64,000 nt of DNA, taken from Sanguibacter sp. HDW7. Lineage in GTDB: Bacteria > Actinomycetota > Actinomycetes > Actinomycetales > Cellulomonadaceae. The stretch's first letter is position 1. The number at the start of each line of letters is the position of its first letter. The notes below the pieces were generated by a model, which saw only the letters and a program-made list of their open reading frames with translations, ran no database searches and was not told the origin of the DNA. The position numbers and the translations under genes are program-made. The DNA lies in contig NZ_CP049862.1 of assembly GCF_011300875.1 (NCBI RefSeq), positions 2,170,001 to 2,234,000 on the forward strand, written 5' to 3'. This document shows, piece by piece, positions 1 to 64,000 of this stretch.

Positions 1-468
1 GCCTGCCGCCGGATCACCGCGCTCTACGACACGGACCGGCCCACGGCCGAGGCGCTCTTCCGCGACCTGCTCGGTTCTGTCGGCGAGGGCGTCGACTTCC
101 GGCCGCCCCTCTACCTCGACTACGGCAGCCGCCTCCACGTCGGCGACGGGTCGTTCCTCAACGCCGACCTCCTCGTCCTGGGCGGCGGCCTCGTGACGAT
201 CGGCCGTCACGTGCTCGTCGGCCCGTCCGTGCGGATCTACACGCCGCAGCACGCGCTCGACGTCGCAGACCGCCGCGCCGGCTGGGAGCGTGTCGAGCCC
301 GTGACGATCGAGGACGACGTGTGGCTCGGCGGCAACGTCGTCGTGCTGCCCGGCGTGACGATCGGCGCACGCTCGGTCGTCGGCGCGGGGTCGGTCGTCG
401 TCAAGGACGTGCCGCCGGACGTCGTCGTCGTGGGCAACCCCGCACGCGTCGTGCGTGAGCTCGCCTGA
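1..468 (+). CDS. Maltose/galactoside O-acetyltransferase-like protein (5' end missing)
   Basis: The reading frame is open from the first base of the window and stops at TGA 466-468, so only the last 155 codons are present. The protein shows the left-handed beta-helix hexapeptide pattern (GRHVLVGPSVRIYT, IEDDVWLGGNVVVLPGVTIG, ARSVVGAGSVVVKDVP, VVGNPARVVREL) and the catalytic-histidine region YTPQHALD. This is typical of maltose/galactoside acetyltransferases, which move acetyl from acetyl-CoA to a sugar hydroxyl in the cytoplasm. The missing part would be only about 30-40 residues for a family of roughly 190 residues. The exact sugar acceptor cannot be read from the sequence. Confidence 0.85.
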   Translation, partial: ACRRITALYDTDRPTAEALFRDLLGSVGEGVDFRPPLYLDYGSRLHVGDGSFLNADLLVLGGGLVTIGRHVLVGPSVRIYTPQHALDVADRRAGWERVEPVTIEDDVWLGGNVVVLPGVTIGARSVVGAGSVVVKDVPPDVVVVGNPARVVRELA

Positions 469-520
469 GCGCCTGGCTCCCGCACGGCCCGATGTCCGTG
501 GCGCGAGGTAGCGTGACCGC

Positions 521-1525
521 GTGACCACCACGCTCCTCTCCTCGCCCGACGCCCCCGCGACCCGCCGGGTCGGCGACTCGGGCCTCGCCGTCTCCGTCGT
601 CGGCCTCGGCTGCAACAACCTCGGCCGCACGGGCACCGCGACGCTCACCCAGGAGGGCACCGACGCAGTCGTCCACGCGGCGCTCGACGCGGGGATCACG
701 TTCTTCGACACGGCCGACAACTACGGCCACGAGGGGGGCCTCTCCGAACGGATGCTCGGCGCGGCGCTCGGGCGCCGTCGCGACGAGGTCGTCGTCGCGA
801 CGAAGTTCGGCATGGCCAACGGCGGCCTGTACGGCGACGACCACGGGGCGCGCGGCTCGCGCCGCTACGTGCGCCGCGCGGTCGAGGGCTCGCTCGCCCG
901 GCTCGGGACCGACCGCATCGACCTCCTCCAGCTCCACACCCCCGACCCGCTCACGCCGGTCGAGGAGACGCTCTCGGCGCTCGACGACCTCGTGCGCGAG
1001 GGCAAGGTCCTCTACGTCGGGCACTCCAACCGGGCCGGGTGGCAGATCGCCGACGCCGAGCACGTCGCGCGCCGCGCAGGCCTCACGCGCTTCGTCTCCT
1101 CGCAGAGCCACTTCAACCTCCTCGACCGCCGCGCCGAGCTCGAGGTCGTGCCGGCCGCGCAGGCGTACGGGCTCGGCCTCCTCCCCTACTTCCCGCTCGC
1201 CAACGGTCTGCTCTCGGGCAAGTACTCGCGCGGGACGACGCCGTCGGAGGGCCGGCTCTCGCACACCCGTCAGCACATGCTCGTCGAGGCCCCGTGGGAC
1301 GCGCTCGAGGAGCTCACCGAGCTCGGCCGCGACCGCGGGCTCGGGCTGCTCGAGCTCGCGTTCTCGTGGCTCGCGGCTCAGCCGCAGGTCGCGAGCGTCA
1401 TCGCGGGCGCGACGCGCCCCGAGCAGGTGCGGCAGAACGCCGCGGCCGTTCACCCGCTCACGGCCGACGAGCTCGCGCAGATCGATGCGCTCTTCCCGCC
1501 GCCGGCAAAGGTCGCGCTCTTCTAG
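521..1525 (+). CDS. Aldo/keto reductase
   Basis: A 334-residue NADPH-dependent oxidoreductase with a (beta/alpha)8 barrel. The catalytic tetrad is readable: D63 and Y68 in FFDTADNYG, K95 in VVATKFG, and H139 in LLQLHTPDP. The C-terminal cofactor signature is VASVIAGATRPEQVRQN. It starts at GTG 521. Length and motifs match the YajO/AKR11-12 type enzymes that reduce aldehydes and ketones. The gene stands alone, 52 bp after the acetyltransferase, and its substrate is unknown. Confidence 0.88.
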   Translation: MTTTLLSSPDAPATRRVGDSGLAVSVVGLGCNNLGRTGTATLTQEGTDAVVHAALDAGITFFDTADNYGHEGGLSERMLGAALGRRRDEVVVATKFGMANGGLYGDDHGARGSRRYVRRAVEGSLARLGTDRIDLLQLHTPDPLTPVEETLSALDDLVREGKVLYVGHSNRAGWQIADAEHVARRAGLTRFVSSQSHFNLLDRRAELEVVPAAQAYGLGLLPYFPLANGLLSGKYSRGTTPSEGRLSHTRQHMLVEAPWDALEELTELGRDRGLGLLELAFSWLAAQPQVASVIAGATRPEQVRQNAAAVHPLTADELAQIDALFPPPAKVALF

Positions 1526-1624
1526 CCGTCCGCGCTCTTCTAGCCGTTCGCGCGCTGCGCGGCACCGAGCCCGGCGGGGCCGTCATGACGCGCGCGGTCC
1601 ACGCGGGGGACTGAGGATGGGCGC

Positions 1625-2044
1625 ATGAGAGCCACCGGCATCGCCCTCCTCGCTGTCGGGGTCCTGCTCGTCGTCGTCGGCATCGCCGCGGCACGCGCCG
1701 GGCGGCGGCGCCCCGCGCGGCGCGTCGTCGTCACGGGTCAGATCGTGCGGCAGGTGGGCTGGGGGCGGACACCGCCGTACGAGGTCGCGTACCCGCTGCC
1801 CGACGGCACCTGGACGACGACCGTGACGCGCTCGCCGCTGAGCCCCGGCGGGATCACGACCCTCGGCTGGACGCAGGGCACGTCCGTGCCCGTCCACGTC
1901 AACATCGACGACCCGCGCGACGCACGGCTCACACCCGACGGGTCGCTCGGCGTCGCGGGGTTCGTCGGGCTCGTCCTCGGGGTCGTCGGGCTCATCCTCG
2001 GGGTCGTCGGGGGCGTGCTCACGGCCGTCTCGGCCGTCGGGTAG
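1625..2044 (+). CDS. DUF3592-like membrane protein
   Basis: A 139-residue protein with one hydrophobic segment at residues 5-25 (GIALLAVGVLLVVVGIAAA), an extracytoplasmic or cytoplasmic beta-rich middle (residues 35-105, VVVTGQIVRQVGW to VPVHVNIDDP), and a second segment at about 112-137. The middle follows the DUF3592 pattern: a converted sequence, then a 'YEVAYPLPDG' strand, then a valine-rich strand ending in N-x-x-D-P. The function of this family is unknown. It starts at ATG 1625, just downstream of a GAGGAT sequence. Confidence 0.6.
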   Translation: MRATGIALLAVGVLLVVVGIAAARAGRRRPARRVVVTGQIVRQVGWGRTPPYEVAYPLPDGTWTTTVTRSPLSPGGITTLGWTQGTSVPVHVNIDDPRDARLTPDGSLGVAGFVGLVLGVVGLILGVVGGVLTAVSAVG

Positions 2045-2053
2045 GACGCAGCC

Positions 2054-2202
2054 CGTCGGGACGCCGGGCCGTCGGGCCGCCGGGCCGTCGGGACGCCGGG
2101 CCGTCGGGCCGTCGGGACGCCGGGCCGTCGGGTCGTCGGGCGCTTCGGGACGCCGGGCCGTCGGGTCGTCGGGACGCCGGGCGCTTCGGGACGCCGGGCG
2201 CG
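2054..2202. repeat. Degenerate GC-rich short tandem repeat tract
   Basis: About 150 bp made almost entirely of variants of CGGGACGCCGGGCCGT, in short units of roughly 9 bp, filling the space between two rightward genes. There are four or more near-identical copies of GGGACGCCGGGCCGTCGGG. It ends about 20 bp before the start codon of the next gene. No coding sense was recognised. Confidence 0.75.
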
Positions 2203-2220
2203 TCGTCGTAGGCTCAGGTC

Positions 2221-3192
2221 GTGCTCCACCCCGCCCAACCCGCCCTGCCCGCCGCCGACTGGCGCGCCCGCGCCGCCGCGCACGCCGAGCGCGCCGACGC
2301 TCTCACGGCGGGCCACCGTGCCCGCCGCGACGCGGGCGAGACGCACGCGATCGAGGACTTCCTCCACACGTACTACGCGACGCGGCCCGGGCAGCTTCGA
2401 CGCTGGCACCCAGGCGTCGGGGTCTCGCTCGAGGGCACGGGCGACGACGTCGAAGAGCGGCGCACGTGGCGCTGGTACACGTCCGACGGCGGCCTCACCC
2501 GGGTCGACGCGTCGACGTTCCTCGCCGACCGCGGCACGACCGTGCGCTTCGTGCGCGAGCTGCTCTCCCGCACCGCGGAGCGCCCCGCGAACGTCGGCTG
2601 CTTCGGCCTCCACGAGTGGGCGATGGTCTACCGCCTGGGTGACGGCACGCGGCACCCGCTGCCGCTGCGGCTCGGTGCCGCGGGCTCGGACGACGTCGTC
2701 GAGAGCCACCAGATCCGCTGCTCCCACATCGACGCCTTCAGGTTCTTCACGCCCGAGGCCGCGCCGCTCAACCGGCTCACGCCGACGCGCGAGACGCAGG
2801 TGGAGATGGAGCAGCCCGGCTGCCTCCACGCGAACATGGACCTCTACAAGTGGGCCCTCAAGCTCGGGCCGACGGTCGAGTCCTCGCTCGTCCTCGAGTG
2901 CTTCGAGCTCGCGCTCGACGTGCGCTACCTCGACATGCAGGCGAGCCCGTACGACGTGTCTTCCTACGGGCTCGACGAGGTCGCGATCGAGACGCCGGAA
3001 GGCAAGGCCGAGTACTCGGCCCGGCAGCGCGGGTTCGCGGAGCGCGCGGCCGTCCTGCGCGAGCGGCTCGTCGCGACGTGCGACGCGGTGCTCGCGCACG
3101 ATCCTGCTCTCGCCGTCGGTACCGCTCTCGCTGACGAACCGGCGCCGTCCGGCGGTGCGGGGCCTGCTCAGGCAGTGCGCGCCACGCTCTGA
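2221..3192 (+). CDS. Conserved actinobacterial protein, often annotated '3-methyladenine DNA glycosylase'
   Basis: A 323-residue soluble protein beginning at GTG 2221. It carries the hallmarks I associate with a conserved actinobacterial family: H-x-I-E-D-F-L-x-T-Y-Y near residues 43-53, then RPGQLRRWHPGVGVSLEG, then GCFGLHEWAMVYR, and finally LDVRYLDMQASPYD. Databases commonly label this family 3-methyladenine DNA glycosylase, but I see no helix-hairpin-helix or AlkA-type catalytic motif to support that activity. The conserved histidines and acidic residues suggest an enzyme. The role is unproven. Confidence 0.6.
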   Translation: MLHPAQPALPAADWRARAAAHAERADALTAGHRARRDAGETHAIEDFLHTYYATRPGQLRRWHPGVGVSLEGTGDDVEERRTWRWYTSDGGLTRVDASTFLADRGTTVRFVRELLSRTAERPANVGCFGLHEWAMVYRLGDGTRHPLPLRLGAAGSDDVVESHQIRCSHIDAFRFFTPEAAPLNRLTPTRETQVEMEQPGCLHANMDLYKWALKLGPTVESSLVLECFELALDVRYLDMQASPYDVSSYGLDEVAIETPEGKAEYSARQRGFAERAAVLRERLVATCDAVLAHDPALAVGTALADEPAPSGGAGPAQAVRATL

Positions 3193-3308
3193 GACGCGAC
3201 TCTCGCAGGGCGGGACGCGTGCGGCGGGACTCACACCCCCGAGCCCGGGTCCGGGGCGCAGCCCGGTGGGACGATGGTCCTACCCGTCGTCGTCCGAGAG
3301 GCTCGCCC

Positions 3309-4643
3309 GTGCCTGCACGCCCCGCCGCACCCGCCGCCACCGCGGCGCAGACGCTGCCCCACGTCGTCGTCATCGGCGGAGGCTTCGCCGGCCTCGCCGC
3401 CGTCCGCGCGCTCGCGAAGGCACCCGTGCGGATCACGCTCGTCGACCGCCGCGTGTACACGACGTTCCAGCCGCTGCTCTACCAGGTCGCGTCAGGCGGG
3501 CTCACCGCCGGCAACGTCACCTACTTCCTGCGGTCGCTGCGGCTGCGGCAGAAGAACGTCCGGGTCCTTCACGAGCACCTCGTCGACGTCGACGCTGCGG
3601 GCCGCACGGTGACGCTGCTCGACGGCACGCGCCTCGAGTACGACCACCTCGTGCTCGCCAACGGCGTGTCCGTCAACTACTTCGGCACGCCGGGCGCCAA
3701 GGAGCACGCACTGCCGATGTACTCGCGCTCGCAGGCGATCAAGATCCGCGACCAGCTCTTCGTACGCCTCGAGGAGGCCGCGCACGCCGTCGAGGACGGC
3801 ACGATGCACGACGGGCTGCGCATCGTCGTCGTGGGCGGCGGGCCCACCGGCGTCGAGGTCGCGGGCGCGATGGCCGAGCTGCGCGATGCCGGGCTGCGGC
3901 CCGCCTACCCGGAGATCGACGGCGAGGCGTTCGACGTCATGATCGTCCAGCGCGGCGCCGAGGTCCTCAAGGCCTTCGACGCTCCCCTGCGTCGCTACGC
4001 GGCCGAGCAGCTCGAGCGCCGCGGCGTCACCCTGCGCCTCGGCGCAGGCGTCGCCGAGGTCCACGCGGACGGTGTCGTCCTCACCGACGGCACCCGGATC
4101 CCGTCGGACCTCACGATCTGGTCCGCAGGCGTCGCCCCGCACGAGGAGGTCGCCCGCTGGGGCCTGCCCCTCGGCGACGGCGGCCGCATCAAGGTCCGCG
4201 ACGACCTGCGCGTCGAGGGCCACGACGAGATCTTCGCCGTCGGCGACGTCGCGGTCTCCCCTGCCGGCCTGCCGCAGCTCGCGCAGCCTGCGCTCCAGTC
4301 CGGCCGTCGCGCGGGCCGGAACATCGCAGCGCTCGTCGCCGGTCGCCCGACCGAGCCGCTGCGCTACTTCGACAAGGGCACGATGGCGATCATCGGGCGC
4401 CGCGCCGCGATCGCGCAGGTGCTCGGCAAGATCCACCTCACGCGCGGCGTCGCGTGGCTCGCCTGGCTGTTCGTCCACGTCATGGGGCTCGTCGGGCCGC
4501 GCAACCGGCTCGTGACGCTCATGGGAATCGTCACGCGCTACGGCTTCCCGTTCCACCGCAAGCCCGTGCCCATCGTCGGCGACGTGCCCTCGATCCGTTC
4601 GCGCAGGCCGGCGCGCCCTGAGCGCGAGACGGGCGCCCGGTGA
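3309..4643 (+). CDS. ndh: Type II NADH dehydrogenase (NAD(P)/FAD-dependent oxidoreductase)
   Basis: A 444-residue non-proton-pumping NADH:quinone oxidoreductase of the inner membrane face, passing electrons from NADH through FAD to menaquinone. The FAD-binding motif VVVIGGGFAGLAAVRAL is at residues 19-35. A second nucleotide-binding motif IVVVGGGPTGVEVAGAM is near 172-188, and the FAD-contacting FAVGDVA lies near 312. The frame is open further upstream, but GTG 3309 is preferred because GAGAGG sits 8 bases upstream and the protein then begins just before the FAD motif. It overlaps the next gene by 4 bp (GTGA), implying co-translation. Confidence 0.88.
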   Translation: MPARPAAPAATAAQTLPHVVVIGGGFAGLAAVRALAKAPVRITLVDRRVYTTFQPLLYQVASGGLTAGNVTYFLRSLRLRQKNVRVLHEHLVDVDAAGRTVTLLDGTRLEYDHLVLANGVSVNYFGTPGAKEHALPMYSRSQAIKIRDQLFVRLEEAAHAVEDGTMHDGLRIVVVGGGPTGVEVAGAMAELRDAGLRPAYPEIDGEAFDVMIVQRGAEVLKAFDAPLRRYAAEQLERRGVTLRLGAGVAEVHADGVVLTDGTRIPSDLTIWSAGVAPHEEVARWGLPLGDGGRIKVRDDLRVEGHDEIFAVGDVAVSPAGLPQLAQPALQSGRRAGRNIAALVAGRPTEPLRYFDKGTMAIIGRRAAIAQVLGKIHLTRGVAWLAWLFVHVMGLVGPRNRLVTLMGIVTRYGFPFHRKPVPIVGDVPSIRSRRPARPERETGAR

Positions 4644-4933
4644 GCGAGGGCCACGACCCGGCACGGGTGACAACCTCCGGTCGGGCGCGTCGGCACATGT
4701 TCACGCTCGTCGTCACCGGGCTCGCGCTCGCATGGATCGTGCTGGGTGCCGTCGTCGTCGAGATCGACGACGTGTACGACGTCGTCAGGATCATCACGGT
4801 GCCCGCGGTGTTCTGGACGATCCTCATGCAGGTGCGCCTCCGCGCCTGGGGGCGCAGCGTCGGCACGTCGCTCGGCCGCAGGGCGGCCGGCACGCGGGCC
4901 GAGCGCGAGGGCCGCGCGCGCCGTCAGGGATGA
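4640..4933 (+). CDS. Small membrane protein of unknown function
   Basis: A 97-residue protein with two hydrophobic segments (about residues 16-37, MFTLVVTGLALAWIVLGAVV, and 50-63). It has a strongly basic C-terminus rich in Arg, which would lie in the cytoplasm. Its GTG start overlaps the stop codon of the NADH dehydrogenase gene by 4 bp, so the two are probably co-expressed. No family was recognised. Confidence 0.6.
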   Translation: MSEGHDPARVTTSGRARRHMFTLVVTGLALAWIVLGAVVVEIDDVYDVVRIITVPAVFWTILMQVRLRAWGRSVGTSLGRRAAGTRAEREGRARRQG

Positions 4934-4967
4934 TAGGTCCCGGCCGCCCCCTCTCACCGGAACGACG

Positions 4968-6419
4968 ATGCAGACCGACATCCCCCGCAACCGCCACCCC
5001 GAACGCCCGCACGTCCACGAGCACACGAGCTTCGTCCTGACGTTCCTGCCCGACGACGCAGGCCGTCCGACGCCCGGCGAGCTCGCGACCCTCCTGCGGC
5101 AGCGGTCGATCCTCGGGGCCGTCGCGGACGGCGACGATCTCGGCACGCCCGGCGCGGCCGTCGTGATCATCGCGGTCGACGACGGCGGACGGGTGCTGCT
5201 CGACGCCGAGGGACGCGTCGTCCCCGGACAGCCCGTCGAGCACCTCGTGCCCGGGCTCGCGCACCTCACGGGCCGGAGCGTCGTCGTCGACGACTCGCTC
5301 GTCGTCGCACCCGACGGCAGCGAGTCCGAGCCCGACGAGGACTCGCTCGCGGCGAGCCTCGCGACGACGCTCGTCGCATGGCGCTCCTCGGCTCCGTCCA
5401 GCGCGCTCGTCCGCGGGATCGCTCGCGGGGTCGGTGCGGCCGTCGAGCACGCGACCGTCGATGGCTGGACGCTTCTCGCGCTCCCGCCCGGCATGACCGT
5501 CGACGCCGAGACCTTCGCCCGCAGCATCGCCGGGGCCGCCGAGCGTCCCGTCGTCACGCTCCAGCGGGCCGGGGAGTCGCGCGCCGTGACGTGGCACCAC
5601 CGCGACGGCAGGCATCCCGTGACGATCGAGCTCGCGGCCCCGCCCGCGACGGAGGTCGTCGTGCCTGAGGGTGCACCGGGCAGCTCGGCCGCGCTGCTCG
5701 CGAAGGTCCTCGGCGACGGCACCCTGCGGATCGTCCCCGACACGCGACGACTCGACCCCGGGACGCTCGAGGCGCTGCGGGCGCTCCCGCTCGTCCGGGA
5801 GACGCTGCTGCACGACGCGGCCGCGCTGCTCGGGCTGCCTGCGGGCGTCGCCGAGCTCGTCGAGCGCGCCGGAGACGCTGCGCGCCGGTCGCACGCCGAG
5901 CGCACGACCGGGGCGGACGCTGTGCCGGTGGCGGCGGCGGAGATCGCGTCGGCGGCGGAGGCCGCGTCGGCGGCCGAGGTCGAGCTGGCAGCGGAGAGCG
6001 AGCCGGCAGCCGAGGTCGAACCTGAAGCCGAGGTCGAGCCAGCGGCAGCAGTCGCTGCGACGCCGGGCTCGCCCCTGCGATGGCTCGATCTGCCCGGCGC
6101 CACCGTCCTCGAGCCCGACCCGACCGTCGGAGCCGCCTTCGCGCGCGGCCTGCTCGACGCAGCGCTCGACGAGCCGACCGGGGAGGCACTCCACGCGCGG
6201 ATCCGCCGGTGGCTGTGGCGTCGTCCCGCCGCGCTCATCACGCTTGCGATCCTCGAGGTGCTCGTGGGTGCCGCACTGGCCATGTGGGCGGTCGCCGGCG
6301 GCGACGCCTTCGGGCAGTCCTGGATCGTCTGGGTCGCCGCGGTGCTCCTCGTCGTCGACGGAGGCCCGGACCTCGTCGTCGGGATCACGTTGCTGCGCCG
6401 ACGTCGCCGCCAGGCCTGA
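4968..6419 (+). CDS. Hypothetical protein with Ala/Glu-rich linker and C-terminal membrane segments
   Basis: A 483-residue protein. I place the start at ATG 4968 (MQTDIPRNRH) because upstream codons read into the previous gene. Residues 1-300 look like a soluble domain with many short Val/Asp strands. Residues about 320-365 form a low-complexity Ala/Glu/Val linker with repeated AAE and PAAEVE units. The C-terminus carries two hydrophobic stretches (ALITLAILEVLVGAALAMW, IVWVAAVLLVVDGGPDLVVG) and a basic tail. No family was recognised. The linker resembles flexible spacers that hold a domain away from the membrane. Confidence 0.6.
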   Translation: MQTDIPRNRHPERPHVHEHTSFVLTFLPDDAGRPTPGELATLLRQRSILGAVADGDDLGTPGAAVVIIAVDDGGRVLLDAEGRVVPGQPVEHLVPGLAHLTGRSVVVDDSLVVAPDGSESEPDEDSLAASLATTLVAWRSSAPSSALVRGIARGVGAAVEHATVDGWTLLALPPGMTVDAETFARSIAGAAERPVVTLQRAGESRAVTWHHRDGRHPVTIELAAPPATEVVVPEGAPGSSAALLAKVLGDGTLRIVPDTRRLDPGTLEALRALPLVRETLLHDAAALLGLPAGVAELVERAGDAARRSHAERTTGADAVPVAAAEIASAAEAASAAEVELAAESEPAAEVEPEAEVEPAAAVAATPGSPLRWLDLPGATVLEPDPTVGAAFARGLLDAALDEPTGEALHARIRRWLWRRPAALITLAILEVLVGAALAMWAVAGGDAFGQSWIVWVAAVLLVVDGGPDLVVGITLLRRRRRQA

Positions 6420-6488
6420 CGCCGCCGAGAGGCTCACGCGGTCCGGCGTTGCCGGGCACGCACGCCCCTCCCGTCGGAGGGAACGCCA

Positions 6489-7721
6489 CTACCCCCGCAC
6501 GAGCCCCGGCACGTCACGCCCGACGACCTCGGGCCAGCGCACGCAGATCTCGGCAGCGACGGCTCGGGTCGCGCGCAGCCCGTCGGGCAACGGCAGCGGC
6601 ACGTCCCAGCGACCCGCGAGCGGCAGCTCGACCTCGCGTCCGTCGACGACGCACGCGAGCACGACGGACCACGCGTACCTGTTCTCGAGCGCGACGCGAC
6701 CGGGTGCGGCGGACCGCACGACGGACCGGGGCACGCAGAGGTCCGGGCGCTTTCCACGCCCGTCGAGGACGAGACCTCGCGGGGTGACGGCGTACTCGAG
6801 CTCGTGCGGCCTGCCCGACCACGTCCAGGCCGCGGCGTCCTGCGGTGTGTGGCTCGCGGCGACGGCCGCGAGGGCGTTCCGCAGCGCGGCGGTCATGACC
6901 GTCGTGCCGACGAAGGACCCCGGGTTCGCCTGGGCGAGGGCCCGACGCCGTCGCCTCACGCGGACAGCCTGGGCGAACGACAGGAGCCACACGACGACGA
7001 GGCACGCCGCGACGGTCCAGAGCGTGATCGCGACGGTGTCGATCCCCGTGTCGTCGATCCCCGTGTCCTTGTAGCGCCACGGGAGCGGGAGCGCCCGGAC
7101 GGTCACGAACACCAGGAGGGCGACCGAGCCGACGACGGCCCACACCGATCGTGAGCCGGCACGCGTGACGGAGCCGCTCCGCGGGGTCTCCGCGGGCACC
7201 TCCGGGAGATCCCACACGCGACCCTCGGGCAGGGGGCGCAGCCGGACGTCAGGCCCGAGGGCCGCGACGAGCCGCTCGGCATGCGCGGCGCGGTCGGTCG
7301 GGACGACGAGCGTCGCGTACCCGTCGAAGCCCTGGTCGACCTGGCACAGCTCGAGGCCGAGCGCGGCGAGCGGGTCGACGAGGGCCGAGGCCGTCACGCC
7401 GTCGGCGACGATCCGGCCCAGCGGGACGGCCGCCAGGTCGAGGGCGGCGACGGCGTTCGCACCACGGGCGTGGCTCACTGCGGCCCGGACGAGATGGACG
7501 AGGTCGGCTGACGGGCTCTTCCAGTCGAGCAGCCAGAAGCAGTCTCCGTCGGCCACGTTGATCGCGTGGATGAGGAGGTCACCGGGCGTGAGGTCCTCCT
7601 CCTCGTCGATGTCGAACGCGGCGGGGTCCGCGAGGATCTTGTCGATCGAGCGGCGCAGGGCAGCACCGTCGACGACCTGGGCGCACAGCTCGTCCCACAC
7701 GGACGCGTCGATCGTTCTCAC
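6489..7721 (-). CDS. Hypothetical membrane protein
   Basis: A 410-residue protein starting at GTG 7721. The first 180 residues are soluble, including DGDCFWLLDWKSPSADLVHL and a segment rich in Val/Ala. Two transmembrane helices follow (SVWAVVGSVALLVFVTVRAL and WTVAACLVVVWLLSFAQAV, about residues 193-255), and then a C-terminal soluble domain. No known family was recognised. It is divergent from the helicase gene, with 170 bp between the starts. Confidence 0.55.
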   Translation of the reverse strand: MRTIDASVWDELCAQVVDGAALRRSIDKILADPAAFDIDEEEDLTPGDLLIHAINVADGDCFWLLDWKSPSADLVHLVRAAVSHARGANAVAALDLAAVPLGRIVADGVTASALVDPLAALGLELCQVDQGFDGYATLVVPTDRAAHAERLVAALGPDVRLRPLPEGRVWDLPEVPAETPRSGSVTRAGSRSVWAVVGSVALLVFVTVRALPLPWRYKDTGIDDTGIDTVAITLWTVAACLVVVWLLSFAQAVRVRRRRRALAQANPGSFVGTTVMTAALRNALAAVAASHTPQDAAAWTWSGRPHELEYAVTPRGLVLDGRGKRPDLCVPRSVVRSAAPGRVALENRYAWSVVLACVVDGREVELPLAGRWDVPLPLPDGLRATRAVAAEICVRWPEVVGRDVPGLVRG

Positions 7722-7891
7722 GGATCACTCTCTCTGAGGAGCACGGAAGCCGGGCCCCGGGCTGACGGCCGGCGCCCAGAGCCTAGCGGCATCACGCCCA
7801 TCAGCGCACGGATGCGACAGTCGTCCCTCATGGGCGATCTCGGGCTGCGCTCCCCCCGATCCTCGGCCGCACCTGAGAGCATGGACCCACC

Positions 7892-10501
7892 ATGAGCAAC
7901 CGCACCGCATCCCTCGCCGCAGCCCTGCCCGCCTCGCCCGACCCCGACGCCCTCTTCGAGGCGTTCGAGGAGTGGGCCGCGGGGCGCGACCTCGAGCTCT
8001 ACCCGGCGCAGTCCGAGGCGCTCATGGAGCTCGTCGCGGGGCAGCACGTCATCCTCGCGACGCCGACGGGCTCGGGCAAGAGCCTCGTCGCGATGGGCGC
8101 GCACTTCGCGGCGCTCGCGGCGTTCAAGGCCGGTCGTGGCGGTCGCACGTACTACACGGCGCCCCTCAAGGCCCTCGTCTCGGAGAAGTTCTTCGCGCTG
8201 GTCGAGGTCTTCGGCTCGGAGAACGTCGGGATGATGACGGGCGACTCCTCGGTCAACCCGGGGGCGCCGATCATCTGCTGCACCGCGGAGATCCTCGCGA
8301 ACGTCACGCTGCGTGACGGAGGCTCGCGCACGGGCGAGGACGCGATCAGCCAGGTCGTCATGGACGAGTTCCACTTCTACGCCGACCCGCAGCGCGGCTG
8401 GGCCTGGCAGGTGCCGCTCCTCGAGCTGCCGGGCACGCAGTTCCTCCTCATGTCCGCGACGCTCGGCGACACGTCGTTCTTCACCGAGGACCTCGAGCAG
8501 CGCACTGGCCGCGACGTCGCGCTCGTCACGAGCGCCCAGCGTCCGGTCCCGCTGAACTTCGAGTACGTGCTCGAGCCGCTCGGGGAGGTCGTCGAGGACC
8601 TCGTCCACACGCACCGCGCGCCCGTGTACATCGTCCACTTCACGCAGAAGGACGCGGTCGACCGCGCGCAGGCGCTGCTCAGCATGAACGTCGCGACGCG
8701 CGAGGAGAAGGCCGCGATCGCCGACGAGCTCGGCGACTTCCGCTTCTCGTCGGGCTTCGGCCGCGTCCTGTCAAAGTTCCTCCGGCACGGTGTCGGAGTC
8801 CACCACGCCGGCATGCTGCCCAAGTACCGGCGCGTCGTCGAACGCCTCACGCAGCGCGGGCTGCTCAAGGTCGTGTGCGGCACCGACACCCTCGGCGTCG
8901 GCATCAACGTGCCGATCCGCACGGTGCTGTTCACGTCGCTCGTCAAGTACGACGGCGAGCGCATGCGCCACCTCACGGCGCGCGAGTTCCACCAGATCGC
9001 GGGCCGCGCGGGGCGCGCCGGGTACGACACCGTAGGCGACGTGCTCGTCATGGCGCCCGAGCACGTCATCGAGAACCGCAAGCTCGTGCAGAAGGCCGGC
9101 GACGACCCGAAGAAGCTCAAGAAGCTCGTCCGCAAGAAGGCGCCCGAGGGCTCCGTCAACTGGACCGACAAGACCTTCGAGCGGCTGCGCGACTCCGACC
9201 CCGAGGCCCTCACGAGCCACTTCACCGTCAACCACGCGATGGTCCTCAACGTCCTCGCGCGCGGTGAGCACGGCGAGGACCCGGTCGGCGCGATGCGCCA
9301 CCTGCTCACCGCCAACCACGACAACGAGACCGCGAAGGCCAAGCACGTGCGGCAGGTCTTCCGCATCTACCGCTCCCTGCGGCAGGCCGGCATCGTCGAG
9401 AAGATCCGCGTGCGCGGCGACGACGGTGTCGAGCGGCCCGGCGTGCGCATGGTCGTCGACCTGCCGCGCGACTTCGCGCTCAACCAGCCGCTGTCGCCGT
9501 TCGCGCTCGCCGCGCAGGAGCTGCTCGACGTCGAGAGCCCGACGCACGCGCTCGACGTCGTCTCGGTGCTCGAGTCGACGCTCGACGACCCCCGCCAGGT
9601 GCTCTACGCGCAGGAGCGAGCCGCGCGCGGCGAGGCGATCGGGGCGCTCAAGGCCGAGGGCTACGGGTACGACGAACGCATGGCGATGCTCGAGGACGTC
9701 ACCTGGCCGCGACCGCTCGAGGATCTGCTCGCGCCCGCGTTCGAGTCGTACAAGCGCGGCAACCCGTGGGTGTCCGACCAGGAGCTGCGGCCCAAGGCCG
9801 TCGTGAGGGACATGGTCGAGCGCGCGTCGACGTTCACCGAGTACGTCTCGCGGTACCAGCTCGACCGCACCGAGGGCGTCCTGCTGCGCTACCTCGCCGA
9901 CGCGTACCGCGCGATGCGGCAGACGGTCGCGACCGAGCACCGCACCGAGGAGGTCGAGGAGCTCACCGAGTGGCTCGGCGAGCTCGTCAAGGGCACCGAC
10001 TCGAGCCTGCTCGACGAGTGGGAGCGGCTCGCGAACCCGGTCGACGACGACGCGGACACGCTCCTGGGTGACGGGCCGCTCTCCGGGACGGGCGAGAGCG
10101 CCCCCGTGCGACCGGTCACCGGGTCGCTCCGGGCGTTCCGCGTGCTCGTGCGCAACGCGATGTTCCGTCGGGTCGAGCTCGCGTCGCGCGAGGCGTACAC
10201 GACGCTCGGGGCGCTCGACGGCGGCGACGGGTGGGACGCCGACGCGTGGGCCGACGCGCTCGACCCGATGTTCGAGGAGTACGGCGACGACGCGATCGGC
10301 ATCACGGCGGCGGCCCGCTCGCCGCGTCTCGTCGAGATCACCGAGCAGGTCGACGGTGACGCGCGGCGCTGGGCCGTGCGGCAGGTGCTCGACGACCCGG
10401 ACGGCGAGCGGGCGTGGCACATCCGCGCCGTCGTCGACCTCGACGCGAGCGACGAGGCGGGCGAGGTCGTCCTCCACGTCACCGAGGTCGGCAGCCTGTA
10501 G
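7892..10501 (+). CDS. DEAD/DEAH-box helicase with DUF3516 C-terminal domain
   Basis: An 869-residue superfamily 2 helicase related to the Ski2/Mtr4 group, expected to unwind RNA using ATP. Motif I ATPTGSGKS is at residues 56-64, motif II DEFH at 158-161 and motif III SAT at 188-190. The second RecA domain has GVGINVPIRTV and motif VI HQIAGRAGRAG. The last 450 residues match the region known as DUF3516, found in actinobacterial helicases. A single ATG start lies at 7892. No partner gene is adjacent, and its 3' end meets the HNH gene tail-to-tail with only 8 bp between stops. Confidence 0.9.
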   Translation: MSNRTASLAAALPASPDPDALFEAFEEWAAGRDLELYPAQSEALMELVAGQHVILATPTGSGKSLVAMGAHFAALAAFKAGRGGRTYYTAPLKALVSEKFFALVEVFGSENVGMMTGDSSVNPGAPIICCTAEILANVTLRDGGSRTGEDAISQVVMDEFHFYADPQRGWAWQVPLLELPGTQFLLMSATLGDTSFFTEDLEQRTGRDVALVTSAQRPVPLNFEYVLEPLGEVVEDLVHTHRAPVYIVHFTQKDAVDRAQALLSMNVATREEKAAIADELGDFRFSSGFGRVLSKFLRHGVGVHHAGMLPKYRRVVERLTQRGLLKVVCGTDTLGVGINVPIRTVLFTSLVKYDGERMRHLTAREFHQIAGRAGRAGYDTVGDVLVMAPEHVIENRKLVQKAGDDPKKLKKLVRKKAPEGSVNWTDKTFERLRDSDPEALTSHFTVNHAMVLNVLARGEHGEDPVGAMRHLLTANHDNETAKAKHVRQVFRIYRSLRQAGIVEKIRVRGDDGVERPGVRMVVDLPRDFALNQPLSPFALAAQELLDVESPTHALDVVSVLESTLDDPRQVLYAQERAARGEAIGALKAEGYGYDERMAMLEDVTWPRPLEDLLAPAFESYKRGNPWVSDQELRPKAVVRDMVERASTFTEYVSRYQLDRTEGVLLRYLADAYRAMRQTVATEHRTEEVEELTEWLGELVKGTDSSLLDEWERLANPVDDDADTLLGDGPLSGTGESAPVRPVTGSLRAFRVLVRNAMFRRVELASREAYTTLGALDGGDGWDADAWADALDPMFEEYGDDAIGITAAARSPRLVEITEQVDGDARRWAVRQVLDDPDGERAWHIRAVVDLDASDEAGEVVLHVTEVGSL

Positions 10502-10509
10502 GTCGCGCG

Positions 10510-12315
10510 CTAGTCGCCTGGGTCGCCACTGCTGCTCTCCCGTCCACTCGCACTCTCCTCTCCCCTGGCACCGGCCCGTCCCCGCACGCGCCTCACGGGG
10601 ACCGAGCCGGCGGGTGGTTCACCGAGCCGGTCGTAGCCGCCGGGCTCCGAGAACGTCCACCGGCCACGCCACGCCATCGCGATGCGTTCGCGGTCGACGT
10701 GCCGGTGGTGGAACCAGCACAGGAGCGCGGCATTGTCGGTCGAGGTCGCACCGCCGTCGGCCCAGTGGACCCGAGCGTGGTGGATCTCGGAGATCTGCAC
10801 CGGCGCCTTGCAGCCCGGCCACACGCAGCCCTGGTCACGGGCGATGACGGCCTTGCGGCGCGCTGAGGTGAAGGTCCGCTGGGTCCTGCCGACGTCGAGC
10901 ACCTCGGAGTCCGGGCCGAACACGACCCGCGTCACCGCGCAGTCCGCCGCGATCCTCTCGAGGATCTGTCGCGGTACGGGGCCTGAGCCGTCGATCCACG
11001 TCGGTCCCGGGCTGAGGAGCTCGGCGACGAGGTCGTCGGCCGGACCCGGCACCGTTCGGCGTTGCGAGCGGAACGCTCGTCGCGGCGCGTCGCCACGCCC
11101 GACTGCGTCGTGCTGTTCGGCACCGTCAGCTCGTTCGGCACCATCACCTTGACCGGCACCGTCGCATCGTCCAGCAGGGTCACCTCGTCCGGCAGAGCCA
11201 CCTCGTCCGGCGCCATCGCCGCCCCCGTCGCTCCCCGCCAGCTCGATGAAGTCACGCCACGGGACGAGGACCGTCATGTGCGGGCGGACGCCGGCTCCTG
11301 CCCCGCCGGACTCACCTCGCTCGAGGAACGAGCGTGCGACGCCCGCGAGCGCGATCGCCCGCCGCTGCGTCGGTCGCAGCCCGTCGTCCTTCGACGGCAC
11401 ACCGTTCGCGGCATCGAGCGCTGTCCGCAGCACCTGTCCGTTTTCCTCGGTGAGGAACCCGGACAGGTGGTAGCCCCCGAGCGTGAGCGAGAGATCGAGG
11501 TGCTCTCGTTCCTGCGCACGGCTGTAGCCGCGGTCGTCGGACTCAGGGTCGGCGACGTGCGCGAAGCGTCGTGCCGCCTTGCCGAGGTCACGCAGGTCGA
11601 AACGTTTGGCGACGCCGAGCATCGCCTGCTCTCCCGTGATCGACGCACGTTCGCACGTGCACGCTCCGAGGTCCGCCGTGCAGCCGGGTGCGTGCCCGGG
11701 AGCGTTCCAGGAGCTGACATCCTCACCGTCGATGACTCGACCACCGGGGACGGTGCCGTCGGGGACGGGACCACCAGGGACGGGGCAGTCAGATACAGGG
11801 CCGTTGGCCCGACGCGTCTGAAGGTGCGCGCGTGCCAGCTCGACGCACCGCGCGTCCGAGGTGGGCAGGGTGCGGCTGAGTACCTCGACCTGCGACGCGG
11901 AGAGGCGCCCGGCCCGCGCGGACCGCAGGGTCGCGGGAAGATGGTCGCGCAGTCGCTCGGCCGCGAGCACCTCACGCCGCGCCAGAGTCAGCGAGCGCTT
12001 CTCGTGCCACGCGACCCAGTACGGGAAGCTGCGCACCGTGTCTGTTCGCCACAGCCCGTCGGCCTCGACGCGGCCGAGCCACGCGAGCCGCTGCGCCCCG
12101 AGCCGGTCGATGACCGCCGCCGTCCGCCGGGAGGCCTCAGCCGCGAGCGACGCAGCACCAGAGTCCGGGTCGTTCGACGCGATGAGCACAGCAAGGCGCT
12201 CGAGCAGAGCGATCTGGCCGAGGAGATCCGCCGGCAGCGCGAGGAACTTGTCACGGAGGCCCATAGCGCCCTCGAACGGCGCGACGACAGGCGCGCCACG
12301 GTCCACAAGGTCCAT
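10510..12315 (-). CDS. DUF222 / HNH endonuclease domain protein (13E12-type)
   Basis: A 601-residue protein with an N-terminal DUF222 region (about residues 15-330) and a C-terminal HNH nuclease fold. The HNH core reads CVWPGCKAP, then ISEIHHARVHWADGG, then NAALLCWFHHRHVD, giving the zinc-binding Cys pair and the catalytic histidines. Start ATG 12315 is preferred over GTG 12324 because GTG 12324 lies inside the GGAGGT ribosome site. Two low-complexity insertions (residues about 186-205, PVPxG repeats, and 385-430, GDGAxRxD repeats) look recently expanded. A LexA-like box lies upstream, which fits the DNA-damage control reported for some mycobacterial 13E12 genes. Confidence 0.85.
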   Translation of the reverse strand: MDLVDRGAPVVAPFEGAMGLRDKFLALPADLLGQIALLERLAVLIASNDPDSGAASLAAEASRRTAAVIDRLGAQRLAWLGRVEADGLWRTDTVRSFPYWVAWHEKRSLTLARREVLAAERLRDHLPATLRSARAGRLSASQVEVLSRTLPTSDARCVELARAHLQTRRANGPVSDCPVPGGPVPDGTVPGGRVIDGEDVSSWNAPGHAPGCTADLGACTCERASITGEQAMLGVAKRFDLRDLGKAARRFAHVADPESDDRGYSRAQEREHLDLSLTLGGYHLSGFLTEENGQVLRTALDAANGVPSKDDGLRPTQRRAIALAGVARSFLERGESGGAGAGVRPHMTVLVPWRDFIELAGSDGGGDGAGRGGSAGRGDPAGRCDGAGQGDGAERADGAEQHDAVGRGDAPRRAFRSQRRTVPGPADDLVAELLSPGPTWIDGSGPVPRQILERIAADCAVTRVVFGPDSEVLDVGRTQRTFTSARRKAVIARDQGCVWPGCKAPVQISEIHHARVHWADGGATSTDNAALLCWFHHRHVDRERIAMAWRGRWTFSEPGGYDRLGEPPAGSVPVRRVRGRAGARGEESASGRESSSGDPGD

Positions 12316-12405
12316 CGCCGTCACCTCCGTCAGCGCCGCATGATGCGCCCAGTCGTCTCGTCGCGTGTCGGATCACGCCATGCCCCGACCTGCGGGAACA
12401 CCTCC

Positions 12406-12427
12406 AGAATATCGAACAGACGTACGA
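12406..12427 (-). promoter_or_regulatory. LexA (SOS) box-like operator and -10 element for the HNH gene
   Basis: The 16-mer TCGAACAGACGTACGA (12412-12427) matches the actinobacterial SOS box TCGAAC-N4-GTTCGA at all but one position. On the minus strand it directly precedes TATTCT (complement of 12406-12411), a good -10 hexamer. LexA bound there would cover the core promoter. It lies about 90 bp upstream of the HNH start codon. Confidence 0.55.
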
Positions 12428-12514
12428 GGCGCGCGGCGCGGGCAGCTTCTCACCCCGGCCTCACCCGGACCCGACAACTTGCCGCTGCCGCGCACCGCGC
12501 GGTAGACCTGCGCC

Positions 12515-13009
12515 GTGGCGAAGAAGAAGACCCCGGCCGGAACCCCTGCGCTCGTCGCGCTCGAGCGCGCCGGCATCCCGCACACGGTGCACGCGTACGT
12601 GCACGACCCGACGACGGACCTCGGCTACGGGCTCGAGGCCGCGGCGGCGATCGGAGTGCCGCCCGAGCAGGTCTTCAAGACGCTCCTCGCGGTCGCCGAC
12701 GGCACGCTCGTCGTCGGCGTCGTCCCCGTCGACGGGCGGCTCGACCTCAAGGCCCTCGCCCGCGCGGTGGGCGCGAAGAAGGCAGACATGGCAGACCCGG
12801 CCGCGGCGGAGCGCGCGACCGGCTACGTCGTCGGCGGCATCTCCCCTCTCGGGCAGAAGCAGCGGCTGCGCGCGGTCGTCGACGCGTCGGCGCTCGACCA
12901 CGCGACGATCTACGTCTCCGCGGGTCGGCGCGGGCTCGACGTCGGGCTCGCCCCCACCGACCTCGTGACGCTCATGGGTGCCACGACCGCAGCGCTCAGC
13001 CGCGACTGA
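12515..13009 (+). CDS. ybaK: Cys-tRNA(Pro)/Cys-tRNA(Cys) deacylase
   Basis: A 164-residue cytoplasmic editing enzyme that hydrolyses mischarged Cys-tRNA(Pro) left by prolyl-tRNA synthetase. Family landmarks are present: the early HAYVHDP strand, the conserved lysine in VFKTLLAV (about residue 51), and the GYVVGGISPLGQK motif at about 108-120. The length is normal for YbaK/EbsC. It starts at GTG 12515. It is a single gene, convergent with the YccF gene. Confidence 0.88.
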   Translation: MAKKKTPAGTPALVALERAGIPHTVHAYVHDPTTDLGYGLEAAAAIGVPPEQVFKTLLAVADGTLVVGVVPVDGRLDLKALARAVGAKKADMADPAAAERATGYVVGGISPLGQKQRLRAVVDASALDHATIYVSAGRRGLDVGLAPTDLVTLMGATTAALSRD

Positions 13010-13020
13010 GACCCCAACAG

Positions 13021-13407
13021 CTACGCGAACGCCTGGTCCGTCGGGACGATCTCGGCGCCGAGGGGCAGCAGCGACACGGGCACGAGCTTGAAGTTCGCGA
13101 TGCCCATCGGGATGCCGATGATCGTCACGCAGAGTGCGACGCCCGTCGTGATGTGCCCGATCGCGAGCCAGATGCCCGCGACGATCAGCCACACGATGTT
13201 GCCGAGCGTCGACATGACCTGCGTCCCGGGCTTGCGCACGACGGTCCGGCCGAAGGGCCACAGCGCGTAGGACGCGATGCGGAACGACGCAATGCCCCAC
13301 GGGATCGTCACGATGAGCACGCAGCAGATGATGCCGGCGACGGCGTAGCCGACGGCGAGCCAGAAGCCGGCGAAGACGAGCCAGATGATGTTGAGAAGCG
13401 TGCGCAT
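13021..13407 (-). CDS. YccF-domain inner membrane protein
   Basis: A 128-residue protein made of two tandem YccF repeats. Each has a W-L-x-x-A-G-x-W-L-A helix followed by a hydrophobic stretch and IPWGIASFRIA or IPMGIANFKLV. Four membrane segments are expected. The family is widespread in bacteria and its role is not established. It starts at ATG 13407. Confidence 0.85.
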   Translation of the reverse strand: MRTLLNIIWLVFAGFWLAVGYAVAGIICCVLIVTIPWGIASFRIASYALWPFGRTVVRKPGTQVMSTLGNIVWLIVAGIWLAIGHITTGVALCVTIIGIPMGIANFKLVPVSLLPLGAEIVPTDQAFA

Positions 13408-13465
13408 GCGCCCATCCTAGGGAGGTCGCCTACCGCTGCGTCAGGTCCAGGGGCAGGCCCGCCCG

Positions 13466-15175
13466 TCACCCGATCCGTCGCGCGACCGCGAACCCACCCT
13501 CGTCGAACGACACCTCGTACACCCCGCCGAAGCGCGAGGCCGCGTAGCGGGCGACGTCGTCGGGCGGGTTGCCGCCCCAGCCGGACCACGTGCGGATCGC
13601 GACGTAGTCGGGCTGGACGGGGGACTCGGTGCCGATCCAGTAGACGGTGCGGTCCGACGTGAGGTGGACGATGAGCCCGAGGTCGCTCGCGACGCTCGCG
13701 CCCGCGGGGATCGAGGCGAGCGCCCGCTCCCCCGCGGCGACGTGCGAGCCACGCTCGTACGTCGCCGGGTCGACGAGGTCGGCGAACGGGAACCGCGGCA
13801 CGAGCAGCGCGGCGACGACGACCGTGAGCGCGGGCACCGCCCGCGCGTACCCCCGCGCCGCGGCGCGCGACGACCTGCGCAGCAGCCGCGTCCCGTCGAC
13901 CGTCGCCGCGAAGACGATCGGCATGAGGATGAGCGAGTAGTGCCAGGTCGAGCCCCAGTAGTACTCGGTCGAGCCGGCGTACCGCCAGAGCATCGTCGGG
14001 ACGATCATGAGCAGCAGCGGCGAGCGCAGCGCGACGAACGCGGTGACGACGAGCAGGAGGAGGATCGTCTCGATCTTCACCTCGGGCGACAGAAGGTTGG
14101 TGAAGATCCGCCACACTCCGTCGACGAGCCCTGCGAGGCCCTGCGGGGCACCGGTCGCGCCCTCCTCGCCGAGCTTGCCCCAGTAGTCGTACCGGTGCCA
14201 CGGGTTGAAGATCGGGATGAGCACGAAGAGCGTGAGCGCCATGCCGCCGAGACCGGCCGCAACCATCTGCCACGCGCGTCGCCGCTCGCCCCAGAACCAC
14301 AGGACGACTCCGAAGCCCGCGACGGTGAGACCCATGTCCTCCTTGACGCCGAGCAGCAGGAGGATCCAGAGGCAGGCCCGACGCCACTTCCCGTCAAGCG
14401 CTGCGGCGAGGCCGAACGCGAGGATCGGCGCCGCCAGCGCGTACTCGTGGAACTGCACGTCGATCGCCGACTGCACGCCCCAGCTCGCCGCGTAGGCGAC
14501 GCCGACGGCGAGGCCCGCTGTCCGGCCGAGCCAGCGTCGCGCGGCCTGCGTGAGCGGCACGACGGAGATCGCGACGAGCACTGCCTGCGCGACGAGCAGC
14601 GTCACGGGGCTCGGGAAGATCCGGTAGAACGGAGCGAGGACGACGAGCAGCGGCGACCAGTGGTCACCGAGCTGGATGTAGCCCTCGCCCTTGATGTCGA
14701 CGACCGGCCAGCCCAGCCCCGCCCAGCCGCGCACCGCCTGCTCGAAGATCGCGTTGTCCCAGCTCGGTGTGTCCCAGCGGTTCCAGCGCGCGAGGCTCAG
14801 CGCGAGGTAGGCCGCGAGGGCGACGACGGCGACGGCGACCGCGGGCCAGATCGAGGGGCGCTCGACGCGCGGCTCGGGACGAGGACGGGACCTCCCGACG
14901 ACGACGGGCTCGGATCCGGGCGCGTCGGCTTCGAGTCCGGTAGCGGTCGCGTCGTCGGCGTCAGGCAGGTCGGCCTCTTCGGCCATTGCCTCATCCGTCG
15001 CTGCCTCGTCGAGCACAGGTTCGCCGAGCAGAGGCTCGTCAAGAACACGCTCGTCCACGACGGAGCCCGTCGCGAGGGGCTCCACCTCGACGCCGTGGAC
15101 CGCGGCCCCGTCACGCTCCGGAAGGGTCGCGTCGGGCACGTCGGAGCCGTCGGTGCGCACAGTCATGGCGTCCAT
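13466..15175 (-). CDS. DUF2079 polytopic membrane protein
   Basis: An integral membrane protein of about 569 residues (593 if translation begins at GTG 15247). An acidic, disordered N-terminus of about 100 residues (repeats of LDEP, LGEP, VLDE) precedes about ten membrane helices. The DUF2079 signature region is RWDTPSWDNAIFEQAVRGWA followed by IKGEGYIQLGDHWSPLLV. DUF2079 proteins resemble glycosyltransferases of the GT-C class, with an acidic pair in the first loop (D-N-A-I-F-E-Q). The substrate is unknown. I favour ATG 15175, since the longer start has no ribosome site and would crowd the divergent yggS promoter. Confidence 0.75.
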   Translation of the reverse strand: MDAMTVRTDGSDVPDATLPERDGAAVHGVEVEPLATGSVVDERVLDEPLLGEPVLDEAATDEAMAEEADLPDADDATATGLEADAPGSEPVVVGRSRPRPEPRVERPSIWPAVAVAVVALAAYLALSLARWNRWDTPSWDNAIFEQAVRGWAGLGWPVVDIKGEGYIQLGDHWSPLLVVLAPFYRIFPSPVTLLVAQAVLVAISVVPLTQAARRWLGRTAGLAVGVAYAASWGVQSAIDVQFHEYALAAPILAFGLAAALDGKWRRACLWILLLLGVKEDMGLTVAGFGVVLWFWGERRRAWQMVAAGLGGMALTLFVLIPIFNPWHRYDYWGKLGEEGATGAPQGLAGLVDGVWRIFTNLLSPEVKIETILLLLVVTAFVALRSPLLLMIVPTMLWRYAGSTEYYWGSTWHYSLILMPIVFAATVDGTRLLRRSSRAAARGYARAVPALTVVVAALLVPRFPFADLVDPATYERGSHVAAGERALASIPAGASVASDLGLIVHLTSDRTVYWIGTESPVQPDYVAIRTWSGWGGNPPDDVARYAASRFGGVYEVSFDEGGFAVARRIG

Positions 15176-15265
15176 GATGGCGTACGTCGGCTCCTCGAGC
15201 ACGAACCGTCCCGGACTCCGCACGACCTCGGGACGGAGCCTCCGCACGAACTACCATGGGCGCTC

Positions 15266-15964
15266 GTGAGCACCTGGGACATCGCCGCCGCACTCGCCCG
15301 CACGACCGACCGCCTCGCGGCCGCCGCGCAGGCGGCGGGCCGGGCTCCGGAGGACGTCGCGCTCGTTGTCGCGACGAAGTCGGTCGACGTCGCCCGCACG
15401 CTCGAGGCCGTCGCCGCGGGGGCCTGCCTCCTCGGCGAGTCGCGCGTCCAGGACGTCGTCGCGAAGGCGCCTGCGCTCGAGGCGCTCGACGCACAGCCCG
15501 CCGTCCACCTCATCGGCCCGCTGCAGTCGAACAAGATCAACGCGGCGCTGCGTCACGTCGCGTGCGTCGAGACGGTGCACTCGGCGTCGCTCGCGGCCGC
15601 GCTCGGTGCGCGCTGCGTCCGCGACGGGCGCGTGCTCGACGTCCTTGTGCAGGTCAACGTGTCGGGCGAGGAGCAGAAGTCGGGTGTCACGCCCGACGCC
15701 GCGCTCGACCTCGCGCTCGAGGTCGCCGCGACCGACGGCCTGCGGCTGCGCGGCCTCATGACGATCGGCCGCAACTCCCCCGTCGAGGCCGAGGTCCGCG
15801 CCGGCTACGCGCGCCTGCGCACCCTGCGCGACGAAGTGGTCACGCAGGGCGCCCGAGGCGCGACGGAGCTGTCGATGGGCATGAGCGGCGACCTCGAGTG
15901 GGCCGTCGCGGAGGGCGCGACGATCGTGCGCGTCGGCACGGCGATCGTCGGCCCGCGCGTCTGA
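15266..15964 (+). CDS. yggS: PLP-binding protein of the YggS/PROSC family
   Basis: A 232-residue alanine-racemase-fold protein that binds pyridoxal phosphate and helps keep the vitamin B6 pool and amino-acid levels in balance. The PLP lysine is in LVVATKSVD (residue 36). Other conserved parts are LGESRVQD, HLIGPLQSNKI, LVQVNVSGEEQKSG, RGLMTIG and ELSMGMSGDLEWAVAEGATIVRVGTAIVG. Normal length is about 230. It starts at GTG 15266. In many actinobacteria this gene is near cell-division genes, but here it is isolated between a DUF2079 gene and the ABC transporter operon. Confidence 0.92.
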   Translation: MSTWDIAAALARTTDRLAAAAQAAGRAPEDVALVVATKSVDVARTLEAVAAGACLLGESRVQDVVAKAPALEALDAQPAVHLIGPLQSNKINAALRHVACVETVHSASLAAALGARCVRDGRVLDVLVQVNVSGEEQKSGVTPDAALDLALEVAATDGLRLRGLMTIGRNSPVEAEVRAGYARLRTLRDEVVTQGARGATELSMGMSGDLEWAVAEGATIVRVGTAIVGPRV

Positions 15965-15975
15965 GAGTCCCGCCC

Positions 15976-18831
15976 CTACCGCACCTCGCTCGGCAGCGGC
16001 ATGCGCGAGCGTGTCGTGAGCCAGCCGGTGAGCCAGGCGCCGCCGACGAGCCCGACGACGAGCACGGCGAGCCAGCCCCACGGGACGGCGACCTGCCACG
16101 ACGGGTCGTAGAGGACGTCGCGGTCGACGCGGGCGAGGACGACGGCTGCGCTCACGACGATCCCGACGAGCGACCCGAGGACGACGCCCGTGCCGACGAC
16201 GCCGGCGGCCTGCGCCCCAGCGAGCCGCCGCCGCAGACCCGGGGCTGCGCCGATCGCGGAGAGCACCGCGAGGTCGGGCCGGGACTCGCCGGCGAGCAGC
16301 AGCAGGACGAGCAGCGCAGTCCCGATGCCGAGGACGAGACCGGCGGCGGCGAGGCCGCGCACGTAGGGCCCGTAGGTGGTCGCCGTCCAGTCCTCGACGG
16401 TGACGTAGAACGGCGACAGTGCGCCCTGCAGCGCGGCGGCGACGGCCGTGCGGGCCTCGTCGCTGCTCGGTTCGACGACGAGCCCGACAGGTTCGACGAG
16501 GAGCCCTAGCCCCTCGGCGACCGCGGGCGGCAGGATCGTGAGGCGGCCGGTCGCGGCGAGCCCGGGCACGTGGGTCGCGGGCAGGGTCGTGGCGTCGCCG
16601 ACGTTCCCGACGGCGTCGTGCACCTCGAGTGTTGTCGTGCCGTCGGCCGTGACGACGGCGTCGCGGGAGTCGAGGACACGGCCGGCGCGGAGGGCGGCGA
16701 CCCCGTCGTCGGTCCCGGGCAGCCCGAGCGCGGCGAGCACGGTGCCGTCGTCGACGAGCGTCATCCCGGGCCAGCTCACCCCGGACTCCCGCTCGGCGAC
16801 CCGCGGGTCGCAGCGTGGGTCCTCCCGCTGGGCGCGACGCAGCGCGTCCGCGTCGACCGTGGTCGTGGGGTCGAAGGGATCGGCCACGATCGGGCAGGCC
16901 TCGCCGGGCGCTGTGCGGGCCATGATGATCGGCACGCCGCCGAGCGACGCCATCTCCTCGCGCTCCTCGGGCGTGAGGCGCGTGAGGTCGGTGCCGAGAC
17001 CGCTGACCACGAGGGTGCGCGCGCCCGGGTCGACGTCGCGGACGGTCGCGAGCAGCTGCCGGACGTCGGCCTCGGCATCGTTCCCAGGAGCGAGCGGCGG
17101 GCGATGCGTCCCGTTGGCGAGGAGGTCGACGACGACGCGTCCCTCCCCCGCTGCGTGATGGCGCGAGGCCAGCTCACGCGCGTCGAGGCTCGTGCCGATG
17201 ACGATGCCGGTGACGAGGGCGGCGCTCGTCACCATGACCGCGGTGACCCCGGCGGCGGTGCGCGTCCGGTAGCGGGCGGCGTCGCGCAACGCGAGCCGCA
17301 CGGGCAGGGCCGCGCCACGCGCGAGCCGTCCGAGGAGCGCGACGACAGGCCCGGCGAGGAGCACGGCGCCGATGACGAGCCCGAGCGTCCCGGCGGCGAG
17401 CGTGAGGTCGGCGCCGGTGCGTGACGCCCAGGCGACGGCGCCGAGGCCCACGACGGCGAGCGGGCCCCCGAGCGCGTGGAGCCGCACGGGCGGACGCGGT
17501 TCAGCACGTCGTCCGGCGAGGACCGCGACCGGGTCGAGGCGCCCCGCAGCGCGGCCGGGCGCCCAGGCCGCGAGCGCGACCGTGAGGACGACGACGCCAC
17601 CCACGCCCGCGAGGTACGGGGCCGCGTACCTGACGTCGGTGGCGTCGACCCCGCCCACCCACCCGGGAGAGATGGCCTCGCCGACGAGCGCCGTGACGAT
17701 GCCGACGCCCGTCCCGACGAGGGCCGCGACGATGCCCTGGAGCGCTGCTCCGAGCATGATGAGGTGGCGGAGGTCGCGCGGGGTGGCGCCCGTGACGGCG
17801 AGGAGCGCGAGCTCGCGTGCACGGCGCCGGACCCCGACGACGTGCGCGGGCGCGATGGTGAGGACGAGCACGAGGCCCACGCCGACGGCGACGAGCGCGA
17901 CGGTCCCGACCGCCTCGCCCGCGCGGGTGCCTGCGGGCTCGCCGTAGCCGGCCACGAGGTAGGGCACCTCGGCGGCCGCGGGCGGGTCGGCGGCTGCGGC
18001 GCGCGACGGGCCGGAGAGGCCGACCTGGTTGAGCGCCACGAGGTCGCTCCATGCGAGGGGCTGCCCGACGACGAGGTAGGTGCCATCGGGTGCCGACATG
18101 CCGTCGCTCCCGGTGAGGGGCTCGACGACGGGCTCGGAGACGAGCACGCGGGCCCCGACGAGCGCGGGGTCGAGGAGGCCGACGACGGTGAGGTCGACGT
18201 CGACGTAGCCCGGGCCGGTCGCCGTGATGGCGCGGACCGTGACGACGTCGCCGAGCCCGAGCCCGATGTCGCCGGCCGCGATCTCGCCGCGCGCGACGGG
18301 CATGCGGCCGAGGGTCGGTGCCGCACGGCCCGCGGTGTCGGAGGCGAGCTCGCACGTGTCGAAGCCCCTCGTGCTGCCGTCGGAGTGCTCGGTCCACGAG
18401 CATCCGCGCAGCGCGACGACGCGCGCCGGGTCGACCGTCCGGGTGAGCGCCGCGAGCCCCGCCTCCGCGCTCAGCGCGTCAGGCAGGAGCTCCTCGCCGA
18501 ACGTCCCGGCGACGTCGAGCGCGAGCGGACCGTCCTGGGTGACGGGCCGGACGTGCCACGTGAGCACAGCCTCGACGCCTGAGGGCACGAGGTCGTCGAC
18601 GACCGGCGGGCGCACGACCGCGACGGCGCTCAGCGTGAGGAGCGTTGCGACTGCGGCCGGAAGGAGCGTGAGCCCCGCGACGAGCGCGGTGCGACCGGGG
18701 CTGCGTCGGACGTCGCGGCGGGCGACACGGGCGAGCGCCCGCAGGCGCGCGAGCCTCCCGCCGCGACGGCCGACGGCGTGACGCGAGGCCGCGGCCCGGG
18801 GTGCCGGACGGACCCGCTGGTCGGTGCTCAC
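15976..18831 (-). CDS. ABC transporter permease, FtsX/MacB type (second paralogue)
   Basis: A 951-residue membrane protein with two FtsX-like domains, each having a large extracytoplasmic loop. Helices lie near residues 44-65, then about 320-480 and 500-590, with the last group at 820-930. The start GTG 18831 overlaps the stop of the upstream permease gene by 4 bp (GTGA), implying coupled translation. The C-terminal tail WLTGWLTTRSRMPLPSEVR is identical to that of the upstream paralogue, even at the DNA level. With the ATPase encoded upstream it probably forms an exporter of peptides, antibiotics or lipids. The substrate is unknown. Confidence 0.85.
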   Translation of the reverse strand: MSTDQRVRPAPRAAASRHAVGRRGGRLARLRALARVARRDVRRSPGRTALVAGLTLLPAAVATLLTLSAVAVVRPPVVDDLVPSGVEAVLTWHVRPVTQDGPLALDVAGTFGEELLPDALSAEAGLAALTRTVDPARVVALRGCSWTEHSDGSTRGFDTCELASDTAGRAAPTLGRMPVARGEIAAGDIGLGLGDVVTVRAITATGPGYVDVDLTVVGLLDPALVGARVLVSEPVVEPLTGSDGMSAPDGTYLVVGQPLAWSDLVALNQVGLSGPSRAAAADPPAAAEVPYLVAGYGEPAGTRAGEAVGTVALVAVGVGLVLVLTIAPAHVVGVRRRARELALLAVTGATPRDLRHLIMLGAALQGIVAALVGTGVGIVTALVGEAISPGWVGGVDATDVRYAAPYLAGVGGVVVLTVALAAWAPGRAAGRLDPVAVLAGRRAEPRPPVRLHALGGPLAVVGLGAVAWASRTGADLTLAAGTLGLVIGAVLLAGPVVALLGRLARGAALPVRLALRDAARYRTRTAAGVTAVMVTSAALVTGIVIGTSLDARELASRHHAAGEGRVVVDLLANGTHRPPLAPGNDAEADVRQLLATVRDVDPGARTLVVSGLGTDLTRLTPEEREEMASLGGVPIIMARTAPGEACPIVADPFDPTTTVDADALRRAQREDPRCDPRVAERESGVSWPGMTLVDDGTVLAALGLPGTDDGVAALRAGRVLDSRDAVVTADGTTTLEVHDAVGNVGDATTLPATHVPGLAATGRLTILPPAVAEGLGLLVEPVGLVVEPSSDEARTAVAAALQGALSPFYVTVEDWTATTYGPYVRGLAAAGLVLGIGTALLVLLLLAGESRPDLAVLSAIGAAPGLRRRLAGAQAAGVVGTGVVLGSLVGIVVSAAVVLARVDRDVLYDPSWQVAVPWGWLAVLVVGLVGGAWLTGWLTTRSRMPLPSEVR
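15983..16035. repeat. 53-bp direct repeat, copy A (3' end of permease gene)
   Basis: Identical over 53 bases to 18835-18887. Both copies encode the last 18 or so residues of neighbouring permeases. Confidence 0.9.
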
Positions 18832-21644
18832 CGGACCTCGCTCGGCAGCGGCATGCGCGAGCGTGTCGTGAGCCAGCCGGTGAGCCACGCCCCGACGGGC
18901 AGGAGGACGACGATCCCGACGACCTGCCACCACGGCACTGCGAGCGTCCAGGTCGGGTCGACGATCCCGTCGTTCCGTCGGGCGGAGAGCGCCACGAACC
19001 CGGCTGCGCCGACGAACCCGACGACCGACCCGAGGACCGTGCCGATCGCGACAAGCACGCCGGCCTGCGCGGCGAGGAGTCGACGCCGGGTCCGCGGCGC
19101 GGCACCGACGGCGGAGAGGACCGCGAGGTCGGCTCGTGCTTCCCCGGCGACGAGCAGGAGCACGAGGCCGGCTGTGCCGATGCCGAGGACGAAAGACGCT
19201 CCGAGGATGACCGCGGTGAGCGTGGGGTTGCCGCTCTCCGCGAAGTCCTCGATGTCCGTCCAGCCACGGCTCCCGGCCGCGCTCTTCGCGGCACTCTCGA
19301 CGGCTGCCGCTCGGTCCGGCGACGAAGGTCGCGTGAGGAGGCCGACGGGCGCGCTCGCGAGGCCGAGGTCGGCGACGACGACGGGCGGCAGGATCGTCCT
19401 GTAGCCGGTGCGTTCGAGCACGGGGACGTGGAGCGCAGGCACGGTCGTCCAGGCGCCGGCGTCAGGGCCGGCGGCGCCGGTCCCATCGGTGTCGGTCCCT
19501 TCGGTGTCCGTGTCGTCGTCGGTCGCGGGGACGTAGCGCACCCGGATCGTGCCGTCGTCCTGGATGTTCGTACGGTCCGCGACGACGGCCCGGCCGGAGG
19601 CGAGCGCGGCGGCGATCGCCTCGGAGTCCGCAAGCCCGGACGCACCGGTCCACGTGCCGTCGTCGACGAACGTCTGCGCCATCCATCCCGTGCCGTAGCT
19701 CTGCTCGAGCCCGGGAGCGCAGCGAGGGTCCTCGCTGGCGAGGCGCTCGACCACGTCGGTGGCCAGGTCGGCGCCCGGAGAGCTCGCCGGGCAGACGAGG
19801 TCAGCGTTGGGATCGACTTCGAGGACGCCGTCGTCCCACGAGAGCTGGACGGGTGCCTCGAAGCCTGGCCGCGTCATCCCGATCGCGAGGACACGGTCGG
19901 TGCGGGCCCCGGGATCGGCTGCGCGGACGGCCTTCTCGACGTCAGCGAGCGTTGGCGCGCCGTCGACGACCTCGGAGCTGACGTACGTGACGACGACACC
20001 GTGACCGGCGGCGAAGGTCCGGGCGGCCTGGAAGTGAGCGGTGTCGCTCGCGACGACGAGGCTCGCACCGACGAGCGTCGCGGCGGCAGCCGTCACGGCG
20101 CAGACGGCCGCGACCGAGCGTGACCGGTGCCGGGCGGCGTCGCGCAGCGCGAGCCTCACGGGCAGCGACGTGCGCGGAGCGAGGATGCGCGCGGCGCCCG
20201 CGACGAGCCCGCCGGCGCACAGCAGGAGCCCGACGACGACGGAGGCCAGCGCGCCGACGACCGCGACGGCCGACGTGCTGAGGACCGCCCAGACGCCGAG
20301 TGCGAGCCCCAGCGCGAGGAGTCCGAGGCCGACGAGCGGCGTGCGCCTGCGCGGATGAGCCTCGCCACGGCGTCCGGCGAGGACGCGCACGACGTCGAGC
20401 CTGCTCGCTGTGCGGGCGGGGACGAGCGCCGCCGCAATGACGAGCAGCACGCTGAGGAGCGCGATCCCGGCGAGCTGCAGCCAGGGGACGACCATCTCGA
20501 CCGAGCTCCCGGTGAGGGCGTTGGGGGCGACGTACTGCAGTGTGAGGACGACGGCGAGCCCGAGCCCGATGCCGCAGACTGCGGCGACGAGCCCCTGGAG
20601 CGCGGCGCTGAGCAGGACGACCCAGCGCAGGGTGCGCGCGTCGGCGCCGGTCGCCGCGAGGAGGGCGTACGTGCGGGTCTGGCGGCGAACCCCGACGACC
20701 TGGGCGGGACCGACGACGAGGACGATGAGGAGGAGGATCGCGGCGAGGCCGAGCGCGACGACCGCGAGGTCCGCGCCGTTCGAGGGCCCGTCGAATGACC
20801 TGATGGAGTGCCCCTGGGCGAGGAACGGGATGTCCGCGTCGGCCGGCGGGTCGAGGAGCGCGGCGCGCGCGACCGCGACGAAGCCAGCTTCGTTGAGGCG
20901 GACGACGTCGGACCAGGTGACGGCCGGAGAGGTGAGCCTCACGGTGACCTCCTCGAGCGCGGGCGTCTTGCTGCTGGCGCCGACCCGGAGGTCTTCGTAG
21001 ATCATGTACGGGCCCTGGTCGTACGTGCCGACGACGGTGAGCGGCACGGAAGCCCCGTCGAGGACGAGATCGACTGTCGCGCCGATCGGCCACCGGCCAC
21101 CGGCGGGCGCGAGCGCCTCGGTGGGTGTCGTCGGGGCACGGCCGGCCAGGACGCCGCCACCCGCCCCGATCGGCAGGTAGGTGCATGTCGACACGTGCGT
21201 GCCGCCGCCGTTGCCGGGGACGTAGCCGCTCGTGCAACCACCGGTGGCCGATCCGCTCGCTGCTGGGAGGACGTCGAGGATCCGGGCGAGGCCCTCGTCC
21301 CAGGTGAGGACCTCGGGCTCGCTCGAGACGGAGATGGCGTCGCGAGGGTCGGGGCCGGACTGGAGGACGGGCCCACCCCGCCATGTCAGCTCGGCCTCGA
21401 CACCGGTGTCGAGGCGGTCCGCGGGGTCGGCGGGCTGCGACTGCATGGAGTAGGAGACGAGCATGAGCGTCGAGAAGGCGAGCGGGAGCGCGAGGAGCCC
21501 GGCGACGAGCGCGGTGCGGCCGCGGCTGCGCCGGACGGTGCGGCGGGCGAGTCTCCCGGCGACGCGCCACGGGACGCGCGAGCGCGGCACGCCGGCCCGT
21601 TCCTCGGGGGCGACGGGAGCGGGCCGCTGTGCGGTGAGCGTCAC
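18828..21644 (-). CDS. ABC transporter permease, FtsX/MacB type (first paralogue)
   Basis: A 938-residue permease with the same architecture as its downstream neighbour: an N-terminal helix after RRSRGRTALVAGLLALPLAF (the neighbour has RRSPGRTALVAGLTLLPAAV), a large outer loop, a central helix group near 290-500 and a C-terminal group near 810-930. It starts at GTG 21644, overlapping the ATPase stop by 4 bp. The two permeases likely form a heterodimer. A Thr/Asp/Gly-rich insertion (DTDTEGTDTDGTGAAG) lies in the second outer loop. Confidence 0.85.
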   Translation of the reverse strand: MTLTAQRPAPVAPEERAGVPRSRVPWRVAGRLARRTVRRSRGRTALVAGLLALPLAFSTLMLVSYSMQSQPADPADRLDTGVEAELTWRGGPVLQSGPDPRDAISVSSEPEVLTWDEGLARILDVLPAASGSATGGCTSGYVPGNGGGTHVSTCTYLPIGAGGGVLAGRAPTTPTEALAPAGGRWPIGATVDLVLDGASVPLTVVGTYDQGPYMIYEDLRVGASSKTPALEEVTVRLTSPAVTWSDVVRLNEAGFVAVARAALLDPPADADIPFLAQGHSIRSFDGPSNGADLAVVALGLAAILLLIVLVVGPAQVVGVRRQTRTYALLAATGADARTLRWVVLLSAALQGLVAAVCGIGLGLAVVLTLQYVAPNALTGSSVEMVVPWLQLAGIALLSVLLVIAAALVPARTASRLDVVRVLAGRRGEAHPRRRTPLVGLGLLALGLALGVWAVLSTSAVAVVGALASVVVGLLLCAGGLVAGAARILAPRTSLPVRLALRDAARHRSRSVAAVCAVTAAAATLVGASLVVASDTAHFQAARTFAAGHGVVVTYVSSEVVDGAPTLADVEKAVRAADPGARTDRVLAIGMTRPGFEAPVQLSWDDGVLEVDPNADLVCPASSPGADLATDVVERLASEDPRCAPGLEQSYGTGWMAQTFVDDGTWTGASGLADSEAIAAALASGRAVVADRTNIQDDGTIRVRYVPATDDDTDTEGTDTDGTGAAGPDAGAWTTVPALHVPVLERTGYRTILPPVVVADLGLASAPVGLLTRPSSPDRAAAVESAAKSAAGSRGWTDIEDFAESGNPTLTAVILGASFVLGIGTAGLVLLLVAGEARADLAVLSAVGAAPRTRRRLLAAQAGVLVAIGTVLGSVVGFVGAAGFVALSARRNDGIVDPTWTLAVPWWQVVGIVVLLPVGAWLTGWLTTRSRMPLPSEVR
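18835..18887. repeat. 53-bp direct repeat, copy B (3' end of permease gene)
   Basis: Identical over 53 bases to 15983-16035, 2.85 kb away. The flanking bases diverge at once, so the identity is a discrete block. Confidence 0.9.
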
Positions 21645-22378
21645 GCGGTGCCCCCGCGAGGCGAGGCGGCGAGCAGGCTCTCGGCGCCGGCGCGCCGACC
21701 GGTGCCGTCGACGACGACGCCGTCGCGCAGGAAGATCGTGCGGTCGGCCCAGGCGGCGAAGCGCGGCTCGTGGGTGACGAGGAGGCCTGCGGCGCCGGCG
21801 TCGACGCGGGCACGGAGGACGCCCATGACGGCCTCGCCCGTGACGGAGTCGAGGGCGCCCGTGGGCTCGTCGGCGAGGACGAGGCTGCGGCGGCCGACGA
21901 GGGCGCGCGCGATCGCGACGCGCTGGCGCTGGCCGCCCGACATGTCGTCGGGGAAACGGTCGGCGAGCTCGGGGATCTCGACCTCGCCGAGCGCGACGAG
22001 CGCTGCCTTGCGCGCGCGGCGCGCGGAGACGCCGTCGAGCTCGAGCGGCAGCGCGACGTTCTCGGCGGCCGTAAGCGCGGGCACGAGGTTGAAGTCCTGG
22101 AAGACGTAGCCGATCTCGCGGCGGCGCAGCGCGGCGCGCTGCTTGGGGCCGAGGCCGCTCATGGGGGTGCCGGCGATCTCGACGACGCCCGCGTCGGCGG
22201 TGTCGAGGCCGCCCGCGATGTTGAGGAGCGTCGACTTGCCGGAGCCCGAGGGCCCCATGACGGCGACGAGCTCGCCCGCACGGACGTCGAGGTCGACGCC
22301 GTCGAGCGCGTGGACGGCGTTCTCGCCCGTCCCGTGGGTGCGGGTGACGGCGCGCAGGGAGAGGATGGGAGTGGTCAT
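21641..22378 (-). CDS. ABC transporter ATP-binding protein (MacB/LolD type)
   Basis: A 245-residue cytoplasmic ATPase. Walker A is GPSGSGKST (about residues 42-50), the Q-loop lies in YVFQDFNLVP, the signature is MSGGQRQRVAIARAL, and Walker B is SLVLADEPTGALD, with the H-loop in LVTHEPR. These are the hallmarks of the LolD/MacB subfamily that works with FtsX-type permeases. ATG 22378 overlaps the padR stop by 4 bp, and its own stop overlaps the first permease start by 4 bp. It is the second gene of a four-gene operon led by a PadR regulator. Confidence 0.93.
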   Translation of the reverse strand: MTTPILSLRAVTRTHGTGENAVHALDGVDLDVRAGELVAVMGPSGSGKSTLLNIAGGLDTADAGVVEIAGTPMSGLGPKQRAALRRREIGYVFQDFNLVPALTAAENVALPLELDGVSARRARKAALVALGEVEIPELADRFPDDMSGGQRQRVAIARALVGRRSLVLADEPTGALDSVTGEAVMGVLRARVDAGAAGLLVTHEPRFAAWADRTIFLRDGVVVDGTGRRAGAESLLAASPRGGTA

Positions 22379-23034
22379 CGGAGGCCTCCGGCCGGGGTGT
22401 CGTCGGTCGTGCGGGTGGGTGCGGCGGTGGTGTCCGACGGCGTCGCGGTGGTCGCGCCGTTCGCGGGCGGCGTGCGGCGGGCGTGCGCGGCGCGGGCGAG
22501 GCGGGCCTCGACGTGGTCGAGCCAGCGCATCTCGGCCTCGGCCTGGAAGACGAGGTTGTCGAGGACGAGCGAGAACGCGAGCTCGGCGGGGCCGTCGACC
22601 TGGGTCGTCGAGCGCAGGCGCGTGTAGTCGTGGAGGCCGCGCATCGTCTCGGTGCGCTGGAGCTGGACGACGGCGCGGACGTCGACGCCGGGGACCGTCA
22701 CGGCGAGCGCGAGCTTGATCGCGAGCTCGTCGCGGGCCGGTGCGCCACGGCGGACCGGGGTCGTCCACCAGGCGTCGGCCTCGGTGCGGCCGGCGTCGGT
22801 GAGCTGGTACTCGACCGTCCCGGCGTCGTCCGCGGCAGCCTCGTCCGCGCCGGCATCCCCCTGCGGCGCCGGCGTGACGAGGCCGTCGCGGACGAGCCTC
22901 TGGAGCGTCGTGTAGACCTGTCCGACGTTGAGGGGCCAGGTGCCTCCGGTACGGCTCTCGAACTCCTGGCGGAGCTGGTAGCCGTGCATCGGTCGTTCGG
23001 CGAGAAGGGCCATGAGCCCGTGGCGGACGGACAT
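22375..23034 (-). CDS. PadR-family transcriptional regulator
   Basis: A 219-residue regulator with an N-terminal winged helix (RHGLMALLAERPMHGYQLRQ at residues 4-23, then GQVYTTLQRLVRDGLV) and a C-terminal PadR_C dimerisation domain. The start ATG 23034 has a GGGGG ribosome site 5 bases upstream. It is the first gene of the exporter operon, with 4-bp overlap to the ATPase. PadR proteins usually repress exporter genes and release when a toxic ligand binds. The last 30 residues are Ala/Thr-rich and probably disordered. Confidence 0.9.
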   Translation of the reverse strand: MSVRHGLMALLAERPMHGYQLRQEFESRTGGTWPLNVGQVYTTLQRLVRDGLVTPAPQGDAGADEAAADDAGTVEYQLTDAGRTEADAWWTTPVRRGAPARDELAIKLALAVTVPGVDVRAVVQLQRTETMRGLHDYTRLRSTTQVDGPAELAFSLVLDNLVFQAEAEMRWLDHVEARLARAAHARRTPPANGATTATPSDTTAAPTRTTDDTPAGGLR

Positions 23035-23047
23035 CCGCACCCCCTGC

Positions 23048-23106
23048 ATACTCGGTATGGTCGACGTGACAAGACTATAGATACCCGGTATGCACGTCCG
23101 CGTCAA
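23048..23106 (-). promoter_or_regulatory. padR operon promoter with two ATAC-GTAT operators
   Basis: On the minus strand, TTGACG (complement of 23101-23106), a 17-base spacer and TATCTA (complement of 23078-23083) form a good promoter. Two near-identical palindromes, ATACCGGGTAT (23081-23091, overlapping the -10 and spacer) and ATACCGAGTAT (23048-23058, near the transcription start), fit autoregulation by PadR. The palindromes are seen directly; the regulator assignment is inferred. Confidence 0.6.
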
Positions 23107-23132
23107 CCGGGACCCGCGCGACGCTCATCAGC

Positions 23133-23198
23133 GCTTGTCAAAGACGCTTGACATTGCGGCGCATGTCAAGCACGCTTGTCTTATCAAGCAACCTTGAC
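23133..23198. promoter_or_regulatory. Cluster of CTTG/CAAG inverted repeats upstream of the Xre gene
   Basis: Five CTTG half-sites and three CAAG half-sites lie within 66 bp. They include a perfect 8-bp inverted repeat CTTGACAT...ATGTCAAG (23147-23170) and GCTTG...CAAGC (23174-23189). The cluster ends 14 bp before the ATG of a nine-codon leader ORF. It is the likely binding array of the small HTH protein encoded just downstream. Confidence 0.5.
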
Positions 23199-23211
23199 AT
23201 CGGAGGTCGTC

Positions 23212-23241
23212 ATGACCCGCCCCACCCCGCAGGGCCCCTGA
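23212..23241 (+). CDS. Possible nine-codon leader ORF before the Xre gene
   Basis: ATG 23212 has a strong GGAGG site 5 bases upstream and encodes MTRPTPQGP. Its TGA stop overlaps the ATG of the Xre-like gene in the form TGATG, the classic arrangement for translational reinitiation. The regulator gene itself has only a weak ribosome site, so the leader may drive its translation. Confidence 0.45.
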   Translation: MTRPTPQGP

Positions 23242-23441
23242 TGCGCAACGACGTCCGTGCGCTCCGCGAGGCCGCCGGCCTCTCCCAGGCCGCGCTCGGC
23301 ACCGAGCTCGGCGTCTCGCGCCAGACCGTCAACTCGATCGAGAACGGGAAGTACGACCCCTCGCTCCCCCTCGCTTTCGCGATCGCCCGCCACTTCCACC
23401 TCACGATCGAGGAGATCTTCCATGTCGACGACAAGCCATAG
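23241..23441 (+). CDS. Small Xre-family helix-turn-helix regulator
   Basis: A 66-residue protein that is almost only an HTH_3 domain: MRNDVRALREAAGLSQAALG, then VSRQTVNSIENGKYDPSLPL, then IARHFHLTIEEIF. It resembles the YgzD/YozG-like regulators that are usually encoded with a small membrane protein. Start ATG 23241 is fixed by the TGATG overlap with the leader ORF. The 3' end overlaps the next gene by 20 bp. Confidence 0.88.
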   Translation: MRNDVRALREAAGLSQAALGTELGVSRQTVNSIENGKYDPSLPLAFAIARHFHLTIEEIFHVDDKP

Positions 23442-23844
23442 CACCCTCGTCCAGGGCCTCGTCGGGTTCGCGTGCGGGCTCGCCGCCGCCGCCACCCTCA
23501 TCGTCCTGCTCGCGACGAACGGTCAGGAGTCCATGGCGACGGGCGCCGCTGTCGGCGGAGGCGCCGTCCTTCTGCTCTTCTGCGTCGCCGTCGTCCGCGC
23601 CCTGCGCAACCCCGCACGGCTCACCCGCCCCGAGCGGACGGTCACGGGCCACGGCGACGAGCGAGACTCCAGGCTCGCCGAGAAGGCGTTCGCGACGACG
23701 GGGCTCGTCGCCCTCCCCACGACGGCCGTCGCGACCGTCGCGCTCGCGCTCGGCGCACCGACCATCCCGGTCATGGCCGTGCTCATGTGGCTGCTCGTCA
23801 TCGTCCTCGTCGTCGCGAGCGTCGTCGCGGCGCGGCGCGGCTGA
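23422..23844 (+). CDS. Small membrane protein partner of the Xre regulator (DUF2178-like)
   Basis: A 140-residue protein with four predicted membrane helices (residues about 9-30, 40-58, 90-110 and 113-134) and a polar loop RPERTVTGHGDERDSRLAEK between the second and third. Such Xre/membrane-protein pairs are common in bacteria and archaea. The membrane part may modulate the regulator, though this is not established. ATG 23422 lies inside the end of the HTH gene with GGAG 7 bases upstream, so translation is coupled. Confidence 0.6.
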   Translation: MSTTSHSTLVQGLVGFACGLAAAATLIVLLATNGQESMATGAAVGGGAVLLLFCVAVVRALRNPARLTRPERTVTGHGDERDSRLAEKAFATTGLVALPTTAVATVALALGAPTIPVMAVLMWLLVIVLVVASVVAARRG

Positions 23845-23859
23845 CCTCACCACGGGCAA

Positions 23860-23894
23860 CGGCAGGAGCCCCGGGATCCCCGGGGCTCCTGCCG
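23860..23894. terminator. Strong bidirectional hairpin between convergent genes
   Basis: Perfect 16-bp inverted repeat CGGCAGGAGCCCCGGG (23860-23875) and its complement (23879-23894) with a 3-base loop, between the membrane protein stop and the DinB-like gene stop. No U-run is present. Confidence 0.7.
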
Positions 23895-23897
23895 CGC

Positions 23898-24488
23898 TCA
23901 GAACTGCTCGGCGATCCCTCGCAGTCGCGCGGAGTACGCGGGCCAGTCGATGCCTGCCGGCACGTTCCACGCGTCGTCACGGGCCAGGCCCACCGCTCCG
24001 TCGACGAGCTCGCGCACGACGTCCATCTGGCCGGCGTGCCGCACCAGGTCCGTGAGCAGGTGGTCGAGCACGAGGCCGAGCGTCGTCGACGACCTCTCGC
24101 CGGGCCACCACGGGACGCGCCCCGGGGCGTCCGGGCCGCGGTCGAGCGTCGGTGCGACGTGCGCGTGGACGTCGCGGACGAACGCGACGACCGTCGCGGC
24201 CGGGACCTCGGCAGGCACCCACCAGTCGGCCTGCGGGTCGGCGTCGTACGCGTCGAGCGGCACGGCCACGGGCGACGGCTCGCCGGGCCACGGCCGGCCG
24301 AAGCAGTCCCCCAGGTAGCCGAGCTCGATGTTCGCGCGGTGCCGCAGGGCCCCGAGCAGCGTGAAGCCCGTCGGGGTCATGGGCGTGCGCAGCTCACGCT
24401 CCGTGGGGCCCTCGGCCTTCCAGACGAGAGCGTCGACGACGCGGTCGAGCCGCGCTCGCGCGCGGCCGAACGCGTCGTCGGTCGTCAC
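23898..24488 (-). CDS. DinB/DUF664-like four-helix protein
   Basis: A 196-residue protein with the four-helix layout of the DinB/mycothiol-dependent superfamily. Candidate metal histidines are in ALRHRANIELGYLGD (about residue 49) and LDHLLTDLVRHAGQMD (about 142 and 150). Members are thought to be thiol-dependent transferases, but no substrate is known here. GTG 24488 overlaps the stop of the lipoate ligase gene by 4 bp (GTGA), so they form one transcription unit. Confidence 0.7.
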   Translation of the reverse strand: MTTDDAFGRARARLDRVVDALVWKAEGPTERELRTPMTPTGFTLLGALRHRANIELGYLGDCFGRPWPGEPSPVAVPLDAYDADPQADWWVPAEVPAATVVAFVRDVHAHVAPTLDRGPDAPGRVPWWPGERSSTTLGLVLDHLLTDLVRHAGQMDVVRELVDGAVGLARDDAWNVPAGIDWPAYSARLRGIAEQF

Positions 24489-25552
24489 GGGACCCTCGCC
24501 GTCCACTCCTGCGTCGAGAACTTCGTCTCCGCGAGCTCGGCGGCCCGCGCACGTTCGGTGTCGGTCACCTCGCCCGCGACGGTGTCGTAGCGGCTCGCGA
24601 AGTACGACTTGAACGCCTCGATGACGTCCTCGCGGGCCATGCCCGACTGCGAGCGCAGCGGGTCGACGCGCTTGTTGGCGCTCTTCGTGCCCTTGTCGCT
24701 CATCTTCTCGCGGCCGATGCGCAGGACCTCGAGCATCTTGTCGGCGTCGATGTCGTAGGCCATCGTCACGTGGTGGAGCACCGCGCCCCCGACGAGGCGC
24801 TTCTGCGCCGCGCCTGCGATCTTGCCGGCGGGCGACGCGATGTCGTTGAGCGGCTTGTACGTCGCCTCGATGCCGAGCGAGCCGAGCGCACCGAGCACCC
24901 AGTCGTCGAGGAAGGCGTAGGACTGCTCGAAGCTCAGGCCCTCGACGAGCGAGCCGGGGACCGTGAGCGAGTAGGTGATGGTGTTGCCGGGCTCGATGAA
25001 CATCGCGCCGCCGCCCGAGATCCGGCGCACGACGGTGATGCCGTGCCTCTCGGCCCCCTCGGGATCGACCTCGTTGCGCAGCGACTGGAACGAGCCGATG
25101 ACGACTGCGGGCGCGCCCCACTCCCAGATCCGCAGCGTCGGGCGGCGCTCGCCACGGTCGACGCTCTCGGAGATCGCCTGGTCGAGCGCCATGTGCATCG
25201 CGGGGCTCTGCGGGCCCTCGTGGACGACCTCGAACGTGTGGTCGTGCCAGCCCGTCGCGTGGCCGAGCGCGCGGCGCACGGCGATCGCGACAGCCTCGGC
25301 GGAGAAACCGACCATCGTCACGGTCTCGTCGAGCACCCCCTCGACCGCCCGCGCGAGCTGGGCGACCGACGCGGTAGCGGGCATGCCCACGAGCGCCGCG
25401 TCGATGTCCTCGAGCGCCGTGTCCGGCTCGAGGAAGAAATCGCCCGAGACCGCGACGCGCGCGAGCCTCTCACCTGCCTCGTCGGTCTCGACGTCGACCG
25501 CCACGAGCTTGCCACCGGGAACCTTGTATTCGCCTCTCACAAGGCCCAACAC
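24485..25552 (-). CDS. lplA: Lipoate--protein ligase family protein
   Basis: A 355-residue protein that would activate lipoate with ATP and attach it to a lysine of E2 subunits or GcvH. Residues 1-85 resemble the small accessory lipoate-ligase domain, placed here at the N-terminus, and 100-340 form the catalytic domain. The ligand loop is VVRRISGGGAMFIEPGNTIT and the catalytic lysine is in PAGKIAGAAQKR. The HD pair of classical LplA (GGGAVFHD) is replaced by IE, so the substrate (octanoate, lipoate) is uncertain. It starts at GTG 25552, with a downstream GTG 25540 as alternative. Confidence 0.78.
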   Translation of the reverse strand: MLGLVRGEYKVPGGKLVAVDVETDEAGERLARVAVSGDFFLEPDTALEDIDAALVGMPATASVAQLARAVEGVLDETVTMVGFSAEAVAIAVRRALGHATGWHDHTFEVVHEGPQSPAMHMALDQAISESVDRGERRPTLRIWEWGAPAVVIGSFQSLRNEVDPEGAERHGITVVRRISGGGAMFIEPGNTITYSLTVPGSLVEGLSFEQSYAFLDDWVLGALGSLGIEATYKPLNDIASPAGKIAGAAQKRLVGGAVLHHVTMAYDIDADKMLEVLRIGREKMSDKGTKSANKRVDPLRSQSGMAREDVIEAFKSYFASRYDTVAGEVTDTERARAAELAETKFSTQEWTARVP

Positions 25553-25638
25553 TACGTCCGCGAGGCCGGGCCCGGGAGCGTGGCGTCGGTCACCCCTCGC
25601 CGACGGAGACCGAGTCTGCCGTCATGCCGTGGAACCGG

Positions 25639-25685
25639 GCGCGCCGCGCGACCGTCGGCCGGTGTGGCCGGGTCGCGCGGCGCGC
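25639..25685 (-). terminator. Second hairpin downstream of cimA
   Basis: A 15-bp inverted repeat (GCGCGCCGCGCGACC, 25639-25653, with 25671-25685) with a 17-base loop. It follows the nearer hairpin at 25719-25745. It is GC-only and has no U-run. Confidence 0.45.
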
Positions 25686-25718
25686 GTGCCCTGGACGCGA
25701 TGGTGGGCGTCCGGGGCG

Positions 25719-25745
25719 TCGTGCCGCAGGGGTGGTGCGGCACGA
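25719..25745 (-). terminator. Hairpin directly after cimA
   Basis: The arms TCGTGCCGCA (25719-25728) and TGCGGCACGA (25736-25745) pair perfectly around a 7-base loop, starting 20 bp past the cimA stop codon. This is a likely transcription end. Confidence 0.55.
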
Positions 25746-25764
25746 GCTCTGGCGGTCCTGCGGG

Positions 25765-27354
25765 TCAGCGGGGGTCGACGCCCGCCTTGAGGAGGCCGTA
25801 GACGGCCGAGTCGGTGAGCGCCTCCCACGACGCCTCGATGAGGTTGGGGCCGACGCCGACGGTCGACCAGGTCGACTCCCCGTCGGTCGTCTCGATGAGC
25901 ACGCGCGTGACGGCGTCGGTGCCGAGGGAGTTGTCGAGGATACGGACCTTGAAGTCGATGAGCTCGAACGCCTCGAGCTCCGGGTAGACGCGGATGAGCG
26001 CCTGGCGCAGAGCGTGGTCGAGCGCGTTGACCGGGCCGTTGCCCTCGCCCGTCGAGACGATGCGCTCGCCGCCCGCGACGAGCTTGACCGTCGCCTCAGA
26101 GGACGTCTCGGCGCCGCGCGAGCCGTGCCGCTCGACGATCGAGCGCCACGACTCGACCGTGAAGTAGCTGACGCGCGAGCCGGAGACCTCCTCGCGGAGC
26201 AGCAGCTCGAAGGACGCGTCGGCCGCGTCGAACGTGTAGCCCTGGGCCTCGGCGTCCTTGACCCGATGCGTCACGCGGCCGAGCAGCTCGCCCTGGCCTG
26301 CGAGGTCGATGCCGAGCTCGCGCCCCTTGAGCTCGATCGACGCGCGCCCGGCCATGTCGGAGACGAGCATGCGCATGTCGTTGCCGACGAGGCGCGGGTC
26401 GATGTGCTGGTAGAGGTCGGCGTCGACCTTGATGGCGCTCGCGTGGAGTCCCGCCTTGTGGGCGAAGGCGCTCGCGCCGACGTAGGGCTGGCGGCCGTAG
26501 GGAGAGATGTTCGTGTGCTCGGAGATCGCGTGGGCGATGCGGCTCGACTCAGCGAGGCCCGCGCCCGCGAGGACGGGGCGGCCGAGCTTGAGCTCGAGGT
26601 TGGCGACGACCGTGAGGAGGTCGGCGTTGCCCGTGCGCTCGCCGTAGCCGTTGACGGTGCCCTGGATGTGCTCGGCACCCGCGTTGACGGCGGCGATCGT
26701 GTTGGCGACGGCGCAGCCCGAGTCGTTGTGCGCGTGCATGCCGAGGCGCACGCCGGAGCCGAGGGCCGCGCGCACGGCCGTGACGATCTCGGTCACCTGG
26801 TCGGGGAGCATGCCGCCGTTCGTGTCGCACAGGACGACGGCCTCGGCGCCCGCGTCCGCGGCCGCGCGGGCGGCGGCGAGCGAGAACTCGGGGTCAGCGA
26901 GGAAGCCGTCGAAGAAGTGCTCGGCGTCGACGAAGACGCGACGACCCTCGCCGACGAGGAACGCGACGGTGTCGGAGATCATCGCGAGGCCCTCCTCGCG
27001 CGTCGTGCGCAGCGCGCGCTCGACGTGGCGCAGGTCGGACTTCGCGACGAGCGTGATGACGGGCGCGCCCGAGTCGAGCAGCGCACGGACCTGCGGGTCC
27101 TGGGACGCCGCGACGCCAGCCTTGCGCGTCGCGCCGAAGGCCGCGAGGACCGCATTCTCGAGCTCGAGCTCCTTGGCTGCGCGCGCGAAGAACTCGGTGT
27201 CCTTCGGCACCGCACCCGGCCAGCCGCCCTCGATGTAGCCGACGCCGAGCTCGTCGAGCAGCGGGGCGATCGCGAGCTTGTCCGCGACGGACAGGTTCAT
27301 GCCCTCCTGCTGCGCGCCGTCGCGCAGGGTCGTGTCGTAGACGTCGAAGCCCAT
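25765..27354 (-). CDS. cimA: Citramalate synthase
   Basis: A 529-residue enzyme of the HMGL/isopropylmalate synthase family. It condenses acetyl-CoA with pyruvate to (R)-citramalate, the first step of the threonine-independent route to 2-oxobutyrate and isoleucine. The signature TTLRDGAQQEGMNLS is at residues 8-22. Metal-binding HAHNDSGCAVANT follows in the barrel, and the C-terminal LeuA-dimer regulatory domain is at about 400-525. Length and motifs fit CimA rather than LeuA. It is preceded by an attenuator-like leader with Leu-Ile-Ile codons, which fits feedback by isoleucine. Confidence 0.9.
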   Translation of the reverse strand: MGFDVYDTTLRDGAQQEGMNLSVADKLAIAPLLDELGVGYIEGGWPGAVPKDTEFFARAAKELELENAVLAAFGATRKAGVAASQDPQVRALLDSGAPVITLVAKSDLRHVERALRTTREEGLAMISDTVAFLVGEGRRVFVDAEHFFDGFLADPEFSLAAARAAADAGAEAVVLCDTNGGMLPDQVTEIVTAVRAALGSGVRLGMHAHNDSGCAVANTIAAVNAGAEHIQGTVNGYGERTGNADLLTVVANLELKLGRPVLAGAGLAESSRIAHAISEHTNISPYGRQPYVGASAFAHKAGLHASAIKVDADLYQHIDPRLVGNDMRMLVSDMAGRASIELKGRELGIDLAGQGELLGRVTHRVKDAEAQGYTFDAADASFELLLREEVSGSRVSYFTVESWRSIVERHGSRGAETSSEATVKLVAGGERIVSTGEGNGPVNALDHALRQALIRVYPELEAFELIDFKVRILDNSLGTDAVTRVLIETTDGESTWSTVGVGPNLIEASWEALTDSAVYGLLKAGVDPR

Positions 27355-27437
27355 CGGACTCTCCTCGGGTCGGCGGTCAAGGTGACCGGACTGTCGTGCG
27401 GAACTGCTGTCGTGACCAACGCTGCTGTCCTGACCAA

Positions 27438-27469
27438 CAAAAAGACCCCCCGGAAGGTACGGGAGGTCT
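27438..27469 (-). terminator. Rho-independent terminator (attenuator) in the cimA leader
   Basis: In the minus-strand RNA, AGACCTCCCG pairs with CGGGGGGTCT (27460-27469 with 27443-27452), with one wobble, a 7-base loop and then UUUUUG. It lies 84 bp before the cimA ATG and 27 bases after the leader peptide stop. A 5' hairpin (27470-27496), which overlaps that stop codon, abuts it. This is the 1:2 and 3:4 layout of an attenuator. Confidence 0.65.
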
Positions 27470-27495
27470 GCGCGCCGGGCCGGTGGCCGGGCGCG

Positions 27496-27525
27496 CTACG
27501 CAATGATGAGGGTGAAGCAGGTCAC
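27496..27525 (-). CDS. Candidate attenuator leader peptide for cimA
   Basis: GTG 27525 begins a nine-codon ORF encoding MTCFTLIIA, ending TAG at 27496. Leu-Ile-Ile sits just before the stop, next to the hairpin. The start has no close ribosome site; a -10-like CATCAT (complement of 27532-27537) six bases upstream would make the RNA leaderless. Confidence 0.5.
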   Translation of the reverse strand: MTCFTLIIA

Positions 27526-27772
27526 ACGTGAATGATGCCACCTCCGCTGACGCGCCTGGGGCGGCGACCACTCCGTGGACATCACCCCGGCTCGACGCCG
27601 TCCGTTCCCCCGCGCTGACCTGCGATGTTGCTCTGAAGTTGAGATGTCTCCCCGCTCACCGCGCGGCGCGAAGCAAACCCTTTTACGATTCCCCTGCCAC
27701 GGGGGCGGCGACACCGCGTCGAGCACGTTCCCGCCGGCTACGTCATTGTTCACGACACCACAGGGGACCCTC

Positions 27773-28582
27773 TTGAAGACCTTCGTCCGCCGCGCCACCA
27801 CGCTGGCCGCCTCGCTCGCACTCGTGGCGGTCTCCGCCCTCGTGACGACCCCCGCCGCCAGCGCAGACACCGTCGAGCCGACCCTCGGTACGCCCAAGAT
27901 CTCCGGCCTCGCCCGGACTGTCGTGCCGTCGGCCTCCGGGACGCGTACGTTCACGTTCAACCTCTCCGTCGTCGGTTCGCCCGACGACGGCGGCTACTCC
28001 GACGTCAACGGCGATGGCGTGGGCGTCTACTACGGCGGCGGCTGGGCCGAGGTCGTCAAGGTGAGCTCGCGTGTCGCCAAGCCGATCGGGGCATACGTCT
28101 CCCGTGTCGGCTCCGTGACCACCGGGAAGCCGGTGAAGTACAAGCTCGAGCTCGCGAAGTTCGCGTCGCCAGGACGCTACGAGATCCGGGTCCCCGTGAA
28201 GCAGTACTACAAGCTCAACGGGCAGTACCTCGAACGCCAGGTGATCGGGCGCTTCCGCTTCGACGTCCGCGCCAACACGAACATCTCGAAGGCGAACACG
28301 TACTTCAGCGCCCCGAGCTGGAAGCCCGGCGCGACGGCGACGTTCACCGTCCGCGCCCCCGAGTACCAGCGGACGGCGAAGGTCGCGCTCTTCGTCAAGA
28401 AGAAGGGGAAGAAGTCCTACACCCGCGTCGCGCTCACGACGCTCGGCAAGGCCTCCTACGGGTCCGTGGTGAAGATCAAGGCCAAGAACCTGCGCGTCGG
28501 CGACCGCATCTACTTCAAGGTCGGCTCCGTCTCGTACGCCCCGGGATACTCCCTCTCCTCGGTGCTCATCAAGCGCGTCTGA
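27773..28582 (+). CDS. Secreted protein of unknown function
   Basis: A 269-residue protein with a Sec signal peptide (basic KTFVRRATT, hydrophobic core LAASLALVAVSALVTT, cleavage near ASA-DTV at residue 31). The mature part is beta-rich, with a KKKGKKSYTRVAL stretch and repeated 'APxYxxxSSV' like ends that resemble Ig-like or 'uncharacterized secreted' domains in actinobacteria. TTG 27773 is chosen as start because AGGGGA lies 6 bases upstream and the signal peptide begins there. No enzyme motif was recognised. Confidence 0.65.
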   Translation: MKTFVRRATTLAASLALVAVSALVTTPAASADTVEPTLGTPKISGLARTVVPSASGTRTFTFNLSVVGSPDDGGYSDVNGDGVGVYYGGGWAEVVKVSSRVAKPIGAYVSRVGSVTTGKPVKYKLELAKFASPGRYEIRVPVKQYYKLNGQYLERQVIGRFRFDVRANTNISKANTYFSAPSWKPGATATFTVRAPEYQRTAKVALFVKKKGKKSYTRVALTTLGKASYGSVVKIKAKNLRVGDRIYFKVGSVSYAPGYSLSSVLIKRV

Positions 28583-28594
28583 GCTTCGCACCGC

Positions 28595-28646
28595 CGGACA
28601 CGACGAGGCCCCGCCGACTTCGGTCGGCGGGGCCTCGTCGTGTCCG
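28595..28646. terminator. Perfect 24-bp hairpin between convergent genes
   Basis: Arms 28595-28618 and 28623-28646 are fully complementary around a TTCG tetraloop, between the secreted protein and ilvE. The symmetry lets it act on both strands. Confidence 0.8.
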
Positions 28647-28670
28647 GGCGCGGCAGCAAAGAGCGTCGGC

Positions 28671-29792
28671 TCAGACGAGCCGGTGCATCCAGCCGTGACG
28701 GTCGGGGCGGCGGCCGTTCTGGATGTCGGTGAGCTCTTCTCGGATCGACATCGTCAGCGCGCCCGCTCCGCCGTCCGCGACCGGGAGGTCGAAGTCGGCG
28801 CCGGCGAGGCGACCGATGGGCGTGAGGACGGCAGCCGTGCCGCACGCGAAGATCTCGGCGATCGATCCGTCACGCAGCCCGTCGAGCACCTCGGCGAGCG
28901 TGATGGTGCGCTCGTGGACCTCGATGCCGCGGTCGGCGACGAGCTGGAGGATCGAGCGGCGCGTCACGCCCTCGAGGATCGAGCCCGTGAGGGCCGGCGT
29001 CGACACCGAGCCGTCGGCGCCGACGACGAAGATGTTCATCCCGCCGAGCTCCTCGAGCGTCGTGTTCGTCGCGGCGTCGAGGAAGGCGACCTGGTCGCAG
29101 CCGTTCGCGTAGGCCTCCTGCTGCGGGAGCAGGCTTGCGGCGTAGTTGCCGCCGCACTTGGCCGCGCCCGTGCCGCCGGCGCCGACGCGGTGGTAGTTCT
29201 GCGACACCCAGATGGAGACGGGGTTGACGCCCTTGGCGAAGTACGGGCCGACGGGCGAGGCGATGACGAGGTACTCGGCCTCGAGCGTCGAGCGCACGCC
29301 GATGAACTTCTCCGAGGCGTACATGAACGGGCGCAGGTAGAGGCTGGCCTCGTCGCCCGTGGGGATCCACTCGCGGTCGACGCGCACGAGCGCCTCGATC
29401 GACGCGACGAAGTCCTCGACGGCGAGCTCGGGCAGCGCGAGGCGGCGGGCCGAGGCGGCGAAGCGCTCGGCGTTGGCCTCGGGGCGGAAGGTCCACACGG
29501 AGCCGTCGGAGTGCTGGTACGCCTTGAGGCCCTCGAAGATCTCCTGCGCGTAGTGGAGGACGGCCGTCGCGGGGTCGAGCTGCAGCGGGCCGTACTTCTC
29601 GACGCGGCGCTCGCCCCAGCCGCCGTCGGCGGTCCAGCGGGCGCGGGCCATGTGGTCGGAGAAGACGGTGCCGAAGCGCGGTGCGGCGAGCGCCTCGGCT
29701 CGCTCGGCGGCGGGCGTCGGCGTGTCCGTGAGGCGCACGTCGTAGGCCGCGGCGAGGTCGGAGATCTGCGTGGTGGTGGTGCTGTCGTTCAT
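28671..29792 (-). CDS. ilvE: Branched-chain amino acid aminotransferase
   Basis: A 373-residue fold-type IV PLP enzyme that interconverts 2-oxo acids and valine, leucine or isoleucine using glutamate. The PLP lysine is K212 in TGAAKCGGNYAAS. Other family landmarks are YAQEIFEGLKAYQ, LYLRPFMYASE, GPYFAKGVNPVSIWVSQNYHR and IFACGTAAVLTPIG. Start ATG 29792 has GAAAGG 8 bases upstream, while the longer GTG 29807 lies in that site. It follows leuB by 96 bp and could be transcribed with it. Confidence 0.93.
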   Translation of the reverse strand: MNDSTTTTQISDLAAAYDVRLTDTPTPAAERAEALAAPRFGTVFSDHMARARWTADGGWGERRVEKYGPLQLDPATAVLHYAQEIFEGLKAYQHSDGSVWTFRPEANAERFAASARRLALPELAVEDFVASIEALVRVDREWIPTGDEASLYLRPFMYASEKFIGVRSTLEAEYLVIASPVGPYFAKGVNPVSIWVSQNYHRVGAGGTGAAKCGGNYAASLLPQQEAYANGCDQVAFLDAATNTTLEELGGMNIFVVGADGSVSTPALTGSILEGVTRRSILQLVADRGIEVHERTITLAEVLDGLRDGSIAEIFACGTAAVLTPIGRLAGADFDLPVADGGAGALTMSIREELTDIQNGRRPDRHGWMHRLV

Positions 29793-29810
29793 GGGGTGGC
29801 CTTTCACCGG

Positions 29811-29835
29811 GCGGGCGCGCGGGGTGCGCGCCCGC
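29811..29835 (-). other. Hairpin in the leader of ilvE
   Basis: The arms GCGGGCGCGC (29811-29820) and GCGCGCCCGC (29826-29835) pair around 5 bases, ending about 10 bases before the ilvE ribosome site. There is no U-run. It could be a weak terminator after leuB or an RNA structure affecting ilvE. Confidence 0.35.
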
Positions 29836-29888
29836 CTTCAACGGACGTTACCGGGTGAGGACGGCCGAGGGCACGGGACCCGCTGGGG

Positions 29889-30932
29889 TCACTCGGCCAC
29901 GCGCTGCGCGAGGTCGGTGCCGATCTCGGCCGTCGACCGTACTCGGGTGCCGCGCTCGACGAGGTCGGCCGCGACCGCGGCCGTCACCTTCGCCGACTCG
30001 GCCGTGTAGCCGAGGTGGTCGAGAAGCATCGCGACCGAGAGGACGGTCGCGGTCGGGTCGGCCTTGCCCTGGCCTGCGATGTCCGGGGCGGAGCCGTGGA
30101 CCGGCTCGAACATCGACGGGGCGGTGCGGTCCGGGTTGATGTTCGCGGAGGCCGCAAGACCGATGCCGCCCGTGATGGCGGCGGCCTGGTCCGTGAGGAT
30201 GTCGCCGAAGAGGTTGTCGGTGACGATGACGTCGAACCGCGAGGGGTTCGTCGTGAGGAAGATCGTCGCGGCGTCGACGTGGAGGTAGTCCGTCGTCACC
30301 TCGGGGAACTCGGCGTTGACGGCCTCGACCGTGCGGCGCCACAGGTGGCCCGCGTGGACGAGGACGTTGTGCTTGTGGACGAGCGTGAGGTGCTTGCGCG
30401 GGCGCACGGCGGCGCGGGCGAAGGCGTCACGGACGACGCGCTCGACACCAAAGGCGGTGTTGACGGAGACCTCGTTGGCGACCTCGTGCGGCGTCCCGGT
30501 GCGGATCGAGCCGCCGTTGCCGACGTACGGGCCCTCGGTGCCCTCGCGGACGACGACGAAGTCGATGTCGCCGGGCTCGGCGAGCGGCGAGCGCACGCCC
30601 GGGAAGAGCTTCGCGGGGCGGAGGTTGACGTAGTGGTCGAGCGCGAAGCGCAGCTTGAGCAGGAGGCCGCGCTCGAGGACGCCCGACGGCACCGTCGGGT
30701 CGCCGATCGCGCCGAGCAGGATCGCGTCGTGGCCGCGGATCGCGTCGAGGTCGGCGTCGGTGAGGGTCTCCCCCGTCGCGTGCCAGCGCTGCGCGCCGAG
30801 GTTGAAGGCCGTCTGCGAGACCGTCGCGTCGGTGCCCTTGAGGGCCGCCTCGAGGACCGCGAGGCCCTGCTCGACGACCTCGATGCCGATGCCGTCGCCC
30901 GCGACGACCGCCAGGTTGATGTTGCTCGTCAT
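29889..30932 (-). CDS. leuB: 3-isopropylmalate dehydrogenase
   Basis: A 347-residue NAD-dependent enzyme of leucine synthesis, oxidising and decarboxylating 3-isopropylmalate; the same enzyme class acts on methylmalate in the citramalate route. Conserved parts are [73 protein letters not shown] and [23 protein letters not shown] 30932 has no ribosome site. A -10 like TACGAT ends 7 bases before it, so the transcript may be leaderless. Confidence 0.93.
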
Positions 30933-30939
30933 GCGGGGG

Positions 30940-30945
30940 ATCGTA
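30940..30945 (-). promoter_or_regulatory. -10 element for leuB (leaderless start)
   Basis: TACGAT on the minus strand ends 7 bases before the leuB ATG. The -35 region is weak (GTCGGA). Confidence 0.4.
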
Positions 30946-30973
30946 TGCCGCGGCGTCCGCACTCCGACGGACC

Positions 30974-30993
30974 GTCTCACCACATGGTGAGAC
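30974..30993. promoter_or_regulatory. Near-perfect palindrome upstream of leuB
   Basis: GTCTCACCACATGGTGAGAC has 9-base arms around two central bases, lying about 40 bp upstream of the leuB start and 115 bp upstream of the divergent lipoprotein gene. It looks like the target of a dimeric regulator, possibly an IclR-type LtbR/NdgR protein (inferred). Confidence 0.55.
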
Positions 30994-31107
30994 GACACAT
31001 TCCGTCGGGCGAGATGGCGACGGGCGCGCACCCCTTCTTCGCGACGCGTGCAAGCCCCACGCCGGCCAGGACACATGCAGGACGTCACCCACCCGAGAGG
31101 ATCCCTC

Positions 31108-31983
31108 GTGAGCACCACCTCCCGTCCGTCCCGGCGCGCGCGCGTCGCCGCCGTCGTCGCGCCCGCCGCGCTCCTGCTCGGCGCGTGCGCCGCCCCGGGC
31201 GCACCCGGCACGCAGCCGACGACGATCGACGAACCCGCACCCGTCGCGCTCACTGACGCGCGCGAGGCCGTCGGCACGTGGACCGTCAGCGGCACCACCG
31301 CCGACAAGGGAGCGGTCGTCCAGATCGGCTACGGCATGACCCTGTGGCTCGACTGCGGCCGCGTCGATGGTTCCTACCTCCTCGGAGCTGACGGCACGCT
31401 CCTCACCGACGCGTGGTCCGGCTCTGGCACGTGCGACATCCCGAACCTCCCGGCATGGCTCGACGACGCGGCCTCGCTCGCGACCGCCGGCGACGACCTC
31501 GTCCTTCTCGGCGCCGACGGCGCCGCGACGGCCACCCTCACGCCCGGCGGCACCCCGAAGGTCCCCGCGCACGACTCCCCCGACCTCGCGCAGGACCCCG
31601 TCCTCGACGACGCGCTCCGCTCAGCGCTCGACCCGGCCTCCCCCGCGCTCCCTGCCGGCGTCACCGCCGCGACGACGGACGAGCTCGTGGGCCGCTGGCT
31701 CCCGGCCGAGCCCGTCGGTGACCCCGAGGCCTCCCACCTCACCCTCGCGGCCGACGGCACCTGGGTCGGCTCGGACGGCTGCAACGGCGTCAGCGGCCTG
31801 TGGCTGTCCGACAAGGGCTCGTGGCGAGCGATCGCCGGCCCCCAGACGCTCATCGGCTGCGAGGGCGTCCAGATGCCGGTGTTCGCCTCGGGTGCGCGCG
31901 CCGCTGGCCTCGACGCCGACGGCCGCCTCGTGCTCGTCGACGCCCAGGGTGCCGAGCTCGTCCGCCTCGTCAAGAAGGCCTGA
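31108..31983 (+). CDS. Lipoprotein with META/HslJ-like domain
   Basis: A 291-residue exported lipoprotein. A signal peptide ends in the lipobox LLLGAC, giving Cys 28 as the lipidated residue. Two regions of similar pattern follow: [21 protein letters not shown] (about 56-76) and GRWLPAEP...[16 protein letters not shown] (about 195-235). The latter is the META pattern (D-G-x-x-G-x-x-G-C-N). The function of this domain is not well defined. GTG 31108 has GAGAGG 7 bases upstream. Confidence 0.75.
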
Positions 31984-32002
31984 CCCCGGCGCAACGCCGG
32001 AA

Positions 32003-32055
32003 CCGACTCGTAGGGCCTCAGCACCATCGAATGGTGCTGAGGCCCGACGAGTCGG
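32003..32055. repeat. Palindromic REP-like element (single copy)
   Basis: 53 bp of the form CCGACTCGTAGGGCCTCAGC...CGAGTCGG, with a 14-bp central stem GGCCTCAGCACCAT and a 3-base CGA loop. It is related to the 62-bp tandem repeats at 45344-45519. It follows the lipoprotein stop by 20 bp and can also act as a terminator. Confidence 0.7.
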
Positions 32056-32103
32056 ACGACGACGGCCCGCCCGCACCAATCGGTGCTGGCGGGCCGTCGT
32101 CGT
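32056..32103 (-). terminator. Hairpin downstream of ilvC
   Basis: A 16-bp stem (ACGACGACGGCCCGCC with 32088-32103) with an inner 5-bp stem GCACC-GGTGC. It starts 8 bases past the ilvC stop. Confidence 0.65.
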
Positions 32104-32110
32104 GCAGGGG

Positions 32111-33199
<1,089 letters not shown>

Positions 33200-33229
33200 T
33201 CAACCGTAGGACGGCTGTCCGCCGCAGGA

Positions 33230-33754
33230 TCAGGCGGTGCGTGAGACGCGCTCGAGGGCGCGGTCCGTGATGGAGCGCGAGCCGCGACCGATACCGATGG
33301 CACCGGACTTGACGATCTCACGGACGCCGTACGGCTCGAGCGCCGCAAGCAGCGCGCGGAGCTTGCCGGGGTTGCCCGTGGCCTCGATCGTCACGGCGTC
33401 GACCCCGACGTCGACGACGTGCGCCCGGAACAGCTCGACGACCTCGAGCACGGCCGAGCGCGTGCCGGCCTCGGCCTTGACCTTGACGAGCAGGAGCTCG
33501 CGCTGGACGGACGACTCGTCGTCGAGCTCGACGATCTTGATGACGTTGATGAGCTTGTTGAGCTGCTTCGTCACCTGCTCGAGAGGGAGCTCGTCGACGT
33601 CGACGACGATCGTCATGCGCGAGATGCCCTCGTGCTCGGTCGGCCCGACCGCGAGGGAGTGGATGTTGAACGAGCGGCGCGCGAACAGGGCGGCGACGCG
33701 GGTGAGGGCGCCGGGCTTGTTCTCGAGCAGCACGGCGAGGGTGTGACGGGTCAT
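33230..33754 (-). CDS. ilvN: Acetolactate synthase small (regulatory) subunit
   Basis: A 174-residue regulatory subunit with an N-terminal ACT domain (RHTLAVLLENKPGALTRVAA, then RRSFNIHSLAVGPTE) that binds valine for feedback inhibition of the large subunit, and a C-terminal domain ending EIVKSGAIGIGRG. ATG 33754 is 14 bases after the ilvB stop, so the subunits are made together. Confidence 0.95.
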   Translation of the reverse strand: MTRHTLAVLLENKPGALTRVAALFARRSFNIHSLAVGPTEHEGISRMTIVVDVDELPLEQVTKQLNKLINVIKIVELDDESSVQRELLLVKVKAEAGTRSAVLEVVELFRAHVVDVGVDAVTIEATGNPGKLRALLAALEPYGVREIVKSGAIGIGRGSRSITDRALERVSRTA

Positions 33755-33768
33755 GGTGCCGGTTCCTC

Positions 33769-35634
33769 TCAGTCCTCGCGGTCCCACGCCGGGGAGATCC
33801 CCTGCGCGTACTGGATGTCGTCGTTGCTCACGCCGGCGGCGACCATGGGCCACACCATGGCGTCGCGCGAGACGTTGAAGTCGATGAGCACGGGCTGGTC
33901 GTTGATCTCCCGCGCCTTCTTGATGGTCGCCTCGACGTCGCTCGCGTGCTCGACGCGCAGGCCGACGCAGCCGTACGCGTCGGCGAGCTTGACGAAGTCG
34001 GGCACGCGCATCGTGCCGTGGCCCGTGTGGAGGTCGGTGTTGGAGTAGCGCTCGTCGTAGAAGAGCGTCTGCCACTGCCGGACCATGCCGAGCGAGGAGT
34101 TGTTGATGAGCGCGACCTTGATGGGGATGTCGTTGATCGTGCAGGTCGCGAGCTCCTGGTTGGTCATCTGGAAGCAGCCGTCGCCGTCGATCGCCCAGAC
34201 CTCGCGGTCGGGGTCGCCGACCTTCGCGCCCATGGCGGCCGGGATGGAGTAGCCCATCGTGCCGAGGCCGCCCGAGTTGAGCCACGCGTTCGGGCGCTCG
34301 TAGCGGATGAACTGCGCGGCCCACATCTGGTGCTGCCCGACGCCCGCGACGTACACGGCCTCGGGGCCGGCCATCTCGCCGAGCGTCTGGATGACGTGCT
34401 GCGGCGAGAGGAGGCCGTCCGCCGTCGGCGAGTAGCCGAGCGGGTAGGTCTCGCGCCAGTCGTCGATCGTCGCCCACCAGGCGGCGAGGTCGGGCTTGCC
34501 GTTCTTCGCGTGCTCGTCGGCGAGCGCCGGCACGAGCTCGGAGATCGTCTCGCGCAGGTCGCCGACGATCGGGACGTCGACGACGCGGTTCTTGCCGATC
34601 TCTGCGGGGTCGATGTCCGCGTGGATGATCGCGGCGCCGGGCGCGAACGACGAGAGCTTGCCCGTGACGCGGTCGTCGAACCGCGCGCCGAGCGAGACGA
34701 CGAGGTCGGCGCGCTGGAGCGCGGCGACGGCCGGGACCGTGCCGTGCATGCCGGGCATGCCGAGGTTCTGCGGGTGGGAGTCCGGCACGGCGCCGCGCGC
34801 CATGAGGGTCGTGACCACGGCCGCGCCCGAGAGGTCGACGAGCTTGCGCAGCACGTCGGACGCTCCCGAACGGATCGCGCCGCCGCCCACGTAGAGGACG
34901 GGGCGTCGCGCGGTCGCGAGAAGCTTGGCGGCCTCGCGGATCTGCTTGGAGTGCGGCTTCGTCACGGGGTGGTAGCCGGGCAGGTAGAGGTCCGTCGGCC
35001 ACTCGAAGACGGTGCGCGACTGCAGGGCGGACTTCGCGACGTCGACGAGCACGGGGCCGGGACGGCCCGTGCGCGCGATGTGGAAGGCCTCGGCGACGAC
35101 GCGCGGGATGTCCGCGGGGTCGGTGACGAGGAAGTTGTGCTTCGAGACGGGCATCGTGATGCCGACGATGTCGGCCTCCTGGAACGCGTCCGTGCCGATG
35201 AACGACGCGCCGACCTGGCCCGTGATCGCGACGAGCGGGATCGAGTCCATGTTGGCGTCCGCGATCGGCGTGACGAGGTTCGTCGCGCCGGGGCCCGACG
35301 TCGCCATGCACACGCCGACCTTGCCGGACGTCTGCGCGTAGCCCTGTGCCGCGTGGCCGGCGCCCTGCTCGTGGCGCACGAGGATGTGCCGGAGCTGGGT
35401 CGAGTCCATGAGCGGGTCGTAGGCCGGGAGGATCGCGCCGCCCGGGATGCCGAAGACGGTGTCGACGCCGGCCGCCTCGAGCGAGCGGATGAGGGACTGC
35501 GCGCCCGTCATCTCCTCGCGCTGCGGTACGGACGCGCGGACGCGCTCGGCGGCCGCGGCGGCGGCGTGGGCGGGGCTGGGCGCCGGCTTGGGCGCGCTGG
35601 GCGCCTGGTCGGCTGCGGGGTGACCCTGGGCCAT
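33769..35634 (-). CDS. ilvB: Acetolactate synthase large subunit
   Basis: A 621-residue TPP-, FAD- and Mg-dependent enzyme. It makes acetolactate from two pyruvates, or acetohydroxybutyrate from pyruvate and 2-oxobutyrate. The catalytic glutamate lies in [20 protein letters not shown]. The TPP/Mg motif is [17 protein letters not shown] to [15 protein letters not shown] 35634 is preferred, with AGGGAG upstream, over an open frame that runs back into the attenuator. The first 45 residues are Ala/Pro-rich and probably disordered. First gene of ilvBNC. Confidence 0.95.
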
Positions 35635-35765
35635 GGTCTTCTCCCTGGCTGCGGTGCTGGGACTGCTCTGACTGCTGGCGGGGCCTTCGCCGGATGCGGC
35701 TGCGGCCCCGGTCTCACGGTGGTGAGCGTCGATCCTCGGGTGGCGCCGCTGAGGGTTCAGCGGCA

Positions 35766-35806
35766 AGAAAAAACCCCTCGAGCCCGGGTGGGGGCCATGC
35801 GAGGGG
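35766..35806 (-). terminator. Attenuator terminator in the ilvB leader
   Basis: On the minus strand, CCCCUCG (35806-35800) pairs with CGAGGGG (35780-35774) around a GC-rich loop that can extend the stem, followed by UUUUUUCUU. It lies between the leader peptide and ilvB. Confidence 0.75.
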
Positions 35807-35821
35807 AGAGCGCGCGAGAAC

Positions 35822-35840
35822 GACCGGGATGTGGCCGGTC
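35822..35840 (-). other. 1:2 hairpin of the ilvB attenuator
   Basis: GACCGG and CCGGTC (35822-35827 with 35835-35840) form a hairpin that overlaps the leader peptide stop codon, where a ribosome stalled on Ile/Leu/Val codons would alter folding. Confidence 0.5.
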
Positions 35841-35880
35841 AGGCCGCGCGCCCGGGAAGTACTACGAGGATCGTCTGCAC
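35839..35880 (-). CDS. ilvB leader peptide
   Basis: GTG 35880 encodes MQTILVVLPGRAA, then TGA. Five of residues 4-8 are Ile-Leu-Val-Val-Leu, the exact three amino acids made by the operon. This is the pattern of the transcription-attenuation peptides known for ilvB in Corynebacterium and Streptomyces. Confidence 0.85.
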   Translation of the reverse strand: MQTILVVLPGRAA

Positions 35881-35887
35881 GAGCGCC

Positions 35888-35917
35888 ACCCTACGCCCGG
35901 GGCGGCGCCCGTGTCAC
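35888..35917 (-). promoter_or_regulatory. ilvBNC promoter
   Basis: GTGACA (complement of 35912-35917), 18 bases, and TAGGGT (complement of 35888-35893). The -10 ends 7 bases before the leader peptide GTG, so transcription would begin at or near that codon and the leader would be leaderless. Confidence 0.55.
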
Positions 35918-35936
35918 ATACGGGTCGCCGCGGTCT

Positions 35937-35953
35937 CACGGTCCGGGACCGTG
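35937..35953. promoter_or_regulatory. Palindrome upstream of the ilvB promoter
   Basis: CACGGTCCGGGACCGTG is a perfect 8-bp inverted repeat around one base, 20 bp upstream of the -35, between ilvB and the divergent histidine kinase gene. Confidence 0.4.
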
Positions 35954-36050
35954 TGGTCCAGGTCACGGAGCGCTGCCCTCCCCGCGGCGGGGACCGGGTT
36001 CCTCCTCACGGCGGTGGTGGCGACGACGACGACGCGAGTTGGATCGAACC

Positions 36051-37382
36051 ATGACCACCACACAGGCTCTCCCCACGGCCGCCGCCCCCGCTCCTCCCAC
36101 CTCCACCCGGCTGCGGCGGCTCCCCGCTGCCCGCCCCGCCCCGCCCCGTCTCCTCACCGGAGTCGCGGCCCTCTCGAGCCTCGGCGTCCTCGTCACGGGC
36201 GTCTCCCTCCTCGCGACGCGCTGGCGCGCCGCGCTCGGCAGCGACGCCACCGCCGCCGACGGGGCGGCCTGGACCGAAGGCTCCAGCCTCTGGGCGCTGG
36301 TGCTGCCGGCCGCGGGCCTGCTGTGGATGGTCGCCGCGATCTGGGTCGCACGGACCCGGCCCGTCGTCGCTGCGGGCATGGCCCTCCTCGTCATCGTTCC
36401 GCCGCTGACCGTCGAGTTCGTCGACATCGCCTGGTGGGGGGCGGCGGTGGCTGCGGCCCTCGTCGGAGGCCTCGCGGCCGCCCGCCGGTCCTGGGTCCCG
36501 CTCGCCACGGCGTCCGGCCTCGCGGTCGTCGGGACCCTCGCGGCGGCACTGGGCGGCAGGTCCGATCTGGGTGCGCCCGCATGGCTCGTCGCTCCCGGCG
36601 GCGCGCTCTCCCCCGTCCGGGACGCCGTCGTCGGCTACGTGCTCCCCGTCGCCGTCGTCGCCGTCGTCATCCTCACCGTGCGCGCCCTCCTGGACGCCTG
36701 GGCAGCCCGAGACGCCTCGGTCGCCGCGGCCACGCGCGCCGAGTCCCGTCGTCTCGACGACGGCCGACGCGCCGAGATCGCACGCGACCTCCACGACGTC
36801 GCCGCCCACCACCTCTCGCTCGTCGCCGTGCGCGCCGAGTCCCTGCGCTACGCGACGCCCGACCTCACCGCGCGCACGCGCGACGAGCTGGCGCTCGTCG
36901 CCGAGGGCGCCCGTGCCGCACTCACCGAGCTGCGGCGCTCCCTCGACCTCCTGGCGCCGGACGGCCACGACGCGCCGCTCTCCCCGCCGCCGACGGCTCT
37001 CGACCTCCTCAGCCTCGTCTCCGGCGCGCAGGACGCGGGCCAGCAGATCGACGCGCACCTGCCCGCGGACGTCGACGACCTGCTCGCCCGCGTCCACGAC
37101 CGCACGGGTCACGCCCTCTTCCGGATCGCCCAGGAGTGCCTGACGAACGCTCGCCGTCACGCACCGTCCGCCCCGGTGACGTTGGAGCTCTCGGAGCTCG
37201 ACGGGATGCTGCGACTCACCGTGAGCAACCCGGCGACCGCCACCCCGGGGACCACCCGCCGCGGACTGTCAGGCATGTGGGATCGGGCCGCCCAGGTCGG
37301 CGGCACCGCCGGCACGGAGCTCGTCGACGGGCGTTTCGTCGTCGAGGTCACCCTGCCCCTCGTGCCCACCGACGTCCCGTGA
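36051..37382 (+). CDS. NarL-type sensor histidine kinase
   Basis: A 443-residue membrane kinase. About six hydrophobic segments lie between residues 35 and 215, with little outer domain. A HisKA_3 domain follows, with phospho-acceptor H248 in EIARDLHDVAAHHLSLVAV, and then an HATPase_c domain with RIAQECLTNARRHAPSAPV (N-box) and GLSGMWDRAAQVGG. The ligand is unknown, and the kinase may sense membrane stress like LiaS/DesK relatives. It is followed by its response regulator and is divergent from ilvBNC. Confidence 0.88.
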   Translation: MTTTQALPTAAAPAPPTSTRLRRLPAARPAPPRLLTGVAALSSLGVLVTGVSLLATRWRAALGSDATAADGAAWTEGSSLWALVLPAAGLLWMVAAIWVARTRPVVAAGMALLVIVPPLTVEFVDIAWWGAAVAAALVGGLAAARRSWVPLATASGLAVVGTLAAALGGRSDLGAPAWLVAPGGALSPVRDAVVGYVLPVAVVAVVILTVRALLDAWAARDASVAAATRAESRRLDDGRRAEIARDLHDVAAHHLSLVAVRAESLRYATPDLTARTRDELALVAEGARAALTELRRSLDLLAPDGHDAPLSPPPTALDLLSLVSGAQDAGQQIDAHLPADVDDLLARVHDRTGHALFRIAQECLTNARRHAPSAPVTLELSELDGMLRLTVSNPATATPGTTRRGLSGMWDRAAQVGGTAGTELVDGRFVVEVTLPLVPTDVP

Positions 37383-37432
37383 GCGTCATGGCGCCCGGCG
37401 CCACGGGCCGGGCGCCCTGGCAGGATGACCTC

Positions 37433-38128
37433 GTGACCGCTCCCGACACCGCTGCCGCACCTGGTTCCGCAGGCGCACCCGTGCGCGTCGTCCTCGCGGA
37501 CGACCAGCCGGTCATCCTCCACGGCCTCGCCGCGATCCTCGCGGCGACGCCCGGCATCGAGGTCGTCGGCACGGCGGCCGACGGCGCAGAGCTCGTCGAC
37601 CTCGTCGCCCGCACCTCCCCCGACGTGGCACTCGTCGACGTCCGCATGCCGCACGTCGACGGCATCGAGGCGACGCGACGCGTCACCGCGTCGAGGGCGA
37701 GGACGCGGGTCGTCATCCTCACGACCTTCGACCTCGACGAGTACGTGTACGACGCGCTGCGGGCCGGGGCGAGCGGCTTCCTCCTCAAGGACGTCACCGC
37801 CGAGCGTCTCGTCGAGGCGGTGCGGCTCGTCGCCGAGGGGTCGATGCTCCTCGGCCCGGGCGTCACGCGGCGCCTCGTCACGGACGTCGCGACGCGGCAG
37901 CCGGCACCGCGCGTCGTGCCGGGCCTCGCCGATCTCACGCCGCGCGAGCGCGAGGTGTTCGCAGCGGTCGCTCGCGGGCTGTCGAACGCGGAGATCGCGG
38001 CCGAGCAGTGGGTGAGCGAGCCGACGGTGAAGTCGCACGTCTCGGAGATCCTCCGCAAGACGGGGTGCCGCGACCGGGTGCAGCTCGTCGTCGCGGCCTA
38101 CGAGTCGGGCTCGGTCACGGCAGGCTGA
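37433..38128 (+). CDS. NarL/LuxR-family response regulator
   Basis: A 231-residue regulator: receiver domain with VRVVLADDQPVI and phospho-acceptor D69 in SPDVALVDVRMPHVDG, K near 118 in GFLLKDV, and a C-terminal LuxR HTH (LTPREREVFAAVARGLSNAE, then VSEPTVKSHVSEILRKTG). GTG 37433 has AGGA upstream; an alternative start at GTG 37379 would overlap the kinase stop by 4 bp and add 18 residues. It pairs with the kinase just upstream. Confidence 0.9.
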   Translation: MTAPDTAAAPGSAGAPVRVVLADDQPVILHGLAAILAATPGIEVVGTAADGAELVDLVARTSPDVALVDVRMPHVDGIEATRRVTASRARTRVVILTTFDLDEYVYDALRAGASGFLLKDVTAERLVEAVRLVAEGSMLLGPGVTRRLVTDVATRQPAPRVVPGLADLTPREREVFAAVARGLSNAEIAAEQWVSEPTVKSHVSEILRKTGCRDRVQLVVAAYESGSVTAG

Positions 38129-38134
38129 GCCCTC

Positions 38135-39061
38135 TCACCAGGTCTCGGCGCCCTCGAGGGTCGTCGGCGGCGGGTCGACGCCGAGCCACGAGCGCAGACG
38201 CGTGAGGTCGAGCGTCCGCTCGACCGCGAGGTGGCTGAGCGCGTAGCGGCTGAGCCGTGAGCGCGGCAGCCCGCACGCGGCCGCGCCGTCGAGGAGTCCC
38301 GCGAGGCCGTGCGCGAGACGTGGCGGGACCTCGAGCACGCGCAGCGACCCGCCCTCCGGGCCGCGGTGCCCGCGCCGCTCGAGGAGCTCGAGGACCGCGC
38401 GACGCAAGGGCCACGGCTCGGCGTCAGCGACGTTGACGACGCCCGTGACGTCGCTCGTCAGACCCGCCCGGACGGCGGCGACGAACGTGTCGACGTGCGT
38501 GAAGGAGTGCAGCGCCTTGCCGTCGCCGACGAGAGGGACGCGGCCGCGTCGCACGAGCCCCTCGACGCGAGGCAGGAGCGTCGTGTCGCCCGGCCCGTAG
38601 ACGGCGTGGGGCCGCAGCACGAGCACGGGTCCGAGGTCGGCGCCGGCGAGGTAGCGCTCGGCGGCGGCCTTCGTCGCACCGTACGCGTTGAGGTGGCGGT
38701 CCGGCAGGGGCGAGTCCTCGCGCCCGACGACGGTCGGCACGCGCGGGTCGTAGACGCTCGCGGACGACACGTGGACCATGCGGGCGCCCGCGAAGGTCTC
38801 GCGCACGGCGCGCGTGCCGTCGACGTTGATCCGTGCCGCCGCCCCGTGGCTGCCCCCGTCGGCGACCGCTGCCCCGACGTGGACGACCGCGTCGACGTCG
38901 GGCGGGTCCGCGAGCGCCCCGCCGGCAAGGTCCCACTCCCGCCAGGTCCCGACGCCCGCAGGGCGGCGCGAGAACGCGTGGACGTCATGACCGTCGGCGA
39001 CGAGCGCGCGGGCGACGGCACCCCCGACGAAGCCTGACGCCCCCGTCACCGCGACGCGCAC
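38135..39061 (-). CDS. OleD-like NAD(P)-dependent 2-alkyl-3-oxoalkanoate reductase
   Basis: A 308-residue extended short-chain dehydrogenase. The dinucleotide motif TGASGFVGG is at residues 6-14 and the active site is Y127/K131 in NAYGATKAAAERY, with S99-S100 in MVHVSSASVY. It resembles OleD and 3-beta-hydroxysteroid dehydrogenase/NAD epimerases, which reduce the 2-alkyl-3-keto acid made by OleA to the hydroxy acid. Its ATG overlaps the AMP-ligase stop by 16 bp and it is last in the operon. An unrelated sugar epimerase role is possible, but the neighbours favour OleD. Confidence 0.65.
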   Translation of the reverse strand: MRVAVTGASGFVGGAVARALVADGHDVHAFSRRPAGVGTWREWDLAGGALADPPDVDAVVHVGAAVADGGSHGAAARINVDGTRAVRETFAGARMVHVSSASVYDPRVPTVVGREDSPLPDRHLNAYGATKAAAERYLAGADLGPVLVLRPHAVYGPGDTTLLPRVEGLVRRGRVPLVGDGKALHSFTHVDTFVAAVRAGLTSDVTGVVNVADAEPWPLRRAVLELLERRGHRGPEGGSLRVLEVPPRLAHGLAGLLDGAAACGLPRSRLSRYALSHLAVERTLDLTRLRSWLGVDPPPTTLEGAETW

Positions 39062-40920
39062 GCGCAGGCCTCCCCCTCCGCTGACGCGACCCCGGCGGGA
39101 TCCTCGAGGCCCGCTCCCCGACGTCGGACACGACCCGCGCGCGCCTGCGCGACGTGCTCCGCGACCGCGCGGGCGAGCCCGGCGCGGTCAGGCTTACGGC
39201 TGCGTCCCGCGACGGGCACCGCCGGGGCGACGAGCACGACGTCGGGCAGCGCCCCGTGGTCGAGGACGTCCGCGAGCAGCGGCCGCACCGCGTCCGCGAG
39301 CGGGTGCGTGCACACGAGCCGGTCCGGCCGCGAGCCCGCGTTCGACGGGACGACGACGAGCGCGACCTCCTCGTCACCGTCCTCGCGCGGCAGCCCGACA
39401 AGTACCGCCTCGCCGACGCCCGTGAGCGCCGCGAGCCGCGGCTCGAAGAGCGCCGGGTAGATGTTCACCGTGCCGCGGATGATCATGTCGCGCGTCCGAC
39501 CGAGCAGCACGAGCGTGCCGTCGGGGTCGACGCGGGCGAGGTCGCCCGTGCGGTGCTCGGCCACGGGGACTACCTCTCCGGACTCGCCGAGCAGGCCGAG
39601 CATGAGGGCGGGCCCGGAGACGACGAGCTCGCCGACAGCACCGGGCGCGACGTCGGGCACAGCGCCGTCGGGCGCAGCGCCGTCCGGCACAGCGCCGTCC
39701 GGCACAGCGCCGTCCGGCACAGCGCCGTCGGGCACAGCGTCGTCGGGCACGACCCGCACCGCCACCGTGCTCACGGCCGTCCCGACGAGGTCGCCGTCGC
39801 CCGCGTGCGCAAGCTTGGCCGGTGCCTCGACGGACGCGACGGGCAGGCACTCGGTCATGCCGTAGATCCCGACCCACCGCGTTCCCGGGAGGAGCCGCGT
39901 CGCTCGCGTGAGCAGCGCGCGCGTCACGGGTGCGCCGCCGACGAGCACCGTCGATGCGGTCCGGGCGGGGACGGCGCCGGCCTCGATCGCGTCGAGCAGC
40001 CCGGTGACGTCGGAGGGGACGAGGAAGGTGACGTCGGCGCCCGTGAGGAGGCGCCCGGCCGTGACGACGTCGCGGGCGGGCGCGACGACGGGGACGGTCC
40101 ACGTCGCCCCGGCGAGGAGTGCGGGCACGCCGAGGAGCATCTGGTCGGTGACGACGTCCTGGCCGGGCGTGAGGTCGACGATCTCGCCGAGCGTGCGCGT
40201 CGCGGCTGCGAGCGTCGCTCCGGAGTGGACGACGGCGCGGGGCGCGGCCGTCGTCCCGGACGTGAAGACGACGAGCATGGGGGCGCGCGGGTCGGGCGGC
40301 GGCAGGTCACCGGCGAGGCGGTGCGAGGCCGCGGGTGCGGCGCTCCCCCGCCGCAGCCGCGCGACGGGGACCGACCCGCGCGGAACCCCGGGCAGCCACG
40401 GCCCTGAGTGCACGTGCGTGACCGGCAGCGTGGCGTAGCCCGGCAGCGCGAGCCCGCGACTCCGCGCGACGGCTCGCAGCGGACCGCGCGAGAGCGCGTG
40501 GAGGAGCGACTCGGTCGCCGCGTGCGTCGGCCGGGCCGCCCGCACCCGGGCCGCGAAGAGCTCGGGCGTCGAGCCGGGGTCGACGAAGACGACGGTCCCG
40601 CCGGCGCGCGCGATGCCGAGCGCGGTGACGATGCCGTCGAGACGCGGCCGGATCGAGAAGAGGACGCGTCCGCCCGGCTCGAGCCCGCGGGAGCGCAGGC
40701 CGCGTGCGACGGCCTCGATGCGGTCGGCGAGCTCGCGGAACGTCAGTGCGCGGAATCGCTGGGGCCGCCCGCGCCGGGTGCGTCGGGGCACACGGAGCGC
40801 GACGGCGTCAGGCGTCCGCGCGCACGCGTCGAGGACGAGCGTGACGAGGTGCGCGTCGACGCCGCCTGAGCCGTCGTCCGACACGGTCGGCGCGGGACCG
40901 CAGGCCTCGGCGCCGTTCAC
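39046..40920 (-). CDS. OleC-like AMP-dependent synthetase/ligase
   Basis: A 624-residue adenylate-forming enzyme. The A3 motif is VFTSGTTAAPRAV, A5 YGMTECLP, A7 EHRTGDLARVDPDG and A8 GRTRDMIIRGTVNIYP. A basic tail ends with GRSRKPDRAGL, holding a candidate catalytic lysine. OleC enzymes use ATP to turn a 2-alkyl-3-hydroxy acid into a beta-lactone. The GTG start overlaps the P450 stop by 4 bp. Between A5 and A7 sits an inserted run of AVPDG repeats coded by a 15-bp tandem repeat. Plain acyl-CoA ligase activity is the alternative. Confidence 0.68.
   Translation of the reverse strand: MNGAEACGPAPTVSDDGSGGVDAHLVTLVLDACARTPDAVALRVPRRTRRGRPQRFRALTFRELADRIEAVARGLRSRGLEPGGRVLFSIRPRLDGIVTALGIARAGGTVVFVDPGSTPELFAARVRAARPTHAATESLLHALSRGPLRAVARSRGLALPGYATLPVTHVHSGPWLPGVPRGSVPVARLRRGSAAPAASHRLAGDLPPPDPRAPMLVVFTSGTTAAPRAVVHSGATLAAATRTLGEIVDLTPGQDVVTDQMLLGVPALLAGATWTVPVVAPARDVVTAGRLLTGADVTFLVPSDVTGLLDAIEAGAVPARTASTVLVGGAPVTRALLTRATRLLPGTRWVGIYGMTECLPVASVEAPAKLAHAGDGDLVGTAVSTVAVRVVPDDAVPDGAVPDGAVPDGAVPDGAAPDGAVPDVAPGAVGELVVSGPALMLGLLGESGEVVPVAEHRTGDLARVDPDGTLVLLGRTRDMIIRGTVNIYPALFEPRLAALTGVGEAVLVGLPREDGDEEVALVVVPSNAGSRPDRLVCTHPLADAVRPLLADVLDHGALPDVVLVAPAVPVAGRSRKPDRAGLARAVAEHVAQARAGRVRRRGAGLEDPAGVASAEGEACACASR
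39652..39750. repeat. 15-bp tandem repeat coding for VPDGA units
   Basis: Six and a half copies of GTCGGGCACAGCGCC, with the three central copies identical to each other, inside the OleC-like gene. It encodes AVPDGAVPDGAVPDGAAPDG on the minus strand. Confidence 0.9.
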
Positions 40921-42140
40921 GCCGTCACCACGAGCTCGCGGTAGGCGGGGATGAGCACGCGTCGCGCGACGGTGCGCCGCACGACGTGGACGGACCGGCC
41001 TGCCGCGGCGACGGGGGCGAGCGCGGCGAGCACGGAGTCGATCTGCGCCATGGCGAGCGGCATGCCGAGGCAGAAGTGCGGGCCGGCCCCGAACCACAGC
41101 TGGCGCACGGCGGGCGCCGAGTCGACCGAGGGGTCGAAGGGACCGGCACCCCGGCAGCACGAGATCGTCACGACGACGACCCTGTCCCCCGGGCGCACGC
41201 GCACCCCGGCAACCTCACGCTCGGCCGTCACGGAACGCAGCATGACGGGCGTCGGCACGGCTGTGCGCAGCGCCTCCTCGACGACGCGGCCGCGCCAGCG
41301 GTCGGTCGTCGCCGAGGCGAGCAGGCGGTCGAGCACGCCCGCGTCGTGCGCGATCGCCACGAGCCGCGGCACGAACGACTGGACGGTCTCGGTGCCCGTG
41401 AGGACGAACGCGCCGACAGCCCCCATCGCCTCACGCTCGGAGAGCCCGAGCTCACGCATACGGCCGGGCACGGTGTCCGTCCCACCGTCGCGGTAGGCGG
41501 CGCGCGCGGGCTCGCTCAGCTCGTCGAGCACGGTGCGGGCGCGGGCGACCTGCGACCGGGTGAGCCCGCGCCGATGGAGGCGGACGAGCCCGACGATCTC
41601 CTGGGCCCTGCGGAGCTGCTCACGCACGGCGTCGCCCGTGTCGCCGAGGCCGACGAGGTGGCAGATGAGCGAGCCCGCCATCTCCCCGACGACGGGCACG
41701 AGGTCGACCCGCTCCCCTGCGAGCAGCTGCTCGGCGAGCCCGTCGAGACGCGCCGACCGGGTCGCCGTGAGGGCGCGCACGGACGACGGCGTGAAGAGCG
41801 GCGCGAGCGTGCGCCGCAGCGCGGCGTGCTCGGCACCCTCCATGTTGAGCAGGACGGACGGACCGAGAACGGGCGTCCACAGCTCTGCGGGCGAGCCCGG
41901 CCCGACCTTCGAGAACCCCTCGGTGTCGAGGAGCACGGCCCGCGCGGTCGCGGCGTCGGAGACGACGACGCCGAGCCCCGGCACGCGCACCGCGGCACGG
42001 TTGCGCAGGGCCCGCAGCGCGGGATAGGCGAACGGGTGGGCACCGCGCTGCACGCGCTCCTCGTGGAAGAGGACCTCGTCGTCGGCGTCGCACACGACCT
42101 GTGCGACCTGCGCGGCGCGGGCGACGTCCTCGACGCTCAC
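40917..42140 (-). CDS. Cytochrome P450 (first)
   Basis: A 407-residue heme monooxygenase. The heme motif FGAGPHFCLG puts the axial ligand at Cys 357, the I-helix oxygen-activating motif is LTGTETVQSF, and the ExxR pair is in VVEEALRTAVPT. Starting at GTG 42140, it overlaps the glycosyltransferase stop by 4 bp and the ligase start by 4 bp. It lies inside the Ole-like operon, so a long-chain intermediate or product is a plausible substrate (inferred). Ferredoxin and reductase are not encoded nearby. Confidence 0.88.
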   Translation of the reverse strand: MSVEDVARAAQVAQVVCDADDEVLFHEERVQRGAHPFAYPALRALRNRAAVRVPGLGVVVSDAATARAVLLDTEGFSKVGPGSPAELWTPVLGPSVLLNMEGAEHAALRRTLAPLFTPSSVRALTATRSARLDGLAEQLLAGERVDLVPVVGEMAGSLICHLVGLGDTGDAVREQLRRAQEIVGLVRLHRRGLTRSQVARARTVLDELSEPARAAYRDGGTDTVPGRMRELGLSEREAMGAVGAFVLTGTETVQSFVPRLVAIAHDAGVLDRLLASATTDRWRGRVVEEALRTAVPTPVMLRSVTAEREVAGVRVRPGDRVVVVTISCCRGAGPFDPSVDSAPAVRQLWFGAGPHFCLGMPLAMAQIDSVLAALAPVAAAGRSVHVVRRTVARRVLIPAYRELVVTA

Positions 42141-42946
42141 CGGATGTCCACGTGCTCGGGCCGGTAGCGGTGGTCGGCGTACCAGCCGAGCGTCCGGACC
42201 AGCCCCCACGCAGCCACACGACGCGTCGAGCCGCGCACGAGCACGTCGTCGTACGTCGCGTAGCGCGTCGTGAGCCGGCGGACGGCGTTGACGAGCGCAC
42301 GGTCCTCGTGGATGTCCTCGATCGCGGTGCGCGGGAAGCCTCCTGCGCGGACGTAGAGGTCCGCGGTGACGGCCATGTTGCAGCCCGCGGACATCATGTA
42401 CGGCCCGAGGTAGCCGTCGTCCTGGTTGCCGGGACGGACCTTGCCGAACGCCCCCGCGAGCGCGACAGCCCCGTTGAGCAGGGCGGTGCGCGGACGGGAG
42501 ACGGGCAGGTCGTCGGTGCGCGGCACGAGGCGCCCCGCGACGAGCTCGGACAGCGCGAGCGCACGGCGCACGGCCGCGGTCCAGCCGGGGTCGGGCAGGC
42601 AGTCGGCGTCGGTCCGGGCGAGGAGAGCGGCGCCCGCGTCGGCGGCCGCACGCATGCCCGTGTCCGCCGCCGCACCCGTCCCCTTCTGCACCTCGACGAC
42701 GACGCGCCAGCGGTGCATGCCGTGCCAGGCGGCGTACTCGCGCACGACGTCGCCCGTGCCGTCCGAGGACCCGTTGTCGACGACGACGAGGTCGAAGTCG
42801 GTGTCGTGCTGGGCTCGCAGCGCGTCGAGCGTCGCGGCGATGCCCGCGGCCTCGTCGCGCGCGGGTACGACGACACCGAGCCGCCCGGGCGCGGGGTGCG
42901 TGCCCGCCGTCGAGCGGACGCGACCGCCGGGGCGCGGCGGCCTCAC
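42137..42946 (-). CDS. Family 2 glycosyltransferase
   Basis: A 269-residue soluble GT-A enzyme. The nucleotide-sugar domain begins LGVVVPARDEAAGIAATLDA, then VVVDNGSSDGTGD, with the metal motif DAD in RTDADCLPDPGW (about residue 113) and an acceptor-site TAIEDIHED. No membrane helices are present. It is the second gene of the operon, with its GTG overlapping the KASIII stop by 4 bp. It may glycosylate the cluster product or an acyl carrier lipid; the sugar is unknown. Confidence 0.8.
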   Translation of the reverse strand: MRPPRPGGRVRSTAGTHPAPGRLGVVVPARDEAAGIAATLDALRAQHDTDFDLVVVDNGSSDGTGDVVREYAAWHGMHRWRVVVEVQKGTGAAADTGMRAAADAGAALLARTDADCLPDPGWTAAVRRALALSELVAGRLVPRTDDLPVSRPRTALLNGAVALAGAFGKVRPGNQDDGYLGPYMMSAGCNMAVTADLYVRAGGFPRTAIEDIHEDRALVNAVRRLTTRYATYDDVLVRGSTRRVAAWGLVRTLGWYADHRYRPEHVDIR

Positions 42947-44016
42947 AGGCGTACCAGGGTCGCGCCGATCGAGATGCCGCCCGCAAGGCCGAGCAGCAGG
43001 ACGACGTCGCCGTCCCGGACCCGGCCGCTCTCGCGGGCACGGACGAGCTGGAGCGGGAGCGTCACGGAGGCGACGTTGCCGTGGTCGGCGACCGTGACGA
43101 GCGTGCGGTCGCGCGGCAGGCCGAGCGCGTCGTGGACGTCGTCGAGGTAGGCGACGGCGACCTGGTGGACGGCGACGAGCGCGACGTCGTCGAGCGTGAG
43201 GCCCGCCCGCTCGAGCGCCTCGTGGACGGTTCCGGGGCCGAGCGCGCAGAACGCGTCGCGCAGACGCCCGCCGTCGATCTCGAAGTAGGTGCGCTCGACG
43301 TCGCGCGGGTGCGCGGTGCCGCCGCCGGGGAGCATGCCGACGTCCCAGTGCTCGGAGCGGGCGGAGAACGCGCTCGCGAGGATGCCACGCGGCGCTTCAT
43401 CGGGCCCTGTGGCCGGCGGGAGGCCCACGAGCACCGCGGCGCCCGCGTCGGACATCGTGTACCCCGGCGCGGAGAGCGCGTACGTCGCCCGGTCGGGCAC
43501 GTCGTGACGCACGGCGCGCGAGGGGGCCTCGCCCGACGCCACGAGGACGGTGCGGTAGCGGCCCGTCGCGACGAGAGCCTCGGCGACCTCGATCCCGTTG
43601 AGCACCGAGTTGCACGCGTTCTTGACGTCCATGACGGGCACGGTGTCGAGGCCGAGCTTGTGGGCGACGATGTGCGACGTCGCGGGCTCGACCATGTCCT
43701 GGCTCGCCGAGGCGAAGATCAGCAGGTCGACCCGCGTGCCCGGGTGCTCGGCGAGGAGCGTCCGGGCGGCCGCGACCGCGAGGTCGGACGCGTCCTCGCC
43801 GTCGGGCAGCACGTGGATGCGCCGCACCCCGGTGAGCCGCGTGACGAGCGGAGTGCGCGGGGCGATCCCGGGGTTGCGGCGCGCAAGCTCGCGCTCGACG
43901 TCGGCGACCTTGCGGACGTCGTCAGGCAGGTGCACGGCGACGCCGAGGATCGCGGCGGCCGGGGCCGGGCGCACGGGCCCCGCGACGGGCGTCGGGGTGA
44001 GGAGCGGCTGGAGCAT
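42943..44016 (-). CDS. OleA-like thiolase / ketoacyl synthase III
   Basis: A 357-residue thiolase-fold enzyme. The Cys-His-Asn triad is C135 (VMDVKNACNSVLNG), H284 (VAVHQVAVAYLDD) and N314 (VADHGNVASVTLPL). E110 in DMVEPATSHIVAH sits 25 residues before the cysteine, close to the spacing of the special glutamate in OleA that promotes head-to-head condensation of two acyl-CoAs. First gene of the five-gene operon. FabH-like acyl condensation is the alternative. Confidence 0.72.
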   Translation of the reverse strand: MLQPLLTPTPVAGPVRPAPAAAILGVAVHLPDDVRKVADVERELARRNPGIAPRTPLVTRLTGVRRIHVLPDGEDASDLAVAAARTLLAEHPGTRVDLLIFASASQDMVEPATSHIVAHKLGLDTVPVMDVKNACNSVLNGIEVAEALVATGRYRTVLVASGEAPSRAVRHDVPDRATYALSAPGYTMSDAGAAVLVGLPPATGPDEAPRGILASAFSARSEHWDVGMLPGGGTAHPRDVERTYFEIDGGRLRDAFCALGPGTVHEALERAGLTLDDVALVAVHQVAVAYLDDVHDALGLPRDRTLVTVADHGNVASVTLPLQLVRARESGRVRDGDVVLLLGLAGGISIGATLVRL

Positions 44017-44132
44017 GGCGGTCAGCGTAGCGGGCGCTCCCCTGGTCCGCGCCTGGTTCTGGATGATGGCGCACCGACCGACACCTGTGGACAGCCTGGT
44101 CGAGATCCCTGCCGTCCGGCAGACTCTCGCGG

Positions 44133-45338
44133 GTGACGACACGTTCCGAGCTGGCGCTCCTCACACGCGCGCGTCCCGCGATGGCCGCGGTCCTCCTCGG
44201 CGGGCGCGCGCTGCGCCGTCCGCTCGCCAAGGTCCCAGGCCTCGGCTGGGTGACATCGGACCCCGTCGTGAGCCGCGAGATCCTCAAGGACGGCCGCTCC
44301 TTCACGATCCTCGACGAGGGCGGCGTCGGACACCTGTGGGGCCAGATCCTCGGCGACTGGGTGTTCGAGCTCTTCGACGGGCCCGGCCACCACGACCTGC
44401 GCACGCGCGCCCGCGACCTCTTCACGAAGGCGACGGCGACGGAGATCGTCGACGACGCGTGGGGCCCGTCGTTCGCCGCTGCCCGGGCGACGCTCGCCTC
44501 GGGCGGAACCCTCGACGTCGGCCCGCTGACGCGCACGCTCGTCGGCCGCATGATGACGACGATCCTCGGCATCGTGCCGCCCGCAGGGCGCACGTCGGAG
44601 GCGCCGTGGCCGACGGACGCCGAGGCGCTCGAGACGTTCCGCACGGGTGAGCGGCTCGCGTCGGTCGCGCTCGGCACGGGCTCCTCGACGCACCTGTCCC
44701 CCGACCAGGTCGCGGCCGCGCGCAGCATCGTCGCCGAGCTCACCTCAGGCGTGCCCGACGGCTGGGCGCACGCGCCGTCCCACCTGCTGCTCGGCCGCTG
44801 CCGCGAGCTCGGGCTCAGCCTCGAGGAGACGACGGGCATCGCGAGCCTCCTCATGGTCGCGGGCACCGAGACGTCCGCGAGCGCGATGGCACGCACGACC
44901 GCGCTGCTCGTCGACACCGGCGAGCAGACGCGGCTCCTCGCGGCGCTCGCGCGCGGCGAGGACCCGTGGGAGGACGTCGTGCGCGAGGGCCTGCGCGTCA
45001 CGAGCCCCGCGTCGGTCATCGGACGGGGCGTCGCCGCGGACGTCGAGGTCGCGGGCCGCACGCTGCGCGCGGGCGAGCGCGTGATGATGCTCGTGTGGAG
45101 CGCCAACACCGCTCCCGGCCCGTTCCGCATCGACCGCCCCTACGTCGCGGAGAACCGCCAGCTGTGGTTCGGCGCGGGGCGTCACCTGTGCCTCGGCGCG
45201 GCGCTCGCACGCGCCGAGCTCGAGCACCTGCTCCGCACCCTCTTCGAGGACGGCCCGCTCGAGATCGTGCGGCGCCGCGCGCAGCCTCGCGTCCTCGTCC
45301 CGACCTATCGGACGCTCGAGGTCCGCCGGGCGCGCTGA
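44133..45338 (+). CDS. Cytochrome P450 (second, divergent)
   Basis: A 401-residue P450 with heme motif FGAGRHLCLG (Cys 353), I-helix motif VAGTETSASAM and ExxR in VREGLRVTSP. It starts at GTG 44133, 116 bp from the OleA-like start on the other strand, so the two units probably share control. Its heme-loop sequence differs from the first P450, suggesting a separate reaction. It closes the cluster and is followed by the palindromic repeats. Confidence 0.87.
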   Translation: MTTRSELALLTRARPAMAAVLLGGRALRRPLAKVPGLGWVTSDPVVSREILKDGRSFTILDEGGVGHLWGQILGDWVFELFDGPGHHDLRTRARDLFTKATATEIVDDAWGPSFAAARATLASGGTLDVGPLTRTLVGRMMTTILGIVPPAGRTSEAPWPTDAEALETFRTGERLASVALGTGSSTHLSPDQVAAARSIVAELTSGVPDGWAHAPSHLLLGRCRELGLSLEETTGIASLLMVAGTETSASAMARTTALLVDTGEQTRLLAALARGEDPWEDVVREGLRVTSPASVIGRGVAADVEVAGRTLRAGERVMMLVWSANTAPGPFRIDRPYVAENRQLWFGAGRHLCLGAALARAELEHLLRTLFEDGPLEIVRRRAQPRVLVPTYRTLEVRRAR

Positions 45339-45343
45339 CCCCG

Positions 45344-45519
45344 CCGACTCGGGGGCACCCAGCACCGTTCGATGGTGCCCGAGCCCTACCAGTCACCACC
45401 CGAACCCGACTCGTAGGTCCCCAACACCGTTCGATGGTGCCCCAGCCCTACCAGTCACCACCCGAACCCGACTCGTAGGTCCCCAGCACCGTTCGATGGT
45501 GCTGGAGGCCTACGAGTCG
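45344..45519. repeat. Three 62-bp tandem palindromic REP-like repeats
   Basis: Copies begin at 45344, 45406 and 45468. Each contains CCGACTCG..., a central CACCGTTCGATGGTG stem and a 3' CCTACCAGTC or CCTACGAGTCG arm. The copies differ mainly by substitutions. A related single element is at 32003-32055. Confidence 0.8.
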
Positions 45520-45526
45520 CGAGGTG

Positions 45527-47227
45527 TCAGCTGAGGACCGCGCCCTGCGACGCCGAGCCCACGAGCTTCTGGTAGCGCCCGAGCACGCCCTTCGTGAAGC
45601 GCGGCGGCAGCGGCGCCCAGCCCTCGCGGCGCGCCTCGAGCTCGCTCGCGTCGACGAGCAGGTCGAGCGTCCCGGCCGCGACGTCGAGCCGCACCCTGTC
45701 GCCGTCGCGCACGAACGCGACGGGCCCGCCGTCGACGGCCTCGGGCGCGACGTGCCCGACGCACAGGCCCGTCGTCCCGCCGGAGAACCTGCCGTCCGTG
45801 AGCAGGAGGACGTCCTTGCCGAGCCCGGCTCCCTTGATCGCGCCGGTGATCGCGAGCATCTCGCGCATGCCGGGACCGCCCTTGGGGCCCTCGTAGCGGA
45901 TGACGACGACGTCGCCCGCGACGATCGTGCCGTCCTCGAGGGCATCCATCGCGGCGCGCTCGCGCTCGAAGACGCGTGCGGTGCCCTCGAAGACGTCGGA
46001 GTCGAAGCCGGCCGACTTCACGACCGCGCCGTCGGGCGCCAGGGAGCCCGAGAGGATCGTGATGCCACCCGTGCGGTGGATCGGCCGGTCGAGGGCGCGC
46101 AGGATCTTCCCGTCGGGGTCGGGCGGGTCGATGTCGGCGAGGTTCTCCGCGACGGTGCGGCCGGTGACGGTGAGGCAGTCGCCGTGGAGCAGCCCCGCGT
46201 CGAGCAGGGCCTTCATGACGACGGGGACGCCGCCGACCCGGTCGACGTCGGCCATGACGTAGCGGCCGAAGGGCTTGAGGTCGCCGAGGTGCGGCACGCG
46301 CGCGGCGACGCGCCGGAAGTCGTCGAGCGTGAGGTCGACCTCGGCCTCGTGCGCGATCGCCAGGAGGTGGAGGACCGCGTTCGTCGAGCCGCCGAACGCC
46401 ATGACGACGGCGATCGCGTTCTCGAGCGCGTCCTTCGTCATGATGTCGCGCGCCGTGATGCCCCGGCGCAGGAGTCCGACGACGGCCTCCCCCGAGCGCT
46501 GGGCGAAGTGGTCGCGCCGGCGGTCGGCGGACGGCGGCGCTGCGGAGCCCGGCAGCGACATCCCCATGGCCTCGGCGACCGACGCCATGGTGTTCGCGGT
46601 GTACATGCCGCCGCACGCGCCCTCGCCGGGGCAGATCGCACGTTCGATGCGGTCGACGTCCTCGACGCTCATGAGCCCGCGCGAGCACGCGCCGACGGCC
46701 TCGAACGCGTCGATGAGCGTGACGTCCTTCTCGGTGCCGTCGGAGAGCTTCACCCAGCCCGGCATGATCGAGCCCGCATAGAGGAACACCGCCGCGAGGT
46801 CGAGCCGCGCCGCCGCCATGAGCATGCCCGGGAGCGACTTGTCGCACCCGGCGAGCAGGACCGAGCCGTCGAGCCGCTCGGCCATCATCACCGTCTCGAC
46901 GGAGTCCGCGATGACGTCGCGCGAGACGAGCGAGTAGTGCATGCCCTCGTGGCCCATCGAGATGCCGTCGGACACGGAGATCGTGCCGAACTCGAGCGGG
47001 TAGCCGCCGGCAGCATGGACGCCGTTCTTCACGGCGGCGCCGAGCCGCTGGAGCGAGAGGTTGCACGGCGTGATCTCGTTCCACGAGCTCGCGACGCCGA
47101 TCTGCGGCTTGACCCAGTCGTCGTCCCCCATGCCGACGGCACGGAGCATCCCGCGCGAGGCCGTGGCCTCGAGCCCGTCGGTCACCTGGCGCGAACGTGG
47201 CTTGACGTCGATCTCAGAGGCATCCAT
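45527..47227 (-). CDS. ilvD: Dihydroxy-acid dehydratase, [2Fe-2S]-type
   Basis: A 566-residue enzyme of valine/isoleucine synthesis that dehydrates 2,3-dihydroxy acids to 2-oxo acids. Three cluster cysteines are visible: C55 (EITPCNLSL), C128 ([10 protein letters not shown]) and C205 ([11 protein letters not shown]). This three-cysteine set is that of the mycobacterial and plant-like [2Fe-2S] class, including the length. It starts at ATG 47227. A separate ilvD of another class lies 113 bp upstream. Confidence 0.88.
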
Positions 47228-47276
47228 ACCCGAGTATCACCCCGGGGCAGTGACCTGGGCCACACCTGCGCGGACG

Positions 47277-47318
47277 CCGACGGGCCCGCTCCCCCGTGCG
47301 GAGGAGCGGGCCCGTCGG
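47277..47318 (-). terminator. Hairpin downstream of the second ilvD
   Basis: CCGACGGGCCCGCTCC and its complement form a 16-bp stem around CCCGTGCGGA, between the two ilvD genes. It ends the 4Fe-4S-type ilvD transcript. Confidence 0.6.
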
Positions 47319-47340
47319 AACAGTCAGCCGGTCGGCGCGG

Positions 47341-49203
47341 TCAACGGCGCGCGATGAGCGAGACGTCGCGCACGGCACCGCGGTCCGCGGACGTCGCCAT
47401 CGCGGCGTACGCGCGCAGCGCCGGGGAGACGTAGCGGTCGCGGGCGACCGGCTGCCACGGGTTCTCCGAGGCCTCCATCTTGGCGCGACGCTCCGCGAGG
47501 ACGTCGTCGGGAACGTCGAGGTGGACTCGACGCGTGTCGACGTCGATCTCGATGCGGTCACCGTTCTCGACGAGCCCGATGACGCCACCGGCCGCGGCCT
47601 CGGGCGAGACGTGACCGATCGAGATGCCCGAGGAGCCGCCCGAGAAGCGTCCGTCGGTGATGAGCGCGACGCTCTTGCCGAGCCCACGGCCCTTGATGAA
47701 CGACGTCGGGTAGAGCATCTCCTGCATGCCGGGGCCGCCCGCGGGGCCCTCGTAGCGCACGACGAGGACGTGGCCCAGCAGGACCTCCTTCGAGAGGATC
47801 TTCTCGACGGCCTCGTCCTGGGACTCGACGACGAGCGCGGTCCCGACGAAGTGGAAGACGTCCGGGTCGACGCCGGCGGTCTTGAAGACCGCGCCGTCCT
47901 CGGCAAGGTTGCCGCGGAGCACCGCGAGACCGCCCTCGACCGTGTACGCGTGCTCGAGGTCGCGGATGCAGCCGTTCGCCGCGTCGGTGTCGAGGGACTC
48001 CCAGACGTTCGACGTCGAGAAGGCCTGCGTCGTGCGCACGCCGCCGGGCGCCGCGAGGAAGAGGTCCTTCGCGGTGTCGGTGGCCTTGCCGCCGCGGATG
48101 TCCCAGTCGTCGAGCCACGCGCGCAGCGTCGGCGTGTGGACGCTCGTGACGTCGTGGTCGAGCAGGCCCGCACGGTCGAGCTCGCCGAGGAGAGCGGGGA
48201 TGCCACCCGCGCGGTGGACGTCCTCCATGTGGTAGTTCGGGTGGTTGGGCGCAACCTTCGACAGGCACGGCACGCGACGCGAGATCGTCTCGATGTCGGT
48301 GAGCGTGAAGTCGAGCTCGGCCTCCTGCGCGGCGGCGAGGATGTGCAGGACCGTGTTCGTCGAGCCGCCCATCGCGACGTCGAGCGTCATCGCGTTGGCG
48401 AACGCAGCCTTCGTCGCGATCGAGCGCGGAGCCGCCGAGTCGTCCTCGTCCTCGTAGTAGCGGCGGGCGAGGTCGACGATCGTGCGGCCGGCCTCGAGGA
48501 AGAGCTCCTTGCGGGCCGTGTGCGTCGCGAGCGTCGAGCCGTTGCCGGGCAGCGAGAGGCCGAGGGCCTCCGTGAGGCAGTTCATCGAGTTGGCCGTGAA
48601 CATGCCCGAGCACGAGCCGCACGTCGGGCACGCCGACTCCTCGACCTTGGCGAGGGCCTCGTCCGAGACGTTGTCGTCGGCCGCGTAGTTGATCGCGTTG
48701 ACGAGGTTGAGGTGCGTCTTCGCGACGCCGTCGGCGACGACCGCCTTGCCGGCCTCCATGGGCCCACCGGAGACGAAGATCACCGGGATGTTGAGGCGCA
48801 GCGCGGCGTTGAGCATGCCGGGCGTGATCTTGTCGCAGTTGGAGATGCAGACGATCGCGTCGGCGCAGTGCGCGTTGACCATGTACTCGACGGAGTCGGC
48901 GATGAGGTCGCGGCTCGGCAGCGAGTAGAGCATGCCGCCGTGGCCCATCGCGATGCCGTCGTCGACCGCGATCGTGTTGAACTCCTTGGACACGCCGCCG
49001 GCCTCGCGGATCGCGGAGGCGACGAGGTCGCCCATGTCCTTGAGGTGGACGTGACCCGGGACGAACTGCGTGTAGGAGTTCGCGATCGCGATGATCGGCT
49101 TCCCGAAGTCCTCCGACCCCATGCCGGTCGCGCGCCACAGGGCGCGGGCCCCGGACATGTTGCGGCCGTGGGTGGACGTGCGGGAGCGCAGTGGGCGGCT
49201 CAT
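47341..49203 (-). CDS. ilvD: Dihydroxy-acid dehydratase, Escherichia coli-like [4Fe-4S] type
   Basis: A 620-residue dehydratase matching the IlvD of enterobacteria in length (about 616) and motifs: [50 protein letters not shown]. It lacks the first cysteine of the [2Fe-2S] class, having [10 protein letters not shown] instead. ATG 49203 has GGAG 9 bases upstream. Hence this strain has two non-identical IlvD enzymes side by side, both leftward and separated by a terminator. Confidence 0.9.
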
Positions 49204-49340
49204 GTCGGTGGTGCTCCTTCGACGCGAACGATGCGGCGAGCGCCGCCGCACCACCGTACGTCTCCCGCAGCGGTGCAGGTCGCACGCGTCCGCAGCGTGG
49301 TCGTCCGACGACCTGCCCAACGCGTCCGGCCGGGTCCGTG

Positions 49341-49643
49341 CTAGGACGCGACCTCGACGCCGTGCTCCCGGACGACCTCCGCGAGCTCGAGCGCCAGGTC
49401 GACGTCCGCGCTCGTCAGCGCGTCGACCTCGTGCGTGAGGAGCCGCAGCTCGACCCACGGGTACGTGAGCGTGACGTCGGGGTGGTGATTCGCGGCCTCG
49501 GCCGCGCCCGCGACGAGCTCGACGAGGCGCACGCCCGCGACGAAGCTCCCGGTCGCGTACCTGATGACGAGCTGGCCGTCGACGACCTCCCAGCCGGTCC
49601 CGGCGACCGCCTGCTCGACGCGTTCGATCTCGAGAGGTTCCAT
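49341..49643 (-). CDS. 4a-hydroxytetrahydrobiopterin dehydratase
   Basis: A 100-residue pterin-4a-carbinolamine dehydratase with the active-site motif [17 protein letters not shown]. It regenerates tetrahydropterin or acts as a DCoH-like protein. I chose ATG 49643 because the resulting length is normal for the family, but GGAGG is very close to it; GTG 49676 upstream would add 11 residues. It is monocistronic. Confidence 0.82.
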
Positions 49644-49830
49644 GCCTCCAGCCAACCACCGCGGCGGCTCCCCCACCAGCGGTCGTCCACCCAGGCCGCG
49701 AGGCGCCGCGCGGCGCAGGGCGCGGTAGTTCCCAGCAGGACGGGTCTCGGCGCTGCGAGTATCGGCACGTCGCGATCCAGCAGGACGGGCTCAACACCAC
49801 TGGCTCAGCACCACAGGCCCGAGAACGACG

Positions 49831-49862
49831 ACGGCGCCGCACCCCGTGGGGTGCGGCGCCGT
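49831..49862 (-). terminator. Hairpin after the acetyltransferase gene
   Basis: ACGGCGCCGCACCCC (49831-49845) and its complement (49848-49862) form a perfect 15-bp stem, starting 20 bp past the stop of the gene to its right. Confidence 0.7.
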
Positions 49863-49882
49863 GCGGGCGTGCTGCAGGTCCG

Positions 49883-50461
49883 TCAGACGATGTCGCCGTC
49901 GGGCTCCCACTCGTGCTCGAGGATGCTCATCATGATGGCGTCCGCCCAGCGGTCGCCGTCGCGGTAGACCTCGCGCAGGCGTCCCTCGACCGTGAAGCCG
50001 ATCGACTCGTAGAGCATCTGCGCGCGCGGGTTGATGTCGAGAACGTCGAGCGAGACGCGGTGCAGCGCGAGCCCGTCGGCCGCGAACGCGTAGCCGAGCA
50101 CGAGGCCGATGGCCTCGCGCCCGTAGCCGCGCCCCCGGTAGTTCGGCAGGAGGTTGAGCCTCAGGTTCGCGGACCGCGCGTCCTCGTCGAGCTCGTTGAG
50201 GACGATCTCGCCGAACATCTCGTCGCTCACGAGCTCGCCGTCACGCTGGACGGCGCTCGTGATCGCCCAGTCGTAGCGACCGGGCCGCTCCTGGACGTCG
50301 TGCACCCACGCGGCGATCTGCTCGCGCGTGAACGAGGCGCTCGTTCCCGTCAGGCGCATGCCCTCGGGGTCCTGGACGAGGTCCCAGGCTCGCTCGACGT
50401 CTGCGTCCACGAAGGGGCGCAGACGCGCGAGCTCGCCCAGCAGCTGGGGTCCGCGGACCAT
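49883..50461 (-). CDS. GNAT-family N-acetyltransferase (RimJ/RimL type)
   Basis: A 192-residue acetyl-CoA-dependent transferase. The acyl-CoA binding motif is [20 protein letters not shown], followed by [17 protein letters not shown], the typical GNAT C-terminus. ATG 50461 is 1 bp from the gatB stop, so it is the fourth gene of the gatCAB operon. Its substrate is unknown; it may modify a protein N-terminus. Confidence 0.85.
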
Positions 50462-50462
50462 G

Positions 50463-51968
50463 TCAGCCGATCCTCTCCATGATGAGCTCGCGCACGCGGC
50501 CGGCGTCGGCCTGCCCGCGCGTGGCCTTCATGACGCCACCGATGATCGCGCCGATCGGGCCGAGGTTGCCGCCCTTGATCTTCTCGACGATGTCGGGCTG
50601 GGCCGCGAGCACCTCGTCGATCGCCGCGAGCAGCGGGCCGTCGTCGGAGACGACCTCGAGGCCCTTGGTCGTGACGATCTCTTCGGCGGTGCCCTCGCCC
50701 GCGAGCATGGACTCGAGGACCTGGCGCGCGATCTTGTCGTTGATGCGGCCCGAGTCGACGAGCGTCTGCAGCTCGACGACGCCCGCGGGCGTGATCGGCA
50801 GCGCGTCGAGCTCGACCTCGTCGGTCTTCGCGCGGCGCGCGAGCTCGCCCATCCACCACTTGCGCGCGGCCGCGGCCGACGTGCCGGCGGCGACGGTCGC
50901 CTCGATGAGGTCGAGCGCACCCGCGTTGACGACGTCGCGCATCTCGGCATCGGCGTATCCCCACGCGTCCTGGAGACGACGGCGACGGGCCGCCGGCATC
51001 TCGGGGAGCGCCGCACGGATCTCCTCGACCCACTCGCGCGACGGCGCGACGGGGACGAGGTCGGGCTCGGGGAAGTAGCGGTAGTCCTCGGCGTCGGACT
51101 TCACGCGGCCCGACGTCGTGATCGACGTGTCCTCGTGCCAGTGGCGCGTCTCCTGGATGACCTTGTCACCCGCGTCGAGCACGGCGGCCTGGCGCGAGAC
51201 CTCGTAGCGCACGGCGCGCTCGATCGAGCGGAACGAGTTGACGTTCTTCGTCTCGGTGCGCGTGCCGAGGGGGCTCTCGGGAGTCGGGCGCAGCGAGAGG
51301 TTGACGTCGGCGCGGACGTTGCCACGCTCCATGCGTGCCTCGGAGACGTCGAGCGCACGGAAGATGTCACGCAGCGTCTGGACGTAGGCGCGCGCGACCT
51401 CCGGGGCGCGCTCACCCGCACCCTCGATGGGGCGCGTGACGATCTCGACGAGCGGGATGCCGGCGCGGTTGTAGTCGACGAGCGAGTACTCGGCGCCGTG
51501 GATGCGGCCGGTGGAGCCGCCGACGTGCGTGTTCTTGCCGGCGTCCTCCTCCATGTGCGCGCGCTCGATGTCGACGCGGAAGATCGTGCCGTCCTCGAGC
51601 TCGACGTCGAGGTACCCGTCGAACGCGATGGGCTCGTCGTACTGCGACGTCTGGAAGTTCTTCGGGACGTCCGGGTAGAAGTAGTTCTTCCGCGCGAAGC
51701 GGCAGGACTCGGCGATCGAGCAGTTGAGCGCGAGGCCGATGCGGATCGCGTACTCGACGGCCGTCGCGTTGACGACCGGGAGCGCGCCGGGCAGGCCGAG
51801 CGAGACGGGAGTCGTCTGCGTGTTGGGCTCGCCGCCGAACTCGACCTCGGCCGCGCAGAACATCTTGGTGCGCGTGCCGAGCTCGACGTGGACCTCGATG
51901 CCGAGGACCGGGTCGTAGCGGCGGATCGCCTCGTCGTAGTCGACGAGGTCGACGAAGGTGGCGCTCAT
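50463..51968 (-). CDS. gatB: Asp/Glu-tRNA(Asn/Gln) amidotransferase subunit B
   Basis: A 501-residue subunit that binds mischarged Glu-tRNA(Gln) or Asp-tRNA(Asn) and activates it with ATP for amidation. Landmarks are [48 protein letters not shown] and [12 protein letters not shown], with a C-terminal YqeY-like tail ([19 protein letters not shown]). ATG 51968 overlaps the gatA stop by 4 bp. Confidence 0.96.
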
Positions 51969-53476
51969 CGTGCGATCTCCAGTTCCGGGGCCTGCGCGAG
52001 CAGCGGCGCGCCCCACACGTTCTCGAGGGCTGCCTCCAGGGCGGCGCCGACGCGGTAGAGCCGGTCGTCGGCCTTCGCGGGGGCGAGGATCTGGAAGCCG
52101 ACCGGCAGGCCGTCGTCGGACAGGCCGTTCGGCACCGAGATGCCGGGCACGCCCGCGAGGTTGGCCGGGATGGTGGCGATGTCGTTGAGGTACATCGCGA
52201 GCGGGTCGTCTAGCTTCTCGCCGAGCTTGAACGCCGTCGTGGGAGCCGTGGGCGAGACGAGGACGTCGACCTGCGTGAACGCGGCCTCGAAGTCACGCTG
52301 GATGAGCGTGCGGACCTTCTGCGCGCTGCCGTAGTAGGCGTCGTAGTAGCCCGCGGAGAGCGCGTACGTGCCGAGGATGATGCGGCGCTTGACCTCGTCG
52401 CCGAAGCCGGCGCCGCGGGTCGCGGACATGACGCGCTCGGCGGTGACGGGGCCCTCGGAGGGCTCGACGCGCAGGCCGAAGCGCATGCCGTCGAACTTCG
52501 CGAGGTTCGAGGACGCCTCGGACGGCATGATGAGGTAGTACGCACCGAGCGCGTACCGGAAGTTGGGGCACGACACCTCGACGATCGTCGCGCCGGCCTT
52601 CTCGAGGAGCTCGAGCGACTCCGCGAAGCGTGCCGAGACGCCGGCCTGGTAGCCGTCCCCCGAGAGCTCGGTGACGACACCGACGCGCACACCCGTGAGG
52701 TCGCCGAGAGCGCCCTGGCGAGCGGCCTCGACGAGCGGAGGCAGCGGCTCGGCGATCGAGGTCGAGTCGCGGACGTCGTGGCCGCCGATGAGCTCGTGGA
52801 GCAGCGCCGAGTCGAGGACCGTGCGCGTGACGGGGCCCGCCTGGTCGAGCGAGGACGCCATGGCGATGAGCCCGTAGCGGGAGACCGATCCGTACGTCGG
52901 CTTGACGCCGACTGTGCCGGTGACGGCGCCGGGCTGGCGGATCGAGCCGCCCGTGTCGGTGCCGATCGCGAGCGGGGCCTCGAACGCGGCGACGGCCGCG
53001 GCGGAGCCGCCGCCCGAGCCGCCGGGGATCCGCTCGAGGTCCCAGGGGTTGTGCGTGTTGCCGTACGCCGAGTGCTCCGTCGAGGAGCCCATGGCGAACT
53101 CGTCCATGTTCGTCTTGCCGAGGATCGGCAGGCCCGCGGCCTTGAGGCGCTCGACGAGCGTCGCGTCGTACGGCGGCACCCAGCCCTCGAGGATCTCCGA
53201 GCCGGCGGTCGTCGGCATGCCCTCGGTGACGACGACGTCCTTGACGGCGATCGGCACGCCCGCGAGGGGGTGGAGGGTCTGGCCGGCTGCGCGGCGCGCG
53301 TCGACGTCCGCAGCGGTCGCGAGCGCGACGTCGTCGGAGACGTGGAGGAACGCGTGGACGGCACCGTCGACCGCGTCGATGCGGTCGAGGTGGGCCTGCG
53401 TGACCTCGACCGAGGTCACCTCCCCCGCAGTGAGCTTCTCGGAGAGCGCGGCTGCGCTAAGTCGTGTGAGGTCCAT
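51965..53476 (-). CDS. gatA: Asp/Glu-tRNA(Asn/Gln) amidotransferase subunit A
   Basis: A 503-residue amidase that hydrolyses glutamine and feeds ammonia to GatB. The catalytic Ser-cisSer-Lys triad is K79 (IAVKD), S154 (PGGSGGGS) and S178 ([11 protein letters not shown]). Normal length. ATG 53476 is 2 bp from the gatC stop and has GGAGG upstream. Confidence 0.96.
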
Positions 53477-53478
53477 GG

Positions 53479-53775
53479 TCACTCCTCCCCGAGGATCTGC
53501 GGGACGAGGAAGCGGCCGTCCTCCTGCGCCGGTGCGCCCGAGAGCGCCTGGTCCTGGGTGAGCGGCGCGACGGGCTCGTCGGCGCGCATGACGTTCGTGA
53601 GCGGGAGCGGGTGGCTCGTCGCGGGGACGTCGGCGGTCGCGACCTCGCTCACCTGAGCGATCGCATCGACGATGACGTCGAGGTCGGCGGCGAACCGGTC
53701 CACTTGGTCGGGGGTGAGGTCGATGCGTGCCAGAGCGGCGACGCGCGACACCTCGTCGCGTGAGATGGAGGACAT
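53479..53775 (-). CDS. gatC: Asp/Glu-tRNA(Asn/Gln) amidotransferase subunit C
   Basis: A 98-residue subunit that wraps around GatA and stabilises GatB. The family pattern is [18 protein letters not shown] at the start, a central helix with [15 protein letters not shown], then [16 protein letters not shown] and a C-terminal [10 protein letters not shown]. First gene of gatCAB. Confidence 0.93.
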
Positions 53776-53853
53776 GGGACCAGTCTAGGTGCTGCGGCGG
53801 ACACTCCGGAGGCGAGTCCGCCCGCTGCGCCCGTTCCGGTCGCACACTCGTCA

Positions 53854-53868
53854 CTTAAGCGCTTCACT
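53854..53868 (+). promoter_or_regulatory. LacI-type operator-like palindrome upstream of the mannanase
   Basis: CTTAAGCGCTTCACT holds the symmetric core AAGCGCTT with the central CG typical of LacI-family operators, 103 bp before the mannanase ATG. A repressor gene was not seen nearby. Confidence 0.45.
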
Positions 53869-53970
53869 AGTCCTGTCGCGGGCACCGTTGCTCGCGATGC
53901 GTCGCCCCAGCGGGGCTGCGCACCCGCCGGCGGGCGACGACGCCCGCCGCCGACGAAGGGACACTCCCCC

Positions 53971-55251
53971 ATGAGAAGGCTCCTCACCCGCGTCGCCGCG
54001 CTGCTGGGCGCGGCGACGCTCGCGGTCGCTCTGCTGCCGGCGACGCAGAGCGCCGTGGCCGCGACCGACGGCTTCAGCGTCTCGGGCGGACGGATCTACG
54101 ACGCCCGCGGCGTCGAGTTCGTGCCGCAGGGCATCAACCACGCCCACGCCTGGTACCCGTCGCAGACGGGCTCGTTCGCGGATATCCGCGCCGCCGGCGC
54201 CAACACGGTGCGCGTCGTGCTCTCGGGCGGCCGCTACACACCCAGCACGGTCTCCGACGTCGCTGACGTCGTCGCCCGCTGCCGCGCCAACCAGCTCGTG
54301 TGCATCCTCGAGAACCACGACACGACGGGGTACGGCGAGGACGGATCCGCACGCTCGCTCGCGCAGGCCGCGCAGTTCTGGACGCAGGTCCGCAGCGCGC
54401 TCGTGGGCCAGGAGGCCTACGTGATGATCAACATCGGCAACGAGCCGTTCGGCAACAGCGGCTACCAGTCCTGGGCCTCCGACACGATCTCAGCGATCAG
54501 CACGCTGCGTCATGCCGGCCTGCGGCACACGATCGTCGTCGACGCCCCGAACTGGGGCCAGGACTGGTCCGGCACCATGAAGGCCGACGCGCCCCGCGTC
54601 GCCACCGCTGACGGCAACACCGTCTTCTCGATCCACATGTACGGCGTCTACGACACGGCCGCAGAGGTCACGTCGTACATCGACTCCTTCCGCAGCCGGG
54701 GCCTGGCGCTCATGGTCGGCGAGTTCGGCGACGCGCACTCGGACGGCAACCCCGACGAGGCGACGATCATGCGGTACACGCGGACCACCGGCGTCGGCAT
54801 GCTCGGTTGGTCGTGGTCCGGCAACGGCAGCGGGGTCGAGTACCTCGACATGGCGAACAACTTCGACGCCGGCCGCCTCACCTCGTGGGGACAGCGCTTC
54901 ATCAACGGCACCGACGGCCTCAAGGCGCGCGCACCCAAGGTCGCCTCCGTCTACTCAGGCGGGACCGTCGATCCGACGAACCCTCCGACCGAGACGGGCG
55001 GCATCGCCCCGAACGGCTACCCCTACTGCACGAGCGGGTCGAGCGACCCGGACGGCGACGGGTGGGGCTGGGAGAACAACCGCTCCTGCGTGGTGCGCGG
55101 GTCGGCTCCGGACACCGGATCGAGCAGCGGCGCGACGGCTCCGAACGGCTACCCGTACTGCGCGAGCGGGTCGAGCGACCCCGACGGCGACGGCTGGGGC
55201 TGGGAGAACAACCGCTCCTGCGTCGTCCGCGGTTCCGCGGCCGCTCGTTGA
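53971..55251 (+). CDS. Secreted GH5 beta-mannanase with two CBM10-like repeats
   Basis: A 426-residue extracellular hydrolase. The signal peptide is residues 1-31 (cleavage near AVA-AT). The GH5 subfamily 8-like catalytic domain at about 33-325 has acid/base E158 in NIGNEPFG and nucleophile E251 in LMVGEFGDAH. Two near-identical modules of about 33 residues (PNGYPYC-S-GSSDPDGDGWGW, ending ENNRSCVVRGSA) lie at the C-terminus, joined by a Thr/Ser/Gly linker. They resemble CBM10 and would bind cellulose or mannan. The true substrate (mannan or other beta-glycan) needs assay. Confidence 0.85.
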   Translation: MRRLLTRVAALLGAATLAVALLPATQSAVAATDGFSVSGGRIYDARGVEFVPQGINHAHAWYPSQTGSFADIRAAGANTVRVVLSGGRYTPSTVSDVADVVARCRANQLVCILENHDTTGYGEDGSARSLAQAAQFWTQVRSALVGQEAYVMINIGNEPFGNSGYQSWASDTISAISTLRHAGLRHTIVVDAPNWGQDWSGTMKADAPRVATADGNTVFSIHMYGVYDTAAEVTSYIDSFRSRGLALMVGEFGDAHSDGNPDEATIMRYTRTTGVGMLGWSWSGNGSGVEYLDMANNFDAGRLTSWGQRFINGTDGLKARAPKVASVYSGGTVDPTNPPTETGGIAPNGYPYCTSGSSDPDGDGWGWENNRSCVVRGSAPDTGSSSGATAPNGYPYCASGSSDPDGDGWGWENNRSCVVRGSAAAR

Positions 55252-55322
55252 GCAATGCTCTCGCGTCCATCTTCGGTCCACCGCTGAACGAGAAGGCGTG
55301 AGCTGACCTTCCCGCCACGGCG

Positions 55323-55352
55323 AAGGCCCTCCCCTGCACGGGGTGGGCCTTT
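55323..55352 (+). terminator. Terminator after the mannanase gene
   Basis: AAGGCCCTCCCC (55323-55334) pairs with GGGGTGGGCCTT (55340-55351), followed by T residues. It starts 72 bp past the stop codon. Confidence 0.75.
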
Positions 55353-55436
55353 GTCGTGCGCAATGGTGGATCCGCATCATCCCCTGGTGAACCTTTTCCG
55401 GCGCGAGGCCGGAACGGATCCACCCCGGGGAACGCA

Positions 55437-55467
55437 GAAGGCCCACCCCGAAACGGGGTGGGCCTTC
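55437..55467 (-). terminator. Terminator of the rRNA operon
   Basis: GAAGGCCCACCCCG and its perfect complement around an AAA loop, 13 bp beyond the 5S 3' end. On the minus strand it is followed by TGCGTTCC, with no long U-run. Confidence 0.75.
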
Positions 55468-55479
55468 GCGAATGAATGT

Positions 55480-55596
55480 CCGGCAGCGTCCTACTCTCCC
55501 ACCCCGTCACCAGGGCAGTACCATCGGCGCTATGAGGCTTAGCTTCCGGGTTCGGAATGGGACCGGGCGTTTCCCTCACGCTATGACTGCCGAAAC
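55480..55596 (-). rRNA. rrf: 5S ribosomal RNA
   Basis: About 117 nucleotides, transcribed leftward. The 5' GTTTCGGCAGTCATAGCGTG, conserved CCCATTCCGAACCCGGAAGC and the 3' CTGCCGGAC end are recognised on the minus strand. End positions are approximate. Confidence 0.92.
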
Positions 55597-55666
55597 TCTA
55601 TGGGGTTATCAACACACCGGTGATGACCCGGGAACCGCACAGTGGACGCGTAGCATAAAAACTGTT

Positions 55667-60708
<5,042 letters not shown>

Positions 60709-61200
60709 ATGTCTAGCGCCAGCCCCGAAGGACTAACAACCATACGAAGCGAACCCGAAGGTTCAAATAAACTGGCAATGACCGACTCATGTCGGTCCAT
60801 TCCAAAGGAATCTCAACGATCAGGCACCGGGTCGCCATGTAGCGGCCGGCATCCCTCTCGCACGAGAGTTATTTGGCATTGACTATCAAGCACACTGTTG
60901 AGTTCTCAAGGAACAGACGCGCATCCTCGCTCTTCCCTTGCGGGTCCTGCTCGGAGGCAACCGTTCAAACTTACCCCGTTCGCTTCCCCGTGTCAAACTC
61001 GGTCTGTCCGACCGTGTTCGAGCTGCGGAAGTACCCGCGCCCTCCACGCGCACCGAATGACCCGGAGTTCCGGGAGCCGGTGAAGGTGGGTGGCTGAGCC
61101 TCGGCGGTTCGGCCCGGGATCTTCATCCCGTTCCTTCGCCCTGCCGGGCTGGCTCGAAGAACATTACACGTGCCCCGGCACCGACGCCAAATCGGCATGA
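60709..61200 (-). promoter_or_regulatory. rRNA operon leader and two candidate promoters
   Basis: On the minus strand, P1 has TTGGCG (complement of 61185-61190), 18 bases, TAATGT (complement of 61161-61166). P2 has consensus TTGACA (complement of 60991-60996), 17 bases, TAAGTT (complement of 60968-60973). The rest is leader RNA, including GAGAACTCAACAGTGTGC near 60895, which resembles the spacer element. No protein gene was seen in this stretch. Confidence 0.65.
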
Positions 61201-61244
61201 TCCTGCGGCCGAGAGGTCATCGGGCAGGTTGAGCACCCGCAGAG

Positions 61245-61284
61245 GACGGGCGCGACCCCCTCCCCCGGAGGTGCCGCGCCCGTC
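61245..61284 (-). terminator. Hairpin after the TIM-barrel isomerase gene
   Basis: GACGGGCGCG (61245-61254) and CGCGCCCGTC (61275-61284) pair around a 20-base loop, separating this operon from the rRNA promoters. Confidence 0.55.
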
Positions 61285-61353
61285 AGTCAGCGCCCGGGCC
61301 CCAGCGCGGGACCCACGCTCCGCGTCGCGCCCGAGGGCGCGACGCTCAGCAGC

Positions 61354-62355
61354 TCAGCGCACGCTGAACGCAGCGTCGAACGCCGCCGTCGGCGCGTCGA
61401 ACGCCGTGCGACGCACGAACTCGAGCGCCTCCGGCGCCCCGACGAGGCGGTCCATGCCTGCGTCCTCCCACTCCACCGAGATCGGCCCCTGGTAGCCGAT
61501 CGTCGTGAGCATGCGGAACGCGTCCTCCCACGGCACGTCGCCGTGCCCAGTCGAGACGAAGTCCCAGCCTCGACGCGGGTCCGCCCACGGCAGGTGCGAA
61601 CCGAGCCGGCCGTTGCGGCCGTTCGTCATGCGCTTCTTCGTGTCCTTGCAGTCGACGTGGTAGATCCGCTCGCGGAAGTCCCAGAGGAAGCTCACCGGAT
61701 CGATGTCCTGCCACACCATGTGCGACGGGTCCCAGTTGAGGCCGAACGCCTCACGGTGGTCGATCGCGTCGAGCGCCGCATGCGTCGTCCAGTAGTCGTA
61801 CGCGATCTCGCTCGGATGGACCTCGTGCGCGAACCGCACGCCCTCGCCGTCGAACACGTCGAGGATCGGGTTCCACCTGCGCGCGAAGTCCTCGTAGCCC
61901 GCGTCGATCATCGACTGCGACGCCGGCGGGAACATCGCCACGTACTTCCAGATCGACGAGCCCGTGAAGCCGACGACGGTGTCGACGCCGAGCTTGCGCG
62001 CCAGACGCGCCGTCAGACGCATCTCCTCCGCGGCGCGCTGCCGCACGCCCTCCGCGTCACCGTCGCCCCACACGACGTCCGGCAGCATGTCGCGGTGACG
62101 CTCGTCGATCGGGTCGTCGCACACCGCCTGGCCCTTGAGGTGGTTCGAGATCGTCCACACCTTGAGGTTGTGCCGCTCGAGGATCTCGAGGCGCCCCTCG
62201 ACGTAGTCGGGCTCGTCGACCCGCCACGGGTCGAGGTGATCGCCCCAGCAGGCAAGTTCGAGACCGTCGTACCCCCAGCCGGAGGCGAGACGCGCCACCT
62301 CCTCGAGCGGCAGGTCGGCCCATTGGCCGGTGAACAGCGTGATCGGTCGTGCCAC
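61354..62355 (-). CDS. Sugar phosphate isomerase/epimerase-type TIM-barrel protein
   Basis: A 333-residue AP endonuclease family 2 TIM-barrel. Expected metal ligands are E in AHEVHPSEIAYD, D and H in GLNWDPSHMVW, H in IYHVDCKDTKK, and E in ISVEWEDAGMD. Related proteins act on inositol or ketose intermediates. GTG 62355 has GAGGAG upstream. Last gene of an operon with a dehydrogenase and a sugar-binding protein, 11 bp after the dehydrogenase stop. The precise substrate is unknown. Confidence 0.82.
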   Translation of the reverse strand: MARPITLFTGQWADLPLEEVARLASGWGYDGLELACWGDHLDPWRVDEPDYVEGRLEILERHNLKVWTISNHLKGQAVCDDPIDERHRDMLPDVVWGDGDAEGVRQRAAEEMRLTARLARKLGVDTVVGFTGSSIWKYVAMFPPASQSMIDAGYEDFARRWNPILDVFDGEGVRFAHEVHPSEIAYDYWTTHAALDAIDHREAFGLNWDPSHMVWQDIDPVSFLWDFRERIYHVDCKDTKKRMTNGRNGRLGSHLPWADPRRGWDFVSTGHGDVPWEDAFRMLTTIGYQGPISVEWEDAGMDRLVGAPEALEFVRRTAFDAPTAAFDAAFSVR

Positions 62356-62366
62356 AGCAGCTCTCC

Positions 62367-63581
62367 TCACTCTCGGGCCGCGGCGGGCTGCGCGCGGCGG
62401 GGTCCCGGGAGCGGGACCCAGACGTTGTCGGCCAGGCTCGAGCGCTCGACAGCGTCGAGCACCCGCTGGACCTGCAGACCGTCGTCGAACGTCGGGCGCG
62501 GGGACGTGCCCGACGCGACCGCCTCGACGAGATCTACCACCTGGTGCGTGAAGCCGTGCTCGTAGCCGAGCCCATGGCCCGCAGGCCACCAGCCGCCCAC
62601 GAAGGGATGCTCGGGCTCGGTGACCACGATGCGTCGGAAGCCCGCCGTGCGGGCCGGCTCGGTCGCGTCATAGACGTGCAGGACGTTCATGTCCTCGAAG
62701 TCGAACGCGAGCGAGCCGTTCTCACCGTTGATCTCCAGCCGGATCGCGTTCTTGCGGCCCCACGCGAAGCGCGTCGCCTCGAACGTCGCGAGACCGCCTC
62801 CCGTGAGCCGGCCGTAGAACACCGCGGCGTCGTCGACCGTCACAGGGCCGCGACCCACGCCGGCCTCCCCCCGGAGGCCCGCGTGCGCGTCCGCGACCGG
62901 ACGCTCGTGGACGAACGTCTCGAGCAGGCCCGAGACACCCGTGAGCCACTCCCCCGTGACGAACTGCGCGAGGTCGACGACGTGCGCGCCGATGTCGCCG
63001 AGCGCGCCCGAGCCGGCCTTCTCCCGGTCGAGCCGCCACGACAGCGGCGCCTCCGGGTCCGCGATCCAATCCTGCAAGTACTGCGCACGCACGTGCCGCA
63101 CCCGGCCGATCCGGCCCTCCTCGACGAGCTGCCTCGCCAGCTGGACCGCCGGCACCCGCCGGTAGGTGAAGCCGACCATCGCGATCTGGCCGCGCTCCTG
63201 CGCCGCTCGCGCAGCCTCCGCCATGCGCTCCGCCTCCGCGAGCGTGTTCGCGAGAGGCTTCTCGCACAGGACGTGCTTGCCCGCCGCGAGCGCCGCGACC
63301 GCGATCTCCTCGTGCGTGTCACCCGGCGTGCACACGTCGACGAGGTCGACGTCGTCCCGCTCGACGAGCGCACGCCAGTCCGTCTCCGTGCTCCGCCAGC
63401 CGAGACGCTCCGCAGCCGCCGAGACCGCGGCACCGTTGCGGCCGCCCAGGACAGCCATGTCGATCGAGCGCGGCAGGTCGAAGAACCGCGGCGCGTTGCG
63501 CCAGGCCTGCGAGTGCGCCGCACCCATGAAGGCATAGCCGACCATCCCGACCCCCAGCCGGGGTCGATCCGTCCCGCTCAT
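62367..63581 (-). CDS. Gfo/Idh/MocA-family oxidoreductase
   Basis: A 404-residue NAD(P)-dependent dehydrogenase. The N-terminal Rossmann motif is VGMVGYAFMGAAH. The catalytic lysine lies in VLCEKPLANTLAEAERMAE, and a further motif is GDIGAHVVDLAQF. Such enzymes oxidise sugars or inositols. The neighbouring sugar-binding protein and isomerase suggest uptake and oxidation of a common carbohydrate. Confidence 0.88.
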   Translation of the reverse strand: MSGTDRPRLGVGMVGYAFMGAAHSQAWRNAPRFFDLPRSIDMAVLGGRNGAAVSAAAERLGWRSTETDWRALVERDDVDLVDVCTPGDTHEEIAVAALAAGKHVLCEKPLANTLAEAERMAEAARAAQERGQIAMVGFTYRRVPAVQLARQLVEEGRIGRVRHVRAQYLQDWIADPEAPLSWRLDREKAGSGALGDIGAHVVDLAQFVTGEWLTGVSGLLETFVHERPVADAHAGLRGEAGVGRGPVTVDDAAVFYGRLTGGGLATFEATRFAWGRKNAIRLEINGENGSLAFDFEDMNVLHVYDATEPARTAGFRRIVVTEPEHPFVGGWWPAGHGLGYEHGFTHQVVDLVEAVASGTSPRPTFDDGLQVQRVLDAVERSSLADNVWVPLPGPRRAQPAAARE

Positions 63582-63638
63582 GCGTGTCCTCCTCTCGGAC
63601 AGTGTCGGGCGGGCGCCCAGGCGCCCGCCCGACGAAGG

Positions 63639-64000
63639 TCAGGACTCGAAGGCCGCACCGATGAAGTCGTCGACGTTGTCCTTCGTGACGACGGGCGCGT
63701 ACAGCTGCACCTTGCGCGGGATCGTGCCCGAGACGAGGTCACCCATGATCCGGCCCTGCGCGACGAGCCGCGCCAGGCGGATGCCGTCCGCGGCCTGCGT
63801 CGACGGGTAGATGACCGTCGCCTCCATGACCGAGTCGCCGCTCTTGATGAGCTCCATGACGTCCTTCGAGCCGGCGCCGCCGACCATGAAGAACTCGTCG
63901 CGCTTGGCCGTCTCGATCGCCGCGAGGACACCGATGCCCTGGTCGTCGTCGTGGTTCCAGATCGCGTCGATCTTCTGCGCCGCCTGGAGCAGCTGCGACG
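63639..64000 (-). CDS. Sugar ABC transporter substrate-binding protein (5' end missing)
   Basis: The C-terminal 119 residues of a periplasmic binding protein of the ribose/xylose (PBP1) type; the gene runs out of the window. The sequence IDAIWNHDDDQGIGVLAAIE and FFMVGGAGSKDVMELIKSG are hinge and ligand-site parts of the family. It lies upstream of the dehydrogenase, 57 bp apart, and is probably followed off-window (to its right) by transporter parts. Confidence 0.85.
   Translation of the reverse strand, partial: SQLLQAAQKIDAIWNHDDDQGIGVLAAIETAKRDEFFMVGGAGSKDVMELIKSGDSVMEATVIYPSTQAADGIRLARLVAQGRIMGDLVSGTIPRKVQLYAPVVTKDNVDDFIGAAFES

Follow-up and report, generated by a model that had tools for sequence, protein, structure and literature searches.

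Ole-type gene clusters without an oleB gene have been described before. For Actinoplanes atraurantiacus, the accessible part of a 2020 report in mBio (PMC7064751) lists OleA, a glycosyltransferase, OleC, a cytochrome P450 and OleD, with no oleB in the genome, and predicts a hydroxylated, glycosylated beta-lactone as the product. According to the same part of the report (PMC7064751), the OleA of this cluster was active on a p-nitrophenyl ester and gave no reaction with C8-C16 acyl-CoA, little protein being recovered. The accessible text of PMC7064751 also cites oleACD clusters that likewise are without oleB and have a beta-lactone product, namely those of Nocardia brasiliensis and of Streptomyces toxytricini (lipstatin). 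Canonical olefin loci of the type oleA-oleBC-oleD also occur in actinobacteria, and fifteen of them (L228-L242) were used here for comparison.

The cluster described here lies in a window of 64,000 nucleotides from Sanguibacter sp. HDW7 (contig NZ_CP049862.1, positions 2,170,001 to 2,234,000) and combines Ole-type genes with a family-2 glycosyltransferase and two P450s. Its genes, with the short names used below, and the adjoining regulatory genes are:

35694-38128, plus strand: histidine kinase and LuxR-type response regulator, between the cluster and ilvB (Pfam HisKA_3, Response_reg/GerE)
38135-39061, minus strand: D, OleD-like extended SDR (Epimerase-type), 308 aa, with TGASGFVG and YGATK (best NCBIfam match OleD, tree)
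39046-40920, minus strand: C, OleC-like AMP-binding ligase, 624 aa (Pfam AMP-binding, tree, motifs)
40917-42140, minus strand: P450a, cytochrome P450, heme Cys in FGAGPHFCLG (Pfam p450 and motif)
42137-42946, minus strand: GT2, family-2 glycosyltransferase, 269 aa, DAD motif (Pfam Glycos_transf_2)
42943-44016, minus strand: A, OleA-like KAS-III thiolase, 357 aa from ATG (Pfam ACP_syn_III_C/ACP_syn_III, motifs, tree)
42943-44142, minus strand: open frame of A, reaching back to a GTG at 44142
43687-43689, 43612-43614, 43165-43167 and 43075-43077, minus strand: catalytic codons of A (Glu110, Cys135, His284 and Asn314, respectively)
44133-45338, plus strand: P450b, second P450, divergent, heme Cys in FGAGRHLCLG (Pfam p450)

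A first-pass annotation of this DNA had given six genes with these positions and strands and with overlaps of 4 or 16 bases, and this description holds: neighbouring minus-strand genes overlap by 4, 4, 4 and 16 bases, and all six reading frames are open. The domains it had named (thiolase, GT2, two P450s, ligase, reductase) are borne out by Pfam and NCBIfam matches. Expected motifs are present in A (EPA, NACN, HQV, GNV), in GT2 (DAD) and in both P450s (heme cysteine), and C carries TSGTTAAPRA, YGMTECLPVA, RTGD and RKPDR, its P-loop departing from the usual form with Arg in place of Lys. A role of the P450s as non-catalytic glycosyltransferase activators was rejected; P450b does match TIGR04515 weakly, at 62.5 bits against a cut-off of 343, but its heme cysteine is retained.

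Compared by published description (accessible part of PMC7064751), the A. atraurantiacus cluster resembles the window in bringing homologues of OleA, a glycosyltransferase, a P450, OleC and OleD together in a genome in which OleB was not found. Its listed order (OleA, glycosyltransferase, OleC, P450, OleD) is the one termed type II below, whereas in the window GT2 is followed by the P450 and then by C, and a second P450 is present. The first-pass annotation had regarded the association of P450 and GT2 genes with Ole genes as a combination not known, which is superseded by this 2020 precedent with its similar product prediction, as far as the accessible text of PMC7064751 goes. By description in the same text (PMC7064751), lipstatin involves a heterodimeric thiolase pair, LstA/LstB, whereas the window encodes a single thiolase together with P450 and GT2. 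The olefin loci L228-L242 share homologous thiolase, ligase and reductase as well as the OleA glutamate with the window, but they carry an OleBC frame, in 14 of 15 with a recognised OleB part, and NACL rather than NACN; profiles of GT2, P450a and P450b gave no match at E <= 1e-4 in these 13-kb loci. FabH has its fold and Cys-His-Asn in common with A, but lacks the glutamate, carries an AACA motif and falls on a separate branch. Neither another paper on this gene set nor a reported product for the six-gene set was found in the literature among the matches listed, with limited coverage of subscription papers. Clusters of this kind are already known as a prediction (Actinoplanes); new are the arrangement of the genes, the additional P450, the thiolase clade with NACN, the shared GT2 frames and the breadth of occurrence.

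ilvD and ilvB flank the stretch that holds the cluster and, next to it, the genes for the histidine kinase and the response regulator. Four other genomes of the genus have no match to A at E <= 1e-30; their ilvD, ilvB and ilvN are consecutive, and no cluster or kinase gene scores above 60 bits in 16 kb at their ilv site. The two regulatory genes are probably part of the same inserted block as the cluster. Of the 13 same-family loci, 9 again have ilvB close by, which indicates a site common to several genera. The nearest named relative, among the matches listed, is Flavimobilis rhizosphaerae (L104), with a 95% identical A.

Some further features of the surroundings may be mentioned. Two IlvD-type dehydratases adjoin each other (45527-47227 and 47341-49842), a pair that is also found in the four same-genus genomes without the cluster. 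A GH5 cellulase with two CBM_10 matches is located at 53971-55251. An rRNA operon on the minus strand (55478-60709; 5S, 23S and 16S at Rfam gathering scores) accounts for the low-GC, ORF-poor stretch of the window.

A match to A at E <= 1e-30 is present in 14 of 59 genomes, the own genome included, all 14 belonging to the same family, and the A profile matches at E <= 1e-50 in 33 of 394 genomes of the class, again with the own genome included. A scan of named genomes returned at least 594 candidate stretches, at least 554 of them encoding a relative; the best 80 of these at least 554 were kept, and they partly overlap with the 13 same-family loci. These 80 loci include Cellulosimicrobium, Promicromonospora, Oerskovia, Isoptericola, Salinibacterium and Herbiconiux, and also Lentzea, Saccharopolyspora, Pseudonocardia, Arthrobacter, Actinomadura and Streptomyces (with S. 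rimosus). The cluster occurs across several actinobacterial families.

Eleven of these best 80 named loci were left out of the gene counts, which cover the 69 with at least 5.5 kb before A and at least 6 kb behind it. P450a is found in 68 of the 69, GT2 and C in 66 each, and D in 65. All five genes are present in 63 loci, in the order A-GT2-P450a-C-D in every one of the 63 and on one strand in 62, L171 having its ligase on the other strand. The six incomplete loci lack D (L111, L112, L132) or both GT2 and C (L147, L158), or retain A and a P450b-like P450 only (L163). Among the same-family loci the five genes stand in the same order in 10 of 13; of the other three, L024 and L027 are without D and L021 is truncated where its contig ends. 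Given the same order in 10 of 13 same-family and 63 of 69 named loci, the six-gene cluster is no chance arrangement, and the P450 and GT2 genes belong with the Ole-type genes in a conserved unit, in line with the first-pass annotation. A P450 matching the P450b profile best occurs in 43 of the 69 loci, upstream and divergent in 24, downstream in 13 and upstream on the same strand in 6; these three different positions indicate that P450b travels with the cluster through rearrangement. All-against-all clustering of the neighbouring reading frames, many of which are shadow frames and most families of which are unannotated, yielded no further constant member.

Reading by eye, we noted 13 loci with an ABC-2-type exporter close to A (from Promicromonospora, Myceligenerans and one Antribacter), an ABC/FtsX-type exporter inserted between A and GT2 (L114:10148-13288), and an HNH/DUF222-like element inserted between P450a and C (L129:12289-14505). 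Six class loci (L090, L091, L092, L094, L098, L101) show the order A-GT2-C-P450-D, termed type II; their P450 is less closely related (117-140 bits), and L094 has a second GT2 as well.

Titles of OleA structures in the PDB name the residues E117, C143 and H285. Pairwise alignment with Xanthomonas campestris OleA reveals in A the Cys-His-Asn triad and a glutamate equivalent to OleA E117, and E110, C135, H284 and N314 of A are invariant columns. In a motif survey, olefin OleA displays E/NACL in 16 of 16 rows (X. campestris OleA included), and the clade of A keeps the glutamate in all 35 rows, with NACN in 34 and DACN in one. The pattern EPxx[AS]x(14,18)DxxNACL, used for ole clusters in the accessible part of PMC7158056, does not match A, in which EPATS and D..NAC are present but the cysteine is followed by N instead of L. 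This exchange beside the nucleophile may go along with different acyl substrates. A thiolase tree that includes 22 rows of FabH and 8 of other KAS-III enzymes (quick search, SH-aLRT support only, several long branches flagged) joins olefin OleA, the A clade and two rows of L298 in one branch of 53 rows with a support of 98. Within it, olefin OleA (support 100) and the A clade (97) are separate, so that A stands outside the olefin OleA clade, in the neighbouring one; a tree lacking the other KAS-III enzymes gave no firm branching order for type II, olefin and type I thiolases. The L298 locus carries two tandem KAS-III genes, one with E and NACA, which, as a guess, are possibly an LstA/LstB-like pair.

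With the NCBIfam models, D scores about 90-94 bits for OleD (cut-off 580; next paralogue in the genome 76), and C scores 82-84.8 bits for OlefBLtnSynXan (cut-off 900), being the top scorer of its genome with the next at 65; the general model PRK09274 reaches 139 bits at best in the own genome, followed by 125. These narrow gaps indicate that the curated families are too loose to separate C and D cleanly from paralogues of the same genome. A profile of the cluster D does separate, with 109-170 bits for OleD against 43-62 for three SDRs of the own genome, while the cluster ligase profile gives OleC 104-163 bits, overlapping with unrelated ligases of the same genome (66-129 bits). In the ligase tree the GT2-bearing types fall together (support 99), as do OleC and the OleB-bearing loci (99); both groups are split from 12 unrelated ligases with a support of 96, and OleC appears to be the nearest group of C. 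The reductase tree likewise unites the GT2-bearing types (95), and OleD with the OleB-bearing loci (98), and sets GT2-bearing loci, OleD and three loci with a TIGR02304 enzyme (see below) apart from only three unrelated SDRs (98). The thiolase tree is in tension with these two: in loci with OleB, the ligase and the reductase join the olefin ones, but the thiolase is placed within the window type. This suggests an exchange of parts or a misplaced long branch of olefin OleA. The Ole-type character of thiolase, ligase and reductase, as put forward in the first-pass annotation, is thus upheld, but membership in the Ole families is not, as all three are sister clades far below the curated cut-offs. 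The phylogeny of thiolase and ligase, which it had named as a refuting test, places both outside OleA and OleC proper and yet directly adjoining them.

OleB had been reported absent from the window; it was not found in the own genome either (one contig, 3.35 Mb), where the haloalkane dehalogenase family scores 50.8 bits at best (cut-off 241) and a search with OleB from an actinobacterium gave only 21.6 bits over 90 residues. A profile built from 14 of the 15 OleBC loci had no match in the flanks of the best 80 of at least 554 named loci or in the 13 same-family loci. It matches 5 of the 28 loci L076-L103, namely L088, L093, L097, L099 and L103, all of which encode an NACN-type thiolase, C, D and OleB without GT2 or P450a and hence are complete Ole sets. 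The presence of OleB in all five A-C-D loci without GT2, and in none of the loci with GT2, fits GT2 and P450 taking the place of OleB.

Based on this dataset, we lean towards a lipid pathway of its own, Ole-type but lacking OleB, with GT2 and the P450s in the cluster instead, in which the beta-lactone would be kept; we hold this reading to be somewhat more probable than its alternatives taken together. In such a pathway A would catalyse the head-to-head condensation of two acyl-CoAs to a 2-alkyl-3-oxo acid, which D would convert to the 2-alkyl-3-hydroxy acid. P450a, together with P450b where present, would hydroxylate an alkyl chain, and GT2 would transfer a sugar onto a hydroxyl. C would adenylate the carboxylate, whereupon the 3-hydroxyl would close the beta-lactone, to be kept because OleB is absent. 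The most likely product would then be a glycosylated alpha-alkyl-beta-hydroxy acid closed to the beta-lactone by a putative ring closure. The individual reactions, their succession, the sugar, the lengths of the chains and the ring as end product are inferred: the steps of A and D from tree position and catalytic residues, the tailoring from gene presence, and the closure from the kinship of C to OleC.

In favour of this lactone pathway we count the OleA glutamate and triad, the sister positions in the trees, the complete Ole sets with an NACN thiolase, the failure to find OleB, the conserved gene order and the prediction for Actinoplanes. Against it we count that the curated cut-offs are missed, that FabH ranks first in PDB searches, that ligase profile scores overlap, that the ligases form a separate clade, that the Actinoplanes OleA gave no Claisen product from C8-C16 acyl-CoA (accessible part of PMC7064751), and the NACN motif. 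GT2 is the best-conserved protein of the cluster, with a mean pairwise identity of 68% in 12 chosen loci compared with 56-61% for the other five. Its model (pLDDT 91) has the mannosyltransferase PcManGT as nearest fold at a TM-score of 0.60, which is too weak for naming a sugar donor.

The acyl motif of mycolic acids is a 2-alkyl-3-hydroxy acid. The main rival explanation, unlikely in our view, is a mycolate-like glycolipid, for which A and D would make such an acid, C would activate it for a sugar or another acceptor, and GT2 would build the head group, no beta-lactone being released. The outstanding conservation of GT2 would agree with this, and so would the finding that GT2 and the ligase form one stop-free frame in two loci of one genus (L076:10133-12640, 836 residues; L078:7043-9448, 802 residues), which suggests coupled steps. 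Pfam confirms both domains in the L076 frame, and P450a and D were not found in 20 kb around either frame. However, GT2 also shares one stop-free frame with P450a in L077:9978-12386, L153:9498-11933 and L182:1916-4141. GT2 frames continuing into ligase or P450 thus argue for coupled steps in general, which fits a mycolate-like glycolipid as well, but the tie between GT2 and ligase is not special. In support of the glycolipid, the ligases found with GT2 group in a clade of their own, distinct from the ligases that accompany OleB, and the ligase may therefore have another reaction.

Three variant loci also lend the glycolipid some weight. L086 (from the same taxonomic order), and L147 and L158 (Herbiconiux), comprise A, P450a and a divergent D, with no homologue of GT2 or C in the locus. 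Just before D each encodes an adenylating enzyme of TIGR02304 (F390-synthetase-related; 288.8-363.4 bits, cut-off 251.9), and in L086 a GT21/HpnI-like glycosyltransferase, of another family than GT2, is located between D and A. With the TIGR02304 enzyme standing in for the ligase, an adenylating enzyme beside thiolase and reductase is retained, although its family can differ. On the other hand, no acyltransferase was recognised among the recurrent neighbours, most of which are unannotated, OleC appears to be the nearest group of C, and the published prediction, in the accessible text of PMC7064751, favours the lactone.

A bolder proposal, which we regard as rather unlikely, is that the clade has its own pathway, leading to mycolate-like (alpha-alkyl-beta-hydroxy) glycolipids in actinobacteria by a non-mycolate route. 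GT2 would act as one unit with ligase and P450, and NACN thiolases would be tuned to new acyl partners. Such a route would be derived from the olefin pathway, or be ancestral to it, by exchange of OleB for GT2 and P450.

A decarboxylative KAS-III route appears quite improbable. Here A would extend a starter with malonyl-ACP, C would serve as starter acyl-CoA ligase and D as ketoreductase, and a hydroxylated fatty acyl glycoside would result. Similarity searches lend this route some weight, as the best NCBIfam model for A is the general PRK09352 (159 bits, under its cut-off of 249; PRK09258 gives 134.1 bits, under a cut-off of 285), and FabH precedes OleA in PDB searches with the sequence of A (113 vs 73 bits) as well as with the profile (210 vs 184 bits). 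In pairwise alignments A is 28% identical to OleA of X. campestris, compared with 30-34% for two FabH rows from the same genus. The model of A (pLDDT 91) favours FabH by Foldseek E-value (2.1e-30 vs 1.3e-27 for OleA) and OleA by TM-score (about 0.82 vs 0.79), so the fold comparison does not decide. The OleA glutamate, however, is found throughout the A clade and is absent from FabH, which displays T/AACA in 12 of 12 rows; in addition, the genome has its own FabH, and the trees place D and C as sister groups of OleD and OleC. The reading of A as a plain FabH duplicate was rejected on motif and trees together with this separate FabH.

An olefin pathway with an unrecognised, non-homologous decarboxylase, which would open the beta-lactone to an alkene prior to oxidation and glycosylation, is very improbable. 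In its favour, canonical OleA is widespread in the class, 45 of 394 genomes exceeding the PRK09258 cut-off, and each of the 15 canonical loci opened encodes A and D together with a long ligase frame, an OleB part being recognised in 14 of the loci. Against it, no decarboxylase was recognised among the recurrent, mostly unannotated neighbours, and two genomes, G026 (L027) and G423 (L079), carry the cluster in addition to a separate canonical OleA locus, which speaks against mutual substitution. However, D was not found in either of these two clusters, which may borrow OleD from the canonical locus; in L027 the GT2 match is split over two frames.

Returning to the favoured Ole-type lactone pathway and its glycolipid rival, a compact and conserved six-gene set that is present in many actinobacterial families is well suited to a first identification of its chemistry. 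The sister clusters with and without OleB offer a natural comparison for the role of the ligase. If glycolipids are made, the olefin pathway would be convertible into a membrane-lipid or surfactant pathway. If glycosylated beta-lactones are made, the cluster would represent a widespread source of covalent enzyme inhibitors.
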